From: Bacteroidota bacterium
GTDB lineage: Bacteria > Bacteroidota > Bacteroidia > Bacteroidales > VadinHA17
Assembly: GCA_029552825.1 (NCBI GenBank)
Contig: JAKPDL010000008.1
Span: 1 to 64,000 of the forward strand
DNA length: 64,000 nucleotides
Reading direction: 5' to 3'
The notes beneath the pieces were generated by a model that worked only from the letters and a program-made list of their open reading frames with translations, had not been told where the DNA came from and made no database searches. The translations under genes and the position numbers were made by a program. How positions within the stretch are numbered: the first letter of the stretch is position 1; each line of letters starts with the position of its first letter. Below, one piece after another: positions 1-64,000 of the stretch.

Positions 1-52
1 CTTGTATTTCTTCTGAAAAATCTTTTGTAATTTTATTCACTTTTCTTGCCAT
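1..52 (-). CDS. Possible 5' end of a gene leaving the window (partial)
   Basis: On the minus strand an ATG at 52-50 opens a frame that stays open to the window edge for 17 codons and reads as a basic, hydrophilic start (MARKVNKITKDF...). It is divergent from metG across a 409-base AT-rich gap, which suits a gene start. The piece is too short to identify a family, and it could be a chance open frame. Confidence 0.35.
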   Translation of the reverse strand, partial: MARKVNKITKDFSEEIQ

Positions 53-461
53 GGCTGATTGTTTTAAAGTTTATCACTATTATAATTATTTTTTTCAGCC
101 GTGGCTTTTTTAATTTTACAGAAACAATGTTACATAATCTAAATTAATAAATAATTTTCATTAAGGTTATTGTATTATTTAATAATAGCAAACTACATAC
201 TAATGTTATGCTTTAAATTAAAATCAAAATTACTTAATTATTTGCTTTTTTCATCAAGATTATGTATTCTTCTAAATCATAGTTTCTAAGAAATTAAATT
301 ATAATTCGTTATCAGACTACAAGTTTGTAATATAATTTTTTGTTCCACAAGAACTAATATAAAGAACCTTGTTTGCTTCTATCACAATTGTTACGAATAA
401 ATCCTCTAATTCAAATTTGTTATATTTGCGGAGTTTTTAATAATCTGAACGTTTTCGTGTT
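53..461. other. AT-rich intergenic stretch upstream of metG
   Basis: This 409-base gap lies between the divergent partial gene and metG. It is very AT-rich with many short T and A runs. I see no ORF with coding character, no tRNA-like cloverleaf and no clear T-box or riboswitch. The only supported element is a promoter-like TATATTTG at 421-428 in front of metG. A weak inverted repeat (GGCTGA at 53-58, TCAGCC at 95-100) is too short and too far apart to interpret. Confidence 0.6.
421..428 (+). promoter_or_regulatory. Promoter -7 element for metG
   Basis: TATATTTG fits the Bacteroidota -7 consensus TAnnTTTG and ends 33 bases before the metG start codon. No convincing -33 TTTG lies at the usual distance. 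Confidence 0.45.
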
Positions 462-2495
462 ATGAAGAAATTCAAAAGGTACCTGATTACTTCAGCATTG
501 CCATATGCAAATGGGCCAATACATATCGGCCATCTGGCAGGTGTGTACGTGCCATCCGATATCTATACCCGCTACCTTCGTCTTAAAGGAGAAGATGTCA
601 TCTCCATCTGTGGATCTGATGAGCACGGTGTGCCAATAACCCTCAAGGCACGCAAAGAAGGAATTACCCCACAGCAGGTAGTGGACAGGTACCATGAAAT
701 GAACAAAAAAGCATTCGAGGATTTCGGAATCGCTTTTGACATTTATTCACGTACAACCAACAAAATACACTACGAAACTGCTTCGGAATTCTTCCTGAAA
801 CTCTATAACAAAGGAGAATTCATTGAAAAGACATCACTTCAGTACTACGATACCGAAGCCGGTTGCTTTCTTGCCGACAGGTATATCATAGGAGAATGCC
901 CACATTGCCATAACGAAAATGCCTATGGAGATCAATGTGAGAAGTGTGGCAGCTCTCTGAGTCCGTCCGACCTTATCAATCCGCGTTCTGCAATCAGCGG
1001 AAGTCAGCCTGTGCTTAAAGAAACCCTTCACTGGTACCTGCCACTCGATAAGTATGAGCCATGGCTGAAAAAATGGATTCTTGAAGAACATACCGAATGG
1101 AAACCCAACGTTTACGGCCAGTGCAAATCATGGCTCGACCAGGGTCTTCAGCCACGTGCAGTAAGCCGCGACCTCGACTGGGGTGTGCCAGTTCCTCTGA
1201 AAAATGCCAGCGGAAAAGTGCTATACGTATGGTTCGATGCACCTATAGGCTATATCTCCGCCACTAAGGAACTTACACCAGAATGGGAAAAATACTGGAA
1301 AGATCCCGAAACAAGGCTAATTCATTTCATCGGCAAAGACAACATTGTGTTCCATTGCATCATATTTCCGGTGATGCTCAAAGCCGAAGGATCATTCATA
1401 TTGCCCGACAATGTGCCGGCAAACGAGTTTCTGAACCTTGAGAATGACAAAATATCCACATCACGCAACTGGGCAGTGTGGCTGCATGAATACCTAGAAG
1501 AATTCCCGGGAAAACAGGACGTCCTTCGATATACACTCTGCGCCAACGCTCCCGAAACAAAAGATAATGACTTTACATGGAAAGATTTTCAGGCACGCAA
1601 TAACAATGAGCTCGTTGCTATACTCGGTAATTTCATTAACCGGACACTCGTTCTTACAAACAACTACTTCTCTGGCAGGGTACCTGAACCTGGTATATTA
1701 AACAATCCTGACAAAGAAGTACTTGATGAAATATCACGGCTTACAAAAGCCACTGGTGAAGCAATTGAAAACTTCAGATTCAGGGAAGGCCTGAAAGAGG
1801 CCATGAACCTCGCACGGCTAGGAAACAAATATCTTGCCGACACTGAACCCTGGAAACTAATCAAAACCGATCCGGATAGAGTCAAAACAATTATTAATAT
1901 CTCACTACAGATTACTGCCAATCTGAGCATCATTCTTGAGCCCTTCCTTCCTTTTTCAATGAAGAGACTCCGGGAATGGATCAACCTCAGCAATTTCACA
2001 TGGAATGATGCCGGAAAAACTGAACTCCTGCCACCGGGCCATCAGGTCAGCAAGGGAGGACTCCTGTTCGAAAAAATCGATGACGAAACTATAAACAGGC
2101 AGATTGAAAAATTAATGAAGACCCGCAGGGAGAATGAGACTGTGTCAGCAGCAGCATCTCCCCTTAAAGAACCTGTTTCTTACGAAGATTTTTCAAGGAT
2201 GGATATCCGCACAGCTACGGTACTGGAAGCTGAAAGAGTGCCTAAAACAAACAAACTGCTTAAATTGAAGATTGACTGTGGCACCGATATACGCACAATA
2301 GTATCGGGCATTGCAGAATACTATGAGCCTGAAACACTGGTTGGGAAACAGATTCTTATAATAGCCAATCTTGAACCTCGAAAAATAAAAGGAATAGAAT
2401 CGAGAGGGATGATCCTTATGGCTGAAGAACCTGGCGGTAAACTTGTACTTGTTTCTCCTGTTGAAAAAACCGATAACGGAAGCGTGGTTAAATAA
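462..2495 (+). CDS. metG: Methionyl-tRNA synthetase
   Basis: This enzyme charges tRNA-Met with methionine using ATP in the cytoplasm. The protein has 677 residues. The class I HIGH signature is at residues 21-24, and a KMSKS-loop equivalent, KISTS, is at about 330-334. A zinc knuckle in the connective peptide uses Cys146, Cys149, Cys159 and Cys162. From about residue 570 to the end it carries the EMAP-II/Trbp111-like tRNA-binding domain (starting near [18 protein letters not shown]), which is common in long bacterial MetRS. The gene stands alone behind its own promoter and abuts the convergent HU/SPOR gene with no spacer at all: its TAA ends at 2495 and the opposing stop begins at 2496. Identification is secure. 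Confidence 0.98.
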
Positions 2496-3479
2496 CTATT
2501 TTAACTTTACTATCCAGGCACCCGGGTAGCGGGCCTCCATACTATTCTTTACAGACTCTGCTTCTGAAAGAGATTTGCACCGGAGAGCACTCACCCTGTA
2601 AAATCCATTGGCTCCCTGAATTATCTCTGCAGAATAGCCCTCCCCTGCCAGTTTTTTTACCAGCAACAAAGCATTTGACTCCGATTTGAAACTGCCGGTT
2701 ATTATTCCGTATTCTTCATGGGGCATTTGCTGAACAGGTTCTGAAATATTGACTGCAGGAGTACTTTGTTCACTCTGAACCTGATCAACAATCTTCTCAC
2801 TTATACTGTCCGACAGCAAACCTCTTGTTTCATCTACGGCGGGTTTCTCTTTTACTCCGCTGTCAGATATGGCTGTTATCAGAGGATTGAGACTGGTAAC
2901 CTGAACCTTTGTTTTGAAAATATCTGTAGTAAGTGGCACTGCAATCAATGCTCCTATAAGAGGGACTAAGATTGCAGCCCTCCAGAGATATCTTCTTATA
3001 CTTACACTTCTGACAGTATCTTCATAAGAGTCTCCCATCAACCTTTTACGCACGTCGTAGCCTTCAAGCATCGGGAACTGAAATGGAGCAAGGCCATATG
3101 AGTTAAGGTTGTAATTCACATCCCTGTCAGGCTCAAACTGCACATTCCCTTCACTGTTGTTTACAAATGTTCCTATCCGCTCAAATGTCACTTTTTCTCC
3201 TCTGGTAAGCCTTCTTTTGATATCAGCCACAAAATCCTCTACAAGCTCTTTTGCTTCATTATAATTTAAATTTGCTGCAACTGATATTCTGCTAATAAGA
3301 AGTCCGTCGTTCTGGTTCAGATTGCGATTGAATGAAATGCGCTTGGCTGGCGGGTAAAATGTGCAGCTCTCCTTATCTGTGCGGGCAGGTGAATAATTAC
3401 CTATAAATCCCCCAAAGCCCGGAATTATTACACAGTCGTGACTGAAAAGCAGTTCCCTTATAATTGCAACTATGTCCAC
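2496..3479 (-). CDS. HU-like (CCDC81-type) domain plus SPOR domain membrane protein
   Basis: The protein has 327 residues and starts at GTG. Residues 1 to about 125 resemble the HU-CCDC81 bacterial domains, an HU-fold pair found in Bacteroidota (note HDCVIIPGFGGFIGNY and the region around GEKVTFERIGTF). A single membrane helix follows at about 165-183. A low-complexity linker then leads to a C-terminal SPOR domain at about 250-327 (EEYGIITGSFKSE...), the fold that binds denuded peptidoglycan at division septa. The predicted layout is HU-like part in the cytoplasm and SPOR part in the periplasm. Function is inferred: an envelope or division protein that might also touch DNA or a partner protein. 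No ATG lies near the start, so GTG is the best choice. Confidence 0.85.
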   Translation of the reverse strand: MDIVAIIRELLFSHDCVIIPGFGGFIGNYSPARTDKESCTFYPPAKRISFNRNLNQNDGLLISRISVAANLNYNEAKELVEDFVADIKRRLTRGEKVTFERIGTFVNNSEGNVQFEPDRDVNYNLNSYGLAPFQFPMLEGYDVRKRLMGDSYEDTVRSVSIRRYLWRAAILVPLIGALIAVPLTTDIFKTKVQVTSLNPLITAISDSGVKEKPAVDETRGLLSDSISEKIVDQVQSEQSTPAVNISEPVQQMPHEEYGIITGSFKSESNALLLVKKLAGEGYSAEIIQGANGFYRVSALRCKSLSEAESVKNSMEARYPGAWIVKLK

Positions 3480-3499
3480 AGAAGTAGATATTGTTAAAG

Positions 3500-3507
3500 C
3501 AAAATTA
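3500..3507 (-). promoter_or_regulatory. Promoter -7 element for the HU/SPOR gene
   Basis: On the minus strand this reads TAATTTTG, matching TAnnTTTG. It lies 20 bases upstream of the GTG start. Confidence 0.4.
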
Positions 3508-3589
3508 AGAAAAATAAATCAATATTTCAGCTTTATGTTTCAATAAGCAGAATTGTGCTAACTTCGTGTTTCAAAACCATTGATATTCT

Positions 3590-4714
3590 ATGAAAGCGAT
3601 ACAGATGGCCGATTTACGGGCACAGTATGAGAGACTCAAACCGGAGATAGATAAAGCCATAAATGAAGTGCTACTTTCAACGAATTTTGTCAAAGGGCCG
3701 GAAATAAAAAAGTTTGAAGATGAACTGGCTCAATACCTTGGTGCAAAGCATGTAATATCATGCGGCAACGGAACAGATGCACTGCAGATCGCTTACATGG
3801 CACTTGGCCTCAAACCGGGTGATGAAATCATAACTACAAGCTTCACCTTTATTGCCACAGTAGAAACAATGGCGCTTCTAGGACTGAAGCCTGTATTTGC
3901 CGATGTTGACGAAAAGACCTTTAATATTTCACCTGCTGAAATCAGAAAAAGACTCACCCCCTCAACTCGTGCTATAGTTCCGGTGCATCTTTTCGGGCAA
4001 TGTGCCGATATGGAAGAAATTTTAAGAATTGCAGAAGAAAATAGTCTTTACGTTATTGAGGATACAGCTCAGGCTACAGGCGCTGAATTCATCTTCAGCG
4101 ACGGAAAAAGAAAAAAAGCAGGAACGATGGGCATAGCAGGTACAACTTCTTTTTTTCCTTCAAAAAACCTTGCATGCTATGGCGATGGCGGTGCAATTTT
4201 TACTGATGATGATGAGCTTGCCCGTAAAATGAGAAGTATTGCAAATCATGGGATGCAGGAAAGATATCATTACGAATGCATTGGAGTCAACTCACGACTT
4301 GATACCATTCAGGCCGTCATACTCCGCGTAAAGCTTAAATACCTCGATAGTTTCAATGAAGCACGGCAAAAGGCCGCTTTATTTTATGATGAAGCTTTTG
4401 CCAGCTGCCCGGAAATAATTATACCCGGCAGAACAGAAAACTCAACACATATATTCCATCAGTATACCATACGAGTTCTCAACGGAAAAAGAGATCTTCT
4501 GAAAAAACATCTGCAGTCGAGGAATATCCCGACAATGATATATTACCCCCTTCCTATACATATGCAGAAAGCCTACAGATACCTGGGATGGAATGAGGGA
4601 GATCTGCCTGTAACCGAACAGCTTTGCAAAGAAGTGCTCTCCCTGCCTATATGTCCAGAAATTGAAAGGGAACAGCTTGAATACATTGCAAAATCTGTTC
4701 TTGAATTCTTTTAG
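3590..4714 (+). CDS. wbpE: DegT/DnrJ/EryC1-family sugar aminotransferase (WbpE/WlbC/PorR-like)
   Basis: This is a PLP-dependent transaminase that should aminate the C3 keto group of a UDP-2-acetamido-3-keto-glucuronic acid. The 374 residues show the family hallmarks: substrate-loop start VKGPEIKKFE, GNGTDAL, Asp158 in IEDTAQ (pyridine-nitrogen contact) and the Schiff-base Lys192 in FFPSKNLACYGDGG. It opens a tight operon with a WbpD-like acetyltransferase, a WbpB-like dehydrogenase and a nucleotide-sugar dehydrogenase, which is the gene set of the WbpA-B-E-D pathway. PorR of Porphyromonas gingivalis is a WbpE-type enzyme needed for anionic polysaccharide. The family is certain; the exact substrate is inferred from context. 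Confidence 0.9.
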   Translation: MKAIQMADLRAQYERLKPEIDKAINEVLLSTNFVKGPEIKKFEDELAQYLGAKHVISCGNGTDALQIAYMALGLKPGDEIITTSFTFIATVETMALLGLKPVFADVDEKTFNISPAEIRKRLTPSTRAIVPVHLFGQCADMEEILRIAEENSLYVIEDTAQATGAEFIFSDGKRKKAGTMGIAGTTSFFPSKNLACYGDGGAIFTDDDELARKMRSIANHGMQERYHYECIGVNSRLDTIQAVILRVKLKYLDSFNEARQKAALFYDEAFASCPEIIIPGRTENSTHIFHQYTIRVLNGKRDLLKKHLQSRNIPTMIYYPLPIHMQKAYRYLGWNEGDLPVTEQLCKEVLSLPICPEIEREQLEYIAKSVLEFF

Positions 4715-4741
4715 TTTTTGATTGTAAATAAAAACAATAAT

Positions 4742-5320
4742 ATGGAAAAAGAATATTTTGCCCATGAAACAGCAGTAATTGACGAAGGTTGTAAAATCGG
4801 AAAAGGAACGAAAATATGGCATTTCAGCCATATTATGACAGGATGTGAAATTGGAGAAGGATGTAACCTTGGTCAGAATGTGGTCGTTTCACCGGGAGTA
4901 AAACTTGGAAAAAATGTAAAGGTCCAGAATAACGTATCAATTTATACGGGTGTTATTTGTGAGGATGATGTTTTCCTTGGGCCCTCAATGGTCTTTACCA
5001 ATATCATCAATCCGAGAAGCGCCATTGTAAGGAGGGATAAATATGTAACCACAATTGTTGAGAAAGGTGCCACAATAGGAGCCAATGCCACTATCATCTG
5101 TGGTAACCGCATCGGCCGTTATGCTTTTGTTGGAGCCGGAGCTGTTGTAACAAAAGACGTAAAGCCTTATGCTCTTGTGGTAGGCAATCCGGCCAGGCAA
5201 ATAGGATGGATGAGCGAATACGGTCACCGTCTTAACTTTGATGAAAATGGCATTGCAGTATGCCCGGAAAGCGGTGAAAAGTATAAGCTTGAAAATGGAA
5301 ACGTTTCTAAAATTTGTTAG
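4742..5320 (+). CDS. wbpD: UDP-sugar N-acetyltransferase (WbpD/WlbB-like, left-handed beta-helix)
   Basis: The protein has 192 residues from the ATG at 4742; a TTG at 4718 is in frame but less likely. Almost the whole chain is built of hexapeptide repeats (such as [12 protein letters not shown] and [20 protein letters not shown]), the LbH fold of acetyl-CoA-dependent acyltransferases. The N-terminus and the FTNIINPRS / [13 protein letters not shown] stretch are typical of WbpD/WlbB, which acetylates the 3-amino group of UDP-GlcNAc3NA. It lies 27 bases after the aminotransferase that would supply this substrate and 26 bases before the WbpB-like gene. Some relatives transfer acyl groups other than acetyl, so donor specificity is open. 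Confidence 0.9.
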
Positions 5321-5343
5321 TTTTACTGCCTGATTTTTAATAG

Positions 5344-6303
<960 letters not shown>

Positions 6304-6304
6304 G

Positions 6305-7597
6305 ATGATATTTGACAGACTTATAAATAAAGAAACCAAACTTTCAGTAATTGGTCTAGGTTATGTCGGGCTGCCAATTGCACTGGCATTTGCAAAAAAG
6401 CTTAGTGTAATAGGCTTTGACATAAAAGAAGACCGTATTCAAATGATGAAAAAGGGAATTGATCCCAGTAATGAACTGCCCCCAGAAGAATTTGAAGGCA
6501 CCGATATATATTTTTCATCCAATCCGGATGATTTACGGGAAGCCTCTTTCCATATTATAGCGGTCCCAACCCCTATCGATAAACATAACCTCCCCGACCT
6601 TAAACCAGTACTCAGCGCTTCGGAAACAGTGGGCACCATATTGAAAAAAGGAGACTATGTGGTGTATGAATCCACTGTTTATCCGGGCTGTACCGAAGAA
6701 GACTGTGTACCTGTTCTTGAGAAATTTTCCGGATTAAAGTATAAAGAAGATTTTAAAGTTGGTTTCTCCCCCGAAAGAATTAATCCAGGAGATAAAAATC
6801 ATACCCTTACGAAAATTGTTAAGATCACCAGCGGCTGTGATGCTGAATCGGCTGAAGAAATTGCAAGGGTTTATGAGCTGATCATCGAAGCTGGAGTTTA
6901 CAGGGCAAGTTCTATTAAGGTAGCTGAAGCGGCAAAAATCATCGAAAACACACAACGCGACATCAACATCGCCTTCATGAATGAACTCTCTATCATATTT
7001 AACAGGATGGGCATCAATACTTATGAAGTAATTGAAGCTGCTTCAACAAAATGGAACTTCCTTAAATTTTATCCAGGCCTTGTGGGAGGCCACTGTATCG
7101 GTGTCGACCCTTACTATCTTTCATATAAGGCAAAAGAGCTGGGATACCATCCGCAGATTATCGACTCAGGCAGGTTTGTGAACGACAGCATGGGCCGTTA
7201 TGTAGGCAAACAAACTATAAAAAAGATCATTGCGAACGAAAAAAACCCAAGAGATGCACGCATACTTGTAATGGGTATTACCTTCAAGGAAAATGTGACT
7301 GACATTCGGAATTCAAGAGTAGTGGATGTTATCAATGAGATGAAGGATTTTGGTGCAACAGTGGAGGTGGTTGACCCTGGTGCATCGCCGGAGGAAGTGA
7401 AAAAAGAATACGGTATTGAACTCGCCACAGCTCCTTCGGGCATCTACGATGCTGTGGTTGTCGCAGTTAGTCATAAAGAGTATCTCGACCTGGATGAAAA
7501 CTACTTCACATCATTGCTGAATTCCGATGGAGTTTTAGTAGATGTGAAAGGCATCTACAGGGGAAAAATAAAAAATATCAGATACTGGAGTCTTTAA
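6305..7597 (+). CDS. UDP-N-acetylhexosamine 6-dehydrogenase (WbpA/WbpO/TviB type)
   Basis: This enzyme performs two successive NAD-dependent oxidations of a UDP-HexNAc at C6 to the uronic acid. The 430 residues show the N-terminal Rossmann motif VIGLGYVGLP, the STVYPG loop, Lys211 in AEAAKIIENTQRD and the catalytic Cys264 in GGHCIGVDPYYL. The GHCIGVDP form is typical of the WbpO/TviB branch acting on N-acetylated sugars rather than plain UDP-glucose. With the adjacent WbpB, WbpE and WbpD homologues it should supply UDP-GlcNAc uronic acid as the entry step. The C-terminal domain contains the conserved GITFKENVTDIRNSRV segment. Whether it prefers GlcNAc or GalNAc cannot be read from the sequence. 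Confidence 0.92.
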   Translation: MIFDRLINKETKLSVIGLGYVGLPIALAFAKKLSVIGFDIKEDRIQMMKKGIDPSNELPPEEFEGTDIYFSSNPDDLREASFHIIAVPTPIDKHNLPDLKPVLSASETVGTILKKGDYVVYESTVYPGCTEEDCVPVLEKFSGLKYKEDFKVGFSPERINPGDKNHTLTKIVKITSGCDAESAEEIARVYELIIEAGVYRASSIKVAEAAKIIENTQRDINIAFMNELSIIFNRMGINTYEVIEAASTKWNFLKFYPGLVGGHCIGVDPYYLSYKAKELGYHPQIIDSGRFVNDSMGRYVGKQTIKKIIANEKNPRDARILVMGITFKENVTDIRNSRVVDVINEMKDFGATVEVVDPGASPEEVKKEYGIELATAPSGIYDAVVVAVSHKEYLDLDENYFTSLLNSDGVLVDVKGIYRGKIKNIRYWSL

Positions 7598-7598
7598 A

Positions 7599-8627
7599 AT
7601 GAAAAATCTTATACTGGTAACAGGTGGAACTGGATATATAGGTTCTCATACAGTGGTTGAACTGATAGAGAAGGGCTTTGAGGTTGTATCCGTTGATAGC
7701 CTGCATAATTCGGAAGCCTGGATAAATGACCGTATTGGTATGATAACCGGGAAAACACCTCCTCTGGAAATTTTCGACCTTTGCGAAATAGACAGACTCG
7801 ACAATCTTTTCAAAAAATACCCCGGTATATCAGCCGTGATTCATTTCGCAGCATTCAAAGCTGTTGGTGAATCGGTGGAAAAACCCCTCGTATACTACCG
7901 CAATAACATCCTCTCCACAATAAATATCCTTGAAATGATGAAAAAACACCAGGTAAAATACATGGTGTTCTCATCTTCATGCACAGTTTACGGACAGCCC
8001 GACAAGCTTCCTGTTACAGAAGATTCGCCCCTGCAACCTGCAACTTCACCTTATGGTAATACTAAGAAAATTTGTGAAGATATCATAAAAGATACAACTG
8101 TGGCTTCCAATGAAATAAAGGCAATTTCACTCAGATACTTTAATCCAATAGGAGCACATCCTTCTGCTCTCATAGGCGAACTCCCCAGAGGTGTACCCGA
8201 AAACCTTGTACCATTCATTACACAAACAGCTATTGGACTGAGGGACGAACTCAAAGTATTCGGAAACGATTATAATACACCCGACGGTTCATGCATCAGA
8301 GATTACCTCCATGTTTCCGACCTTGCAAAGGCTCATGTAAAAGCTGTTGAACGCCTTATTGGAGGCAGCAACAAGAAAGATTACGAAATTTTCAATCTTG
8401 GCACCGGTAAAGGAGTTTCAGTCCTTGAAATAATTAACACTTTTGAAAAAGTAACAGGGATAAAATTAAAATACAGAATTACCGGCCGCCGAGCGGGAGA
8501 TATTGAGAAAATATGGGCCGATGCCACCCTGGCTAATAAAGAGCTCGGCTGGAAAACTGAATATTCTCTTGGTGATGCCCTTAAATCAGCATGGGAATGG
8601 GAAAAAAACCTGCGTAAAATGAAATGA
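7599..8627 (+). CDS. galE: UDP-glucose 4-epimerase
   Basis: This extended short-chain dehydrogenase interconverts UDP-Glc/UDP-Gal, and possibly the N-acetyl forms. The 342 residues contain GGTGYIGSH for NAD binding, the SSSCTVYG segment around residues 125-132, and catalytic Tyr152 and Lys156 in YGNTK. The RYFNPIGAHPS and GTGKGVSVLE segments are standard for GalE. It follows the uronate dehydrogenase after a single base and overlaps rfbB by four bases (ATGA), so translation of the two is probably coupled. Confidence 0.95.
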   Translation: MKNLILVTGGTGYIGSHTVVELIEKGFEVVSVDSLHNSEAWINDRIGMITGKTPPLEIFDLCEIDRLDNLFKKYPGISAVIHFAAFKAVGESVEKPLVYYRNNILSTINILEMMKKHQVKYMVFSSSCTVYGQPDKLPVTEDSPLQPATSPYGNTKKICEDIIKDTTVASNEIKAISLRYFNPIGAHPSALIGELPRGVPENLVPFITQTAIGLRDELKVFGNDYNTPDGSCIRDYLHVSDLAKAHVKAVERLIGGSNKKDYEIFNLGTGKGVSVLEIINTFEKVTGIKLKYRITGRRAGDIEKIWADATLANKELGWKTEYSLGDALKSAWEWEKNLRKMK

Positions 8628-9688
8628 ATATGAAAAAAACCATTCTTGTTACTGGAGGTGCAGGATTCATAGGATCTCATGTAGTGAGGCGGTTTGTAAT
8701 TAAACATCCTGATTATTTAATAGTTAATGCCGACAAGCTGACATATGCCGGTAATCTTGAAAATCTTGCTGATATCGAAAAATTTCCAAATTACATATTC
8801 GAAAAAACAGATATTGTTGATAAAAAGGCTGTTGTAGACCTATTTAATAAATACCAATTCGATGGAGTGATTCACCTTGCAGCAGAGTCGCATGTTGACA
8901 GGTCAATAGATAGTCCCGACGATTTTGTAATGACAAATGTTGTAGGTACCGTAAACCTGCTGAATGCAGCCCTTGCATCATGGAATTCACACTTTGCTGG
9001 AAAACTTTTTTATCACGTCTCAACCGACGAAGTTTATGGAACACTTGGGAAGAAAGGTTCATTTACTGAAAAAACCCCATACGATCCCAAAAGTCCTTAC
9101 TCTGCTTCAAAAGCCAGTTCTGATCACTTCGTAAGGGCATATTTCAATACTTACAAACTGCCGATAATTATTTCAAACTGTTCAAATAATTATGGCCCAA
9201 ACCAGTTTCCTGAAAAACTCATCCCTTTGATGATAAACAACATAAAGAACAATAAACCACTGCCTGTATACGGAAAAGGTGAAAACATCAGAGACTGGCT
9301 TTATGTTGAAGATCACGCTGCGGCAATAGATTTAATATATCATAAAGGGGGAATTGGTGAAACTTATAACATAGGTGGTAATAACGAATGGAAGAATATT
9401 GACCTTGTGAGGCTACTGTGCAGAATAATGGACCGTAAACTTGGACGAAAGGAGGGTTCTTCAGAAAAACTGATAACATTCGTAAAGGATCGTCCGGGGC
9501 ACGATTTCCGTTATTCTATCGATTCATCCAAACTCAGAAATGAACTTGGCTGGCAGCCTTCCGTAAGTTTCGAGGAAGGGCTCGAAAAGACAGTTGACTG
9601 GTATCTTGAAAATACAAGATGGCTGGAGAACGTTGTCTCAGGTGAATATGAAAAATATTATGAAAAGATGTACCTGAAAAGAGGTTGA
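8624..9688 (+). CDS. rfbB: dTDP-glucose 4,6-dehydratase
   Basis: This enzyme converts dTDP-glucose to dTDP-4-keto-6-deoxyglucose, the first committed step towards dTDP-rhamnose and related deoxysugars. The 354 residues show GGAGFIGSH, the HVSTDEVYG active-site strand (Thr134, Asp135, Glu136) and Tyr159/Lys163 in YSASK. The start is the ATG overlapping the galE stop, and a second ATG lies two codons on. The other dTDP-rhamnose genes (rfbA, C, D) are not in this window, so they must lie elsewhere or the product feeds another deoxysugar. It is the last gene of the operon and stops about 17 bases from a glmS remnant on the opposite strand. Confidence 0.95.
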   Translation: MNMKKTILVTGGAGFIGSHVVRRFVIKHPDYLIVNADKLTYAGNLENLADIEKFPNYIFEKTDIVDKKAVVDLFNKYQFDGVIHLAAESHVDRSIDSPDDFVMTNVVGTVNLLNAALASWNSHFAGKLFYHVSTDEVYGTLGKKGSFTEKTPYDPKSPYSASKASSDHFVRAYFNTYKLPIIISNCSNNYGPNQFPEKLIPLMINNIKNNKPLPVYGKGENIRDWLYVEDHAAAIDLIYHKGGIGETYNIGGNNEWKNIDLVRLLCRIMDRKLGRKEGSSEKLITFVKDRPGHDFRYSIDSSKLRNELGWQPSVSFEEGLEKTVDWYLENTRWLENVVSGEYEKYYEKMYLKRG

Positions 9689-9704
9689 TCCTATTTATGC
9701 CGAA

Positions 9705-9974
9705 ATTATGATTTTCTCCATCACCAACACCAATAACTAGAGGGCTGTCTTTTCTTGCTGCAAATATTTTATCCTGCTCATATCTGCACACAATTACCAG
9801 ACCGTAAGCTCCTTCAACGTTGCTTAATGCTGAAATTATTGCCTGTTCAGCTGTAAGATTTCCTTCAAGATAGAGGTGCTCAATCAGATTAGCCACTGCT
9901 TCCGTGTCGGTCTGGCTGGAAAATGCTTCTCCACGGCCTTCCAGATGCCTTTTTATTCTGGCATAGAAAAAAAT
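9705..9974 (-). pseudogene. Internal fragment of glucosamine-6-phosphate synthase (GlmS)
   Basis: On the minus strand about 90 codons read as the end of the GlmS glutaminase domain: FYARIKRHLEGRGEAFSS, then QTDTEAVANLIEHL, NVEGAYGLVIV, IFAARKDSPLVIGVGDGEN. This corresponds roughly to residues 105-190 of full GlmS proteins (about 600 residues). The N-terminal catalytic Cys region, the rest of the glutaminase domain and both SIS domains are absent. Similarity stops at GDGEN, right where the rfbB gene end begins, and on the other side about 10 bases from the DUF4270 stop. No in-frame stop interrupts the piece, so the loss looks like deletion rather than slow decay. It has no ATG; a GTG at 9896 is the only candidate start. 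A functional glmS must be elsewhere. Confidence 0.8.
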
Positions 9975-9982
9975 TAAAAAAT

Positions 9983-11347
9983 TTAATAGTGGGTATAGGT
10001 TAATTCAAATTTTGCAGGCGAATTGCTGGTGTTTGCTTTAAAAATTATATTTCGGTATTCGTTATCTCCAAGTGACATGATCAGTTCAGGTTCAGGAATT
10101 TTGCCTTCAAGATAACTCTGGACAAAAGCAGCTATATTAAATGTGTAACTTAAAGTTGTTGAATTAAATTTTCCGTTGTAAAAATCGGAACTCATATAAT
10201 AATCCGGTACAATATAGTTATAACCTTCTTTTGATTTATATATCAAATATACCGGCGAAGGCATATTGGTTTTTTCATATATTTCTCCATCGATAAATAC
10301 CGGCACACTCAGCCTTGCTCTGTTGACCGCAATGGGCAGTGAATCCCTGAAAGAACTCAGGCCTTTCATTATTATTCTGGTATATACACCGTAAAATGCC
10401 TGTAAATAGCTCAGCGTATCCTTCTGCCCATCATTGATGTGAACTATTCTCTTTTCAGGTTCTGCCGAGCTGAAATCATGATAATACCTGTTATACCTGA
10501 CACTGTTGTTGTTTATTATAAAATTGAAATTAAGATTTGATGCCTTGTAAGTATGGTAATATATTGTTATATAAAAAGGAACCGCTGAACTTCCCGATTC
10601 AAATGGAAGAATCAGAAGTTGACGCCCTCCTTCGATAACTCCCTTCCCCTGGCTTTCTCCAGCTTCTTTTACAGTTACATAAACACCTTTGAAAAAGTCA
10701 CGGAAATCTTCACCTGAACCACTCTGAAAAAGTTTTGTAGTGTCCCTTAAAAGATATTCACCAAACGAAAGTGGCAAACTTACCTGAAGCGTTTGTGCTG
10801 AGTCTTTCTCAACCCTTGGAAGAGCAAATGAACCGATATAATAACCTGCATGTGGATCCCGGGTTGAATAATAAACCGAATCGGAACTCAGTTTCTCAGT
10901 TATCTCCCAAAGACTTATTATCTGGTCTACCCCAAGTTCACCTTTTGCACCACTTATATATAAGTAAAGTTTTACGGAGTCAATAATAACATTGTCGCCA
11001 CCTGAAGGCCATCGCTGCGTTAAACGGAGCTGGGCAACAAAATCGGATGAAACACTGCCAAAATACGGATCGTAAAGTCCGCCCAGATAGGAATAGGTTT
11101 TGTTCCTTGTGGGAACACTGTCGCGGTATTCCGTAAAAGACTCTACCGTTATCGTATCATTTGAACGGATATTTACAAAATCCTTTGAAGGCAATAAATT
11201 AATTCCTATATCAGTAAATTTCTCAGTGCAGGAAAACAAAAAAAGTGCTGTAAACAATACTATTCCGGAAAAAAGCAAATGGTTTGAAAAAGAAATATTA
11301 CAAGCCGGATTACCTGTATCTTTTACTTTACGATAGAAGTTTGTCAT
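9983..11347 (-). CDS. DUF4270 family lipoprotein
   Basis: This is a predicted outer-membrane-associated lipoprotein of 454 residues from the ATG at 11347. An upstream ATG at 11395 would add 16 residues and overlap the preceding gene further. A hydrophobic segment ends in a lipobox, LFSC, with Cys at residue 40 from the chosen start. The mature part begins TEKFTDIGINLLPSKDF, which is typical of DUF4270, a Bacteroidota family of unknown role. It is rich in beta-strand-like sequence with no catalytic motif I can see. It overlaps the upstream starch-synthase-like gene by 20 bases, so the two are co-transcribed. Confidence 0.85.
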   Translation of the reverse strand: MTNFYRKVKDTGNPACNISFSNHLLFSGIVLFTALFLFSCTEKFTDIGINLLPSKDFVNIRSNDTITVESFTEYRDSVPTRNKTYSYLGGLYDPYFGSVSSDFVAQLRLTQRWPSGGDNVIIDSVKLYLYISGAKGELGVDQIISLWEITEKLSSDSVYYSTRDPHAGYYIGSFALPRVEKDSAQTLQVSLPLSFGEYLLRDTTKLFQSGSGEDFRDFFKGVYVTVKEAGESQGKGVIEGGRQLLILPFESGSSAVPFYITIYYHTYKASNLNFNFIINNNSVRYNRYYHDFSSAEPEKRIVHINDGQKDTLSYLQAFYGVYTRIIMKGLSSFRDSLPIAVNRARLSVPVFIDGEIYEKTNMPSPVYLIYKSKEGYNYIVPDYYMSSDFYNGKFNSTTLSYTFNIAAFVQSYLEGKIPEPELIMSLGDNEYRNIIFKANTSNSPAKFELTYTHY

Positions 11348-12134
11348 AAAATTCATTATAGGCATCAATGTAATTTGACTCATCCTGATATTCAAGAACG
11401 GGCTTGCCTGTCGATTTAATATATTTCAACAGTTCGGGATTAACATCTTCACTTCCTATAATAACCGCATCCGAGTTCCTGATGGCAAGCTTTGATATGT
11501 TAATAAAATCAGGCTTCTGAGCCAGTTTCAGATTATCCCCATCTATACCATCATATCTGAGTTTATCTGCAAACGTAGATCTAAACGGAGTTTTAAACTC
11601 ATTATTATATACTGAATAAATAATTTTATGATTTGCAAAAATCGGATCGTCATGATAAATGTCTTTTAGGTATACAGGTACAAGAGCCGACATCCATCCG
11701 TGGCAATGAACAATATCGGGGGCCCACCTTAACTTTTTCACCGTCTCAAGTACCCCCCTGGCAAAGAAAAGAGCTCTTTCATCATTATCTTCAAACTCTT
11801 TACCTGTACTGTCGGTCACAACAAATTTCCTGTGGAAATAATCTTCATTATCAATAAAATATACCTGCATCCGCGCCGACTGTATAGATGCCACCTTAAT
11901 AATCAGCGGATGATCAGTATCGTCTATAATCAGGTTCATTCCTGATAACCTGATTACCTCATGCAGCTGGTTTCTCCTTTCATTTATGCATCCGTAACGG
12001 GGCATAAAAATTCTTATTTCCTTTCCCCTCTCCTGAATACCCTGCGGAAGATACCTGCTTATCTTCGACATCCTGGTCTCTGCCAGATAAGGAGTTATCT
12101 CCTGGGAAACAAATAAAACCTTCTTACTTTCCAT
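11328..12134 (-). CDS. Short starch/glycogen-synthase-like protein (GT5 N-terminal domain only)
   Basis: The 268 residues match the N-terminal domain of GT5 glycogen synthases: KVLFVSQEITPYL at the start, IVHCHGWMSALVPVYLK for the conserved DxxHxHxW-type region, and IIYSVYNNEFK for the HN motif region. GlgA enzymes are about 470 residues with a second Rossmann domain that binds ADP-glucose; that half is missing. The KTGGLADV loop after the first strand reads AETRMSKI (about 18-25), so the sugar-nucleotide-contacting Lys-Thr-Gly-Gly is lost. Proteins of this length are common next to panC in Bacteroidota, so it is probably a stable family rather than a truncation. Real glycogen synthase activity is doubtful. 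Confidence 0.8.
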   Translation of the reverse strand: MESKKVLFVSQEITPYLAETRMSKISRYLPQGIQERGKEIRIFMPRYGCINERRNQLHEVIRLSGMNLIIDDTDHPLIIKVASIQSARMQVYFIDNEDYFHRKFVVTDSTGKEFEDNDERALFFARGVLETVKKLRWAPDIVHCHGWMSALVPVYLKDIYHDDPIFANHKIIYSVYNNEFKTPFRSTFADKLRYDGIDGDNLKLAQKPDFINISKLAIRNSDAVIIGSEDVNPELLKYIKSTGKPVLEYQDESNYIDAYNEFYDKLLS

Positions 12135-12174
12135 CTATTCTGCCACTATAAAAACCATCAATCGTTTCAGGCTG

Positions 12175-12182
12175 CAAATTTA
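12175..12182 (-). promoter_or_regulatory. Promoter -7 element for the starch-synthase-like / DUF4270 operon
   Basis: The minus strand reads TAAATTTG, matching TAnnTTTG, 40 bases upstream of the start codon. The divergent panC gene has a near match (TAACTTTC) in the same gap. Confidence 0.4.
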
Positions 12183-12289
12183 GTAAAAATAATTGATATT
12201 AAGTATTTTTATTAACTTTCGCACCTTCCCTGTTTTTTCTTAGGTTTGCATGTAAATTCATCACATAGAAGAACTTATTTGCCAGTAAA

Positions 12290-13168
12290 ATGAAAGTATT
12301 CAATACAGTTAAAGATCTGCAACATCATCTTGGATCCATAAAGGCCTCCCCGAAAGGATTTGTTCCTACAATGGGTGCCCTTCACAAAGGCCATTTTTCC
12401 TTAATTGAAAAATCCCTTCTGGAATGTCCCCTGACTACTGTGAGCATATTCGTAAATCCAACCCAGTTCAACGATAAAAACGATCTTGAAAGATACCCCC
12501 GCACACCTCAGAAAGACCTTTCATTGCTTTCAGAAATACTCAGAACAGATGATGCTGTTTTTATTCCTCCAGTGGAAGAAGTTTATCCTGCTGGACTTAA
12601 AATCGAAAACTACGATTTCGGTAAACTTGATAAAGTCATGGAAGGAATTTACCGGCCCGGTCATTTTAACGGAGTAGCCCAGGTAGTTAGCAGATTATTT
12701 GATATAGTCAAACCTGATAGAGCATATTTTGGACAGAAAGATTTTCAGCAACTTGTTATAGTTAGAGAACTTGTGAGGAAAAAAGGGCTTCCTGTAAAAA
12801 TAATAGGATGCCCCATTGTGCGCGAACCCGACGGATTGGCAATGAGCAGCAGGAATATCCTGCTCGAACCATCTTTAAGAGAAAAAGCAGGAATTATTTT
12901 TAAAACACTTTCCGATGCCTCTGAAATGCTTAAAGACTCAGATATACCAGAAATAAAAGAGTTCGTAGCCAGCACAATAAATTCAACCCCAGGTTTCAAA
13001 CTCGAATATTTCGAAATAGTTGATGAAAATGAACTTCAGCCTGTTTCCCGGAAAAATTCTATGCTGGAAGATAAGAAATACTTTGGCTGTATTGCAGTAT
13101 GGGCAGGAAAAATAAGACTGATAGATAATATAGAATTCAGGCATCCGTATTCCAAAAAGGTTCATTAA
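12290..13168 (+). CDS. panC: Pantothenate synthetase (pantoate-beta-alanine ligase)
   Basis: This enzyme joins pantoate and beta-alanine with ATP to give pantothenate, the vitamin B5 precursor of coenzyme A. The 292 residues contain the family signatures [14 protein letters not shown] (HIGH-like nucleotide-binding), [18 protein letters not shown] and the KMSKS-like region [10 protein letters not shown]. It is followed directly by panD, which makes the beta-alanine substrate, giving a two-gene pantothenate operon. The gene is divergent from the starch-synthase-like gene. Confidence 0.97.
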
Positions 13169-13206
13169 CTTTGTGCCTGATTTTTAATGTTAAAACCGGG
13201 ATTGAT

Positions 13207-13557
13207 ATGCTTATTGAGGTAGTAAAATCGAAAATCCACAATGTATCTGTTACGGATGCAAATCTTAACTATATTGGAAGCATTACCATCGATGAGGATC
13301 TGATGGATGCGGCGGGAATTATTGAAAACGAAAAAGTACAGGTAGTCAATATAAACAACGGAGAGCGCTTTGATACTTACGTTATTAAAGGCACACGAGG
13401 TTCAGGTCAGATATGTCTCAACGGTGCAGCTGCCCGCAAAGTGGCTATAGGCGATATATTAATAATTATCTCCTATGCTTCCATGACCCCTGAAGAGGCA
13501 AAAAATTTCAAACCCCGTATTCTCTTCCCCGACACCCGTACAAATAAACTTGTCTGA
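13207..13557 (+). CDS. panD: Aspartate 1-decarboxylase
   Basis: This pyruvoyl enzyme makes beta-alanine from aspartate. The ATG at 13207 gives 116 residues, the usual size, and starts [11 protein letters not shown]; an in-frame TTG upstream would add a 12-residue tail not typical of the family. The self-cleavage site Gly-Ser is present in YIGSITID, where Ser becomes the pyruvoyl group. The conserved ATP-independent active-site segment [12 protein letters not shown] and the [11 protein letters not shown] motif follow. It lies 38 bases after panC in the same operon. Confidence 0.97.
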
Positions 13558-13559
13558 AC

Positions 13560-14612
13560 TTGAGCCTTAAAAAAAGTATCATCCAGCTAATAAAATTTTT
13601 TGCATTTCTGATTGCAGGCATCTCCCTGCTTTGGCTGGCTTTCAGGAATATAAACTTTTCCGGACTGGGACAAAAGATTATTCATGCCGATTACAAATGG
13701 CTCGTACTATCAATTATTTTTGCCACTTTAGCATATATTAGCCGAGCAAGAAGATGGGTATTGCTTATAAGGCCACTCGGTTATAATCCTTCTTTTAAGA
13801 ACACCTTCAATGCCATGATGACCGGCTATCTGGCAAACATGGCATTGCCACGTATAGGAGAGATAACCAGATGTATTGCCCTGGGTAAAAAGGAAAAAAT
13901 ACCAACCGGTCAGCTTTTCGGCACTGTAATAATAGAACGTACGGTTGATATGCTGTCACTGCTAATCATAACTTTTATAATGCTTTTAATAAAAGGTCAT
14001 TTACTCGGTTCATTTCTTGTAAAAAATGCACTGGAACCTTTCACTGGTAAAATAAAAGCAGCATCCGGTTCTGCATTGATATTGTGGATAATTATCCTGG
14101 CATCAATTTTATTAATTTCGTATTTGATTTTTGTTTACAGAAAAAATCTCAGAAAGATCCGATTTTTTGCCAAAATGTTTGATATATCAAAGGGCGTGGT
14201 TACCGGACTGAAAACCATTACCTCATTAAGGGAAAAAGGAGAATTCCTTTTTCACACTGGTTTTATCTGGTTAAATTATGCCTTGATGTCATGGATAGTC
14301 GTTTTTACCCTTGAAAGTACTTCTCATTTAACTTTCAGTGACGGTTTTCTCTTGCTTGTAATTGGTAGTCTGGCAATGTCAGCACCTGTTCAGAGCGGAC
14401 TTGGTGCTTTTCATTTTATTATCTCCCGCGGACTCAACGGACTCTATGGAGTCAGCCTTGAAGACGGACTTGCATATGCACTCATCTCACATGAATCCCA
14501 GCTTATCTACGGTGCAATACTTGGCTTTATTGCATTTTATCTTCTTGTAAAAAAAGACAGAATAAAACTGACTATTAATGGCCAGAACCAGAACAGTGTG
14601 GATTTGCCGTAA
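13560..14612 (+). CDS. UPF0104 / lysylphosphatidylglycerol synthase transmembrane-region family protein
   Basis: This integral membrane protein of 350 residues has about eight hydrophobic helices and the family motif MALPRIGEITRC around residues 93-104. It belongs to the YbhN/AglD/LPG-synthase membrane-domain superfamily, whose members are flippases or lipid-linked transferases; the soluble aminoacyl-transferase domain of MprF is absent. No ATG occurs before residue 83, so the TTG at 13560, 2 bases after the panD stop, is the likely start. It overlaps radA by 35 bases. Substrate unknown. Confidence 0.8.
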   Translation: MSLKKSIIQLIKFFAFLIAGISLLWLAFRNINFSGLGQKIIHADYKWLVLSIIFATLAYISRARRWVLLIRPLGYNPSFKNTFNAMMTGYLANMALPRIGEITRCIALGKKEKIPTGQLFGTVIIERTVDMLSLLIITFIMLLIKGHLLGSFLVKNALEPFTGKIKAASGSALILWIIILASILLISYLIFVYRKNLRKIRFFAKMFDISKGVVTGLKTITSLREKGEFLFHTGFIWLNYALMSWIVVFTLESTSHLTFSDGFLLLVIGSLAMSAPVQSGLGAFHFIISRGLNGLYGVSLEDGLAYALISHESQLIYGAILGFIAFYLLVKKDRIKLTINGQNQNSVDLP

Positions 14613-15942
14613 CTGTGGATCTGAATCGGTTAAATGGATAGGGCGATGCCCTTCCTGCGGCGAATGGAATACATACCAGGAAGAAACCATTACGCCTTCA
14701 ACAACCTCCAGGGAACTTAAACTTGCTGGTGATACTGGTAAACGCAAACCCGAACTGCTGTCAGAAATCACCGGAAAAGAAAAAGAGAGATATAAAACAG
14801 GAATGTCCGAGCTCGACAGAATACTGGGTGGCGGATTAGTAGCTGGCTCTCTAGTCCTTCTCGGAGGGGAACCGGGAGTAGGTAAATCAACCCTCGCCCT
14901 CCAGATTGCTCTTGAAAAGGCTGACAGAAGAGTGCTATATGTGTCGGGCGAAGAGAGCGGCGAGCAGATAAGCCTAAGAGCAAGAAGAATCCGCAAAAAG
15001 AATTCAGAGTGTTTCATACTCTGTGAAACAGATCTTGAGAGTATAATTACCCATTCAGAAAATCTAAAACCTGAAATAATAATCGTAGATTCAATCCAGA
15101 CAATTAGCACCCCGGTTCTCGAAAATGTTGCAGGTTCTGTAACACAGGTGCGGGAATGTGCAGCCCAGCTGCTGAAATATTCCAAATTGTCGGGTATCCC
15201 TGTTATCCTGATAGGGCACATAACCAAAGACGGTTCGCTGGCAGGGCCAAAAGTTCTTGAACATATTGTGGACGTTGTTCTTTATTTCGAAGGTGAAAAT
15301 AACTACGCATACCGGGTACTTCGATCTGTCAAAAACCGATTCGGTTCAACCTCTGAGATAGGCATATTCGAAATGACAGAAAGCGGGCTACGGGAAATAT
15401 CCAATCCTTCAGAACTCTTCATTAATCAACACGATGAACCACTGAGCGGAATTACAATAGCTGCAACAATTGACGGCCTCAGGCCATTTCTTATTGAAAC
15501 TCAAGCACTTGTAAGCAGTGCGGTTTACGGCACTCCCCAGAGAAGCTCAACAGGATTCGATACACGACGAATGAATATGTTGCTGGCTATTCTGGAAAAA
15601 AGAGCGGGATTTAAATTGGGGATGAAGGATGTATTCCTGAATATTGCTGGTGGCCTTAAAGTATCAGACCCGGCAATAGACCTGGCTGTAATAAGTGCTA
15701 TCCTCTCGTCTAACCTTGATGTTCCTGTCGACAGACAATTGTGTTTTGCAGGTGAAGCCGGACTTACAGGCGAAATACGGCCAGTTTCGAGGATAGAACA
15801 ACGCATAAGGGAAGCAGCAAAAACTGGATTCACAGGTGTTGTAATCTCAAAATACCAGAAAGATCCGTTTATTAAAAATGCACCTTTAAAAATTATACAG
15901 CTGGGGAAAATTGAACACCTTGTAAAATTTCTCTTCAGCTGA
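14578..15942 (+). CDS. radA: DNA repair protein RadA
   Basis: This RecA-like branch-migration ATPase takes part in homologous recombination. The 454 residues start with a zinc ribbon (Cys10, Cys13, Cys24, Cys27), then Walker A GGEPGVGKST at 96-105, the RadA-specific KNRFG motif (SVKNRFGSTSEIGIFEM), and a C-terminal Lon-protease-like domain (ISKYQKDPF near the end) that lacks protease activity in characterised relatives. The start overlaps the upstream membrane gene in a different frame. A long antisense ORF inside it is a shadow. Confidence 0.97.
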   Translation: MARTRTVWICRNCGSESVKWIGRCPSCGEWNTYQEETITPSTTSRELKLAGDTGKRKPELLSEITGKEKERYKTGMSELDRILGGGLVAGSLVLLGGEPGVGKSTLALQIALEKADRRVLYVSGEESGEQISLRARRIRKKNSECFILCETDLESIITHSENLKPEIIIVDSIQTISTPVLENVAGSVTQVRECAAQLLKYSKLSGIPVILIGHITKDGSLAGPKVLEHIVDVVLYFEGENNYAYRVLRSVKNRFGSTSEIGIFEMTESGLREISNPSELFINQHDEPLSGITIAATIDGLRPFLIETQALVSSAVYGTPQRSSTGFDTRRMNMLLAILEKRAGFKLGMKDVFLNIAGGLKVSDPAIDLAVISAILSSNLDVPVDRQLCFAGEAGLTGEIRPVSRIEQRIREAAKTGFTGVVISKYQKDPFIKNAPLKIIQLGKIEHLVKFLFS

Positions 15943-15956
15943 ATCAGGTCAGCCGA

Positions 15957-18311
15957 TTAATAGCGTTCTACATAATTCGACCGTCTCCCTGTGCCCCTTT
16001 TTACCTTGTTACAGTCGAGTTCAATATTGAATCCTGCAGGTTTCTCGAAAACATCGGCTTCCATTATTCCAAACTCCGTATCGGCATATAATTTCTTAAG
16101 AAATAAACCCATTACTGGTAAAGCAATCCGTGCACCCTGCCCTTCACCAAGAGTCTCAAAGTGAATACTCTGATCCTCCCATCCACTCCAGACTCCCCCT
16201 ACCAGATTCGGTAATACCCCTATATACCACCCGTTACCATGGTTCTGTGTTGTTCCTGTCTTGCCCCCCATCTGGTTTTTGAAGCCATAAACCGACCTCA
16301 TCCTGATGGCAGTACCCTGATTGACCACACCCTGTAAAAGATCAAGCATAAGATAAGCCTGGTCCTCGGTTATTACTTCTTCCACTTTTGTAGTAAACCT
16401 CGAAATAACATTCCCGTTCTTATCCTCAATTCGTGTTACATACAAAGGACGGGTATAGACTCCTTTATTTGCAAATGTACTGTAAGCTCCTACCATCTCT
16501 TCAAGGGTAATATCGGAAGTCCCGAGAAATATAGAATAGACAGGGTCTATATAACTCCTTATTCCCATCTTATGCATCAGGTCAACTACTGCCTGAGGTG
16601 TAAACTGTGTCATAAGCCATGCCGAAATGTAGTTCTCCGACTGTGCCAGACCCCATTTAAGCGTCACAAGTTTGCCGTGATATTCTCTAGGGCCAGAACT
16701 TCTTGGAGTCCATGTGGAGTCTCCCACATAGAATGTCCTGGGTATGTTTTCCACCTCATAACAGGGTGAAAAACCATTCTGCATGGCAAGAGTATAAAGA
16801 AACGGTTTTATTGTACTGCCAACCTGTCTTTTTTGTTCTGTAACAGCATCGTACTTGAAATATCTGAAGTCCGGACCTCCCACATAAGCCTTAATGTGCC
16901 CGGTATGTGGGTCCATAATCATAAATGACGAACGCATGAAATGTTTATAATACCTTATTGAATCAAGAGGGGTCATAACAGTATCCCGTTCTCCTTTCCA
17001 GGAGAAGACCCTCATCTTAACAGGAGTGTTGAATGCCAGCATTATAGAATCTTCCGGAACTTTCCTTCTTACCATTTCCCTGTACCTGTCGGTTCTCCTG
17101 ATAGCCGACATAAGTATTTCTTCTACCTGCTTTTTTGTTAAATCATTGGAAAAAGGTGGATTTTTAAAAGTTTTTGCCAGCCTGTCAAACGCAGGCTGTA
17201 TCTCCTTAAGATGTTCCGTCAGTGCCTCCTCCGCATATTTCTGCATCCTGGAATTTATAGTAGTATATATCTTCAGTCCGTCTTTATAAAGGTTGTAGTT
17301 TGAACCATCTGGTTTTTTATTCTTCCTGCACCATCCATAAAGCGGATTATTCTCCCATTGCCATACAGCATCATTATATTGTTCCTCATAAGAAAAAAAT
17401 CGCCTGTCAGGTTCAAACTTGATCATTGTAGTCCGTATATATTCCCGCAGATATGTAGCAAGACCAGTATTGTGACTCTCTTCAGTGTAATTGAGGCCAA
17501 GAGGAAGTTTCTTGAGGGAATCGGCCTCGGCATAGGTGATATATTGATACTTTGCCATCTGGTCAAGAACAACATTTCTTCTTGCCAGTGTCAGCTCAGG
17601 TCTTTTCAACGGATTGTATCTGGATGAGTTTTTCAGCATACCTATCAACATTGCTGATTGTTCAATGGTTAGAGAATCCGGAGTGGTGTTAAAATAAATT
17701 CTTGCGGCTGACCTTATCCCAACGGCATTGTTAACGAAATCAAAAACGTTGAGATACATGGCAATAATTTCTTCTTTGGTATAATTCTTCTCCAGCTTAA
17801 CAGCTGTATACCACTCCTTGAACTTGGATATTACAAGATTTACCTTTCGCTTTACCCTTGAGTACCTTATGGAGTCAACTCCACCCCTGGTTTTAAAAAG
17901 ATTTTTTGCAAGCTGCTGAGAAATTGTGCTACCTCCGCCTGCTTCCTGCTGTAAAAGAATCGACCTGATAAAAACCCTTCCCAGCCCTCTTATATCAATA
18001 CCTGAATGCCTGTAAAACCTGATATCCTCCGTTGCAAGAAGTGCATTTATTACATTTTTCGATATATCCTTATAATCGGTCCAGGTACGGTTCTCTATGT
18101 AAAACTTCCCGAGGAGAACTCCGTCTTCTGAGTAAACTTCCGCTGCCAGATTATTTTCCGGGTTCTCAAGCTCCTCAAATGTTGGCATCGGACCGAGCTT
18201 CTCTGCCGAAATAAGTAAAAACATTACTATAATAAAAATGTATGGCAGAGCAATAATTCCCCAGAACCATATTAGATATTTCCTATATTTTTTATTTTCC
18301 TCCTTCATCAC
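15957..18311 (-). CDS. Penicillin-binding protein 1A (bifunctional transglycosylase/transpeptidase)
   Basis: This class A PBP polymerises lipid II and cross-links peptidoglycan. The 784 residues have an N-terminal membrane helix (about 12-34), a GT51 domain with catalytic Glu95 in LLATEDIRFYRHSGID and the GGGSTISQQLAKN motif, and a transpeptidase domain with SxxK at Ser499-Thr-Ile-Lys502, SxN in AQSENYISAW, and KTG in GGKTGTTQNHGNGWY. A large insertion between the domains (about 350-450) and a short C-terminal tail are typical of Bacteroidota PBP1A. It converges with radA with only 14 bases between the stops. Confidence 0.96.
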   Translation of the reverse strand: MMKEENKKYRKYLIWFWGIIALPYIFIIVMFLLISAEKLGPMPTFEELENPENNLAAEVYSEDGVLLGKFYIENRTWTDYKDISKNVINALLATEDIRFYRHSGIDIRGLGRVFIRSILLQQEAGGGSTISQQLAKNLFKTRGGVDSIRYSRVKRKVNLVISKFKEWYTAVKLEKNYTKEEIIAMYLNVFDFVNNAVGIRSAARIYFNTTPDSLTIEQSAMLIGMLKNSSRYNPLKRPELTLARRNVVLDQMAKYQYITYAEADSLKKLPLGLNYTEESHNTGLATYLREYIRTTMIKFEPDRRFFSYEEQYNDAVWQWENNPLYGWCRKNKKPDGSNYNLYKDGLKIYTTINSRMQKYAEEALTEHLKEIQPAFDRLAKTFKNPPFSNDLTKKQVEEILMSAIRRTDRYREMVRRKVPEDSIMLAFNTPVKMRVFSWKGERDTVMTPLDSIRYYKHFMRSSFMIMDPHTGHIKAYVGGPDFRYFKYDAVTEQKRQVGSTIKPFLYTLAMQNGFSPCYEVENIPRTFYVGDSTWTPRSSGPREYHGKLVTLKWGLAQSENYISAWLMTQFTPQAVVDLMHKMGIRSYIDPVYSIFLGTSDITLEEMVGAYSTFANKGVYTRPLYVTRIEDKNGNVISRFTTKVEEVITEDQAYLMLDLLQGVVNQGTAIRMRSVYGFKNQMGGKTGTTQNHGNGWYIGVLPNLVGGVWSGWEDQSIHFETLGEGQGARIALPVMGLFLKKLYADTEFGIMEADVFEKPAGFNIELDCNKVKRGTGRRSNYVERY

Positions 18312-18331
18312 CTGACCCTGAAAATCGTTGC

Positions 18332-18339
18332 CAAAAATA
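18332..18339 (-). promoter_or_regulatory. Promoter -7 element for the PBP1A gene
   Basis: The minus strand reads TATTTTTG (TAnnTTTG), 20 bases upstream of the PBP1A start codon. The same gap serves the divergent topA, which has a one-mismatch copy (TTACTTTG) near 18405-18412. Confidence 0.45.
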
Positions 18340-18445
18340 GTAATTATAATATAAAAATTAATAATAATATAGCCGAGTGATTTGAAGATTGATTTTGAAA
18401 TGATTTACTTTGTCAGATTTTAAATAGAGTCAAACCGTGTCATCC

Positions 18446-20752
18446 ATGATTGAAAACCTTGTAATCGTTGAATCTCCGGCAAAGGCAAAAACAATTGAGA
18501 AGTTCCTTGGAAAGGATTTCAGGGTTGTTTCAAGTTTCGGACATATCAGAGATCTGACAAAAAAGAACCTCGGAATTGATATAAAGGGAGGGTTTATACC
18601 TGATTACGAAATACCAAAAGATAAAATTAAGGTAGTTAACGAGCTCCGCAAAGCAGCTTCAGAAGCCAAAACTATCTGGATCGCCTCCGATGAAGACCGT
18701 GAAGGTGAAGCTATAGCCTGGCATCTTGTTGAAGTGCTAAATCTCGACCCACAGAAAACCAGAAGGATAGTTTTTCATGAAATCACCAAAAGTGCCATTG
18801 AAGAGGCGATAAAGTCTCCCCGAACTGTTGATATGAACCTTGTAAATGCCCAGCAGGCGAGAAGAATTCTTGACCGTCTTGTGGGTTTTGAAATCTCACC
18901 GGTTCTCTGGAGGAAAGTTCAGCCTGCTCTCTCTGCAGGCCGTGTTCAATCGGTGGCTGTACGTCTGATAGTTGAAAGAGAAAGGGAAATAATTAACTTC
19001 AAGCCTGAATCTTCATTCAGAATAACAGGCATTTTCAATAAAGATAAATCTTCTGACAATTTATTAGTTGAAGAACCTCCTCTGAAGGCTGAAGCCATCA
19101 CAAAATTTCATGATGAAGATGAAGCTGTAAAATTTCTTGAGCTTTGCAGGGAAGCTGTATTTACTGTTAAAAATGTAATCGTAAAACCCGGTACCCGTTC
19201 TCCTGCGCCTCCGTTTATTACTTCCACCCTCCAGCAGGAGGCCTACCGTAAGCTCGGCTTCTCCGTTTCCCAGACCATGGCAATAGCACAGAAACTTTAT
19301 GAGGAAGGAAAGATCACATACATGCGAACCGATTCAACAAACCTTTCACGAATGGCACTTGCAAAAATCCGTGAGGTAATTGTAAATGAATACGGTGAAA
19401 AATATTCAAAAGTAAGACAGTACAAAACAACATCGAAAGGAGCCCAGGAAGCACACGAAGCAATAAGGCCAACCTACCCGGAAAAATCCACAATATCAGG
19501 AACTCAGGCTGAAAAACGATTGTATGAACTCATCTGGAAACGAACTATCGCCTCCCAGATGGCTGATGCCCAGACAGAAAAAACAAACATTGCCATTGAA
19601 ATGAACAATTCACCGGTTCTTTTCAATGCAACGGGAGAAGTAATACTTTTCGACGGATTCCTGAAAGTTTATTCCGAATCACAGGACACCGAGGGTGGTG
19701 AAGACGAAAAGGCAATACTGCCATCAGTTAAACCAGGTATGTTACTTTTCTATGACAGAATTACCGCAATCGAAAAATATACTACTCCGCCGCCCCGGTA
19801 TACCGAAGCAAGCCTTGTAAAAAAACTCGAAGAGCTGGGAATAGGACGCCCTTCAACATATGCTCCTATCATCTCAACTATTCAGCAGAGAGGATATGTT
19901 GCACGTGAAAACAGGCCGGGAGAAAAAAGAAAAATAACAGTTCTGGAGCTCTCTGCAGGAAATATCACCAAATCAACAAAAACCGAAATCTTCGGAAAAG
20001 AAAAATCAAAACTTTTCCCTAAAGACATAGGGATGATTGTCAATGATTTTCTAATGGAAAATTTTTCCGAAATCGTAGATTATAATTTCACTGCTGAAGT
20101 TGAAGAACAGTTCGACAAAATTGCAGCGGGAAAACTTGCATGGAATAAAATGCTCGAGAATTTTTACGGCCCTTTCCATAAAACCGTGGAGAATACTCTT
20201 GAGAAAAAGAACAAAACCACCGGAACCAGAATACTCGGAACTCACCCCGAAACAGGTGAAACTATTTCCGTGAAAATGGGAAAATACGGGCCTGTTGTTC
20301 AGGCAGTACATCCTGAAAAAGGCGATAAACCCCGATTTGCAAGCCTTCAGAAAAACCAGCTTATGGAAACCATAACACTCGAAGAAGCAATGAAGCTTTT
20401 CTCCCTGCCAAGATCCCTGGGAAACTGGGAAGGCGATGAGGTGGTTGTAGGAACAGGCAGGTTTGGACCTTATATTAGGTACAGAAATAAATTTTATTCT
20501 CTGAAGAATATTGACGACCCCTACCTTATTACACTTGAACGGGCAATTGAAATAATAAAAGAAAAAGATGAAGCTGATAAACAAAAAGTAATAAAGGAGT
20601 TTGGAGAAATAAAAATAATCAACGGTAGATATGGAGCATATATTAATTACAGGGGCGAAAATTACAGAATTCCAAAAGGAACAAATGCTGAGGACCTTAC
20701 ACAGGAAGAATGCATGAACATTATTGAGAAAAAACAAAAGTCGGGAAAATGA
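18446..20752 (+). CDS. topA: DNA topoisomerase I
   Basis: This type IA topoisomerase relaxes negative supercoils. The ATG at 18446 gives 768 residues beginning MIENLVIVESPAKAKTI (TOPRIM Glu8); a GTG three codons earlier is possible. The acidic TOPRIM motif DEDREGE is at 82-88 and the catalytic tyrosine is Tyr292 in ITYMRTDST. The C-terminus has no Cys4 zinc ribbons. Instead it carries glycine-aromatic repeats (GKYGPVVQ, GRFGPYIRY, GRYGAYINY), the zinc-free topoisomerase C-terminal repeat. Its stop overlaps the next gene by four bases (ATGA), linking it to the arginase-like gene. Confidence 0.97.
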   Translation: MIENLVIVESPAKAKTIEKFLGKDFRVVSSFGHIRDLTKKNLGIDIKGGFIPDYEIPKDKIKVVNELRKAASEAKTIWIASDEDREGEAIAWHLVEVLNLDPQKTRRIVFHEITKSAIEEAIKSPRTVDMNLVNAQQARRILDRLVGFEISPVLWRKVQPALSAGRVQSVAVRLIVEREREIINFKPESSFRITGIFNKDKSSDNLLVEEPPLKAEAITKFHDEDEAVKFLELCREAVFTVKNVIVKPGTRSPAPPFITSTLQQEAYRKLGFSVSQTMAIAQKLYEEGKITYMRTDSTNLSRMALAKIREVIVNEYGEKYSKVRQYKTTSKGAQEAHEAIRPTYPEKSTISGTQAEKRLYELIWKRTIASQMADAQTEKTNIAIEMNNSPVLFNATGEVILFDGFLKVYSESQDTEGGEDEKAILPSVKPGMLLFYDRITAIEKYTTPPPRYTEASLVKKLEELGIGRPSTYAPIISTIQQRGYVARENRPGEKRKITVLELSAGNITKSTKTEIFGKEKSKLFPKDIGMIVNDFLMENFSEIVDYNFTAEVEEQFDKIAAGKLAWNKMLENFYGPFHKTVENTLEKKNKTTGTRILGTHPETGETISVKMGKYGPVVQAVHPEKGDKPRFASLQKNQLMETITLEEAMKLFSLPRSLGNWEGDEVVVGTGRFGPYIRYRNKFYSLKNIDDPYLITLERAIEIIKEKDEADKQKVIKEFGEIKIINGRYGAYINYRGENYRIPKGTNAEDLTQEECMNIIEKKQKSGK

Positions 20753-21921
20753 TAATCAATCTTAATGACTATTTTGATCCTGTATGCATTGAAAAACCTG
20801 ATTATGAATTTATATCAGGGGCTTCCAGTTTTTCCCACAATATTACAATTCATACCGATAATAATCCTATCACCGGTATTGAAAAATACAGGATCGCTTT
20901 TATCGGTGTTCCTGAGGAGCGTAGTTCTGTAAATAACGGATGCCAGAAGGGTCCTGAAGCAATAAGGCGATCTCTTTACATGCTGGCCAGGATTCCAGGC
21001 AAACTGAAAATTATAGACCTCGGAAACATGAAAAGAGGCACAAATTTTTCCGACACTGTTTCCGGTCTTTCAGAAATAATTAGTTCCCTTATTGAATTAA
21101 AAATTCTCCCGGTTATTATCGGAGGCAACAGTTCACTGATTACGGCAATCGACAGCTCTTTTTCAAAGCTCAGGCATCCTTATACTCTCACCTCAATTGA
21201 TTCCCGAATCGATTTTCAACCTGAAAAAAAAGAAACAGACTCATTCAGCTATCTGAACAATATTTTATATAATAGTAAAAGTACATTAATAAATCTGATA
21301 AACATTGGCTATCAGACTTATCTAAACGATCAGCAGGTAATAAACAGATTAATAAGAAGAAAAGCTGACCTGATGAGACTTGGAGATGTAAGAGATGCCA
21401 TTCATCTTACAGAACCATTTCTTAGAGATTCAGATGCTATAGTAATTGATATTTCATCAGTGCGTCAATCAGACGCTCCTGGTACAATCTTACCTTCACC
21501 CAATGGATTCTATGGTGAAGAAATATGTCTTATTGCAAGGTATGCAGGTATTTCCGACAAAATTAAGGTTTTTGGGGTTTTTGAAGTCAATCCCGATCTT
21601 GATAAAGGTTCTCAGACCTCTGGCCTTGCCGCCCAGATCCTGTGGTTCTTTCTTGAGGGCTTTTGCCAGAAACAAATTGAAACCCCATCCCTTGCAAAGC
21701 ACAATACAGGACAATTCACAAGATACCATGTACACATCAGTGGAACTGAAGAAGAACTAATTTTCATTAAAAGCAACCTTACAGAGCGCTGGTGGATAGA
21801 AATAAATACGGATAAGGGAGAGACAAAATATGTCGCATGCTCTTACGAAGATTATGTACAGGCAAATCATAACGAGATACCTCAAAGATGGATCAAAGCA
21901 ATTGAAAGATTATCTAAATAA
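20749..21921 (+). CDS. Arginase/formimidoylglutamase-fold protein with degenerate metal site
   Basis: The 390 residues follow the ureohydrolase fold: VPEERSSVNNGCQKGPEAIRR near 54-74, GGNSS at 125-129, DSRID at 151-155 and the DISSVRQSDAPGT stretch from 234. Active enzymes have GGxH, DAHxD and DxDxxD, supplying six Mn ligands. Here both ligand histidines are replaced (Ser128 and Arg153), as is one Asp (Ser236), leaving three acidic positions. Catalysis by a binuclear Mn centre is therefore unlikely. It is translationally coupled to topA and lies just upstream of porP-gldKLMN. Bacteroidota genomes often annotate such a gene as formimidoylglutamase near this locus. Function unknown; a binding or structural role is possible. 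Confidence 0.8.
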   Translation: MIINLNDYFDPVCIEKPDYEFISGASSFSHNITIHTDNNPITGIEKYRIAFIGVPEERSSVNNGCQKGPEAIRRSLYMLARIPGKLKIIDLGNMKRGTNFSDTVSGLSEIISSLIELKILPVIIGGNSSLITAIDSSFSKLRHPYTLTSIDSRIDFQPEKKETDSFSYLNNILYNSKSTLINLINIGYQTYLNDQQVINRLIRRKADLMRLGDVRDAIHLTEPFLRDSDAIVIDISSVRQSDAPGTILPSPNGFYGEEICLIARYAGISDKIKVFGVFEVNPDLDKGSQTSGLAAQILWFFLEGFCQKQIETPSLAKHNTGQFTRYHVHISGTEEELIFIKSNLTERWWIEINTDKGETKYVACSYEDYVQANHNEIPQRWIKAIERLSK

Positions 21922-22025
21922 AAAAATGTTAATTTTATCCGTTCATCCATAATTTTTTGACGTTCATCACTAATTATTATTACTCTTATCAAAATAATCG
22001 CATTACAACAAAAAATAAATATTTT

Positions 22026-22033
22026 TATATTTG
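22026..22033 (+). promoter_or_regulatory. Promoter -7 element for the porP-gldKLMN operon
   Basis: TATATTTG matches TAnnTTTG and lies 62 bases before the porP ATG, in a 174-base AT-rich gap that separates the T9SS genes from the upstream arginase-like gene. The long leader leaves room for post-transcriptional control, but I see no clear structure. Confidence 0.45.
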
Positions 22034-22095
22034 TCAGCTATTCATATTTTTATTTAATTTTACTGATTTAGATTTTGAGGCATCAGGTTAAAAGA

Positions 22096-23040
22096 ATGAA
22101 AAAGTACGGGATATTGTTTATTTTTGCTCTTATACTGGCGGGCAGGTCATTTTCCCAGCAGGATCCTGTATACAGTCAATATATGTATAATTTTCATTTT
22201 TTTAATCCTGGTTCGGCTGGTATTTCGGGGATGGTTTGCATGACTGCCACCTCAAGGCAGCAATGGCTTGGTTTCAAAGGTGCCCCATCAACAACAGGAT
22301 TTAGCGTAAATGCACCGGTCAGACTTTTCGGTTCAGAAAGTGGCATCGGAATGGTAATAATGAACGACAAAACTGGTTTTGATTCAGATATTAAACTTTC
22401 AGGCTCATATTCATATCACTTTGAATTAGGAAATGGTAAGCTTGGAGTGGGGATATCACTGGGAATGATGAACAAGACTCTGAATCCTTCATGGCAAATA
22501 CCTGAAAGTGATGCACATACGCCAGTTTCGGGAGATCCTCTTATTCCTGAAAATAAGGAGAGCCATATTGCTTTCGATGCAGGAGTGGGAGCATATTATT
22601 CGACAGAAAAATATTATGCCGGAATATCCATAACTCACATAAATGAACCTAAAATAAAATTTTCAAAGGGCGAACCATACCTTAGCAGGCATTACTATGC
22701 TACGGCTGGATACAGTCTGAATCTCGGCAATCCGTCATATGAACTTATCCCATCGGTATTTGTATTTAGTGATGGACATCTGGTACAATTTACAATAAAC
22801 TCCATGCTCAGATACAATAAAAAAGTATGGGGCGGCGTTTCTTACAGAGCCGGTGATGCACTGACAGGTATTGTCGGAATTGAACTTTACAACGGAATTC
22901 GGATAGGATATTCATATGATTTTATCCTGTCTGACATCCGCAAAAGTTCAAGTGGTTCTCATGAATTTATGGTTAATTACTGCTTTGATATAAGCCTGGG
23001 CAAAAGTCCCATGAAATATAAAAGTGTAAGATTTTTATGA
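22096..23040 (+). CDS. porP: PorP/SprF-family type IX secretion outer-membrane protein
   Basis: Residues 1 to about 20 form a signal peptide (MKKYGILFIFALILAGRSFSQ), followed by the family hallmark QDPVYSQYMYNFHFFNPGSAG and a predicted outer-membrane beta-barrel. Total length is 314 residues from the ATG at 22096; the in-frame TTG at 22075 would put seven basic residues before the signal peptide. PorP proteins anchor the type IX system to the outer membrane or to cargo attachment proteins. The gene lies 46 bases before gldK, the P. gingivalis-type porP-K-L-M-N order. Confidence 0.92.
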   Translation: MKKYGILFIFALILAGRSFSQQDPVYSQYMYNFHFFNPGSAGISGMVCMTATSRQQWLGFKGAPSTTGFSVNAPVRLFGSESGIGMVIMNDKTGFDSDIKLSGSYSYHFELGNGKLGVGISLGMMNKTLNPSWQIPESDAHTPVSGDPLIPENKESHIAFDAGVGAYYSTEKYYAGISITHINEPKIKFSKGEPYLSRHYYATAGYSLNLGNPSYELIPSVFVFSDGHLVQFTINSMLRYNKKVWGGVSYRAGDALTGIVGIELYNGIRIGYSYDFILSDIRKSSSGSHEFMVNYCFDISLGKSPMKYKSVRFL

Positions 23041-23086
23041 TTATTAATAAAAAATTACTTACTTGCATCTAAAATCATATTGAATT

Positions 23087-24430
23087 ATGAAAAAGGTGAT
23101 TTTCTTTGCTCTGATCCTGATTATTCTGCTAAATAGCTGTGGTCCGTCAATGACCGGAGAGCTTACAGGTGTTCCCGGAAGGAAAAAATTCTTTGAGCCG
23201 GAACCTTACCAGATGGCATTCATCCCTGCGGGAAGTTTTGTTATGGGCCCGAGTGATGAGGATGCTTTCCATGTAATGAACACCATGTCAAAAACTATTA
23301 CAGTGGAAGCTTTCTGGATGGACCAGACAGAAATTACCAATAATAAGTACCGCCAGTTTGTTTATTACGTCCGTGATTCTATTTTCAGAACCAAACTGGC
23401 CGAGGCAGGTATAGAGGGACGTGAGTATTACATGACAGACAAGGAAGGGAACGTACTTGAGCCCAAAACTCTCAACTGGGATGAAAAAATAGACTTACGC
23501 GACGAACAGACTCTTGCAATACGCGAAGAGATGTATTATCCGCCACAGGAAAGATTCAATGGCAGAAAAGAAATAGATACAAGAAAACTTAATTATTCAT
23601 ACTATTTTGTTGACTATAAACAGGCTGCCCAGGTACCTTATATTCAGGATTATAAAGCCGGAACCGGAAAATATGTAGGTGAAGCATACAATCTTGAAGG
23701 AGTACGCACTCCTGTAAACGACCGTTCAGCTTTTATCATTCACGACATTATAAATGTTTATCCCGACACTCTGTGCTGGATAAGGGACTTCACCTACTCA
23801 TTCAATGATCCCCAGGCTTCTATTTATTTCTGGCATCGGTCATTCGACGACTATCCTGTTGTAGGGGTATCGTGGGTTCAGGCAAGAGCATTTAGCATCT
23901 GGAGAACAGACTATATGAATTCATTCCTCAGGAAAAGAGGTATACCCGATGTCCAGGCATACAGGCTTCCCACTGAAGGAGAATGGGAATATGCAGCAAG
24001 AGGCGGACTCGATCTTTCCATGTACCCATGGGGTGGACCCTATACACGTAACTATCAGGGATGCTTCCTTGCAAACTTTAAACCACTTAGAGGAAACTAC
24101 ATCGACGATGGTTCAGTATACCCGGCAAAGGTTGGATCATATGAACCCAACGAATATGGCCTTTACGATATGGCAGGAAATGTCTCCGAATGGACATCCA
24201 CTGCATATCATCCTGTATCATATGTCTTCACCCACGACCTCAATCCTAACTATGAATACAATGCAAGACCACAGGATCCACCGGTTATGAAACGCAAGGT
24301 TATAAGAGGTGGTTCATGGAAGGATATTGCATACTTCCTGCAGACAAGCTCAAGAGATTATGAATATCAGGATTCAACAAAACCATATATAGGTTTCAGA
24401 AATGTAAGATCATATATTGGAGTAAAATAA
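23087..24430 (+). CDS. gldK: Type IX secretion ring lipoprotein GldK/PorK
   Basis: This 447-residue lipoprotein has a lipobox LNSC with Cys18. The mature protein has an FGE-sulfatase (SUMF1-like) fold seen in MAFIPAGSFVMGPSDEDAF near the start and YRLPTEGEWEYAARGG, DMAGNVSEWTS and RGGSWKD towards the end. In the type IX system GldK forms, with GldN, the periplasmic ring attached to the outer membrane. The sulfatase-modifying activity of the superfamily is not expected. It is followed after 36 bases by gldL. Confidence 0.96.
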   Translation: MKKVIFFALILIILLNSCGPSMTGELTGVPGRKKFFEPEPYQMAFIPAGSFVMGPSDEDAFHVMNTMSKTITVEAFWMDQTEITNNKYRQFVYYVRDSIFRTKLAEAGIEGREYYMTDKEGNVLEPKTLNWDEKIDLRDEQTLAIREEMYYPPQERFNGRKEIDTRKLNYSYYFVDYKQAAQVPYIQDYKAGTGKYVGEAYNLEGVRTPVNDRSAFIIHDIINVYPDTLCWIRDFTYSFNDPQASIYFWHRSFDDYPVVGVSWVQARAFSIWRTDYMNSFLRKRGIPDVQAYRLPTEGEWEYAARGGLDLSMYPWGGPYTRNYQGCFLANFKPLRGNYIDDGSVYPAKVGSYEPNEYGLYDMAGNVSEWTSTAYHPVSYVFTHDLNPNYEYNARPQDPPVMKRKVIRGGSWKDIAYFLQTSSRDYEYQDSTKPYIGFRNVRSYIGVK

Positions 24431-24466
24431 AATAATTATCTTTATTAACAAATAAAAATCAGGTAT

Positions 24467-25351
24467 ATGAGCCTAGCAGAATTAGTTCAAAGCAGCGGAT
24501 GGAAGAACTTCATTGCTAAACTTTATGGTTTGGGTGCTTCCGTAGTAATCATTGGTGCTCTTTTTAAAATCCAGCACTGGCCATTTGCAGGTACAATGCT
24601 TACCGTAGGGCTTTGTACCGAGGCTATTATCTTCTTCTTCTCGGCTTTCGAGCCTCTACGTGAAGAGGTTGACTGGTCACTTGTTTACCCTGAACTGGCC
24701 GGAATTCCTGAAGAAGGAGAAGAAGTTCCTGTTGGTGGAAAAATGCATGATCCATACTTCCAGAGAAAAGGCCTTGTTGGAGGCGGCGGAGCCGGATCTG
24801 CAGCACTGGCAAAATTCGACGAAATGCTCGAAAAGGCAGAAATTACTCCTGAACTGTTCCAGAACCTCGGTCTGGGACTCAAAAAAATCGGAGAAGCAAC
24901 TGCCAATATGAATGCCATGCTGGATGTTTCAGCAGCATCTGAAAAATATGTTCAAACTATTAAAGCCGCAGATGAATCACTCGGCAAGCTTCATGAATCC
25001 TACGAGAATACGGCTAAAATTATCAATGAGACTGGCCTGAACTATAAAAACATAGCCGAATCATTGTCGGTTATCGAAATGGGAGGAAAATCATACCAGC
25101 AGCAGCTTGAAACCCTTAACAAGAATCTTTCTGCTCTTAACGCCGCATATGAACTTCAGCTCAAAGGCGCAACCGAGCATGTAAAAGAATCCGAGAACAT
25201 TTATAAGGGAATTCAGAATCTTCTTAAAAATCTAGCTGATACAGCTGATGACACTAAAAAATACCGCGAACAGATTTCTAAACTGAACGAAAATCTATCA
25301 GCCCTGAATAACGTTTATGGGAATATGCTTGCTACCATGAATGTGAAATAA
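24467..25351 (+). CDS. gldL: Type IX secretion motor subunit GldL/PorL
   Basis: This inner-membrane protein of 294 residues has two N-terminal helices (about 19-34 and 44-60) and a long cytoplasmic part with coiled-coil character (EMLEKAEITPELFQNLGLGLKKIG onwards, then repeated LNKNLSALN and LNENLSALN). GldL forms the pentameric, proton-driven motor with GldM. Glu52 and Glu62 in the second helix have the same spacing as the intramembrane glutamates known to matter in flavobacterial GldL, and a His-Trp-Pro turn (37-39) joins the helices. Lies between gldK and gldM. Confidence 0.96.
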   Translation: MSLAELVQSSGWKNFIAKLYGLGASVVIIGALFKIQHWPFAGTMLTVGLCTEAIIFFFSAFEPLREEVDWSLVYPELAGIPEEGEEVPVGGKMHDPYFQRKGLVGGGGAGSAALAKFDEMLEKAEITPELFQNLGLGLKKIGEATANMNAMLDVSAASEKYVQTIKAADESLGKLHESYENTAKIINETGLNYKNIAESLSVIEMGGKSYQQQLETLNKNLSALNAAYELQLKGATEHVKESENIYKGIQNLLKNLADTADDTKKYREQISKLNENLSALNNVYGNMLATMNVK

Positions 25352-25393
25352 CGTGACATAGTTTTTTATTCAACAAATTAAAACTGCAGAAAA

Positions 25394-27052
25394 ATGGCTC
25401 ATGAGAAGCTGTCTCCACGGCAAAAAATGATCGGGATGATGTACCTGGTTCTAACTGCTATGCTGGCTCTGAACGTATCAAAAGAGGCCGTGGAAGCATT
25501 TAAAAATGTTGACAAAGGTCTGTCAAAGACAATCCAAAACTATGCCGCAAAGAACAGCACCATTTACGAAGCATTCGACAGGGCCGCTGCACAAAATCCT
25601 GTCAAAGCAGGACCTGCACGAGATAAGGCATATATGGTAAAACAGAGATCCGACGAACTCTTCGATTATATACAGGATCTCAAAATAGAAATCATTAAGA
25701 AAACCGAAGGAGATGATACGCCTGCAGTCGTCGGAAGAGAAATAATAATCGACGAAGTTAAAAAAATCGACCAGAGAGATGTCCCTTCTGAAGTTCTAAT
25801 CGGAGCCCATGAGGCAGGAAAAGGAAACGACCTTAAAGCACTTATCGATTCCTACAGGGAAGACATGATCAGAGACGTGCTTGAAGGTAAAAATCCAAAC
25901 CTGGAAGAATCATTAAGAAACATTTTTAATACCGACGACGTTACGACAAAGGAAGGTGAAAAAGTACCCTGGGTAAATGATAACTTCCAGACCCTCCCTG
26001 TTGTAGCAGTAATCTGTATCCTGTCAAAAATGCAGGTGGATGTCAGAAATGCTGAAACCGACCTGCTCAATTACCTCTATGAACAGATTGAGGCACGTTC
26101 GTACAAATTCAATAAACTGGTAGCCACTGTTAAACCTTCTTCAACATATGTAATGCAGGGAAATGATTATACTGCAGAAGTATTTCTCACCGCTGTTGAT
26201 ACAACACAGACTCCCAGTATAACCGTTGGCGAATACAGAACTACAACAGCCGCAGACGGTTCAGTAAAATATGAGATGGTAGGAAATTACGTAACCCTCC
26301 CTATCGATCAATCGGGCAAAGGAATTTACAGAGTAAGAGCAACAAGCATTGGTCAGAAAACATGGGGAGGTTTGATAACAATAAAAGCCCCTGATGGTAC
26401 TCTTGTTTCATATCCGTTTAAAGAATCTTATTCAGTTGGCGCTCCTAACGTTGTTATCTCTCCAACCGCAATGAATGTGCTGTATGCAAATATTGACAAC
26501 CCTATTGATATCTCTGTACCAGGGGTCGGTTCTGACAAAATCAGGGCAACAATGAAAAACGGAACCATTGCAAGAGGCCGTACCAAAAATTCAAGAGGTG
26601 AATTCTTCCCGGGTGAATGGATCGCTCGCCCCGAAGTCGTAGGCCAGAATGCCCAAATCATTGTATCAGCCGAAATAAGCGGGAAAATCCAGTCTTTTGC
26701 TCCTATGGAATTCAGAGTTAAGGCTATACCGAAACCTGTGGCAAAATTCGCCAATGTTACCGGTAACGCATCACTTAGCAAGGATATTATACTGGCACAA
26801 CAGGCAGTGTTTGCAGATCTTGAAGGGTTCGATTTCGACCTCAGATATAATGTTACCGAGTTCAGAATGACTTATAATGAAAAGGGATTTGATATTTACA
26901 GGGATAGCAAAAGCAACCGTATAACTCCCGAACAGAGACAGATCCTTAACTCACTTACGCGCGGCAAAAAATTATATATAGAAAATATAAAAGCAGTTGG
27001 ACCTGATAACAGGCCACAAGACCTTTCACCTATAATTATTACTGTAAATTAG
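25394..27052 (+). CDS. gldM: Type IX secretion motor stator GldM/PorM
   Basis: The 552 residues begin with the strongly conserved segment KLSPRQKMIGMMYLVLTAMLALNVS, a single membrane helix at about 11-29 that packs in the GldL pentamer. A helical domain D1 and then Ig-like beta domains D2-D4 extend into the periplasm (for example VGAPNVVISPTAMNVLY near the start of D3). GldM dimers convey rotation of the motor to the outer-membrane GldK/GldN ring. The gene has the typical length and order, 42 bases after gldL and 20 before gldN. Confidence 0.97.
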   Translation: MAHEKLSPRQKMIGMMYLVLTAMLALNVSKEAVEAFKNVDKGLSKTIQNYAAKNSTIYEAFDRAAAQNPVKAGPARDKAYMVKQRSDELFDYIQDLKIEIIKKTEGDDTPAVVGREIIIDEVKKIDQRDVPSEVLIGAHEAGKGNDLKALIDSYREDMIRDVLEGKNPNLEESLRNIFNTDDVTTKEGEKVPWVNDNFQTLPVVAVICILSKMQVDVRNAETDLLNYLYEQIEARSYKFNKLVATVKPSSTYVMQGNDYTAEVFLTAVDTTQTPSITVGEYRTTTAADGSVKYEMVGNYVTLPIDQSGKGIYRVRATSIGQKTWGGLITIKAPDGTLVSYPFKESYSVGAPNVVISPTAMNVLYANIDNPIDISVPGVGSDKIRATMKNGTIARGRTKNSRGEFFPGEWIARPEVVGQNAQIIVSAEISGKIQSFAPMEFRVKAIPKPVAKFANVTGNASLSKDIILAQQAVFADLEGFDFDLRYNVTEFRMTYNEKGFDIYRDSKSNRITPEQRQILNSLTRGKKLYIENIKAVGPDNRPQDLSPIIITVN

Positions 27053-27072
27053 AAACCTAACAGACTTAACAT

Positions 27073-27918
27073 ATGAGTGCAATGAAGCGAATGATTATTT
27101 GCGGATTTCTGGCTGTAATATTCAGCTCACTGGTAAATGCCCAGACCTTCAAAGACATTTATCAGAAATCTATTCCTGACAATCCGAAAATAAACTACCC
27201 TTTCCTAAGGGAAGCTGATGTGTTCTGGTCGAAATACATTTACAGGGTCATAGACCTCAGGGAAAGAATCAACCATCCGCTCTATTTCCCTACTGAAACA
27301 ACTCCTGACGGAAGGAAAAGTTTTATTAATATAATTCTTGATGAAATAAAGGCTGGCAGGATTAATGCCTATGACTGGACAATTGTGCCTGACTCCACGC
27401 CGGTGAGCCTTACTTATGCCGATATTGAAGAAAAAATGGGTGCCAGGCTAATAAATACCCAGATTCAGGACATCAACACACAGATGCTGAAAGATACTGT
27501 AATCCAGCAAAAAGCAAATCCTGCTGACGTTAAACAACTTCTTATCTATGAACAGTGGTTCTTCGATAAAAAACATTCAAAACTCGACGTAAGAATTATT
27601 GGTATATGCCCAATACATATAAGGCTTGACGAAGCAACCGGAAGAACCGTTAGAACGCCTGTCTGCTGGCTGCGATACGATGAACTAAGGGATATACTTG
27701 CCAAAAAAGAGGTTTTCAATCCGTTTAACGACTCACAAAGGTTATCATATGACGACCTCTTCATGTACAGAAGATTCGGAAGCTATATCTATGCCGAGTC
27801 CAATGTGTTCAACGACCGTACAATAACATCATATACTACCGGCAAAGATGCAATGTTCGAAGCTGAAAGAATTAAAATGGAGATTTTCAATTTTGAACAT
27901 GACCTTTGGGAATATTAA
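27073..27918 (+). CDS. gldN: Type IX secretion ring protein GldN/PorN
   Basis: The 281 residues start with a signal peptide ending at VNAQ (about residue 24). The mature protein carries GldN features: [43 protein letters not shown] and a C-terminal FEHDLWEY. In Bacteroidota GldN binds GldK to form the periplasmic ring. It is the last gene of the operon and is closed by a strong hairpin terminator at 27954-27980. Confidence 0.96.
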
Positions 27919-27953
27919 TCAGAGAACTTTATAAACCATATAACTGTATAAAC

Positions 27954-27985
27954 AAAAAAAGGGGCAAATGCCCCCTTTTTATTTT
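27954..27985. terminator. Bidirectional intrinsic terminator between gldN and manC
   Basis: A-run, then GGGGC (27961-27965), a four-base loop AAAT, GCCCC (27970-27974) and a T-run (27976-27980) form a compact GC stem with A/T tracts on both sides. It works in principle for both converging genes. Confidence 0.85.
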
Positions 27986-29071
27986 CTATAGAAACTTATC
28001 TCCTGTCTTTTTCTTTACATCATCAAGATAGTATTTAATATTTTGCTCATCTTCCTTTTTTACTATCAATAGTACATCCCCTGAATCGACAACGATATAA
28101 TCTTCCAAACCCTGAATTACAGCAACCTTTCCTGGCTTGATATTAAAAATGTTCCTTTTGCTGCTATAAATAAACAGATGTCCGTTGACATTCACATTTC
28201 CATTCTCGTCAGTTACAGAATGTTCATAAAGGGAACTCCAGGCGCCGAGGTCAGACCAGCCTATATCAGTACTTAAAACATAAACGTTATCGGCTTTCTC
28301 CATAATCCCGTAATCAATTGATATACTTGGGAGCGAAATATAAGTACGGGATATAAATGATTCCTCCTTTTCTGTTCCCAGAAAATGCTGCCCTTCCTCA
28401 AAAGCCATGTAAATGTCGGGAAGATATTTTGAAAAGGCTTTCAGAATTGAATTTACGCTCCAGAAAAAAATTCCGGAATTCCAGTAAAAATCTCCGCTTT
28501 CAAGAAAGACCTTTGCAAGTTCCAGATTCGGCTTCTCAGTAAACGTTTTAACCTTATGCAACTTTTCAAAACCTTCAACAGGCTTTTTTTCATTTGCCTG
28601 AATATATCCATATCCTGTTTCTGGCCTGCTGGGTTTTATTCCTAAAGTCAACAACGCATTATGTTTTTCTGAAAAACTATATGCAATATTCACAATGTTG
28701 TAAAATTCTTCTTCTTTTTCAATAAGATGGTCAGCAGGAGTTACAGCTATTACTGCATCGGGATTCTCCTTTTTTATTCTGAAAACCCCATATGCTATAC
28801 ATGGTGCAGTATTGCGCCTTAACGGCTCGCAGAGAACCCTGCCGGGTTTAATTCCAAGCTGATCAATAGCAATCTGCCTGTGCTCAACATTTGTTACCAC
28901 AAAAATATTTTCTTCCGGACATACCTTCTTGAACCGCCTGAATGTCTGCTGAATTAGTGTTTCCCCCCTCCCAAGAATGTCAAGAAACTGTTTCGGCTTC
29001 TCTTTGCGGCTCAGAGGCCAGAACCTGCTCCCGATGCCGCCAGCCATTATTATAACATATCTGTTATTCAT
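27986..29071 (-). CDS. manC: Mannose-1-phosphate guanylyltransferase
   Basis: This enzyme makes GDP-mannose from mannose-1-phosphate and GTP, feeding GDP-mannose and GDP-fucose glycans. The 361 residues open with the nucleotidyltransferase signature GGIGSRFWPLSRKEKPKQF, and carry TPADHLI, EKPNLELA and the YWNSGIFFW segment typical of the family. The C-terminal isomerase domain found in bifunctional PMI/GMP enzymes is absent; the chain ends after a short beta-helix-like tail. Single gene, convergent with gldN. Confidence 0.93.
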   Translation of the reverse strand: MNNRYVIIMAGGIGSRFWPLSRKEKPKQFLDILGRGETLIQQTFRRFKKVCPEENIFVVTNVEHRQIAIDQLGIKPGRVLCEPLRRNTAPCIAYGVFRIKKENPDAVIAVTPADHLIEKEEEFYNIVNIAYSFSEKHNALLTLGIKPSRPETGYGYIQANEKKPVEGFEKLHKVKTFTEKPNLELAKVFLESGDFYWNSGIFFWSVNSILKAFSKYLPDIYMAFEEGQHFLGTEKEESFISRTYISLPSISIDYGIMEKADNVYVLSTDIGWSDLGAWSSLYEHSVTDENGNVNVNGHLFIYSSKRNIFNIKPGKVAVIQGLEDYIVVDSGDVLLIVKKEDEQNIKYYLDDVKKKTGDKFL

Positions 29072-29095
29072 CTCTGACCGGTTTATGTTTTAATG

Positions 29096-29103
29096 CAAAG
29101 ATA
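29096..29103 (-). promoter_or_regulatory. Promoter -7 element for manC
   Basis: The minus strand reads TATCTTTG (TAnnTTTG), 24 bases upstream of the manC ATG. Confidence 0.45.
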
Positions 29104-29164
29104 AAACTATTTGCACATTCAGTCTAAAGAACCAGAACACCCGGAATTAATTGACAATAATTTT

Positions 29165-29172
29165 TAACTTTG
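29165..29172 (+). promoter_or_regulatory. Promoter -7 element for mlaE-mlaF
   Basis: TAACTTTG matches TAnnTTTG and ends 24 bases before the preferred ATG at 29197. An in-frame TTG at 29170 lies inside this element, which argues against it as the start codon. Confidence 0.45.
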
Positions 29173-29196
29173 AAGTTTCATAACAGGAATGGCACT

Positions 29197-29949
29197 ATGT
29201 TAATTGACAGAGGCCTTGAAACTATAGGTAGGTATTTTATACTGCTTGGAAAAGTCTTTTCAAAGCCTGAAAAAACATCAGTCTATTACAAGCAAACCAT
29301 GCGTGAACTGGTTTATTTAGGCGTCAATTCCATAGGTATAACAGCTATTATCTCTTTTTTTATGGGAGCTGCCATCACACTGCAGACAGCATATAACACC
29401 GAAAACCCTATTTACCCGGCTTACCTGATTGGCCTTGGATGCCGCGATTCTATTATACTTGAATTCTCCTCAACAATAGTTGCACTTATTCTGGCGGGGA
29501 AAGTGGGTTCAAACATAGCATCAGAAATAGGCACTATGCGTGTTACAGAACAAATTGATGCTCTTGAGATTATGGGTGTAAACTCGGCTTCTTACCTGAT
29601 ACTGCCCAAGATGATTGCGACACTTCTGTTCAATCCTTTTCTTACATTGCTGAGTATAATAATAGGCATATTCGGAGGATGGTTTGTTGGAACCCAGATA
29701 GTGGGAGTAATCACTTCGGAACAATTCATTTACGGAATTCAGTATGCCTTTATACCTTATTATATAACATACTCACTTATTAAAACCGTTGTCTTTGCTT
29801 TTCTTATTACAAGTATCTCGGCATACCAGGGTTATTTTGTAAAAGGAGGATCTCTGGAAGTAGGACAGGCGTCAACTAAAGCTGTGGTTTACAGCAGCGT
29901 ATATATTCTGATGTTTAATGTTATTCTTACTCAGATGCTTCTGACATGA
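29197..29949 (+). CDS. mlaE: MlaE-family ABC transporter permease (phospholipid transport)
   Basis: This inner-membrane permease of 250 residues from the ATG at 29197 has five to six hydrophobic helices and the MlaE/TTG2B signatures GAAITLQTAYN, GKVGSNIASEIGTMRVTEQIDALEIMGVN and GGSLEVGQASTKAVV. MlaE proteins work with an MlaF ATPase and an MCE-domain protein in phospholipid traffic between membranes. The MCE protein is not adjacent here. It overlaps mlaF by four bases (ATGA). Confidence 0.93.
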   Translation: MLIDRGLETIGRYFILLGKVFSKPEKTSVYYKQTMRELVYLGVNSIGITAIISFFMGAAITLQTAYNTENPIYPAYLIGLGCRDSIILEFSSTIVALILAGKVGSNIASEIGTMRVTEQIDALEIMGVNSASYLILPKMIATLLFNPFLTLLSIIIGIFGGWFVGTQIVGVITSEQFIYGIQYAFIPYYITYSLIKTVVFAFLITSISAYQGYFVKGGSLEVGQASTKAVVYSSVYILMFNVILTQMLLT

Positions 29950-30695
29950 TTACAGTAAAAAACCTTTATAAGTCATTTAACGGTAAAGAAGTACTGACCG
30001 ACATCTCAGTTACTTTCGAACCGGGCAAAACCAATCTGATAATAGGCCAGAGCGGCTCGGGGAAAACCGTACTTCTTAAGTCAATCGTCGGATTGCACGA
30101 AATAGACAGAGGTGAAATCTGGTTCGGCGATGTTCCTTTTAATAAGCTGGGCTTCAGAGAGAAAAAGGAAATAAGAAAACAGATGGGAATGCTTTTTCAG
30201 GGAAGTGCGCTTTTCGACTCAATGACTGTGGAACAGAACGTAAGATTTCCCCTCGACATGTTTACAAACATGACGATGAAAGAAAAAATAAAAAGAGTAA
30301 ATTTTTGTCTCGATAGAGTCAACATCCACAATGCAAACCACCTTTACCCCTCAGAACTTTCAGGCGGGATGAGAAAACGTGTTGCAATTGCAAGAGCAAT
30401 AGCTCTTAATCCAAAATACCTTATGTGCGATGAACCAAATTCAGGCCTCGACCCCATAACTGCCAACTTAATAGACGCCCTGATAAAAGAAATCACCGAA
30501 GAATATTCTATGACAACAATAATAAATACTCACGACATGAATTCGGTGATGGAAATAGGAGAAAAGATTATCTTTATCAGCGAGGGGATAAAATACTGGG
30601 AAGGAAGCAAATACGAAATACTCAATTCCACCTGCGAAAAACTGAATGATTTTGTATTTGCCAACTCACTGGCAAAACAGCTTATTCGGAAATAA
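29946..30695 (+). CDS. mlaF: MlaF-family ABC transporter ATPase (phospholipid transport)
   Basis: The 249 residues have Walker A GQSGSGKTVLL, signature LSGGMRKRVAIARAIAL (the MRKR form is typical of MlaF), Walker B YLMCDEP followed by NSGLDP, and the H-loop His in NTHDMNS. Coupled to mlaE. Its 3' end overlaps a small convergent gene by 14 bases, so there is no separate terminator. Confidence 0.94.
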   Translation: MITVKNLYKSFNGKEVLTDISVTFEPGKTNLIIGQSGSGKTVLLKSIVGLHEIDRGEIWFGDVPFNKLGFREKKEIRKQMGMLFQGSALFDSMTVEQNVRFPLDMFTNMTMKEKIKRVNFCLDRVNIHNANHLYPSELSGGMRKRVAIARAIALNPKYLMCDEPNSGLDPITANLIDALIKEITEEYSMTTIINTHDMNSVMEIGEKIIFISEGIKYWEGSKYEILNSTCEKLNDFVFANSLAKQLIRK

Positions 30696-30897
30696 TTTTC
30701 TTCTTGCTTTTCCTGGCTTTTTTATTAACAGTATCTCCCTGTAGACTTTTCCGGAAATTTTTTTCTCCAAATACTTTTTTAAAATCAGTCTCGGAATACC
30801 ATCTGTTTGAGATACGCCTTTTGTTTTCCATTCTCGAAAGCAATAGTATTCTCAAAATCAGAATTATAATTATTACAAAAAGAACTATTCTTATCAT
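30682..30897 (-). CDS. Small basic membrane protein (DUF4834-like)
   Basis: The 71 residues comprise one N-terminal membrane helix (about 2-20, almost all Ile, Leu and Val) followed by a very basic cytoplasmic tail (KNFRKSLQ, KKARKSKKK). The layout resembles the small DUF4834 proteins of Bacteroidota, though the match is from overall shape. It lies 14 bases after the DUF5723 gene on the same strand, matching the spacing of the other genes in this operon, which supports it being real. It overlaps the end of mlaF on the opposite strand by 14 bases. Confidence 0.55.
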   Translation of the reverse strand: MIRIVLFVIIIILILRILLLSRMENKRRISNRWYSETDFKKVFGEKNFRKSLQGDTVNKKARKSKKKIISE

Positions 30898-30911
30898 AAA
30901 TACTTATTTCA

Positions 30912-32363
30912 TTATTCGACTTTCAGCATCGGCCTGTCACTTTTCTTTTTAACATTATTTCCAATAGCCATATTCACACCGAACCTTAATCCAATAACAT
31001 TCCAGTTTTCAGGGAGTGGGATTTTCACATCATCCTTGATTATTTTATTCCATATAACCGGAATTCTGTCGGCAAGAACATAAAACTGGAGGAATCCAGC
31101 TTTAAATGCCATTCCTGCTCCAAAATTGTCGTAACTGTAACCTGTGGCAGTGTAACTTATACTTGTGGAAAATGCACTTCCAACATTCAGGTTGGCTGAT
31201 AAAGTTACCATTTCTCTAAGCCCGCTTTTCTCGAAAAAAGTGCGGGAGAGTACACCTACTCCCAAACTTTTTGTGATATTATAGCTTGCTCCAACACTTA
31301 CAGAAGGAGCCAGCCAGTTTGAGAAAGAGCTTTTTTCATCAGTTACTATCACTGAATTTTTCAGAGAGTCTAGCATTTCATCAGCTAGCTCATCAAATGT
31401 TTTTGTGCCGTTAACTACATCTGTGATATTGAATCCGCTAAAAGTGAACTGGCTTTCTGCCTTAATATTTGTTATCATGTCATTCCACCTCAGAAACCCA
31501 AGGTCTGTGACAGCGGCTGATACACTCAAACGGTCTGTAATGTTGACAACTGCTCCAATATCAAGTCCCAGTCCTGCATTCCTTGTGTTGAGATAAAAAT
31601 CTTTCGACTTCAGTTTATCCTCGTCAACAGAAAGACTGTCAGGTTTGTTGTCAGCACCGAAATATACGGTCACCGGTCCGCTAATATTTGCTGTCAGATC
31701 AGCATTGAAAATATGGGTATAGTCGTCATTTACAGTAATCGAAAGAAATTTGTTGTCGAGCGAGATTCCTGCAATACCGAAAAGTGCTTTAGCCCTTATT
31801 CCAAATCTGGCTCTCTTCCCAGCTGGTGCTGAAAAACCAATCCCTGCTTCCCTGAAATACATCAGACTTGCATCGAGAGCTCCCAGATCCATTGTTTTGC
31901 CTACAAATTCTTCATTCCCTTTAAGCATAATTCTTATTAGGTCTCCTGGAAGAGTGATATTTCCCTTTACTCTCTCAATCAGATCCAGAAAGATATATGT
32001 ATCTTTCCCTGTATTGAAGCCAAGACCAAACAACTGAACATCTGCCTGCGGGGTTAAAAAATTACCTGCCTTAACTTTACCAAGGAATTTGTCAACATCA
32101 TAATCGGGATGAAGAAAAGTTATCAGTGAATCGGAACGTCCTTGCATGATAACGTCAGAAAAATTAAAGTAATTATTGTTTATGCCTATTCCTATGCCAG
32201 TTATTCCGAGTCCGAGATAAAATGTGTTTGAAGGTCTGAGTGCAGGATTCAGCAAATGATTCTGTGGAATGTTCATATAATACATTACATTGCTATTCTG
32301 CGACCTGGCAAATGTCGTGAAAAGGAGCATTACAACCAGTATTCTGACAGCTTTTGAGGACAT
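30912..32363 (-). CDS. DUF5723-like outer-membrane beta-barrel protein
   Basis: The 483 residues have a signal peptide ending near FARSQ (about residue 22) and a start of the mature protein, YYMNIPQNHLLNPALRPSNTFYLGLG, typical of DUF5723 and related PorP-like barrels. The rest alternates short glycine- and aromatic-rich strands ending near LRFGVNMAIG, as in outer-membrane porin-like proteins. It is third of four genes on the minus strand, 12 bases after the 707-residue lipoprotein gene. Function unknown. Confidence 0.75.
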   Translation of the reverse strand: MSSKAVRILVVMLLFTTFARSQNSNVMYYMNIPQNHLLNPALRPSNTFYLGLGITGIGIGINNNYFNFSDVIMQGRSDSLITFLHPDYDVDKFLGKVKAGNFLTPQADVQLFGLGFNTGKDTYIFLDLIERVKGNITLPGDLIRIMLKGNEEFVGKTMDLGALDASLMYFREAGIGFSAPAGKRARFGIRAKALFGIAGISLDNKFLSITVNDDYTHIFNADLTANISGPVTVYFGADNKPDSLSVDEDKLKSKDFYLNTRNAGLGLDIGAVVNITDRLSVSAAVTDLGFLRWNDMITNIKAESQFTFSGFNITDVVNGTKTFDELADEMLDSLKNSVIVTDEKSSFSNWLAPSVSVGASYNITKSLGVGVLSRTFFEKSGLREMVTLSANLNVGSAFSTSISYTATGYSYDNFGAGMAFKAGFLQFYVLADRIPVIWNKIIKDDVKIPLPENWNVIGLRFGVNMAIGNNVKKKSDRPMLKVE

Positions 32364-32375
32364 GTTTGAATATTT

Positions 32376-34499
32376 TTATTTATTAAAGATAAACTTCGGT
32401 TTGGCATTAATGGTTGCTTTATATGAAATCTTATAATCAGAATAAAACTTTACATCTTTTGTACCGCCCCCGGAGGTGACAAGTTTAAAGATAAAAATAA
32501 TTTTGTCTGCATCTTTTGAAGCCTCGAAAAAACGCTTGTCAAATTCAATTTCAGTAACTGTTTCAACAGGTGAAACAACTTTCCCTGAAGCATCAACAAG
32601 AGCTGGCTTTATCAGTCCGGGGGCACTGATTGTGTCGAGCACCCTCCCTGTGACCGTATCATAAAGCATCAGCTCAATTGATACCCCAAGCGGAAATCCA
32701 TTTGAAGTGGTTATTTTGATTCTGAAGTATTCCATATTTTCCGGCCGGAAAGGACTATCCTTCTCTTCTTCGTTTTCTTCTGATTTCAGAAAATTATCAA
32801 CTGTATCTGCAAACTGCAGATTGTTAATCCATAATTCAAGAGGAACTTCAATTTCAAGTGAAGCAAGCAGCCTGCTGTTACCAAATACATAATTATTTCG
32901 CCCGCCAGCCGATCCCGCAGGGTTCATTTTTGCAGAACCAGTAAATACCGCCTCCACAGGTGGCAATGATATCAGATCGGGCAAACTGGAATTTGTTCCG
33001 TCGATGGTAAAGACAGAAGAAACATCCCTGACTACTGTATCAACCGGATTAATAATTACAAATGGAGCCAGATTCAGATTCTGTATTTTATTATCCCTTT
33101 TCCCTTTTGCATTCAGTGTAACTTCTACAGGAATGCCAAATGAATTTGAATAGTTAACCTTAACAGATGGCTTCGAAATATGAAATTCTCCACTTATTTT
33201 TTCAAGTATATCTTCCAGTTCTGTATCTATTGTATCAGGCTTAATCTGTTCCTCACGCTGCCCGAAATATCCTTTCACAAAATCTACTTCAGCATCCGAT
33301 ACATCCAGGGTAACATATATGCTGTCGTACATACTGTAATCAATAATTATATTATTGGAGCCGATTTTAACCTGATTTGTGACCGGCAATCTGTTGTAGG
33401 GCTGCCCGGGATCAGTGCTAAGATCTATTGAAATATTGCTCAGGTCAACAGACCCTGTTGTTGTTTGCTGTGGAGGAACAGAAATCATTTCAGTGAGCTG
33501 CCCGTTATTATTACGCGATGAAGTTGGCAGAGCAAAAGAAACTGATCCGGTCACATTACTCTTTGAAGTTATTTTGTATTGCAGAGTCCCTTTCTTGATT
33601 TTTGCCCGTTCTATTTCAATATCTTCACCAAGGTCAACATCAACAGTATCTGCATCATCATCTAAATCAAGAATTTGATCCTTGATGATTGCCCTGCCTG
33701 CTTTAATTTTCAGGTTGTAACCATTTACAGAAAAAACGACTGTATGGTCGAGATCAATAATTACATTTGAAGCACCATCGCTCCCTGTTAAAATAATTGC
33801 TGCAATAAATGAATTTTTAACTGCTGCACCGCTAAGGTCAATTTCAGCGGTTTTTGTTGCTCCCGGATATATCGGACCTGTAATGGTTTTTTCCGTACCC
33901 ACCTGGATATGCCCCGGATTGGTGTACAAGCGGATTTTAATATCTTTTAGAGGTGCTGTAAGATTATTTGTAACACCAATCTGAAGTATACCTGAACCAA
34001 ATAGAACGTTCTCAAAACTGACTATGACAGGGAAAGAATGCTCCCCTAAATCTGTAACGGGAAAAGACGGAAAGTCATGAGGCTGCCCATCGTCAAGATT
34101 AATAAACTGCTGCCTTAGGGTTGGACTGAAATACTGAATAATATCATTAAGTTTTAATGTAGTTGAGGTCTGGAAATCATTTATCTCAACCTCACCCAGT
34201 TCAAATCCCTTCTTATATGAAACCAGATTTGAAAAATCATAATAGTCTTCCAGCTTCAGGAAAACCACCGAATCCTTCCTAACCACAATCTTTACAAAAT
34301 TATCACTCTCATATCTGACTGTATCATTTGGTTTTAATATGTCTGCAAATGTCAGGTCACCAGTTGCTACCGGAAATGCAAATACTGGAGAAATCTGCAC
34401 TTCTTCCGACAATTTGTTCAGGTCGTATGTCTCCTTTATACATCCTGATAAGTATAAGACCGTCAGGATAATAATCGTATTAAATATTTTCCCTTTCAT
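32376..34499 (-). CDS. Large lipoprotein with repeated beta-rich domains, function unknown
   Basis: The 707 residues start with a lipoprotein signal, lipobox LSGC with Cys20. The mature part begins IKETYDLNKLSEEVQISP and is rich in predicted beta strands, Asp, Val and Ser, with recurring VDLGEDIEIERAKI- and INPVDTVVRDVS-like segments suggesting several beta-sandwich modules. I see no catalytic motif and no T9SS C-terminal sorting signal. Co-transcribed with its neighbours (12-base gaps on both sides). It is probably held in the outer membrane together with the DUF5723-like barrel encoded next to it. Confidence 0.75.
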   Translation of the reverse strand: MKGKIFNTIIILTVLYLSGCIKETYDLNKLSEEVQISPVFAFPVATGDLTFADILKPNDTVRYESDNFVKIVVRKDSVVFLKLEDYYDFSNLVSYKKGFELGEVEINDFQTSTTLKLNDIIQYFSPTLRQQFINLDDGQPHDFPSFPVTDLGEHSFPVIVSFENVLFGSGILQIGVTNNLTAPLKDIKIRLYTNPGHIQVGTEKTITGPIYPGATKTAEIDLSGAAVKNSFIAAIILTGSDGASNVIIDLDHTVVFSVNGYNLKIKAGRAIIKDQILDLDDDADTVDVDLGEDIEIERAKIKKGTLQYKITSKSNVTGSVSFALPTSSRNNNGQLTEMISVPPQQTTTGSVDLSNISIDLSTDPGQPYNRLPVTNQVKIGSNNIIIDYSMYDSIYVTLDVSDAEVDFVKGYFGQREEQIKPDTIDTELEDILEKISGEFHISKPSVKVNYSNSFGIPVEVTLNAKGKRDNKIQNLNLAPFVIINPVDTVVRDVSSVFTIDGTNSSLPDLISLPPVEAVFTGSAKMNPAGSAGGRNNYVFGNSRLLASLEIEVPLELWINNLQFADTVDNFLKSEENEEEKDSPFRPENMEYFRIKITTSNGFPLGVSIELMLYDTVTGRVLDTISAPGLIKPALVDASGKVVSPVETVTEIEFDKRFFEASKDADKIIFIFKLVTSGGGTKDVKFYSDYKISYKATINAKPKFIFNK

Positions 34500-34511
34500 A
34501 AATCATAATCA

Positions 34512-37205
34512 TCAATAGTTTCCCAATGTATTTAACTTATAATTATAAAGAAAATTGTCGTTCCCGCCTACAATAAGATTATAATCACCACCTCTTGACA
34601 AACTACCGATTGAAAACTCCGAGCATCCTTTTACAGGAAAACCCTTAACATCATTTCCTTTTTTATCTATCAGAAAAACCTCTTTCTTAACCGGATCAAA
34701 AATACCTATTTTCCTGTCAGCTGAAGAAAACACAAAATTATACGGACCTTTAATGTTTATTGTTCCGAAATCACGAATAAATATTTCCGTCATATCATGA
34801 TCATATAGAAATAATTTACTTCCGTCAATGAAAATGAATTCACCAAATCCGTCACCATCTATATCAAAAAAGTCAAAGAAATGTTCGGAACTGAATTTGT
34901 TCAGTATAACTTTTTTCACTCTTCCGTCGAGGTAAATAAACTGTACTGTTCCATCGGGAGCTGAAAATACGAATGATGGTTCACCTGAACTATCTGATCT
35001 GATCTGTGAACCTCTGGCACATATCACAGGCTGGGAAGGTTTAAGTCTGATATTTCCTGTTCTATCAAGGAAATATACTGTGTTCTCATCAGCTGCAACA
35101 ATAAAATCCTTTCCCGAAAGTCTGAAAAACTTTATTTCTGACCTAACAAAACCGTTTGTTTTGAATAGTTTCCATCCTTTTACGGTATTTCCGTATTTAT
35201 CATATGCATAAATAATTTTGTCTTCTCCCGGTATAAATATTCTGTAATCACGGTTATTGTCATAATCAAAAAGTGCAGGGGGACCTGATGCCGGAGCACG
35301 CAGCTTGACCGGAAACCTTTCAACACGATTCCCGTTTCTGTCGAAAATATAAAGATTATTTACTCCGGCAAAGAGAATCTGAAACTTGCCATTCCTGTAA
35401 AAATCAATTATGTAAATGTTTCCGTTGACACGTTCCCCTGGTTGTATTTTCCACAATATTCTCCCTGCAGCATTTATAAGGTAAAGGTTGTTCATGTCGT
35501 CCTGCAACACTATTTCCTTCGCACCTGTGTTATGATTTGTAAAGAACAAAGGTTTTGTTACTACTGCTCCGTCAAGCTTGCTCTCCCATTCTGTTCCACC
35601 TGGTTCACTCTCAACACTTTCAACATATCTGACAGACAGGGTATTGAAAATCATATCGTTACTCGGCACAAACTGATAACCAACACATCTTATTTTCTTC
35701 AGAAGTGTGCTATTCTCACTCAGAATCTTATTTACCCTGTCATTGAAAAATTCTGAAAGATTTTCTATAACAGCACCTGGAACGCAGTAAAAAAAGTAGC
35801 AGGCTTTACTCGGAAGGGTTGATTCGAGTTCAATGAAATCGGGATTCGTTGAAATTGTCTTATGCAGAAGATTATCATAAATAAACATTTCAATGGCTTC
35901 CTTTCTGTCAGACATCACAAGGTAATTATCATAAAATGCCATCAGAGAATCAGCCACTTTTACCATGCATTCTCCAAAAAAGGATGCACCAATGCCTTTA
36001 AAAGGGGTGGAGAGAACCGGAATCCTGGTCTGTTCATCCGGCTGAAAATACCTTATATATTTATTCTCATCCAGATTATTCTCATTACACCATATTGTAA
36101 ATCTGTCACTTATAATCCTTTCTGCTATGTCTCTGTTTTTCAGACTGTAAACCAGTAATGTTGCTTTTGTGGTGATTCCTGTCCTTCTTAAATCGACTAT
36201 GGCCCGTGTTGTTTCTCCGTTAAGATAAGGTTGAAGTTCGTCCAATAGTTGATTGCTCTTACCCATTTCTCCTCTCATTCCGGCACTTTTTCCTGAAATC
36301 ACTTTTGTCTCAAATAAAACTGTATTGGCAGGAAGTTGCCTGAATATGTTTAGTTGCGCTGGTTCAAGTAACTTATAACTGAAGAGAATGTCAGAACTGT
36401 CATTAGTGTCAGCATAACCTGAGAACAGGTATCCATTGTCATTAATAATTATCACCCCTTCAGCTCCTTGTGCCAGGTTGGTTATTTTCCCGGCTATACC
36501 GGGTGATTTAATTATCTCTTTAATGGCATCTTTCAGATTGTTAAATATAAAGAATATTCTGTCCTCATTTTTTCCGACCGATGCAAGCAGCCTGGAAAGA
36601 CCCGTGTCATCTCTTAAATCTGACCCGGATTTACTTCGCAGGATAGCCTCCTCTATCAGTGCAACCGATTTACTGCAAAGTACAAGACCTGAAACGAAAC
36701 TCAAATAAAATTTTTCTCTTTCAGGATTTTCTCTGACAATTTCCAGAAATCTGTCTTTCCCCTTTCTTAATACATTAATGTGTAAATCCTTGAAGGGTGT
36801 CAGATATTCCCTGATATGAGAGAACCTTACAAATTTCGGAACAGTAATTACCATCAGGGGAACCAGATTCTGACTGTCAACTTTATGAAAAGAGACTAAG
36901 GTTTTATGGTTTTCTATGGTTTTTGTAATCTCACTGTTATTAATTATAGCCCGTAGAAAATTGAATTTTTCTCCGAACTTCTCAAACTCTTTTATTCCTG
37001 TTATTTCCTTAAACAGACTGTTATTCTCAGAGACTGAATTTAATAAGCCGGGAAAATTTACAGTTTCAATTAAAACTGAAACATCAGCCGGTATAGCCTT
37101 GTAGGGATCTGTGAGTATATTACGGCTTCCGCGCTGTATGGACAAGAATAAAGCAGCCAGGCCTGAAAAAAGAATAATCAGCAGCAGAATTAATCTTTTA
37201 GCCAC
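34512..37205 (-). CDS. Membrane-anchored DUF3352-like protein with C-terminal beta-propeller-like repeats
   Basis: The 897 residues start at GTG, with an N-terminal membrane helix at about 4-22. Residues 35 to about 540 resemble DUF3352-type proteins (YKAIPADVSVLIETVNFPGLL; repeated segments on shielding a value, such as FIFNNLKDAIKEI). From about 560 to the end, repeated units such as LYIFDRNGNRVERFPVKL, IIYAYDKYGNTVKGWKLF and FLIDKKGNDVKGFPVKG look like propeller blades of the PQQ or FG-GAP kind. It is the first gene of a four-gene operon. I do not know its function; a periplasm-facing binding or scaffold role is a guess. Confidence 0.7.
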   Translation of the reverse strand: MAKRLILLLIILFSGLAALFLSIQRGSRNILTDPYKAIPADVSVLIETVNFPGLLNSVSENNSLFKEITGIKEFEKFGEKFNFLRAIINNSEITKTIENHKTLVSFHKVDSQNLVPLMVITVPKFVRFSHIREYLTPFKDLHINVLRKGKDRFLEIVRENPEREKFYLSFVSGLVLCSKSVALIEEAILRSKSGSDLRDDTGLSRLLASVGKNEDRIFFIFNNLKDAIKEIIKSPGIAGKITNLAQGAEGVIIINDNGYLFSGYADTNDSSDILFSYKLLEPAQLNIFRQLPANTVLFETKVISGKSAGMRGEMGKSNQLLDELQPYLNGETTRAIVDLRRTGITTKATLLVYSLKNRDIAERIISDRFTIWCNENNLDENKYIRYFQPDEQTRIPVLSTPFKGIGASFFGECMVKVADSLMAFYDNYLVMSDRKEAIEMFIYDNLLHKTISTNPDFIELESTLPSKACYFFYCVPGAVIENLSEFFNDRVNKILSENSTLLKKIRCVGYQFVPSNDMIFNTLSVRYVESVESEPGGTEWESKLDGAVVTKPLFFTNHNTGAKEIVLQDDMNNLYLINAAGRILWKIQPGERVNGNIYIIDFYRNGKFQILFAGVNNLYIFDRNGNRVERFPVKLRAPASGPPALFDYDNNRDYRIFIPGEDKIIYAYDKYGNTVKGWKLFKTNGFVRSEIKFFRLSGKDFIVAADENTVYFLDRTGNIRLKPSQPVICARGSQIRSDSSGEPSFVFSAPDGTVQFIYLDGRVKKVILNKFSSEHFFDFFDIDGDGFGEFIFIDGSKLFLYDHDMTEIFIRDFGTINIKGPYNFVFSSADRKIGIFDPVKKEVFLIDKKGNDVKGFPVKGCSEFSIGSLSRGGDYNLIVGGNDNFLYNYKLNTLGNY

Positions 37206-37234
37206 AATTTTTACCCTTCTTTAATTTACAATCT

Positions 37235-37251
37235 CAAAAATATCAAATATA
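37235..37251 (-). promoter_or_regulatory. Tandem promoter -7 elements for the four-gene envelope operon
   Basis: On the minus strand two TAnnTTTG matches, TATATTTG (37251-37244) and TATTTTTG (37242-37235), lie 38 and 29 bases before the GTG start at 37205. Confidence 0.45.
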
Positions 37252-37324
37252 TTTAGTTTATAATAAAAAAACTGACATTCAACTTATAACAAACATCCGT
37301 TACGAAATGGCTTAAAACTATTAA

Positions 37325-37332
37325 TATCTTTG
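37325..37332 (+). promoter_or_regulatory. Promoter -7 element for the TonB-dependent receptor
   Basis: TATCTTTG matches TAnnTTTG and ends 31 bases before the ATG at 37364. I see no Fur-like palindrome in the short gap. Confidence 0.45.
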
Positions 37333-37363
37333 CAGGTACTTTTGATTAACCTTAATTTCATTG

Positions 37364-39775
37364 ATGATAAAGATCTTAAAAGCTTTATTTATAACAGGAT
37401 CATTCACCGTTGCAATTGCAGGAGCACAGGAAATTACAATTGTTGACGCTGATGACGGAAAGCCTCTGCCTGATGTTGCAATAATGCTTGAAGATGGGAA
37501 ATTTCTAACATACACCAGCCAGTCAGGAATTGTTGACATTTCGGAATTTAATGATAATCAGACAATTTGTTTTCATCTCGTTTCATTTGAAAGATTATGT
37601 GTTACTGCCGGTGAAATTAGAAACTCAGGGAATATTATAGAATTGAAGAAAAGAGTTTTTGAAATAGAAGAATTTGTTGTTTCAGCAAGTCGGAGGGAGC
37701 AAAGAAAGAGTGAAACACCGGGCAGGATAGCTGTTGTAACCGACCGGTTGATAAAGTTTCATAATCCTCAGACAGCTGCAGATCTGATAGCTTCATCAGA
37801 TGAAGTTTTTGTTCAGAAAAGCCAGCTGGGCGGAGGCAGCCCGATGATCAGGGGCTTTGCAACAAACCGTGTTCTCATAGTGGTTGACGGGGTCAGAATG
37901 AATAATGCTATCTACAGGGAAGGCAATATTCAGAATGTCATTTCGCTCGATCCCAATGTAATTGAATCAGCAGAGATTATATTTGGGCCCGGTTCCATTG
38001 TATATGGAAGTGACGCGATAGGTGGAGTAATGGATTTCCACACCGATAAGGTTATGCTCTCATCTTTTAATAAGCCTCTTTTTAAAGCTGGTGCAATGAT
38101 AAGGTACTCTTCAGCCAATAATGAGAAAAGTTCACAAATAAAAATTAATGGGGGATTCAAAAAGGCTGGTTTTTATGGCGCCATATCATACTCAAGTTTT
38201 GATGACCTCAGGATGGGTTCGCATAAACACCCTGAATATATAAGGCCTGAATATGCCATGTACATTAACAAAAAGGATACTATCATTAAAAACTCTAATC
38301 CCGATGTTCAGATTCCTTCGGGTTACAGCCAGCTGAATACAACCGGCAAATTCAGATACAGATTTTCCAACAACCTTGATGTTGTTTTCTCAAATCATTT
38401 TTCAGCCCTTTCTAATGTGCCCCGATATGACAGACTTATTCAGTACAAATCGGGCACTCTCAGGTATGGGGAGTGGTATTATGGACCCCAGGTATGGATG
38501 ATGAATAATCTTCAGGTAAGTTATTCCAGTCCAAATATTTTATTTAACCATCTGAAACTTACAGCAGCTTATCAGAACTACCGCGAAAGTCGCCACGACA
38601 GAGCATTCGGGAAATATAACATAAATGAGCAGTTCGAAAAGGTTAAGATATTTTCTCTCAACCTCGATTTTGACAGAAAGAGTTCCTCAGGAAAAAGCTT
38701 GTTATATTACGGGTTGGAGCTTGTTACCAACAACATAAAATCTGAGGCATGGTTAAGAAATATTTTAACTGTTGAAACGACCCCGGCAGGGTCCAGGTAT
38801 CCGAATGGAAAGAACAGATACAACAGTTATTCTGCATATGCAGGATACAGAATAAATTTATCAGACCGCACAATATTCAGCTCAGGATTGAGGTATAATT
38901 ATGTTACACTGAATTCAACTATCGCTGATAATTCATTCTATAATTTTCCATTTACCAGAATTGATATTTCAAACGGTGCACTTACAGGCTCAGCCGGTGT
39001 TGTGATCAGACCGGGTCAAAAAACCTGCCTTAGCATTAATGCTTCAACAGGATTCAGAGCACCTAATCTTGATGACGCTGGAAAAGTATTTGATTCTGCA
39101 CCCGGAATAGTGGTTGTACCTAATCCGGATTTAAAACCAGAATATGCTTACAATATTGACGCAGAAATTGAAAAAGACTTCGGAAAATTTTTGCATTTCG
39201 AATTCTCGGGCTTTTTCACATGGCTGAATAATGCAATGGTCAGGCACGATTTTCTTTTCAACGGTGAAGACTCAATTATGTATCAGGGGCAATTAAGCAA
39301 GGTAGAAGCAATTGTAAATGCCAGTTATGCCAGAGTTTATGGTTTTTCGGCAAACGTCTATTTAAATATTATGAGACATTTTTATCTCAAGTCAGTGCTG
39401 AATGTTACAGAAGGAAGAGAAAAAGGGAATATCCCCTTGAGACACTCTGCCCCATTATTTGGTTCAACGCATCTTATATTTGAGAATCAGTCATTAAAGG
39501 CAGACTTGTACTCGGTGTACAATGGTCCAAAAAAGTTTTCTGACATGCCGCCCTCAGAAAGAGAGAAACCCTATATTTATGCGACCGATATAAACGGAAA
39601 TCCATGGTCGCCTGGTTGGTTTACAATAAACTTTAAAATCAGTTATACAATCCCTGGCATTGTTTTACTTAGCGCCGGATGTGAAAATATTCTCGATTAC
39701 CGTTACCGGCCATATTCATGGGGTATAGTTGCCCCGGGGAGAAATTTCATTCTGTCTCTCAGAGTGACTTTATAA
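37364..39775 (+). CDS. TonB-dependent outer-membrane receptor
   Basis: The 803 residues start with a signal peptide (ending near IAGAQ), then a carboxypeptidase-regulatory-like domain (VDADDGKPLPDVAIMLEDGK), a TonB box region near VEEFVVSASRREQ, a plug domain (PMIRGFATNRVLIVVDGVRMNNAIYR; GPGSIVYGSDAIGGVMDFHT) and a 22-strand barrel. The plug wording resembles haem/haemoglobin receptors of the HmuR group and other siderophore-type receptors rather than SusC. No SusD partner is adjacent. An ATG at 37364 follows an in-frame TTG. Substrate not determinable. Confidence 0.9.
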   Translation: MIKILKALFITGSFTVAIAGAQEITIVDADDGKPLPDVAIMLEDGKFLTYTSQSGIVDISEFNDNQTICFHLVSFERLCVTAGEIRNSGNIIELKKRVFEIEEFVVSASRREQRKSETPGRIAVVTDRLIKFHNPQTAADLIASSDEVFVQKSQLGGGSPMIRGFATNRVLIVVDGVRMNNAIYREGNIQNVISLDPNVIESAEIIFGPGSIVYGSDAIGGVMDFHTDKVMLSSFNKPLFKAGAMIRYSSANNEKSSQIKINGGFKKAGFYGAISYSSFDDLRMGSHKHPEYIRPEYAMYINKKDTIIKNSNPDVQIPSGYSQLNTTGKFRYRFSNNLDVVFSNHFSALSNVPRYDRLIQYKSGTLRYGEWYYGPQVWMMNNLQVSYSSPNILFNHLKLTAAYQNYRESRHDRAFGKYNINEQFEKVKIFSLNLDFDRKSSSGKSLLYYGLELVTNNIKSEAWLRNILTVETTPAGSRYPNGKNRYNSYSAYAGYRINLSDRTIFSSGLRYNYVTLNSTIADNSFYNFPFTRIDISNGALTGSAGVVIRPGQKTCLSINASTGFRAPNLDDAGKVFDSAPGIVVVPNPDLKPEYAYNIDAEIEKDFGKFLHFEFSGFFTWLNNAMVRHDFLFNGEDSIMYQGQLSKVEAIVNASYARVYGFSANVYLNIMRHFYLKSVLNVTEGREKGNIPLRHSAPLFGSTHLIFENQSLKADLYSVYNGPKKFSDMPPSEREKPYIYATDINGNPWSPGWFTINFKISYTIPGIVLLSAGCENILDYRYRPYSWGIVAPGRNFILSLRVTL

Positions 39776-39890
39776 TAAATCAAGCTTCTTTGTGCCACAA
39801 CGTTTCATTAGAGATATTAATTACTTTGGCACATATTTTGTTCATAAATTGTTGCAGGCAATCTCCATCATATACTTGATTCTTCAGGGC

Positions 39891-39919
39891 AGCCAGGTCA
39901 GATACCTGGCTTTAATATT
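39891..39919. terminator. Bidirectional intrinsic terminator between the TonB receptor and trpS
   Basis: AGCCAGGT (39891-39898), a five-base loop CAGAT and ACCTGGCT (39904-39911) form a perfect 8-bp stem followed by a T/A-rich tract. It sits between the ends of two converging genes. Confidence 0.8.
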
Positions 39920-40912
39920 TTATATCCATTTGCGGTAACCAATAATTTCCTTTACATCCCTCAAAGTTGCAGAAGCACTTGCTCTTGCTTTTTCAGCACC
40001 CTCTGCTACAACCTTTGCAAGATACTTCGTGTCGGATGATATCTGAATTATCCTTTCCCTTATTGGAGTTACGAATTTAATTATGTCTTCAGCCAGCTGC
40101 TTTTTCATTTCCCCATACCTGATCTCACATGTAGCATATTTTTCCTTATAATATTTTACTGTAGCAGGGTCAGATACAACGCTCATAATTGTAAAGAGGT
40201 TCTTAATCGGAACCGACATTTTCTGGTTAGGAACAGTTGGTCCTGCATCGGTAACGGCTTTCATCACCTTTTTTCTTATTTCTTCCGGGGAATCTGAAAG
40301 ATATATTCCATTGTCATCGCTTTTACCCATCTTGCCTGAGCCATCCAGCCCGGGTATCTTAATAAGTTTCTCTCCAAAATTATAAGCATCGGGTTCAGGG
40401 AAATAGTTTACTCCGTACATTGTATTGAAACGGCGGGCAAACCTGCGCGTCATTTCAAGGTGCTGTTCCTGATCTTTCCCAACCGGGACTTTTGTGGCTT
40501 TGTGTATAATAATATCAGCTGCCATAAGTACAGGATAAGTAAGCAGGCCTGCATTAACATTATCTGGCTGTTTTCTTACCTTTTCCTTAAAAGAAGTGGT
40601 TCGCTGCAGCTCCCCAACATAAGCATTCATGTTGAGCAAAAGGTAAAGTTCCGGAACCTCAGGAATATCGCTCTGAATAAAGACTGTAGCCACCTCAGGA
40701 TCTATTCCGCAGGCAAGAAATTCTGCCAGAACCTGTTTAATATTCCCATGAAGATCATCAGGTTTAGGGTGTGTTGTAAGAGAGTGATAATCAGCAATAA
40801 AGAAGAAACACTTGTTTTCCCTCTGCATCCTGACAAAATTTCTGATTGCACCGAAATAATTTCCAAGGTGCAGTTTCCCTGTTGATCTTATTCCACTAAC
40901 AACTATATCCAT
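39920..40912 (-). CDS. trpS: Tryptophanyl-tRNA synthetase
   Basis: This enzyme charges tRNA-Trp. The 330 residues of the class I enzyme show the HIGH-type motif HLGN at residues 15-18 (SGIRSTGKLHLGNYFGA), the TrpRS-specific GKDQEQHLEMTRR at about 145-157, and the KMSKS loop KMGKS at 194-198. Length and motif order are standard. It is a single gene on the minus strand with possible promoters in the gap to rbfA. Confidence 0.97.
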   Translation of the reverse strand: MDIVVSGIRSTGKLHLGNYFGAIRNFVRMQRENKCFFFIADYHSLTTHPKPDDLHGNIKQVLAEFLACGIDPEVATVFIQSDIPEVPELYLLLNMNAYVGELQRTTSFKEKVRKQPDNVNAGLLTYPVLMAADIIIHKATKVPVGKDQEQHLEMTRRFARRFNTMYGVNYFPEPDAYNFGEKLIKIPGLDGSGKMGKSDDNGIYLSDSPEEIRKKVMKAVTDAGPTVPNQKMSVPIKNLFTIMSVVSDPATVKYYKEKYATCEIRYGEMKKQLAEDIIKFVTPIRERIIQISSDTKYLAKVVAEGAEKARASASATLRDVKEIIGYRKWI

Positions 40913-40932
40913 ATCACTTTTAAAATATCTCG

Positions 40933-40940
40933 CAAACCTA
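40933..40940 (-). promoter_or_regulatory. Promoter -7 element for trpS (proximal)
   Basis: The minus strand reads TAGGTTTG (TAnnTTTG), 20 bases upstream of the trpS ATG. A second match, TAAATTTG, lies at 40975-40968, so either or both may be used. Confidence 0.4.
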
Positions 40941-41019
40941 TTCTTTTTTTTCTTATTTCCAATGGTGCAAATTTACTTACATTTCTGGTCACATCGAATA
41001 TCTATTGAATAAGTATTTG

Positions 41020-41027
41020 TACCTTTG
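41020..41027 (+). promoter_or_regulatory. Promoter -7 element for rbfA
   Basis: TACCTTTG matches TAnnTTTG and ends 21 bases before the rbfA ATG. Confidence 0.45.
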
Positions 41028-41048
41028 AACGTTTAAATTACGCCCGAT

Positions 41049-41387
41049 ATGGAATCGACCAGGCAAAAAAAGGTTTCAAGGCTGATTCAGAAAGAAATAG
41101 CCACTATTTTGCAGAGAAAAACAAATGAACTGGCACCGGGCAAACTTATATCGGTAACAGTTGTAAGAATGAGCCCGGATCTTTCTCTGGCAAAAGTGTA
41201 TCTTAGCATATTTCCTTCTGCCGAAAAGCAGGAAGTACTGAACACCCTTAAAGATCATTCATCACGGATACGTTTCGAACTGGGACAAAAAATTAGAACC
41301 CAGCTCAGAATAGTACCGGAAATTGCTTATTTTATTGATGACAGCCTCGACTACATCGATAACATTGAAAAGTTACTGAAACACTGA
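41049..41387 (+). CDS. rbfA: 30S ribosome-binding factor A
   Basis: This protein helps late maturation of the 30S subunit, binding near the 5' end of 16S rRNA. The 112 residues form a KH-like fold with the family motifs: RLIQKEIATIL near the start, SPDLSLAKVYLSIF in the middle, and PEIAYFIDDSLDYIDNIEKLL at the end. It begins an operon with the methyltransferase (4-base gap) and the permease fusion. Confidence 0.95.
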   Translation: MESTRQKKVSRLIQKEIATILQRKTNELAPGKLISVTVVRMSPDLSLAKVYLSIFPSAEKQEVLNTLKDHSSRIRFELGQKIRTQLRIVPEIAYFIDDSLDYIDNIEKLLKH

Positions 41388-41391
41388 TAGC

Positions 41392-42210
41392 ATGCATTTT
41401 GAACCCTTTAAACACCTGGCTGGTAAAATAGTTAAAAAATCGCCGTTGCTCAGAAAGGTGTTTTACTTCACTCTTGGTGTTATTTTTCTCCGGTCGTGGC
41501 ATTTTCGCAGGGCATTAAAGAAATTAGGACAAAACTTTCCTCCAGATGCTTCAGTGCTCGATGCAGGTTCGGGAATGGGCCAGCATACATGGTGGATGGC
41601 AAGAAATTTCAGGGGATGGAAAATAAAAGGAATTGACATAATCAGTGAACAGGTTAATGACTGTAATGAATTTTTCAGGCGCTCAGGAATGGGGAACAGA
41701 ATCAGTTTTGAAGTTGCTGACCTTGTAAATTACTCGGAAGAAAACCAGTACGACCTGATTATATCGGTTGATGTGATTGAGCATATCGAAAATGATATTC
41801 AGGTCTTCAAAAATTTCTGGAGCTCGCTCAAAAATGGAGGAGTATTGCTTATTACAACACCTTCCGACAGAGGCGGCTCCGGAATAACTTCAGCCGGAAA
41901 CCCGTCTTTTATAGACGAGCATGTAAGAAACGGCTATAGCACAGAAGAAATAACAGATAAACTTAAATCGGCAGGTTTCAGTAACATTGAAACAACTTAT
42001 ACATACGGAAAACCCGGACATGTATCGTGGCTGATATCAGTAAAGTACCCTGCTATGTTACTTGGCAAATCCCTTATTTTTGCCATTATGTTACCTTTTT
42101 ATTTCGTGATAGTTCTGCCTCTAGCTTTAATTCTTAATACAATTGACCTGAATTCAGTACATAAAACCGGAACGGGTTTACTTATAAAGGCCATAAAAAC
42201 TGAAAAGTGA
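41392..42210 (+). CDS. SAM-dependent methyltransferase with C-terminal hydrophobic segments
   Basis: The 272 residues of this class I methyltransferase have motif I VLDAGSGMGQHTWWMA, the acidic motif IKGIDIISEQ and the post-motif DLIISVDVIEHI. The N-terminal 35 residues are partly hydrophobic, and a hydrophobic stretch near 225-250 (MLPFYFVIVLPLALIL) suggests membrane association, so a lipid or quinone-type substrate is conceivable. The stop overlaps the GTG start of the next gene (GTGA). Target not known. Confidence 0.8.
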   Translation: MHFEPFKHLAGKIVKKSPLLRKVFYFTLGVIFLRSWHFRRALKKLGQNFPPDASVLDAGSGMGQHTWWMARNFRGWKIKGIDIISEQVNDCNEFFRRSGMGNRISFEVADLVNYSEENQYDLIISVDVIEHIENDIQVFKNFWSSLKNGGVLLITTPSDRGGSGITSAGNPSFIDEHVRNGYSTEEITDKLKSAGFSNIETTYTYGKPGHVSWLISVKYPAMLLGKSLIFAIMLPFYFVIVLPLALILNTIDLNSVHKTGTGLLIKAIKTEK

Positions 42211-44213
42211 AGTTTTCTATTTACATAGCATCAAGATATTTGCTGGCAAAAAAATCGAGAAATGCCATCAATGTCATATCAGCTGTTTCAGTTGCAGGTG
42301 TAACCGTTGGAACAATGGCACTTATAATTGTTCTTTCAGTATTCAACGGCCTTGAGGATTTGATAAACCGCATTTTTACAGTTTTCGATCCCGATTTGAG
42401 AATCACCGCAGCAGAAGGCAAAGTGTTTACACCTGACTCTTCAAAACTCCTAAATCTTTCAAAAGTACCGGGCATTGAAGCCTATTCATTTACCCTTGAG
42501 GAAAACTCACTTCTGAAATATGGTGACCGTCAGTATATTGCATCATTAAGAGGAGTAGATGACAACTACTCAAAAGTTACAGGTATCGACAGTATAATTG
42601 TTGAGGGTGAATACCGGCTGCAAAGTGTTGGTGGTCGGCCTGAAGCCGTTGTGGGAGCAGGAGTTGCCAGCTATCTGGGAATTAATGTCAATTTTATTAC
42701 CCCTCTTCATGTCTATGTCCCTAAACGCACAGGTAGTGTTAACCTTAACCCCGAAAATGCCTTCATCGAAAAATATTTATTCCCTTCGGGCATCTACCAG
42801 ATTGAACATGAATTTGACTCAAAATATTATTTTGTACCTCTCGATTTTGCCCGTGAAATTCTTGAGTACGAAACCGAAATAAGCTCTATAGATATCCGGG
42901 TAAATAAACAGGTTGGTATCGGACCTGTCCAGAAAGCAGTGAAAGAGATCTTCGGAGATGCTTTTGACATAAAAAACAGATATGAGCAGAAAGAAATATT
43001 TTATAAGGTAATGCGATCAGAAAGACTGGCTATTTTCATTATCCTGACTCTCATACTTATCATTGCCTCATTTAATATTATCGGCTCACTGACAATGCTT
43101 ATTATTGAAAAAGAAAAAGATATTATTATTCTCAGGAGCCTCGGAGCTGACGATCTTCTTATTAAAAGAATTTTTCTTATGGAGGGATGGCTGATTTCAA
43201 TAATCGGAACCGTGGCCGGTTTAATACTCGGATTTATAATTTGCTGGACACAGCAGAGGTACGGACTGATAAAGCTTCAGAGTGAAACACTTATCGTTAA
43301 CGCATATCCTGTAGTGCTGAAACTGAAAGATTTTATTGCTGTACCTGCCACAGTGCTTACTATTGGTTTCTTCGCAGCATGGTACCCGGTAAGGTATCTT
43401 TCAAAAAAATACCTTAAAGAAAAAATACAGGCATCTAACCTTTCATTCAGAAGTATAATTATTTTCATCGTAGCAATTACTTCAGTATTGACCGTATCCT
43501 GCTCAAAATCTGAGGAAAACAAAATCAAAAAGAGTGAAATAATTCCTCAGAAAGAATTTGTCAACCTTCTTACAGACCTTTATATTTCTGATGGTTTGCT
43601 GTCGATTCCACTTATTAAGGAAATTTATCAGATGAAAGACTCAACACTAAATTATATTGATGTAATCCGGTCGCACGGTTACACAAAGGAGAAAGTTGAC
43701 CTTACTTTTAAGTACTATTTCATGAATAACCCCAAAAAACTGGAAAAAATTTACGATCAGGTAATAGCCCGGCTGAGCGAGCTCCAGTCAAGGCTTGAAA
43801 GTGAAGTCAGTGTGACCCCCACTTTCAACCTGTGGAATATGCGTCCCTCATACTCAGTTCCTTCCGACGGGGTTCACAATAAATTATGGTTCAGCATACC
43901 TGTCAAAGATACAGGGACATACTACTTTATGTTCGATGCACAGGTTTATCCTGATGATCAGAGTACTAATCTGAGAACAAAAATTTTTTTCTGGAAGCCC
44001 GATTCCACAAAGCAGGGGGTAATTAATTACTGGTCTCCTTCCTACTATATACGCGACGGTGAAAAACATTCATACACAATAAAAAACACTCTAACTGATT
44101 CTACTTTCACACATATAAACGGCTGGCTCCTTGAGCACGATTCCCAGCCAGGTAGGTGGATAAAACATGTGAAAATTACCAACATAAGGGTCTTTAAAGG
44201 TGGAGTCGAATGA
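42207..44213 (+). CDS. LolC/E-type (FtsX-like) permease fused to a DUF4296 lipoprotein-like domain
   Basis: The 668 residues start at GTG. Residues 1 to about 405 match a MacB/LolE-type permease: helix one with AINVISAVSVAGVTVGTMALIIVLSVFNGLEDL, a large periplasmic domain, then three helices including ILRSLGADDLLIKRIFLMEGW. Such permeases normally end near AAWYPVRYLSKKYLKEKIQ. Here the frame continues into a fifth hydrophobic segment (about 413-431) ending in a lipobox-like TVSC with Cys432, then a DUF4296-type domain (IIPQKEFVNLLTDLYISDGLL) and a beta-rich end. DUF4296 is normally a separate lipoprotein. There is no ATG, GTG or TTG at the junction before the hydrophobic segment, so this is a real in-frame fusion. 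The ATPase partner is elsewhere. Confidence 0.85.
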   Translation: MKFSIYIASRYLLAKKSRNAINVISAVSVAGVTVGTMALIIVLSVFNGLEDLINRIFTVFDPDLRITAAEGKVFTPDSSKLLNLSKVPGIEAYSFTLEENSLLKYGDRQYIASLRGVDDNYSKVTGIDSIIVEGEYRLQSVGGRPEAVVGAGVASYLGINVNFITPLHVYVPKRTGSVNLNPENAFIEKYLFPSGIYQIEHEFDSKYYFVPLDFAREILEYETEISSIDIRVNKQVGIGPVQKAVKEIFGDAFDIKNRYEQKEIFYKVMRSERLAIFIILTLILIIASFNIIGSLTMLIIEKEKDIIILRSLGADDLLIKRIFLMEGWLISIIGTVAGLILGFIICWTQQRYGLIKLQSETLIVNAYPVVLKLKDFIAVPATVLTIGFFAAWYPVRYLSKKYLKEKIQASNLSFRSIIIFIVAITSVLTVSCSKSEENKIKKSEIIPQKEFVNLLTDLYISDGLLSIPLIKEIYQMKDSTLNYIDVIRSHGYTKEKVDLTFKYYFMNNPKKLEKIYDQVIARLSELQSRLESEVSVTPTFNLWNMRPSYSVPSDGVHNKLWFSIPVKDTGTYYFMFDAQVYPDDQSTNLRTKIFFWKPDSTKQGVINYWSPSYYIRDGEKHSYTIKNTLTDSTFTHINGWLLEHDSQPGRWIKHVKITNIRVFKGGVE

Positions 44214-45385
44214 GATTTATATCGGCACAATATGTCATAACATGTTCCGGACCAGTCCTTAAACGTCCTGTTATATGCACAGAAGATGACGGAACAATTA
44301 TAAGTATTAAAGATACAGGCGGAGACCTGAGGGAAAGTGAATTAACCGAATTTTACAACGGAATAATAATTCCCGGTTTTGTCAATTGCCACTGCCATCT
44401 CGAATTATCCTATCTGCATAATAAAATTTCACCATCAACAGGTTTGCACGGTTTCCTTCGTGAACTTGACCGGATAAGGTATAATATTGCCGGAGAGGAA
44501 GAAAAAATGGCGCTAAATGCAGATAAAGCCATGTTCGATGAAGGTGTGGTTCTGTGTGCCGATATATGTAATTCTTCATTGACTTTCCCATTGAAAAAAG
44601 AAAGCCCAATCAGATACACAAATCTTATAGAAGTATTTGGAATAGACCACAATAAAGCACAGCAAAGAATTGAAGAGGCACTGCTTCTTGCTGATATGGC
44701 AGAGAAATACGGTTTGAAATGGAATCTTACTCCACATTCTGTTTATTCGGTGCCAGTTCCTCTCTTCAGACTTATAAAAAAATATTCTCTGAGCAACACT
44801 CTTACTTCAATACATTTTCTTGAATCAGAAGGTGAGATTTCATTTCTCGAAAGCCATTCGGGTCCCCTTATGGATGTATATAGAAATTTTCTTCCTGCCG
44901 GCATGACGCCTCTTACAGTAAAAGATCCCATCAGTGCTGTGCTCGATGAAGTAACAGCATCAGGTTGTCTTATTCTTGTTCACAACACGTTCATCAGAAG
45001 ACAACATATTCAGGCATTGAGAAAAAGAGAAAACCTTTATTACTGTATCTGCCCCAACTCCAATCTTTTTATAGAGGGGAAGCTCCCTCCAGTTGAACTT
45101 CTGGCAGAAGAGAATTGCAATGTTGTTATTGGCACCGACAGTCTTTCGTCAAACTATGAACTTAGTATTTTATCGGAGCTTAAAACCCTGAGCATGAATT
45201 TTCCTTCCCTCAGTTTAGAGACTATTACAAAATGGGCAACACTTAACGGTGCTCTTGCTCTATCCGAATCGAAGTGGGCAGGTTCAATCGAACCTGGTAA
45301 AAAGCCGGGGCTTGTTCTGATTGAAAATGTTGACTTACACAATATGAGACTTCTTCCAGAAAGCAGGGCAAGAAGACTTCTTTGA
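44210..45385 (+). CDS. Amidohydrolase-family deaminase (ATZ/TRZ-like)
   Basis: The 391-residue metal-dependent hydrolase belongs to the cytosine/guanine deaminase-like superfamily. Metal ligands are visible: His-x-His in FVNCHCHLEL, His in TPHSVYSVP, His in SIHFLESEGE, and Asp in GTDSLSSN. The layout fits ATZ/TRZ-type enzymes such as S-adenosylhomocysteine or aminodeoxyfutalosine deaminases, but substrate cannot be decided. It is coupled to the upstream permease fusion by ATGA overlap. The next gene (radical SAM) has its own promoter-like element. Confidence 0.85.
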   Translation: MRFISAQYVITCSGPVLKRPVICTEDDGTIISIKDTGGDLRESELTEFYNGIIIPGFVNCHCHLELSYLHNKISPSTGLHGFLRELDRIRYNIAGEEEKMALNADKAMFDEGVVLCADICNSSLTFPLKKESPIRYTNLIEVFGIDHNKAQQRIEEALLLADMAEKYGLKWNLTPHSVYSVPVPLFRLIKKYSLSNTLTSIHFLESEGEISFLESHSGPLMDVYRNFLPAGMTPLTVKDPISAVLDEVTASGCLILVHNTFIRRQHIQALRKRENLYYCICPNSNLFIEGKLPPVELLAEENCNVVIGTDSLSSNYELSILSELKTLSMNFPSLSLETITKWATLNGALALSESKWAGSIEPGKKPGLVLIENVDLHNMRLLPESRARRLL

Positions 45386-45411
45386 GAAACGCTTCTGTTA
45401 CCAATAATTAT

Positions 45412-45419
45412 TAATTTTG
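45412..45419 (+). promoter_or_regulatory. Promoter -7 element for the radical SAM gene
   Basis: TAATTTTG matches TAnnTTTG and ends 18 bases before the ATG at 45438. Confidence 0.4.
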
Positions 45420-45437
45420 CGCCGAAACTCACTGTTA

Positions 45438-46220
45438 ATGGCCACGTTTCTTTTCGATAAGATAGTCTTCGGGCCTGTTAAAAGCCGACGTCTGGGCGTA
45501 TCGCTTGGAATAAATCTGCTTCCTTGCAACAGGAAAATATGCTCATTTAACTGTATATACTGTGAGTGCGGATGGACATTGCACCCTGTACCTGGCGGCA
45601 GTTCCTTTCCTGCCCGCACAGATGTCTACCATGCTCTCTCATCCAGACTTCTGGAAATGAAAGAAAAAGGTGAGTCGGCCGATGTAATAACCTTTGCAGG
45701 CAACGGTGAACCAACACTACACCCCGATTTTCCTTTGATAATTGATGATACTATTGAGTTAAGAAACAGTCTCGCACCATCAGCAAAAATCGCCGTTCTT
45801 TCAAACTCCTCAACCATAAACAACCCCTCAATCAAGGCTGCACTGCTCAAGGTAGATATGAATATTCTGAAACTCGACTCAGCCATTGACGAGACAATAA
45901 GAATTCATAACCAGCCCAGGGCAAAAATTTCGGTAGAAGAACTTATTGAAAACCTTTCTTCGTTTGAAGGACATGTAATTATACAGACACTTTTTCTAAG
46001 AGGCAGATACAACGGCAGGGTGATTGACAATACCACTCCTGAAGAAATCGACGCATGGCTAAAGGCTATTGCAAGGATTAAGCCAGAAGAAGTTATGATT
46101 TACACTATCGCAAGAGACACCCCTGAAGGAGGAATGCTAATGAAAGTTCCAGCAAAGGAACTTTACAGAATAGCTGCCATGGTCGAAAAACTTGGGATAA
46201 AAACACAGGTTTCAGAATAG
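45438..46220 (+). CDS. Radical SAM protein of the COG0731 (wyosine-synthase-like) group
   Basis: The 260-residue radical SAM enzyme carries the cluster motif CxxxCxxC at Cys35, Cys39 and Cys42 (CSFNCIYC). The preceding FGPVKSRRLGVSLGINLLP is the typical lead-in of COG0731 Fe-S oxidoreductases. The SAM-binding glycine motif is ITFAGNGEPTLH. Bacterial members have no settled function. The ATG at 45438 follows an in-frame upstream start at 45417 (residues MRRNSLL) that overlaps the promoter-like element. A glycosyltransferase gene follows after 8 bases. Confidence 0.88.
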   Translation: MATFLFDKIVFGPVKSRRLGVSLGINLLPCNRKICSFNCIYCECGWTLHPVPGGSSFPARTDVYHALSSRLLEMKEKGESADVITFAGNGEPTLHPDFPLIIDDTIELRNSLAPSAKIAVLSNSSTINNPSIKAALLKVDMNILKLDSAIDETIRIHNQPRAKISVEELIENLSSFEGHVIIQTLFLRGRYNGRVIDNTTPEEIDAWLKAIARIKPEEVMIYTIARDTPEGGMLMKVPAKELYRIAAMVEKLGIKTQVSE

Positions 46221-46228
46221 AATCAAAA

Positions 46229-47365
46229 TTGAAAAAATCAGAAAAAAAGATTCTGGTCTGCCCTCTTCCATGGGGAATCGGCCATACTACAAGAATGATT
46301 CCACTTATCAGAAAACTGATAATGACAAACCATCATGTAGTCTTTGCCGGAAACAGCTGGCAGAATGAACTTATTAAAAACGAGATAAAAGGAATTGAAT
46401 GCATTTATTTCCCGGGTTTCACTATCAGGTACTCTTCTTTCTTCCCCCAGTTTGTCATTATTCTTCTGAATTATCCGCTGTTTGTCTACCACACCATCAG
46501 GGAACATTTTATTCTGAAAAGAATAATTGAGAAGCATAATCCAGATATTGTTATCAGCGACAGCAGAATAGGTTTATGGAACAAGAAAATAATAAGTGTA
46601 CTGGTTACACATATTATCAGAGTACCTTTTCCCCGCCCGTTCAGGTTTCTTGAAAATCTTACGCTTCCTCTGAGTCGTGCTGTAATAAATAGGTTTACAT
46701 ATTGTTTCATTCCCGATTTTCCGGGCGAAATAAATCTCTCGGGACGCCTCTCCCACTGGTGCCGCCTACCTGAAAATACAAGGTATATAGGCATCCTTTC
46801 CCGTTTTCAAGGGTTTCCGAAGCCTCTTTCTCCCTCTGAAAAACTTGCACCCACCGATATTTCAAGAAGAGAAGAGGATATATCATATATTTACTGCACA
46901 GCTATAATGTCGGGCCCATCACCCCAGAAAGAGCTGCTGGCATCAAAAATTAAAGATATACTCCTGAAAACCGGCAAGAACTCTGTAATACTATCGGGGA
47001 ACATCTCATCCGAAAGCATCATACAGAAAGAAGACAATATTCAAATTATAAATCATCTGCCAGAAGATGAATTTGCAGAGATTGTTGGTAGAAGTGAAAT
47101 TATTATTTCCCGTTCGGGATATACAACAGTGATGGAGCTTTTCAGCCTGGGCCGGAGTGCTATACTGATTCCCACCCCCGGTCAGCCTGAACAGGAGTAC
47201 CTGGCAGAATACCTCTCCGGCAAAAGGTGGTTTATACACTTAAACCAGAGAAACTTAAGCACTAATACAATGTTTGAACTTCCTGATCTTACTCTCCCGA
47301 AATTTAATGCATCGGAAAATGAGAAATTATTAAATGCTGCCCTGGAGGAATTACTGAAGGAATAA
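46229..47365 (+). CDS. MurG/GT28-like glycosyltransferase
   Basis: The 378 residues have the GT-B fold with an N-terminal VCPLPWGIGHTTRMIPLI and a C-terminal donor-binding segment SRSGYTTVMELFSLGRSAILIPTPGQPEQEYLAEYL, resembling UDP-GlcNAc-type GT28 enzymes. The first in-frame ATG is at residue 32, after the essential glycine loop, so the TTG at 46229 is the likely start. It shares the same strand and an 8-base gap with the radical SAM gene. Its 3' end overlaps the convergent PAP2-like gene by 15 bases. Acceptor unknown. Confidence 0.82.
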   Translation: MKKSEKKILVCPLPWGIGHTTRMIPLIRKLIMTNHHVVFAGNSWQNELIKNEIKGIECIYFPGFTIRYSSFFPQFVIILLNYPLFVYHTIREHFILKRIIEKHNPDIVISDSRIGLWNKKIISVLVTHIIRVPFPRPFRFLENLTLPLSRAVINRFTYCFIPDFPGEINLSGRLSHWCRLPENTRYIGILSRFQGFPKPLSPSEKLAPTDISRREEDISYIYCTAIMSGPSPQKELLASKIKDILLKTGKNSVILSGNISSESIIQKEDNIQIINHLPEDEFAEIVGRSEIIISRSGYTTVMELFSLGRSAILIPTPGQPEQEYLAEYLSGKRWFIHLNQRNLSTNTMFELPDLTLPKFNASENEKLLNAALEELLKE

Positions 47366-47986
47366 CATTGCTGCTGACACAACTGAAAATCCTACAAGGA
47401 ACCCTGAATAGACCTCCTGAGGGTTATGAGCATTGAGCTTTAGCCTTGCCGCCAGAATCATACCTGAAATTAGCAGAACCGGAACCAGAAACCATACAAG
47501 GTTTTCTTTCATTACTATCCACAGTACAGTTACAAGTGCAGTAAGTGCGCCTGCACCAGCTGAATGAACTGAAATTCTATATCTGAAATTGATCAAAAAG
47601 ATTATCAATGACAATATGGATACTGACTCAAAATATGCTTTTATAAACAATGGAATACTGAGTCCAATAATAACGAATGAAGTGATAAAATATAAAATTG
47701 ATACCGTCAACAGGGGAAAAATCCTTTCGGAATTTTTTTCCATTGTCCATGAACTAATATAGTTTCTGTACCTGAAAACCAGAATCATTCCTAGCGGTAG
47801 CAATACATTGTTTATCAATAAAATAAGCAGAATAATTTTTTTTATACCACCTGGAAGATAAAATAGCAGTGTAGGTGCAGTAAAAATTATCAGAAGGCCA
47901 TACGCTGGCATAAAAAGAGGATGGAAAAGAATTGTGATGGCTTTGGCAGTGTAAAGTTGAAATTTTTCTGAAAAAATATCTCTCAT
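47351..47986 (-). CDS. PAP2-like membrane phosphatase family protein
   Basis: The 211 residues have five to six membrane helices and PAP2-type traces at the end: ISVHSAGAGALTA resembles the SxxH motif and ARLKLNAHNPQEVYSGFLVG the RxxxxxH-xxxD motif. The Arg and His pattern of the third motif is present (Arg in AARLKLNAHN, His in NAHN), but the final Asp is replaced by Glu. Members are undecaprenyl-pyrophosphate or lipid phosphatases. Its ATG overlaps the rpoN stop (TAATG), so it depends on rpoN transcription. Confidence 0.75.
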   Translation of the reverse strand: MRDIFSEKFQLYTAKAITILFHPLFMPAYGLLIIFTAPTLLFYLPGGIKKIILLILLINNVLLPLGMILVFRYRNYISSWTMEKNSERIFPLLTVSILYFITSFVIIGLSIPLFIKAYFESVSILSLIIFLINFRYRISVHSAGAGALTALVTVLWIVMKENLVWFLVPVLLISGMILAARLKLNAHNPQEVYSGFLVGFSVVSAAMLFLQ

Positions 47987-49452
47987 TATATTTCCTTTCG
48001 TAATCGTGCAACCGGAATATTTAACTGTTCCCTGTATTTGGCAACGGTGCGACGTGCGATTTGATAACCTTTCTGCTGAAGTATCTCGGTTAATTTTTCG
48101 TCAGTAAGAGGTCTTCTTTTATCTTCATTTTCAATACATTCCTGAAGTATTTTCTTTATCTCGCGCGTTGACACCTCCTCGCCCGAATCGGTCTGAAGAC
48201 CTTCAGAAAAGAAATATTTCAGAGGGAATATGCCAAAATGAGTCTGAATATATTTGCTGCTGGCAACCCTTGAAACTGTAGAAATATCGAGTCCGGTCAT
48301 TTCAGCTATGTCTTTAAGAATCATGGGTTTAAGTTTCGTTTCATCACCTTCTTTAAAATATTCTTCCTGATATTTAAGAATTGCATTCATTGTAAGCAGC
48401 AGCGTGTTCTGGCGTTGTTTTATAGCATCTATAAACCATTTTGCTGAATCTATTTTCTGCTTTACAAACATAATTGCATCCTTCATTTCTTTTTTCTTTC
48501 CCGAATCGCGTGTATAATTTCTGAGCATTTCAGTGTAGGCTTTATTAAGCCTCAATTCGGGCAGGTTGCGTGAATTAAGGTGAAGTTCAAAACCGTTGTC
48601 AGTAACTTCAAGTATGAAATCAGGTATAATCTGTTGTGCGGTTTCTGAAGATGACTCACTCATAAGACTACCCGGTTTCGGGCTAAGCTTCATGATTTCC
48701 TCGATGGCTTTTTTAAGTTCATCTTCTCCGACGCCAAGTTTCGACTCAATTTTGTCGTAGTGTTTTCTGGTAAACTCCTCAAAATGGTCTTCAAGAATTT
48801 TCTTTGCGAGTCTTACCGAAGGATTTGACTGGTCTTTTCTTTTTATCTGAAGAATGAGGCATTCCTGGAGGTTTCTGGCGCCCACACCCGGGGGGTCAAG
48901 GTCCTGCACCACTTCAAGAACCTCTTTTACTTCATTTTCCGTCGCATTAACATTCTGAAGAAATGCCAGATCATCAACAATATTAGAAATATCTCTTCTC
49001 AGGTAGCCATCTTCATCAATGTTCCCGATTATAAATTCCCCTATTGTTTTTTGCTTTTCTGTCAATTCCCTCAGTCCGAGCTGTGTAGCCAGGTTTTCAT
49101 GCAGGGTTGTACCTATTGAGAAAGGAATTTCCGGACGTTTTTCATCATCCCTGCTGTAGTTCTTTGCCTGCAGCCTGTATTCCGGAATATCTTCGTCGTC
49201 GTCGATATAATCATCGAGGGTAAATTCTTCCTGTTCCTGTTCATTGTCTTCAAAATCATCCCCTTCCAGTTCTTTCATTATTGTTTCCTCATCATCTTCC
49301 TCAGGGCCCTCCTCCAGTGCAGGGTTCTCCTCAAGCTCTTTCTTTATCCTCTGCTCCATCTGAACAGTAGGTATCTCCAGCAGTTTTATCATCTGTATCT
49401 GCTGGGGTGAAAGTTTCTGGAGAAGTTTCTGCTCTAACCTTTGTTTTAGCAT
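47986..49452 (-). CDS. rpoN: RNA polymerase sigma-54 factor
   Basis: The 488 residues have an N-terminal glutamine/leucine-rich region I (QRLEQKLLQKLSPQQIQMIKLLEIP), an acidic region II (about 45-95, nearly all Asp and Glu), a core-binding region III, the helix-turn-helix, and the RpoN box ARRTVAKYRE at 466-475 that reads the -24 promoter element. It needs an AAA+ enhancer-binding activator, none of which is in this window. It lies 29 bases downstream of asnS on the same strand. Confidence 0.96.
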   Translation of the reverse strand: MLKQRLEQKLLQKLSPQQIQMIKLLEIPTVQMEQRIKKELEENPALEEGPEEDDEETIMKELEGDDFEDNEQEQEEFTLDDYIDDDEDIPEYRLQAKNYSRDDEKRPEIPFSIGTTLHENLATQLGLRELTEKQKTIGEFIIGNIDEDGYLRRDISNIVDDLAFLQNVNATENEVKEVLEVVQDLDPPGVGARNLQECLILQIKRKDQSNPSVRLAKKILEDHFEEFTRKHYDKIESKLGVGEDELKKAIEEIMKLSPKPGSLMSESSSETAQQIIPDFILEVTDNGFELHLNSRNLPELRLNKAYTEMLRNYTRDSGKKKEMKDAIMFVKQKIDSAKWFIDAIKQRQNTLLLTMNAILKYQEEYFKEGDETKLKPMILKDIAEMTGLDISTVSRVASSKYIQTHFGIFPLKYFFSEGLQTDSGEEVSTREIKKILQECIENEDKRRPLTDEKLTEILQQKGYQIARRTVAKYREQLNIPVARLRKEI

Positions 49453-49481
49453 CTTACTGTGAAATTTACTTGCCCGGATGA

Positions 49482-50870
49482 TTAAAATTCAGCATTCCTT
49501 GGTGTTCTCGGGAAAGGTATTACATCTCTTATATTCGTCATGCCAGTAAGGAAAATAAGAAATCTCTCAAGCCCCAGACCAAATCCGCTATGTGGAGCTG
49601 AGCCAAACCTTCTGGTGTCGATATACCACCACAGATCCTTCTCATTCATATTCAGTTCTCTGATGCGATTGAGTAATTTATTGTAGTCTTCCTCTCGCTG
49701 TGAACCTCCTATTACCTCCCCTATACCGGGGAAGAGAACATCCATAGCCTTCACGGTTTTACCGTCGTCATTCAGTTTCATATAGAAGGCTTTGATTTCT
49801 TTTGGGTAGTCTGTAATAATAACAGGCCTTTTGAAGTATTCTTCAACCAGATATCTCTCATGTTCTGCCTGAAGGTCGCGACCCCACTCAACCGGAAACT
49901 CCCATTTACGTCCTGATGCTTTCAATATTTCGATAGCATTGGTATAAGTGATTCGTTCAAAGGGGTTTTTAAGAATAAATTCAAGGCGTTCAATCAGGCC
50001 TTTATCAAACATATTGTTTAGAAACTCGAGGTCGTCCCTGCAGTTTTCAAGAGCATACCTGGTCAGGTATTTAAGAAAATCCTCGGCCAGGTCCATGTTG
50101 TCGTTTATATCATAGAAAGCCATTTCCGGTTCAATCATCCAGAACTCGGCAAGGTGCCTCGGAGTGTTGGAATTTTCAGCTCTGAACGTTGGACCAAACG
50201 TATATATTTCACCCAGTGCAAGTGCACCAAGTTCACCTTCGAGCTGACCGGATACAGTAAGATTTGTTTCTTTCCCGAAAAAGTCCTTGCTGAAATCGAC
50301 TTTACCTTCCTGATTCCTTGGAATATTGTCAAAATCTAACGTCGTAACACGAAACATCTCGCCGGCTCCTTCACAGTCACTGCCTGTAATTATTGGTGTA
50401 TGCAGGTAATAAAAACCCTTGTCGTTGAAATATTTATGAATTGCAAACGCAATTGCATGCCTTATTCTGAAGATTGCACCAAAAGTATTTGTTCTGAAAC
50501 GCAGGTGTGCTATTTCCCTGAGAAACTCAAGAGAATGACCCTTCTTCTGAAGAGGGTATATTTCAGGGTCAGCTTTACCATAAAGCTCTATTTCTTCTGC
50601 TATAATTTCAACAGGCTGTTCTTTCCCTTTCGATTCTGCCAGCTTCCCCTTAACAGCTATTGCAGCCCCGGTATTAATATCCTTAAGTAGTTGCTCACCG
50701 AATTTTACTCCTTCGGCAACAATTTGAATATTTTTTATCGTCGAGCCGTCATTAAGTGCAATAAACACTATTTCTTTAATGCTCCTTTTTGTTCTTACCC
50801 ATCCTTTTACAAGCACTTCCTCACCTACCGGGAATCCTGTAAGAAGTTCTTTTACCTTAGTCCTTTTCAT
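49482..50870 (-). CDS. asnS: Asparaginyl-tRNA synthetase
   Basis: This class IIb enzyme charges tRNA-Asn. The ATG at 50870 gives 462 residues beginning [10 protein letters not shown]; the longer frame adds 28 aromatic residues that overlap the promoter region. An N-terminal OB fold ([25 protein letters not shown]) precedes the catalytic domain with motif 2 ([24 protein letters not shown]) and motif 3 ([16 protein letters not shown]). The AsnRS-type residues in motif 2 distinguish it from AspRS. First gene of an asnS-rpoN-PAP2 operon. Confidence 0.96.
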
Positions 50871-50901
50871 CAGTTTTATATAACTCTTAAAATTCAGACT
50901 C

Positions 50902-50909
50902 CAAAAATA
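50902..50909 (-). promoter_or_regulatory. Promoter -7 element for asnS-rpoN
   Basis: The minus strand reads TATTTTTG (TAnnTTTG), 31 bases upstream of the asnS ATG at 50870. This supports the shorter start, since the longer frame would begin upstream of the promoter element. Confidence 0.45.
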
Positions 50910-51117
50910 GCAATTCAGAAAATACAATTGCACTTTTTGAAACAAAACTGGCATTATTTTTGCTCAAATACCCGCATTTTATATTTTTTCTCCAGCGTTT
51001 ACAAAATATTTTTAAACTACTTCTGTTTATTAATCAGAATTATTTATTTTCAGCTCCCTTGCAGTAAAGTTTGATTAATTGCTGATTTCTGCGTAATTTT
51101 ACGATAGAAAATTAATT

Positions 51118-51987
51118 ATGAACACTATGGAACAAAATCAGAAGCTTATTGTTGTGCCATGGGATTTTACGCATGTTGCTGAACATGCACTGGCTCATGC
51201 TGTGAAGATCAGCCGGATGGTTTCAAACCAGATATGTCTTCTTCACATTGTGGATCCCAAAATCAAGCCAGCCGAAGAGAAGGCTAAAAGTGAAAGTCTC
51301 AAGCATATAGCTGAAGAAAACAGCAAAAAATACAATGTGCCCATTACCTCTCATATTGAGAAGGGAACCATTTTCAAATCCATTGGCGCTTTCGTAAATG
51401 ATACAGAAAAACGCGATGTAAGCCTTGTGGTTATGGGCACCCATGGGATTAAAGGGATGCAAAAACTTACCGGAAGCTGGGCTTTGAAAGTTATTGTCAA
51501 ATCAAAAGTGCCTTTTATTGTTGTTCAGGATCCCCCGCGCGACTGGGAAAGATACCATAATATTGTTTGTCCGATGGATTTCAGGTCGGAGAATAAGGAA
51601 AAGATTAAAATGGCAATCTTCATGGGGAAATACTTCGATTCAAAAATCCATATAATCAAAACCACCCCTACCGATAAGATGCTGATAAAGAAGACAAATA
51701 TCAATCTCAACTTTGCTATAAAATTCTTGATTCAGAACAATATAGAATATGAAATTCACGACCTGCCGAAAGGTGATTTTGCTCAGCAGACGATTGATTT
51801 TGCGCAGAAAATAAATGCCGACCTGATATTGATAGTAACGACTAAAAATATCACCTTTACCGATTACATGCTTGGGGCCTCAGAGCAGTATATTATTGCA
51901 AATAGTTCAAAGATACCGGTAATTTGCGTTAACCCGAGGGCATCATATGCAAAGAGCTCCCAGTTTATGGGAGGCTGGTCAGACTGA
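51118..51987 (+). CDS. Tandem universal stress protein (UspA-like)
   Basis: The 289 residues carry two Usp domains (about 8-140 and 147-282). The first keeps the ATP-binding signature GTHGIKGMQKLTGSWA (G-x2-G-xn-GS). In the second the corresponding stretch (TTKNITFTDYMLGASEQ) is degenerate, so probably only one domain binds nucleotide. A second ATG three codons in is an alternative start. The upstream gap of 247 bases is AT-rich; a near-consensus TAATTTTA lies near 51095. It converges with the symporter gene with a 1-base gap between stops. Confidence 0.85.
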   Translation: MNTMEQNQKLIVVPWDFTHVAEHALAHAVKISRMVSNQICLLHIVDPKIKPAEEKAKSESLKHIAEENSKKYNVPITSHIEKGTIFKSIGAFVNDTEKRDVSLVVMGTHGIKGMQKLTGSWALKVIVKSKVPFIVVQDPPRDWERYHNIVCPMDFRSENKEKIKMAIFMGKYFDSKIHIIKTTPTDKMLIKKTNINLNFAIKFLIQNNIEYEIHDLPKGDFAQQTIDFAQKINADLILIVTTKNITFTDYMLGASEQYIIANSSKIPVICVNPRASYAKSSQFMGGWSD

Positions 51988-51988
51988 G

Positions 51989-53644
51989 TTACTTATCCTT
52001 ACGTTGAGGCATAAGCAGAACAGAAATTACTGCAGCAACCAGGCATGCAATAAATGTCGTTAGCCGTGCAGGAACACTTTTTATCGCAAAAGCCGAACTA
52101 ACAACAGCAATTTTCTTTTCTTCGCTGCTCCAGCCTGTTTGTTCTCTTATTTTATCTGCCAGGCGGGCAGAATTGACGAACTTCCTGCCTTCCAGAACAA
52201 GCAATTGCTCTTTCTCATGGTTACTTATTATATTCTGACTGGCAAGAAAATCAGCTTTCTCTGACGTAACCCTGTAATGCTGTTCAAACCCACCACTAAC
52301 CCAGAATATTGTAAAAAGTATTCCGGTAACAATTGTAGCAACAGCTGCCTTCCCATGGAATCTTTTCCAGAAAAGCGTAAGCAGAATAACTACCGAAAAA
52401 GTGCATCCGATTCCTGCCCACACATAACTTACCAGAGTAAAGATAATTTTTGAAGGAGAAACATATGAGAGCAAAAGCGCAATAACTGCTATTATTCCTG
52501 TTATCAGCCGGTGCTTTCTCAGCACCGCTGGTGATGTGTCCTGGTGTTTTTCTCCTTTTTTCAGAAGGCTTCCGGAAAGTTCAGTTGCCGAAAGAATAAG
52601 TAGTGAATCGGCAGTTGAAATCATTGCAGCTATGGCACCTGTAATAAGAATGGCTGCTATTACCGGAGGGAACAATTTAAGAATAACGCTGGGCATCACA
52701 TATTCAGGATCACCAAGGCCAGCGGGACCGAAAATAGCAATACCAATCCATCCTATCATTAATGCTCCCGTGTAAGCTACAATAGTCCAGACAATACCAA
52801 CATTTCTTCCCTTTTTTGCCTGTTCCCTGTTGCGGATTGCCATAAACCTCATTGTCAGTTGCGGCAATCCTCCGAGGTATCCGAAAAACCAGCTGAAGCC
52901 GCCTGTAATAAGCAATCCAGCACCAAATCCTTTTGCAACACCTGTCAGAGAAGTATATGATTCACCCGACTTTCTTAGAGCTTCACCTATCCCTGAGGCA
53001 TAAAGTTCCGGATGGTTCGAAATATAAATTATTCCAGCCACCGGAGCTATAACCAGTGCTGTAATCATCAGAAGTGCCTGGATAACATCAGTATAGACCA
53101 CACTTCTGAAACCACCATATATTGTGTAGGGGATGATAATCAAAGCCGTAATAAGCATCCCCAATCCTGGTTCTATTCCGAAAAGAGTATGCAGTGTCTT
53201 TCCTCCTCCAAGAAACTGGGCGCCCACATAAAAAAAGAAAAAGAAAATTATCGTTAAACTGCTGATCACCCTCAACAGTTGGCCAGTGTCACCATGTTTG
53301 GCTGCAAGATAATCGCTGAAAGTCGTGACATTATATTTCTCAGCTTCATCTCTAAGTCTCCATGCCAGCAGCGCCCAGGCAGTAATTATACCAGCAACAC
53401 AACCAATTGCAGTCCATATTTCCGTCAGTCCTGTTGCATATGCAGCACCAGGCAGCCCGAGAAGTGCCCACGATGACTCACCTGTCGCCCTTTCCGACAG
53501 AGCTGCCACCCAGCCCGGAAGTTTGCGACCGGCAATAGAATAATCACTGCCCGTCTTTACCTTACGACCCTGATAAATACCCCATAAAATCAGCAGGGAA
53601 AGATATGCAATGAGAACAATTACTATCTGAAGCTGATTTTCCAT
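51989..53644 (-). CDS. Sodium/solute symporter (PutP/SSS family)
   Basis: The 551-residue protein has about thirteen membrane helices and the SSS family segments RATGESSWALLGLPGAAY (helix 2) and GAIAAMISTADSLLILSATELSG (sodium-binding helix 8 region). A predicted soluble insertion near the C-terminus (about 455-515, rich in Lys, Glu and Ser) interrupts the last helices, which is common in Bacteroidota members. It resembles proline transporters, but the substrate is not certain. Confidence 0.88.
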   Translation of the reverse strand: MENQLQIVIVLIAYLSLLILWGIYQGRKVKTGSDYSIAGRKLPGWVAALSERATGESSWALLGLPGAAYATGLTEIWTAIGCVAGIITAWALLAWRLRDEAEKYNVTTFSDYLAAKHGDTGQLLRVISSLTIIFFFFFYVGAQFLGGGKTLHTLFGIEPGLGMLITALIIIPYTIYGGFRSVVYTDVIQALLMITALVIAPVAGIIYISNHPELYASGIGEALRKSGESYTSLTGVAKGFGAGLLITGGFSWFFGYLGGLPQLTMRFMAIRNREQAKKGRNVGIVWTIVAYTGALMIGWIGIAIFGPAGLGDPEYVMPSVILKLFPPVIAAILITGAIAAMISTADSLLILSATELSGSLLKKGEKHQDTSPAVLRKHRLITGIIAVIALLLSYVSPSKIIFTLVSYVWAGIGCTFSVVILLTLFWKRFHGKAAVATIVTGILFTIFWVSGGFEQHYRVTSEKADFLASQNIISNHEKEQLLVLEGRKFVNSARLADKIREQTGWSSEEKKIAVVSSAFAIKSVPARLTTFIACLVAAVISVLLMPQRKDK

Positions 53645-53668
53645 AACCTCTGAAAATTTTTACACATC

Positions 53669-53676
53669 CAAAAATA
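53669..53676 (-). promoter_or_regulatory. Promoter -7 element for the symporter gene
   Basis: The minus strand reads TATTTTTG (TAnnTTTG), 24 bases upstream of the start codon at 53644. Confidence 0.4.
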
Positions 53677-53765
53677 ATCAGTAAAACTATGATAAAAAAC
53701 CATTTTGATAACACATACTTAAAAACTATCTTAGAGCCCTGCTCAGGATAAAACCATCGGGTCTT

Positions 53766-54677
53766 ATGTCAATTACAGTTGAAAGGGTTACAAAATATTA
53801 CGGCACCCAGAAAGCTCTTGATAACTTATCGTTTGAGGTAAAGACAGGGGAGATAGTAGGTTTTCTGGGGCCTAACGGAGCCGGTAAGTCAACAATGATG
53901 AAAATTATCACCGGCTTTATCCCACCATCATCGGGCAGAGTTCTGCTCAACGGCATTGAAACAGGCTGCGACGATCCTGAAATCAGGCGTAAAATCGGAT
54001 ATCTTCCCGAAAATAACCCTCTTTATCCTGAGATGTATGTAAGAGAGTATCTTGGTTTTGTTGCTTCATTCTACCTTTCGGGCAAAGAGAGGCAGAAAGC
54101 CGTCGATGAAATAATTGAACTTACCGGACTTGTTCCCGAACAAAACAAGAAGATAGGCTCATTGTCGAAAGGTTACCGGCAAAGGGTCGGACTTGCCCAT
54201 GCACTTATCCACAATCCTGAAATACTTATCCTCGACGAAGCGACTTCAGGACTGGATCCCAACCAGATAGTAGAAATACGCTCACTCATTAAAGAAGCTG
54301 GAAAAGAAAAAACAGTGCTCATTTCAACACATATAATGCAGGAAGTTGAAGCTATCTGCAGCAGAATCATTATCATCGATAGGGGAACAATAGTAGCTGA
54401 TGACCCGAAAGAAAAGATTTATTCAAGAATTATGCAGGCAATACAGACTGTGAAAGTTGAATTCGACAGACAACCCGATGAAAAAGAACTTGCCAGCATA
54501 CCCGGTGTAATTTCAGTAAGCAGAACAGGGAGCAATATGTTTATAATTGAGGCTGAATCAAAAGCCGATATACGTCCTCATATCTTTTCATATGCAGTAA
54601 ATAACAACCTCACCGTACTCTCTCTTATAAGGCAGGAGAGCAATCTTGAAGAAGTTTTCCGTAAGCTTACTGCATAA
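53766..54677 (+). CDS. gldA: Gliding-motility-type ABC transporter ATPase (GldA-like)
   Basis: The 303 residues have Walker A GPNGAGKST at 35-43, a Q-loop region, the signature LSKGYRQRVGLAHAL (the SKGYRQ variant typical of this group), Walker B ILILDEA then TSGLDPNQ, and an H-loop His in STHIMQEV. The C-terminal third (about 215-303) is the DUF4162-like tail. Flavobacterial GldA works with the membrane proteins GldF and GldG; neither is adjacent here, so the gene is solitary and the gld label rests on similarity alone. Confidence 0.8.
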   Translation: MSITVERVTKYYGTQKALDNLSFEVKTGEIVGFLGPNGAGKSTMMKIITGFIPPSSGRVLLNGIETGCDDPEIRRKIGYLPENNPLYPEMYVREYLGFVASFYLSGKERQKAVDEIIELTGLVPEQNKKIGSLSKGYRQRVGLAHALIHNPEILILDEATSGLDPNQIVEIRSLIKEAGKEKTVLISTHIMQEVEAICSRIIIIDRGTIVADDPKEKIYSRIMQAIQTVKVEFDRQPDEKELASIPGVISVSRTGSNMFIIEAESKADIRPHIFSYAVNNNLTVLSLIRQESNLEEVFRKLTA

Positions 54678-54725
54678 TTTTTTTGCTAATCATAAATATT
54701 TTTATTTGCTTTGTGCTTTCAAAAA

Positions 54726-54785
54726 ATGGTGGAAAGATTTGTGCTGATTGCAACCACGGAAAAAAATGCTAAAATGCGAATATTC
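54726..54785 (+). promoter_or_regulatory. Candidate SAM-II-like riboswitch upstream of metK
   Basis: The leader carries the elements of the SAM-II aptamer in order. P1 pairs GTGG (54729-54732) with CCAC (54754-54757). The loop contains GATTTG (54736-54741) and TTGCA (54748-54752). An A-rich joiner then leads to GCTAAAA (54768-54774). The pseudoknot could form between ATTTGTG (54737-54743) and TGCGAAT (54775-54781) by seven pairs, three of them G-U wobbles. It lies 64 bases before metK, an expected target since SAM is its product. The P1 stem is short and the pseudoknot weak, so this is a candidate. Confidence 0.45.
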
Positions 54786-54849
54786 CTTGCTTTTCAGTCA
54801 ACAAAAACTTCCCCTTGTTTGTTTTAACCTTTAATAAGTAAAATACTAA

Positions 54850-56196
54850 ATGAGTTATTTATTCACTTCAGAATCAGTTTCAGAGGGTCATCCCGATAAA
54901 ATAGCCGATCAGATATCCGATGCCCTTCTTGATGAGTTTTTAAAATGGGACCCGGATTCAAAGGTTGCCTGCGAAACATTTGTAACTACCGGTCTGGTTG
55001 TTTGTGGCGGTGAAGTACGAACTGAAGGATGGGTTGATGTTCAGGAAACTGTCAGAAGAGTTTTAAGGGAAATAGGCTATACCAAAGCCGAATACCGGTT
55101 CGATTGTGATTCCTGCGGAGTAATCTCCACCATACACGAACAGTCGCCCGATATCAGACAGGGCGTGGTAAAAGAAAAGCCTGAAGAACAGGGTGCCGGC
55201 GACCAGGGTATGATGTTCGGCTATGCATGCCGCGAAATGGATAATTTCATGCCAATGAGTATCCAGCTGGCACACATGCTTCTGAAGGAACTGGCAGCCA
55301 TAAGAAAAGAGGGTAAAGTGATGACCTATCTGAGACCCGACAGTAAATCGCAGGTTACAATTGAATATGAAGATAACGGGGAACCCCTCAGAATTGATAC
55401 AATAATATTAAGCACCCAGCACGATGAATTTGTTCTGCCAAAGAATAAATCAAAAGAGGCTGTGAAAGAAGCTGAAAAGGCAATGCAGACTCAAATCAAA
55501 AATGATATTCTTAATATATTAATCCCGAGGGTTAAAAAGCAGTTGCCTGACAGGGTAAGCAAGCTTTTCAGGGACGACTTCAAACTTTATGTAAACCCCA
55601 CAGGAAAATTCATTATAGGTGGACCTCACGGCGATACAGGCCTCACAGGACGTAAAATTATTGTCGACACATACGGAGGGCATGGAGCGCATGGCGGCGG
55701 TGCATTCTCAGGTAAAGATTCATCGAAGGTCGACCGTTCAGCAGCTTACGCAGCAAGACACATCGCAAAAAATATGGTTGCCGCAGGTGTGTGCGACAAA
55801 GTATTGATCCAGGTTGCCTATGCAATAGGCATTGCTGAGCCTGTTGGACTTTACGTCAACACCTATGGTACAGCAAAAGTGAAAAATGCAAAGGGTAACA
55901 TACTCACCGACGGTGAGATTGCCAGGAGAATACAAAAACTCTTCGACCTTCGTCCCTACGCCATTGTCGAAAGGTTCGGTTTGAAAGATCCTGTCTTTTT
56001 CCCCACAGCAGCATATGGACATTTCGGGCGGGAACCATATACTGCAGAAGTTGAAGTTTATTACAAGGTGCCCGGATGTAAACCGGCTATTGTAAATAAC
56101 AATGGCAAAAAAATTTATCGCAAAACTGTCAAGTTCTTTGCATGGGAAAAACTTGACTACGTAGATAAAATCAAGGAAGAATTTAAGATCAGGTAA
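54850..56196 (+). CDS. metK: S-adenosylmethionine synthetase
   Basis: This enzyme makes SAM from methionine and ATP. The 448 residues begin with the universal [21 protein letters not shown], and carry the [12 protein letters not shown] loop (methionine/ATP contact) and the second signature [22 protein letters not shown]. The chain is longer than the 384 residues of the E. coli enzyme, the extra length being mainly in the middle (around [18 protein letters not shown]), as usual in Bacteroidota. It leads an apparent two-gene methionine-cycle operon with the homocysteine methyltransferase, 34 bases downstream. Confidence 0.97.
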
Positions 56197-56230
56197 CAGG
56201 AATCATAAAAATCACAGGTTAAACTTATTA

Positions 56231-57106
56231 ATGAATATTCTTGATGAAATAAAAACCCGCGTTCTGTTGTGCGACGGTGCATGGGGCACATTGCTCCAAC
56301 AGAAGGGGCTCCAGCCCGGGGAATGCCCGGAATTATGGAATCTTACGAGACGGGATGATGTGTTAGACATTGCCCGCAGTTATATCGAGGCAGGAGCAGA
56401 CATAATTGAAACAAACAGTTTTGGAGGAAGCAGAATAAAACTCTCACAGTACGGGTTGGACGATAAAGCATCTTTAATAAATGAAACTGCTGCATCAATT
56501 TCGCGCGAAGCAGCCGGACCAGATCGGCACGTTGCCGGTTCAATAGGACCTACAGGAAAAATACTTATGACAGGTGATATCACTGCCGATGAACTGTATG
56601 AAGCCTTCAGCGAACAGGCAACCGCACTCGAAAAAGGGGGAGCCGATATCATAATAATCGAAACGATGAGCGATGCCGAAGAAGCTGCTATCGCTGTAAA
56701 GGCCGCAAAAGAAAATACCCACTGCACAGTAATAGCTACCATGACCTTCAACCCGGCACCAGATGGAACATATTATACAATCATGGGCGTTACCCCTGCC
56801 GATATGATAAGAATACTCCGAGAGGCAGGTGCAGATATAATCGGCTCAAACTGCGGAAATGGCACGGAAGTGCTTACAGGTGTGGCACGTGCTATAAGGG
56901 AAGCCGACCGCGAAGTCCCTCTCATCATCCAGCCTAATGCGGGTGTGCCACAACTTATTGATGGCAAGACAATCTTTCCCGAATCACCCGAAATTATGTC
57001 ATCATTCGTACCAGAATTGGTAAGCATTGGAGTTAACATAATCGGTGGCTGCTGCGGCACAACACCCGAACATATTAAAGCAATGGCCAGAAAACTGGGC
57101 AGGTAA
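56231..57106 (+). CDS. Stand-alone homocysteine S-methyltransferase domain protein (MetH N-terminal-like)
   Basis: The 291 residues form the Hcy-binding TIM barrel that makes up the first domain of cobalamin-dependent methionine synthase. The zinc-binding cysteines are in GSNCGNG and GGCCGTTPEH. The start matches MetH (RVLLCDGAWGTLLQQKG). The folate, cobalamin and reactivation domains are absent, so it is either a betaine-type/other methyl-donor enzyme or one part of a split MetH whose partners lie elsewhere. The metK context suits methionine recycling. Confidence 0.9.
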   Translation: MNILDEIKTRVLLCDGAWGTLLQQKGLQPGECPELWNLTRRDDVLDIARSYIEAGADIIETNSFGGSRIKLSQYGLDDKASLINETAASISREAAGPDRHVAGSIGPTGKILMTGDITADELYEAFSEQATALEKGGADIIIIETMSDAEEAAIAVKAAKENTHCTVIATMTFNPAPDGTYYTIMGVTPADMIRILREAGADIIGSNCGNGTEVLTGVARAIREADREVPLIIQPNAGVPQLIDGKTIFPESPEIMSSFVPELVSIGVNIIGGCCGTTPEHIKAMARKLGR

Positions 57107-57110
57107 ACAT

Positions 57111-58286
57111 CTACTTACTTATAAGCCTGAATAACTTACCAACACGAAGGGGATAATAAAGCAATGCTTTAAGTGTATTATTTACACCATATCTGACCTT
57201 CATGAAAGTCAGAGAAGGAAAGATGTCACCTAAAACAAACAGAATCTTGCGGTGTATACCCGGAATGTCACGTATCATCCTCCGGTATACCTTCCCGGGA
57301 TTAACAGGTTTATTTCCTTTCGGACTTTTTAAAAAGAAAATAAATCTGTTTATAGAATCAGGATTGAACCTCCTGCTTGTAAATTCATTCAGCCAATCGG
57401 GAAATTCAAGACCCCATAAATCTCTTAAAGGCTCAAGCTTCCATGCAAGAATTTTTGTCAAACCTGCTTCTTTTGCATCCTCAAGAAGCTTATACCTGAA
57501 TATCTCACTCCCATATTTTTCCGCCATCAAAACAAGATCCGCATAAAGCCTGAGTTGTGATTCGTCGTTCAGCTCGTGAAAATAAAGATGCCTTACGAGA
57601 TAAAGGAAGAAAAGCTCAGGGTCCGGGACATAAGCTGTTTCCCGTTCGAGTCTTATCTCCCTTGCCGTCTCAATTACTTTTGAGGTCAAATTATTCTTCT
57701 TACCCGGGAAAAGCTCAAGGTGGATATCAACCGAGAGGCCATTTTTCATAAGTGTAGGGAGATGTTTTCCCGTCCATTCCATTATAGGTTTATGAAAACC
57801 CGATTTTACAGGCAACGAATCATAGCCGTTATGCAGAAGAATATCTCTTGCTTTCAGGAAATCGCGCCTGCTTATCAGCAGGTCTATATCAGTCATCTGG
57901 CGCAGGCCTGAGTTTCCGTATAAAGTCAGTTCAAGGGCAAGACCTTTAAGAAGAACAACTTTTATACCTGCCCTGTTAAGCAAAGATATTACTTCTTCAG
58001 CTCCAGTCAGATGAAAGGCATTTCTGGTAACGCTTAACAGAAGTGAAGAATGGAGCACAGAGGCATTCTTTTCAGGAAGATAGTTCAACAGTTCAAGCTT
58101 TTCAAGATTGTGCCACACAAGTGCAGCTATTCCATGCTCCATAGCAAGATTCGTGAAATAATCCCAGTCACTCGTTAATCTAACAAGTTCACTAATTCTG
58201 CCACGAAGTTTCTCATCAAATGAAAGGCGGCAAAGACCTATGAGCAATATTTCCTCATCCCTTATTTCAAGAAGTCTGTTCCCCAT
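57111..58286 (-). CDS. Nucleotidyltransferase-family protein (NTP_transf_5-like), last gene of the PqqD/HprK module
   Basis: The 391 residues carry a minimal nucleotidyltransferase core, KGLALELTLYGNSGLRQMTDIDLLI, with Lys114-Gly115, Arg129, Asp133 and Asp135 as candidate catalytic residues. This is the pattern of the uncharacterised nucleotidyltransferase family PF14907, often found beside PqqD-like proteins and HPr-kinase-like kinases. The C-terminal 150 residues are helical and basic. Its ATG overlaps the ABC transporter stop by 20 bases, so the genes are translationally linked. The nucleotide and the target are unknown. Confidence 0.82.
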   Translation of the reverse strand: MGNRLLEIRDEEILLIGLCRLSFDEKLRGRISELVRLTSDWDYFTNLAMEHGIAALVWHNLEKLELLNYLPEKNASVLHSSLLLSVTRNAFHLTGAEEVISLLNRAGIKVVLLKGLALELTLYGNSGLRQMTDIDLLISRRDFLKARDILLHNGYDSLPVKSGFHKPIMEWTGKHLPTLMKNGLSVDIHLELFPGKKNNLTSKVIETAREIRLERETAYVPDPELFFLYLVRHLYFHELNDESQLRLYADLVLMAEKYGSEIFRYKLLEDAKEAGLTKILAWKLEPLRDLWGLEFPDWLNEFTSRRFNPDSINRFIFFLKSPKGNKPVNPGKVYRRMIRDIPGIHRKILFVLGDIFPSLTFMKVRYGVNNTLKALLYYPLRVGKLFRLISK

Positions 58287-60066
58287 CCCCTAGCATATTT
58301 TTCTGCCTTGTATACATATTATAATACAATCCCTTTTTCATCATCAATTCAGTGTGTGTTCCATTTTCTGCTATTCTGCCGCCTTCCAGGACAACTACCC
58401 TGTCGGCTAGTCTGACACTGGTGAAGCGGTGGCTTATAAGCAGCACGGTCTGCCCTTTGACTATTTCTCTGAAACGGCTGAAAATTTCATATTCCGATTC
58501 CGAATCAATAGCACTCGAAGGCTCATCGAGTATCATCACTGATGCATCACGATAAATGGTCCGGGCCAGAGCAATCTTCTGCCATTCACCCCAGCTCAAT
58601 TCACGGCTCTCGTCAAACAGAGGTCCAATCTGTGTATCATAACCTCCGGGCAGTGATTCAATCAATGAGTGTATACCTGCCGACATTGCAGCAAGCTTCA
58701 TCCTTTCCTCCTGCCTCCCTGCTTCTATGTTTCCAAGTAAAATGTTCTCCCCCGCGCTCAAATTGTACAGCATGAAATCCTGAAAAAGTACCGAAAACTG
58801 TTTTCTGTATTCCTCCGGCTTAAAATTCCTTATATTTTTTCCGTCAAAAAATACAGCCCCACTATCAGGGTCGTAGAGTCTGCAAAGTATTCGCACCAGA
58901 GTACTTTTACCGGAGCCATTCGAACCAACAAGCGCAACAATCTCCCCCTTCTTTAGTGTCAGATTGACATCTTTCAGCGCCGGAGAATTATTACCGGGAT
59001 ATGTAAAAGTTACATTTTCAAATCTTATTTCCTTTTTAAGCGGAGTTACTTCAGAAACCGGCTCATCTTCTTTTATTTTTTCTTTCAGCATCAAAAATTC
59101 AAAGATGTCACCGGTAAACAATGAATCTTCATAAAGACCCGCTACCGAACTCAGGATATCTCTTATATATATCAACCCCTGTCTGAAAGCCAGTATGAGC
59201 ATTGCCATATTTCCGAGCGTAATTTCCCCGCTTATCGTCTGACGTGCAATAACATAAAGCACGATAAAAAGTGCTGATGCCTTAATTACGCCTGAAACTG
59301 TTTCGATAGCAGTTCTCTTGCGTAAAATGTCTATTTCTTTTTCTTTATATTGTCTGAACGACTCTTTGAAATGAGAGATAAAATAATCACCGAGTCCAAA
59401 TAGCCTTATTTCCCTCGATGGCCGGTCTCCTGTTAGCAACCAGTTGAAATATCCTGCTTTCCTCTCCTCGGGCGTTAGTTCCTTTCTAAAGTAATAAAGA
59501 ACTGAAGCATAATGTAGCCTCATCCATATGCCTGGAATATTTACTACTACAAGCAGCAGGGCTATCCACCAGTTCAAAGTAAAGAGAAGGCTGGCCATTA
59601 GAATAAGTGAAATAATCCCCCTGAACAGAGCAACGAAGTTGTTGAGTATGTTATTCGGTCGCCATGTAGCTTCTCTGACTGCCCTCGACAATTTATCAAA
59701 ATAAGAAGGATTTTCGAAATTAATCAGATCCAGAGCTGTGGCTTTTGAATGCAAAAGCTTATACATGTATTCCTCAAGACGGTACGACTGCTTTTTCCTT
59801 ATATAATTCCCTATTTCTGACGACATCTCATCAATCAAAAATACAACTATAACAGCTGTAATTGAATAGACAATTCGGGCAGTAGATACCTCTCCGCCTG
59901 ATGAAACACCCTGGGTTATCGTATCAATCAGGCTTCTTATGAGGAACAGCAGTACAAGTGGAATAAAACTTCTGAGCAAAGAGACTGCAACATTTGCAGC
60001 AGTCCACCCCGGAGCACTCTCTCTTACAAGCTTTACTGACTCAAAAAGAAGTCTTAAATTTTTCAT
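58267..60066 (-). CDS. ABC exporter (fused membrane and ATPase domains) with altered signature motif
   Basis: The 599 residues have a membrane domain (helices at about 25-45, 62-80, 140-185, 258-300) and a nucleotide-binding domain from about 345. Walker A is GSNGSGKST at 381-389, Walker B VMILDE at 510-515, H-loop His in LLISHRFTS. The signature reads LSWGEWQKIALAR at 490-502, with Trp492 where the first Gly of LSGGE is expected. The WQKIALAR form is usual in exporters of ribosomal peptide clusters. No peptidase C39 domain is present at the N-terminus. It lies 24 bases after the protease gene. Substrate unknown. Confidence 0.88.
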   Translation of the reverse strand: MKNLRLLFESVKLVRESAPGWTAANVAVSLLRSFIPLVLLFLIRSLIDTITQGVSSGGEVSTARIVYSITAVIVVFLIDEMSSEIGNYIRKKQSYRLEEYMYKLLHSKATALDLINFENPSYFDKLSRAVREATWRPNNILNNFVALFRGIISLILMASLLFTLNWWIALLLVVVNIPGIWMRLHYASVLYYFRKELTPEERKAGYFNWLLTGDRPSREIRLFGLGDYFISHFKESFRQYKEKEIDILRKRTAIETVSGVIKASALFIVLYVIARQTISGEITLGNMAMLILAFRQGLIYIRDILSSVAGLYEDSLFTGDIFEFLMLKEKIKEDEPVSEVTPLKKEIRFENVTFTYPGNNSPALKDVNLTLKKGEIVALVGSNGSGKSTLVRILCRLYDPDSGAVFFDGKNIRNFKPEEYRKQFSVLFQDFMLYNLSAGENILLGNIEAGRQEERMKLAAMSAGIHSLIESLPGGYDTQIGPLFDESRELSWGEWQKIALARTIYRDASVMILDEPSSAIDSESEYEIFSRFREIVKGQTVLLISHRFTSVRLADRVVVLEGGRIAENGTHTELMMKKGLYYNMYTRQKNMLGDGEQTS

Positions 60067-60090
60067 CAGGCCAGATGTCAGTTTATTATT

Positions 60091-60540
60091 TTATTTTTTC
60101 AGATTCTTGAATCTGCCGGCAATATGTATCATAATCACTCTCCAACGGTTAAAGAAATAATTTGGCTTCTTTGAAAATTCAGCAGGCAACCGGGCAAAAC
60201 CTTCCAACCCGGTGACTCTGCCGGGTATCATATCGATTGTTACAGGTGCATCAGGGAAAGGATTGCTGTCGCCACGTGCAATATATTTCTTTTTTCCTCC
60301 CTCGTCAATAATTTCAACAATCCGGTGCACCACTATTCCCTTGTCCTTATTTATTGCAACAATTTCGCCTTTCTGAGGCAGACCTTTTAATCTGATAGGT
60401 TCAATCATGATTACCATTCCAGGTTTTATGGTGGGATACATGCTGTATCCGTGAGCTTTGATCCTTATTGTCTTCCCCTCCGAAAGGAGCGAAACGCTTA
60501 TGTTCCTTAATTCATCTATATGTTTTCTGTGAATGCTCAT
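60091..60540 (-). CDS. S24/S26-family signal-peptidase-like serine protease
   Basis: The 149 residues contain the signal-peptidase signature GYSMYPTIKPG with nucleophile Ser33, then a second motif GIVVHRIV with His72 where bacterial SPase I has Lys, and RGDSN with Asp91. Ser-His-Asp is the arrangement of archaeal and ER-type (SipW-like) peptidases. There is no clear N-terminal anchor helix, and the only mildly hydrophobic stretch is at the C-terminus (VIMIHIAGRF), so it may be membrane-associated loosely or act in the cytoplasm. Overlaps the kinase gene by 29 bases. Its role in cleaving an exported peptide is inferred. Confidence 0.78.
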   Translation of the reverse strand: MSIHRKHIDELRNISVSLLSEGKTIRIKAHGYSMYPTIKPGMVIMIEPIRLKGLPQKGEIVAINKDKGIVVHRIVEIIDEGGKKKYIARGDSNPFPDAPVTIDMIPGRVTGLEGFARLPAEFSKKPNYFFNRWRVIMIHIAGRFKNLKK

Positions 60541-61423
60541 GGTCCAGTATAAAATTAATTGCTGAAGGTTCAGGTTTGAAATAAAACCGGAAAACCCTGA
60601 TTTTTTCGCACATATCTGTTATAGCGTTAACAAGATTACCAGTTATATTCTTGTCCCAGTTGTGCTGAATACAGTTTGCAAGCAGCTGGCTCACTGCCTG
60701 TACACCGCTCAATGGCTCAATTCTATTTTCCATACCGTGCTCAATTAGAAATATTGCGCTGAGCGGTGCTTCAAGAGGTTTGTCATTATTATATACAGGA
60801 GTATTATAGAAACGGTACTCACCATTCATCTTTCTGATTATAAGTCTGTCGTCGTGGATCACCCTGGCGCCGGCATCATGCCACAAACGTGCAATTGTTG
60901 ATTTTCCTTTCCCCGACACCCCGCTGAAAATATAGCCTCTATCTTCAAAACCGACTCCTGAAGCATGAATCATGATATCGTTGCTTATTACAGTAAGATA
61001 ATAAAGCAGAAGTCCGTCGAGCGGATAAGCCAGCGGATCAATCTTCCCTCCCTTACCTTCAATCCAGAGCTCCCAGACATCCGACTGCAGCGAAAAAATA
61101 AGAGTACCTCTATCCTGTGACTCTTCAAGAGGGAATATGGTACAGATGTAGAGCCCCCCCTCTTTATCACGGTAAACATCCCAGAACTCCTCACTCCTTA
61201 TAAAGGTTTTTCCCTCTCTCTCCCCAACAAAAGGAGCATGAAAAACCCTTTCTGCTCCAGCAGGCAGAATAAATTGTCCGGTGTGAACTCTTATCAAAAT
61301 ATCATGTTTATTACTCTGCACCCGACTTCCTTCAAATCTTGCCGAAGGCCCAAGGAGGGGTCCGCCAGGTGCAGATTTTACCTTTATATTATATCCTGCA
61401 ATATTCAGGCAGTATTCTCTCAT
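60512..61423 (-). CDS. HPr-kinase-like serine kinase (C-terminal P-loop domain)
   Basis: The 303 residues end with a P-loop domain like the HprK/P C-terminus: MIHASGV at 151-157, Walker A GVSGKGKST at 168-176 and the acidic HDD at 190-192. The normal HprK N-terminal sensor domain is replaced by an unrelated 140-residue region with beta-rich character. Such kinases accompany PqqD-like proteins in several maturation clusters (the HprK-related kinase families) and in some lasso-peptide clusters. It lies 47 bases after the PqqD-like gene. The phosphorylation target is unknown. Confidence 0.82.
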   Translation of the reverse strand: MREYCLNIAGYNIKVKSAPGGPLLGPSARFEGSRVQSNKHDILIRVHTGQFILPAGAERVFHAPFVGEREGKTFIRSEEFWDVYRDKEGGLYICTIFPLEESQDRGTLIFSLQSDVWELWIEGKGGKIDPLAYPLDGLLLYYLTVISNDIMIHASGVGFEDRGYIFSGVSGKGKSTIARLWHDAGARVIHDDRLIIRKMNGEYRFYNTPVYNNDKPLEAPLSAIFLIEHGMENRIEPLSGVQAVSQLLANCIQHNWDKNITGNLVNAITDMCEKIRVFRFYFKPEPSAINFILDHEHSQKTYR

Positions 61424-61470
61424 TTACAATTTATTGTGTCACATAAGAATCCGGGAAGAAATCTAAATTC

Positions 61471-61758
61471 TCACATTTTGATGATCAGATATTCTTTCAT
61501 CGTGCTCAAAAAACCCAGTACATCTTTAGTTGCAGTATCTCTGTCGATTTCAAATTCGTCCACGACAAGCCGGATAATCTCTTCAACACTTTTTTCGCCG
61601 TCAATCTGTTCCCATATGAAAGCCCCTGTTTCATTAAGGGTGAATATACTGTCCATATCTGCAATATTGTCTGTTACCGGGACAATAATATATTCATTTC
61701 CAGTCTTGCGTGTCACAACCGATGAAGAACGGGAAGGTATCTGATTAAGTAATTCCAT
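61471..61758 (-). CDS. PqqD-family peptide-binding chaperone (RRE-like)
   Basis: The 95 residues match PqqD/RiPP-recognition-element proteins: LNQIPSRSSSVVTRKTGNEYIIV as the beta-hairpin, FTLNETGAFIWEQIDGEKSVEEIIRLVVDEFEI as the diagnostic FxLNxtgaxIWexidG plus helices, and a final helix TKDVLGFLSTMKEYLI. PqqD proteins bind a peptide substrate and present it to a modifying enzyme. It is the first gene of the five-gene minus-strand operon and is divergent from rnr. No precursor peptide is found between it and its neighbours. Confidence 0.9.
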   Translation of the reverse strand: MELLNQIPSRSSSVVTRKTGNEYIIVPVTDNIADMDSIFTLNETGAFIWEQIDGEKSVEEIIRLVVDEFEIDRDTATKDVLGFLSTMKEYLIIKM

Positions 61759-61775
61759 AAAATTTCAATATATGT

Positions 61776-61783
61776 CAAATTTA
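61776..61783 (-). promoter_or_regulatory. Promoter -7 element for the PqqD/HprK module
   Basis: The minus strand reads TAAATTTG (TAnnTTTG), 17 bases upstream of the PqqD-like ATG. All five genes downstream are overlapping or closely spaced, so this is probably the single promoter of the operon. Confidence 0.4.
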
Positions 61784-61807
61784 TGAATTTTAACCTTTGG
61801 TAATTCT

Positions 61808-61815
61808 TACCTTTG
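61808..61815 (+). promoter_or_regulatory. Promoter -7 element for rnr
   Basis: TACCTTTG matches TAnnTTTG and ends 14 bases before the ATG at 61830. It overlaps the in-frame TTG-started extension (61797), which supports the internal ATG as the real start. Confidence 0.4.
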
Positions 61816-61829
61816 CAAAAACCAGAAAA

Positions 61830-63959
61830 ATGGCTAAACGTAAAAAAGGCGAAGGGAAAAAATCTTTCTCCTCTGCTGAGCTTGAGGAACTTGTAAAAGG
61901 TGTTCTGAACAATTACGCAGGACAATCATTTAATTACAAGCAGATAGCTAAAAAGCTGAATATAAGCGATGAGCATCAACGAAAACAAATAATTGGCATT
62001 TTATCATCCCTGGCTTCAAAGGGACTTATTAAAGAAACACGCCGTGGCCGGTACCTGGTGAAAGCCGGAAAAGGATATATTACCGGTACTGTAGAGCTTA
62101 CAAGAATGGGATACGGCTTTGTTATTTCCGACGAAATAGATGATGATGTGTTTGTTTCATCCAGAAATCTGAAGACAGCTCTTCATGGCGACAAAGTGAA
62201 AGTTAGACTATATGCACGGAGAAAAGGAACAAGACCCGAAGGAGAGGTAGTTGCCATACTTGAAAGGGCAAAATCAACATTTGTCGGAACTGTAGAGATA
62301 GTTTCCAACATGGCTTTCCTTATTCCCGATAATAAGAATATGCCCTTTGACATTTTCATCCCGAAATCAAAAATCAATGGTGCCAAACAGGGGCAGAAAG
62401 CGGTTGCAAGGGTTATAGAATGGGATTCGAGGGCTAAAAATCCGGTTGGCGAGATAGTTGAAGTGCTTGGTTATCCTGGTGAACATGAAACTGAAATACA
62501 CGCAATACTTGCCGAGTTCGAACTCCCTTATGATTTCCCGCCGGAAGTTGAAAAAGAAGCAGAGAAAATTCCTGATGCCATTACCGGTGAAGATCTTAAA
62601 GGGCGTCGCGACTTCAGGGACGTCCCAACTTTTACGATAGATCCTGCAGATGCACGCGATTTTGATGATGCTATATCCCTGCGCAGGCTTGATAACGGCA
62701 ACTGGGAAGTGGGTGTACATATTGCCGACGTAACATATTATGTAAAACCTGGAACACTCCTCGACCAGGAAGCCCGGCAGAGAGCAACATCGGTATACCT
62801 TGTCGATAGAGTCGTTCCGATGCTCCCTGAAAAATTATCAAACCATGTATGTTCTCTTAATCCGTATGAAGATAAACTGACTTTCTCAGTTGTAATGGAG
62901 ATGAACGATAATGCAGAAGTTCTGTCGGAATGGTTTGGAAGGACGGTCATAAGATCCGACCGGAGGTTCTCATACGGAGAAGCCCAGAAAATTATCGACA
63001 CCGGAGAAGGTGATATGAAAGAGCAGCTCCTGGTACTCAACCGCCTTGCCCAGATCCTGAGAAAAAACCGTTTTGCCGCCGGTTCATTCTTCTTTGAACG
63101 CGTTGAGGTTCAGTTCGACCTCGATGAACATGGTAAACCCCTTGCAATAAAGTTCAGGGATATGGGAACTGCCAACCAGCTGATAGAAGAATTTATGCTC
63201 CTTGCCAACAGAAGGGTTGCTGAGTTCGTGGGTAAAAAATTAAAAGGGAAAACATTTGTTTACCGTATTCACGACAAACCTGATCCGGAAAAACTCGATT
63301 CATTCGTCCATTTCATCCAGCGATTCGGATATAAACTCGAAGTAAATAATATCAATAACCTTCCGAAAGCCATGAACAAACTGCTCAATCAGGCAGAGGG
63401 AACAAACGAACAGAACATAATTGAAACCCTTGCAATACGTTCAATGGCCAAAGCTGTCTATTCTACCGATAATATAGGGCATTACGGCCTATCTTTCAGG
63501 TACTATACCCACTTTACCTCCCCTATAAGACGCTACCCTGATATTATGGTTCACCGCCTCCTTGCAATGTACCTCAATAAGGAAAATCCCGGAGGAAAAG
63601 AAAAATACGAAAAACTGTGTGAACATTCCTCTAAAATGGAACGTGTCGCAATGGAAGCAGAAAGAGCCTCAATTAAATACAAACAGGTAGAGTTTATGGC
63701 GGATAAGATAGGTAAAGTCTTCGAAGGTGTCATTTCTGGAGTAACGGAATGGGGCATCTACGTTGAAATTATTGAGAATCAATGTGAAGGCATGATTCAT
63801 ATCCGCGACCTCGATGATGATTACTACGAATACGACGAAAGCAATTATTGTATAAGGGGCAGATATACAAAAAAGGAATACAGGCTTGGCGACAGGGTAA
63901 AGGTTGAAGTTGTAAAGGCCGATATCCAGAAAAAACAGCTTGATTACCGGCTTGCCTGA
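61830..63959 (+). CDS. rnr: Ribonuclease R
   Basis: This 3'-to-5' exoribonuclease degrades structured RNA. The ATG at 61830 gives 709 residues with a basic N-terminal tail (MAKRKKGEGKKS), a helix-turn-helix region, cold-shock domains, and the RNB catalytic domain with DPADARDFDDAISL (metal-binding Asp residues). A C-terminal S1 domain follows (VFEGVISGVTEWGIYVEIIENQCEGMI). Length and order match RNase R rather than RNase II. It ends 41 bases before the window edge. Confidence 0.96.
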   Translation: MAKRKKGEGKKSFSSAELEELVKGVLNNYAGQSFNYKQIAKKLNISDEHQRKQIIGILSSLASKGLIKETRRGRYLVKAGKGYITGTVELTRMGYGFVISDEIDDDVFVSSRNLKTALHGDKVKVRLYARRKGTRPEGEVVAILERAKSTFVGTVEIVSNMAFLIPDNKNMPFDIFIPKSKINGAKQGQKAVARVIEWDSRAKNPVGEIVEVLGYPGEHETEIHAILAEFELPYDFPPEVEKEAEKIPDAITGEDLKGRRDFRDVPTFTIDPADARDFDDAISLRRLDNGNWEVGVHIADVTYYVKPGTLLDQEARQRATSVYLVDRVVPMLPEKLSNHVCSLNPYEDKLTFSVVMEMNDNAEVLSEWFGRTVIRSDRRFSYGEAQKIIDTGEGDMKEQLLVLNRLAQILRKNRFAAGSFFFERVEVQFDLDEHGKPLAIKFRDMGTANQLIEEFMLLANRRVAEFVGKKLKGKTFVYRIHDKPDPEKLDSFVHFIQRFGYKLEVNNINNLPKAMNKLLNQAEGTNEQNIIETLAIRSMAKAVYSTDNIGHYGLSFRYYTHFTSPIRRYPDIMVHRLLAMYLNKENPGGKEKYEKLCEHSSKMERVAMEAERASIKYKQVEFMADKIGKVFEGVISGVTEWGIYVEIIENQCEGMIHIRDLDDDYYEYDESNYCIRGRYTKKEYRLGDRVKVEVVKADIQKKQLDYRLA

Positions 63960-64000
63960 TCTTCTTCAATTAGCCTTAAAAGTTCATTAATAGCTTTGTC
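63944..64000 (-). CDS. Possible 3' end of a gene entering from the right (partial)
   Basis: On the minus strand an open frame enters from the window edge (DKAINELLRLIEEDQASR) and stops at the TAA at 63946-63944, overlapping the rnr end by 16 bases. The helical, acidic and basic composition looks coding, but 18 codons are too few to identify it or exclude chance. Confidence 0.35.
   Translation of the reverse strand, partial: DKAINELLRLIEEDQASR

Follow-up and report, generated by a model that had tools for sequence, protein, structure and literature searches.

A five-gene set of probable LPP kind in Bacteroidota and a candidate precursor family whose genes tend to follow type IX secretion cargo genes

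Introduction

Linear polyphosphorylated peptides (LPPs), a RiPP family published in May 2026, are described as restricted to Bacillota, and their role is given as unknown (PMC13381572). The LPP core consists of a SpI-like/SipW-type peptidase, a discrete RRE, an HprK-like kinase, an NTP transferase and an MsbA-like transporter. LppK phosphorylates S3, and LppS, with catalytic residues S29, H68 and D93, removes the leader together with LppB. The precursor motif YxxPxVLxHQxIxFETxxS places T at Y+15 and the phosphorylated S at Y+18, and the distribution of LPPs in Bacilli is patchy and conflict-like (PMC13381572).

Similar enzymes are found in lasso-peptide clusters, where BsfA carries a phospho-Ser at Y+19 (PMC10368454). 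An initial annotation of the DNA studied here had noted that HprK-like kinases and nucleotidyltransferases co-occur in some lasso clusters. All families of the present module but the peptidase are represented in kinase-bearing lasso clusters such as bsf (PMC10368454).

Gene set and family assignments

The window analyzed, 64,000 nucleotides in all, contains five genes on the minus strand, arranged just as the initial annotation described, with gaps of 47 and 24 bases and overlaps of 29 and 20 bases. They encode a PqqD-like stand-alone RRE of 95 aa (61471..61758), a candidate leader-binding adapter corresponding to LppB/B1; an HprK-like kinase of 303 aa (60512..61423), predicted to phosphorylate precursor Ser/Thr as the counterpart of LppK/BsfK; a SipW-type S26 serine peptidase of 149 aa (60091..60540), a putative leader peptidase equivalent to LppS; an MsbA-like ABC exporter of 599 aa (58267..60066), which would export the modified peptide as the counterpart of LppD; and an NTP_transf_5 nucleotidyltransferase of 391 aa (57111..58286), which may act on the phosphopeptide as the counterpart of LppN/PsmN/BsfN. 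All five LPP core families are thus represented, with the kinase and MsbA assignments lying below curated sequence cut-offs.

The earlier RRE assignment of the PqqD-like protein stands, as it exceeds the Pfam cut-off for PF05402 (69.6 bits against 23.4, E 2.8e-19) and is the only protein of its own genome to do so. Among PDB chains searched by sequence, the solved proteins nearest to it are the lasso B1 proteins 9x90 (E 1.4e-7) and TbiB1 (E 2.6e-5), and it is no nearer to 9x8z, which may be LppB, than to these. The nucleotidyltransferase matches PF14907 in Pfam at 170.9 bits (cut-off 31.2, E 4.7e-50). The exporter exceeds the Pfam cut-offs for both ABC_tran and ABC_membrane, and its top NCBIfam match is MsbA (TIGR02203, E 5e-88), at 296 bits and below the cut-off of 602. 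The peptidase exceeds the cut-offs for PF00717 (25.1 bits against 23.3) and for the archaeal-type signal peptidase family TIGR02228 (62.5 against 51.85). It has a Ser-His-Asp triad as in LppS, with S33, H72 and D91 invariant across 11 and across 22 sequences, and shows no clear transmembrane stretch (top mean hydropathy of a 19-residue window, 1.01).

The kinase falls under the curated cut-offs, both for TIGR04355 (29.6/200 bits) and TIGR04352 (23.5/200) and for HPr kinase/phosphorylase proper (TIGR00679, 12.4/240; PF07475, 14.1/33.3). Its predicted structure (mean pLDDT 94.1) has PDB matches to both PEP carboxykinase (lowest E 6e-7) and HprK (lowest E 2e-5), at low TM-scores. Residues H153, K174, D191 and D192 are invariant among 14 relatives; over 28 relatives H153, K174 and D191 remain so, and D192 is kept in at least 90%. 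By its model this protein has an HPr kinase/phosphorylase-related fold, and by its sequence scores it belongs to another family.

The initial annotation had called the combination of kinase, nucleotidyltransferase and protease unusual, which does not hold, as the LPP core set is a precedent; our own early reading of an undescribed gene combination was dropped since that set is described in the LPP report (PMC13381572).

Conservation of the module

The five genes had been proposed to form one module, and a check of their co-occurrence agrees with this. The HprK-like kinase is found in 22 of 25 sampled genomes of the genus, its own included. In 20 of the 22 genus loci fetched, the PqqD gene adjoins a divergent rnr gene (at a spacing of 1.7–2.8 kb in three of the 20), and the remaining two loci end at a contig end. 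The position of the module beside rnr is fixed within this one genus. The nucleotidyltransferase lies within the operon in 12 of the 22 loci, several of the others being cut off; the module surroundings fetched for G429 (18 kb) and G339 (14 kb) showed neither a nucleotidyltransferase nor an ABC gene. A nucleotidyltransferase homologue in G009, and likewise in G015, adjoins a T9SS-cargo-like gene, which is followed by a precursor gene. Several relatives have the peptidase fused to the exporter, as seen in all seven long proteins scanned.

A candidate precursor peptide

In LPP clusters the precursor gene is part of the cluster. None was found in the window: a motif scan over its whole length for leaders of the YxxP kind was empty, in line with the earlier observation that the gaps hold no leader-like ORF, and a precursor inside the window was rejected. 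By eye, the gaps of the genus loci contain only inserts and no conserved small ORF. A small ORF with a YxxP leader does, however, stand beside the HprK gene in 13 of 40 related loci (L057-L096, of which only L057 belongs to this genus). Twelve lie between PqqD and HprK, and that of L067 lies before HprK in a locus where no PqqD was found.

A profile of ten such peptides, none from this genus, detected a single homologue in the own genome, a peptide of 58 residues on another contig (G000:C168:638-814, E 9.3e-11), directly behind a T9SS cargo gene. The initial annotation had held that the substrate is encoded elsewhere or is not a classical RiPP. The first part is borne out here, with the gene on another contig in this genome and inside the operon in relatives; the second is not, as the ribosomal precursor, YxxP leader and stand-alone RRE look like those of a RiPP. 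Some relatives hold several precursor copies per genome.

All but one of the 56 precursors share an exact register counted from the leader Tyr (itself present in 53), with P at +3, D at +11 and Ser/Thr at +20. After the Tyr, hydrophobic +5, D+11, I+14, S+15, M+18 and S/T+20 recur. The C-terminus PF.SPFGDKPF is near-invariant (9 of 11 genus peptides). Among the genus genes, third codon positions account for 1102 of 1995 differences, and 646 of 1300 differing codons are synonymous. As for described families, Pfam gave no match for the five peptides tried, the four NCBIfam families that match one or two of 27 peptides (E 0.027-0.31) are unconvincing, and a PDB search with the precursor returned nothing useful.

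The locus could instead be a paeninodin/bsf-type lasso-peptide cluster with cyclase (C) and leader peptidase (B2) elsewhere in the genome. It shares B1, kinase, exporter and nucleotidyltransferase with bsf (PMC10368454), the leader register is lasso-like, the nearest solved relatives of the PqqD protein are lasso B1 proteins, and one of 27 precursors weakly matches the PadeA lasso family (E 0.042). However, the only B2 (PF13471) match in the own genome stays below the cut-off (15.2 bits against 26, E 0.04), and the S26 peptidase occupies its place. While the YxxPxL leader part is present, 40 of 55 precursors have V or I at Y+17, the lasso core start and Gly in bsf, there is no fixed Asp/Glu at core positions 7-9, and reading of the fetched neighbourhoods alone revealed no cyclase gene. 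A lasso cluster is thus highly improbable.

We also judge it quite unlikely that the module modifies some other target, such as a surface polysaccharide or the T9SS cargo protein, with the YxxP ORFs being incidental. This would fit the ORF of this genus lying outside the operon and being missed in 15 of 26 genomes, and the polysaccharide-type genes near 6 of 11 genus peptide genes and, by eye, near the L093 and L094 modules. It does not account for the 13 loci with the ORF inside the module, the register kept exactly by all but one of the 56 peptides, the preference of genus ORF differences for third codon positions, or the presence in these ORFs of a motif known to bind stand-alone RREs (PMC13381572).

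Linkage of peptide and kinase across genomes

In a sample of 295 genomes, a strong HprK match (E 1e-20 or better) was found in 23 of 28 peptide genomes, versus 20 of 267 others. When the 16 genomes used to train the profile are excluded, the count is 7 of 12 versus 20 of 267 (p 2e-5). Matches at 1e-6 occur in 71 genomes, and we assumed the 28 without a strong match to have ordinary HprK or other kinases; only L096 was fetched from these. A phylum sample of 395 contained two peptide genomes from outside the order (peptide E 6e-5 and 1e-4), and each of them also carries the kinase.

The linkage has exceptions on both sides. Within the genus, no more than 11 of 26 genomes yielded the peptide, and none was found in G011 and G136, which are well assembled and contain the module; overall, the peptide was not seen in 20 of 43 strong-HprK genomes. 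Conversely, a strong HprK match is missing from 5 of the order's 28 peptide genomes. In two of these five a PqqD gene directly precedes the peptide gene, and in G147 no PqqD reaches E 1e-3. In G024 the peptide and a PqqD are present, but nothing matches the kinase.

Pairing with type IX secretion cargo genes

The upstream neighbours of the peptide genes were scanned for a C-terminal T9SS sorting domain, counted at E 0.1 or better rather than at the curated cut-off. The domain ends 40 of 51 upstream neighbours versus 7 of 48 downstream ones (p 8e-11), a comparison in which neighbours are not independent samples. The 51 references represent 56 peptides, as four have no upstream gene on the contig and the tandem copies of L219 share one. 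For peptides outside profile training, 23 of 30 upstream neighbours have the domain. The downstream control used 48 of 55 references, excluding one duplicate, L213 (wrong frame), two references left open where the contig ends (L125 and L229), and the small ORFs L131, L138 and L218, although other small ORFs were kept. In the worst case, with the domain in all six lost neighbours, the downstream count is 13 of 54.

T9SS is common in these genomes, with a sortase in 263 of 295, and a genome-level link between peptide and sortase was therefore rejected as uninformative. At the level of gene neighbours, peptide genes tend to follow T9SS cargo genes directly, a new and unexpected pairing. A literature search that covered a minority of the subscription papers found nothing joining the module with T9SS or reporting the module in Bacteroidota.

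Discussion

The genes, their conservation, the precursor family with its register and the genetic linkage are observations made here, and each enzymatic step is inferred from characterised relatives. The five genes are likely to constitute a maturation and export machine of LPP kind, with the 58-residue C168 precursor as the substrate that would be modified, trimmed and exported in the own genome. The PqqD protein would bind the YxxPx[I/V/L] leader and assist the HprK-like kinase in phosphorylating the invariant Ser/Thr at Y+20. The phosphate may then receive another group from the nucleotidyltransferase, possibly a sugar. The soluble S26 peptidase would remove the leader, probably at the exporter, and the ABC protein would export a short P/G-rich peptide, presumably linear since the locus showed no cyclase. 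The core of what the initial annotation proposed, in which the PqqD-like protein binds a substrate that is phosphorylated or nucleotidylated and then trimmed and exported, holds up well by analogy with characterised relatives, glycosylation being a further possibility.

A speculative but probable role for the product is at the cell surface, in company with the T9SS protein whose gene lies beside that of the precursor. To our knowledge, little is known of T9SS cargo anchoring partners outside Porphyromonas. We tentatively raise the possibility, which we consider less than even, that the Bacteroidota machine makes phosphorylated (perhaps glycosylated) short peptides, each dedicated to a surface protein secreted by the T9SS. 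A single central set of enzymes would serve one or several cargo-peptide pairs per genome, and each peptide, co-expressed with its cargo, would associate with it on the surface, perhaps as a linker to polysaccharide or as the acceptor in cargo anchoring. If true, this would be, as far as we know, the first link between RiPPs and T9SS and would give LPPs their first clue to function. The pairing of precursor and T9SS cargo is a real clue to function that makes the role of LPPs directly testable.

Many RiPPs with exporters are antimicrobials. Production of an antimicrobial for secretion, next to a T9SS gene that is there by chance or for defence, would also be in keeping with the patchy, conflict-like distribution of LPPs in Bacilli (PMC13381572). 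However, the fixed site beside rnr across the genus and the near-invariant C-terminus of its peptides argue for a stable role, and an antimicrobial is rather unlikely.

Among known systems, phosphorylated lasso clusters share several features with this LPP-like module. B1, a His-Lys-Asp-Asp kinase, an ABC exporter and a lasso-like leader register are common to bsf (PMC10368454), paeninodin and pseudomycoidin (PMC9266682), and the nucleotidyltransferase to bsf and pseudomycoidin. A phosphorylated Ser near the core start, reported for bsf (PMC10368454), is inferred for the module. In contrast to these systems, the module locus is without cyclase and B2, and the precursors lack Gly at the lasso core start. 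Fusion of leader peptidase to exporter, seen in some relatives of the module, is shared with peptidase-containing ABC transporters (PCATs), although the peptidase domain is a serine S24/S26 domain in these relatives and a C39 cysteine peptidase in PCATs (PMC10885120), and peptidase and exporter are separate genes in the window. With such serine-peptidase/ABC fusions, export-coupled leader removal would have another design besides the C39 PCATs.

The closest counterpart is the lpp cluster of Paenibacillus alginolyticus, with which all five families are shared (PMC13381572, as for the LPP features that follow). Gene order is nearly the same, B-(A)-K-S-D-N here and lppA-K-B-S-D-N in the published construct. 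Also common are the YxxPx[V/I/L] leader, a Ser near the leader-core border, the lack of a cyclase and nearby capsule/exopolysaccharide genes. The two differ in that the module lies in Bacteroidota (Bacteroidales) and LPPs in Bacillota, and in that Ser/Thr is at Y+20 rather than Y+18. The module has a fixed chromosomal place in its genus, peptidase-exporter fusions in some relatives, and precursor genes that are mostly behind T9SS cargo genes, outside the operon in the genus, and multiplied to several per genome in some relatives. The precursors found here share the Y, P and hydrophobic +5 of the LPP precursor motif, but not the LxHQxIxFET stretch after YxxPx[V/I/L], and the module is therefore filed as an LPP variant rather than a member. 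The family is widened by a machine of LPP type in Bacteroidota that has a fixed place in one genus and extends to at least one other class.

The five-gene module and its conservation

The five minus-strand genes described in the initial annotation were verified at the positions claimed: PqqD (61471-61758), HprK-like kinase (60512-61423), S26 peptidase (60091-60540), ABC exporter (58267-60066) and nucleotidyltransferase (57111-58286), with gaps of 47 and 24 bases and overlaps of 29 and 20. The PqqD, nucleotidyltransferase, S24/S26 and ABC proteins all score above curated Pfam cut-offs, and the S26 peptidase also exceeds that of TIGR02228; the kinase does not reach the curated sequence cut-offs. 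Its structure model (mean pLDDT 94.1) matched PEP-carboxykinase and HprK structures with low TM-scores. Residues H153, K174, D191 and D192, invariant among 14 relatives, are counterparts of the His, Lys, Asp and Asp residues that PMC9266682 describes in lasso-tailoring kinases. The Ser, His and Asp of the S26 protein are kept in alignments of 11 and 22 sequences, and since no clear transmembrane stretch was seen in its sequence, this protein may well work in the cytosol.

The kinase is present in 22 of 25 genomes of the genus, including this one, and in 24 of the 41 genomes of the whole search. PqqD is adjoined by a divergent rnr gene in 20 of the 22 genus loci fetched (1.7-2.8 kb away in three); the other two end at contig ends. 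The nucleotidyltransferase lies within the operon in 12 of the 22, several of the others being truncated. Some congeners carry ORFs plus short repeats inserted in operon gaps (L043:1355-1783; L045, between PqqD and HprK), so that part of the gap-length variation is due to insertions; we take these ORFs to be GxxExxY-type.

The kinase profile matched 71 of 295 genomes in the order sample at E 1e-6, including 43 at 1e-20 or better ("strong" kinases), and 13 of 395 in the phylum sample at 1e-15. Among 40 order loci (L057-L096), 32 have PqqD, 35 S26 (partly fused to ABC) and 14 the nucleotidyltransferase. A scan of named genomes gave 62 kinase loci, 52 with Bacteroidota-type names, mostly uncultured Bacteroidales; PqqD accompanies 58 of the 62, S26 57, the nucleotidyltransferase 29 and the peptide described below two. 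A ~3.4-kb cassette (an HTH protein and three more ORFs; L057:9616-13042, genome G136) splits one operon between the HprK-like and S26 genes, and this gap is about as wide in named loci L142 and L159. Weaker PqqD plus HprK-like pairs, some also with S26 and nucleotidyltransferase, occur in L194-L201, whose records are labelled Anaerolineae, Omnitrophota, Acidiferrales or Firestonebacteria.

A candidate precursor encoded outside the operon

A motif scan matched none of the window's ORFs, in line with the initial annotation, which saw no small ORF with leader features in the two gaps large enough to inspect. The operon gaps of the genus likewise showed no small ORF that looked conserved. In related families, 13 of 40 loci (L059, L061-L064, L067, L069, L071-L076) carry an ORF of 37-76 residues in the PqqD-HprK interval or, for L067, immediately ahead of HprK. 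Several of these ORFs start with TTG or GTG, and they share K/R-Y-x-x-P, D at +11 (counted from the leader Tyr), I-S-[L/M]-[V/I]-M-x-[S/T] and a P/G/D-rich tail. When a profile was built from ten operon-located peptides, all from outside this genus, it matched a single homologue in the own genome (contig C168, 638-814, 58 residues, E 9.3e-11; MKKAKKYKKPEITKVELDRTISLIMMTVTPPNPPPRPRGGGKGNDSPFQSPFGDKPFG) and further ones in congeners, which fits the suggestion that the substrate is encoded elsewhere.

The exact register is kept by 55 of the 56 peptides collected, with Y in 53, P+3 in 55, I/V/L+5 in 50, D+11 in 55, I+14 in 46, S+15 in 45 and Ser/Thr+20 in 55. No Pfam or NCBIfam family covers the peptide. 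Among the genus genes, third codon positions account for 1102 of 1995 base differences, and the residue is unchanged in 646 of 1300 differing codons, a pattern as would be expected of a translated, constrained gene.

The same precursor type directly precedes PqqD-HprK-S26 in a MAG named Flavobacteriales, outside Bacteroidales (L186:295-441, JAIOYP010000049.1). Other families of the order have small, more distantly related YxxP ORFs close to PqqD/HprK/S26 modules (L089:10343-10507; L093:13708-13893, within an apparent polysaccharide locus; L094:18830-19069), possibly a second precursor class. At L219 (G243:C3), an apparently degenerate copy with internal stops (4667-4792) stands in tandem with an intact one, which suggests turnover of precursor copies.

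Co-occurrence of peptide and kinase

The peptide was found in 28 of 295 order genomes, and a strong kinase in 23 of these versus 20 of the 267 others; without the 16 profile-training genomes, the ratio is 7 of 12 versus 20 of 267. Beyond the order, the phylum sample (395) yielded the peptide in G339 and G429 alone (E 6e-5 and 1e-4); each of them has a kinase adjoined by PqqD and S26. In G009, whose operon locus has no detected nucleotidyltransferase, and G015, whose contig ends inside the operon, a nucleotidyltransferase homologue is encoded next to a cargo-like gene that precedes the peptide gene.

Within the genus, just 11 of 26 genomes, many with fragmented assemblies, yielded the peptide; none was found in G011 and G136, whose assemblies are not fragmented. 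In G024 both the peptide and a PqqD were detected, with no kinase match, and 20 strong-kinase order genomes have no match to the peptide, two of their loci (L089, L093) holding the more distant YxxP ORFs. Some genomes carry several peptides against one module, G109 having five.

Genomic neighbourhood of the peptide genes

At all 11 genus peptide loci found, the own included, the preceding gene product has an end resembling that of type IX secretion system (T9SS) cargo, as judged by eye; the own neighbour has an NCBIfam T9SS match (E 1.1e-5). The cargo sorting domain TIGR04183 (NCBIfam, E 0.1 threshold; PqqD skipped in choosing the upstream neighbour) was matched by 40 of 51 upstream versus 7 of 48 downstream neighbours (p 8e-11), and upstream of 23 of 30 peptides outside profile training. 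These 30 include the four of G339 and G429, which belong to another class; for each of the four, the preceding gene, 32 to 108 bases away, encodes a product with a cargo-like end.

Six of the 11 genus loci (L126-L129, L131, L133) have genes of polysaccharide type close to the peptide (Poly_export, Wzc-like, glycosyl and sugar transferases, NusG-like antiterminator), in agreement with the capsule loci that surround linear polyphosphorylated peptide (LPP) clusters in Bacilli (PMC13381572).

Proposed mechanism and comparison with LPPs

The mechanism proposed here is modelled on characterised relatives. In the lpp cluster, LppK adds one to four phosphates to core S3, SipW-type LppS cuts off the leader aided by the RRE LppB, and lppN deletion caused no detectable change (PMC13381572). 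Ser3 phosphorylation in the bsf system is accelerated by B1 (PMC10368454), and in pseudomycoidin hexoses are placed on phosphorylated Ser through PsmN (PMC9266682). LPP carries its phospho-Ser 18 residues after the leader Tyr and BsfA 19, whereas the sole invariant hydroxyl here is at +20; LPP has T-1 at the place of S+15. On these grounds, Ser/Thr+20 would be the phosphate acceptor and the leader would be cut near +15 to +17. The steps beyond phosphorylation, and a surface role, we infer.

In some relatives the exporter carries a fused S24/S26 domain at its N-terminus, as found in 7/7 long ABC proteins scanned (L192:1716-3956, L187:6689-8938, L185:6863-9124, L189:6431-8776, L060:7095-9377, L065:1176-3593, L191:6983-8506), one reaching the locus end and incomplete. 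The arrangement is analogous to C39 peptidase-containing transporters, with a serine peptidase instead, and would tie leader trimming to export.

The combination, initially called unusual, is not new, because the five-family enzyme set is the LPP core. LPPs are stated to be restricted to Bacillota (PMC13381572), and the main text of that paper does not contain "bacteroid", "type IX" or "T9SS". Since the own module has neither the LPP leader motif nor a precursor gene inside the cluster, it is called an LPP-like variant rather than an LPP member. It differs from LPP in phylum, leader motif, dispersed precursors and T9SS pairing, as well as in its stable genomic position and, in some relatives, the fused peptidase.
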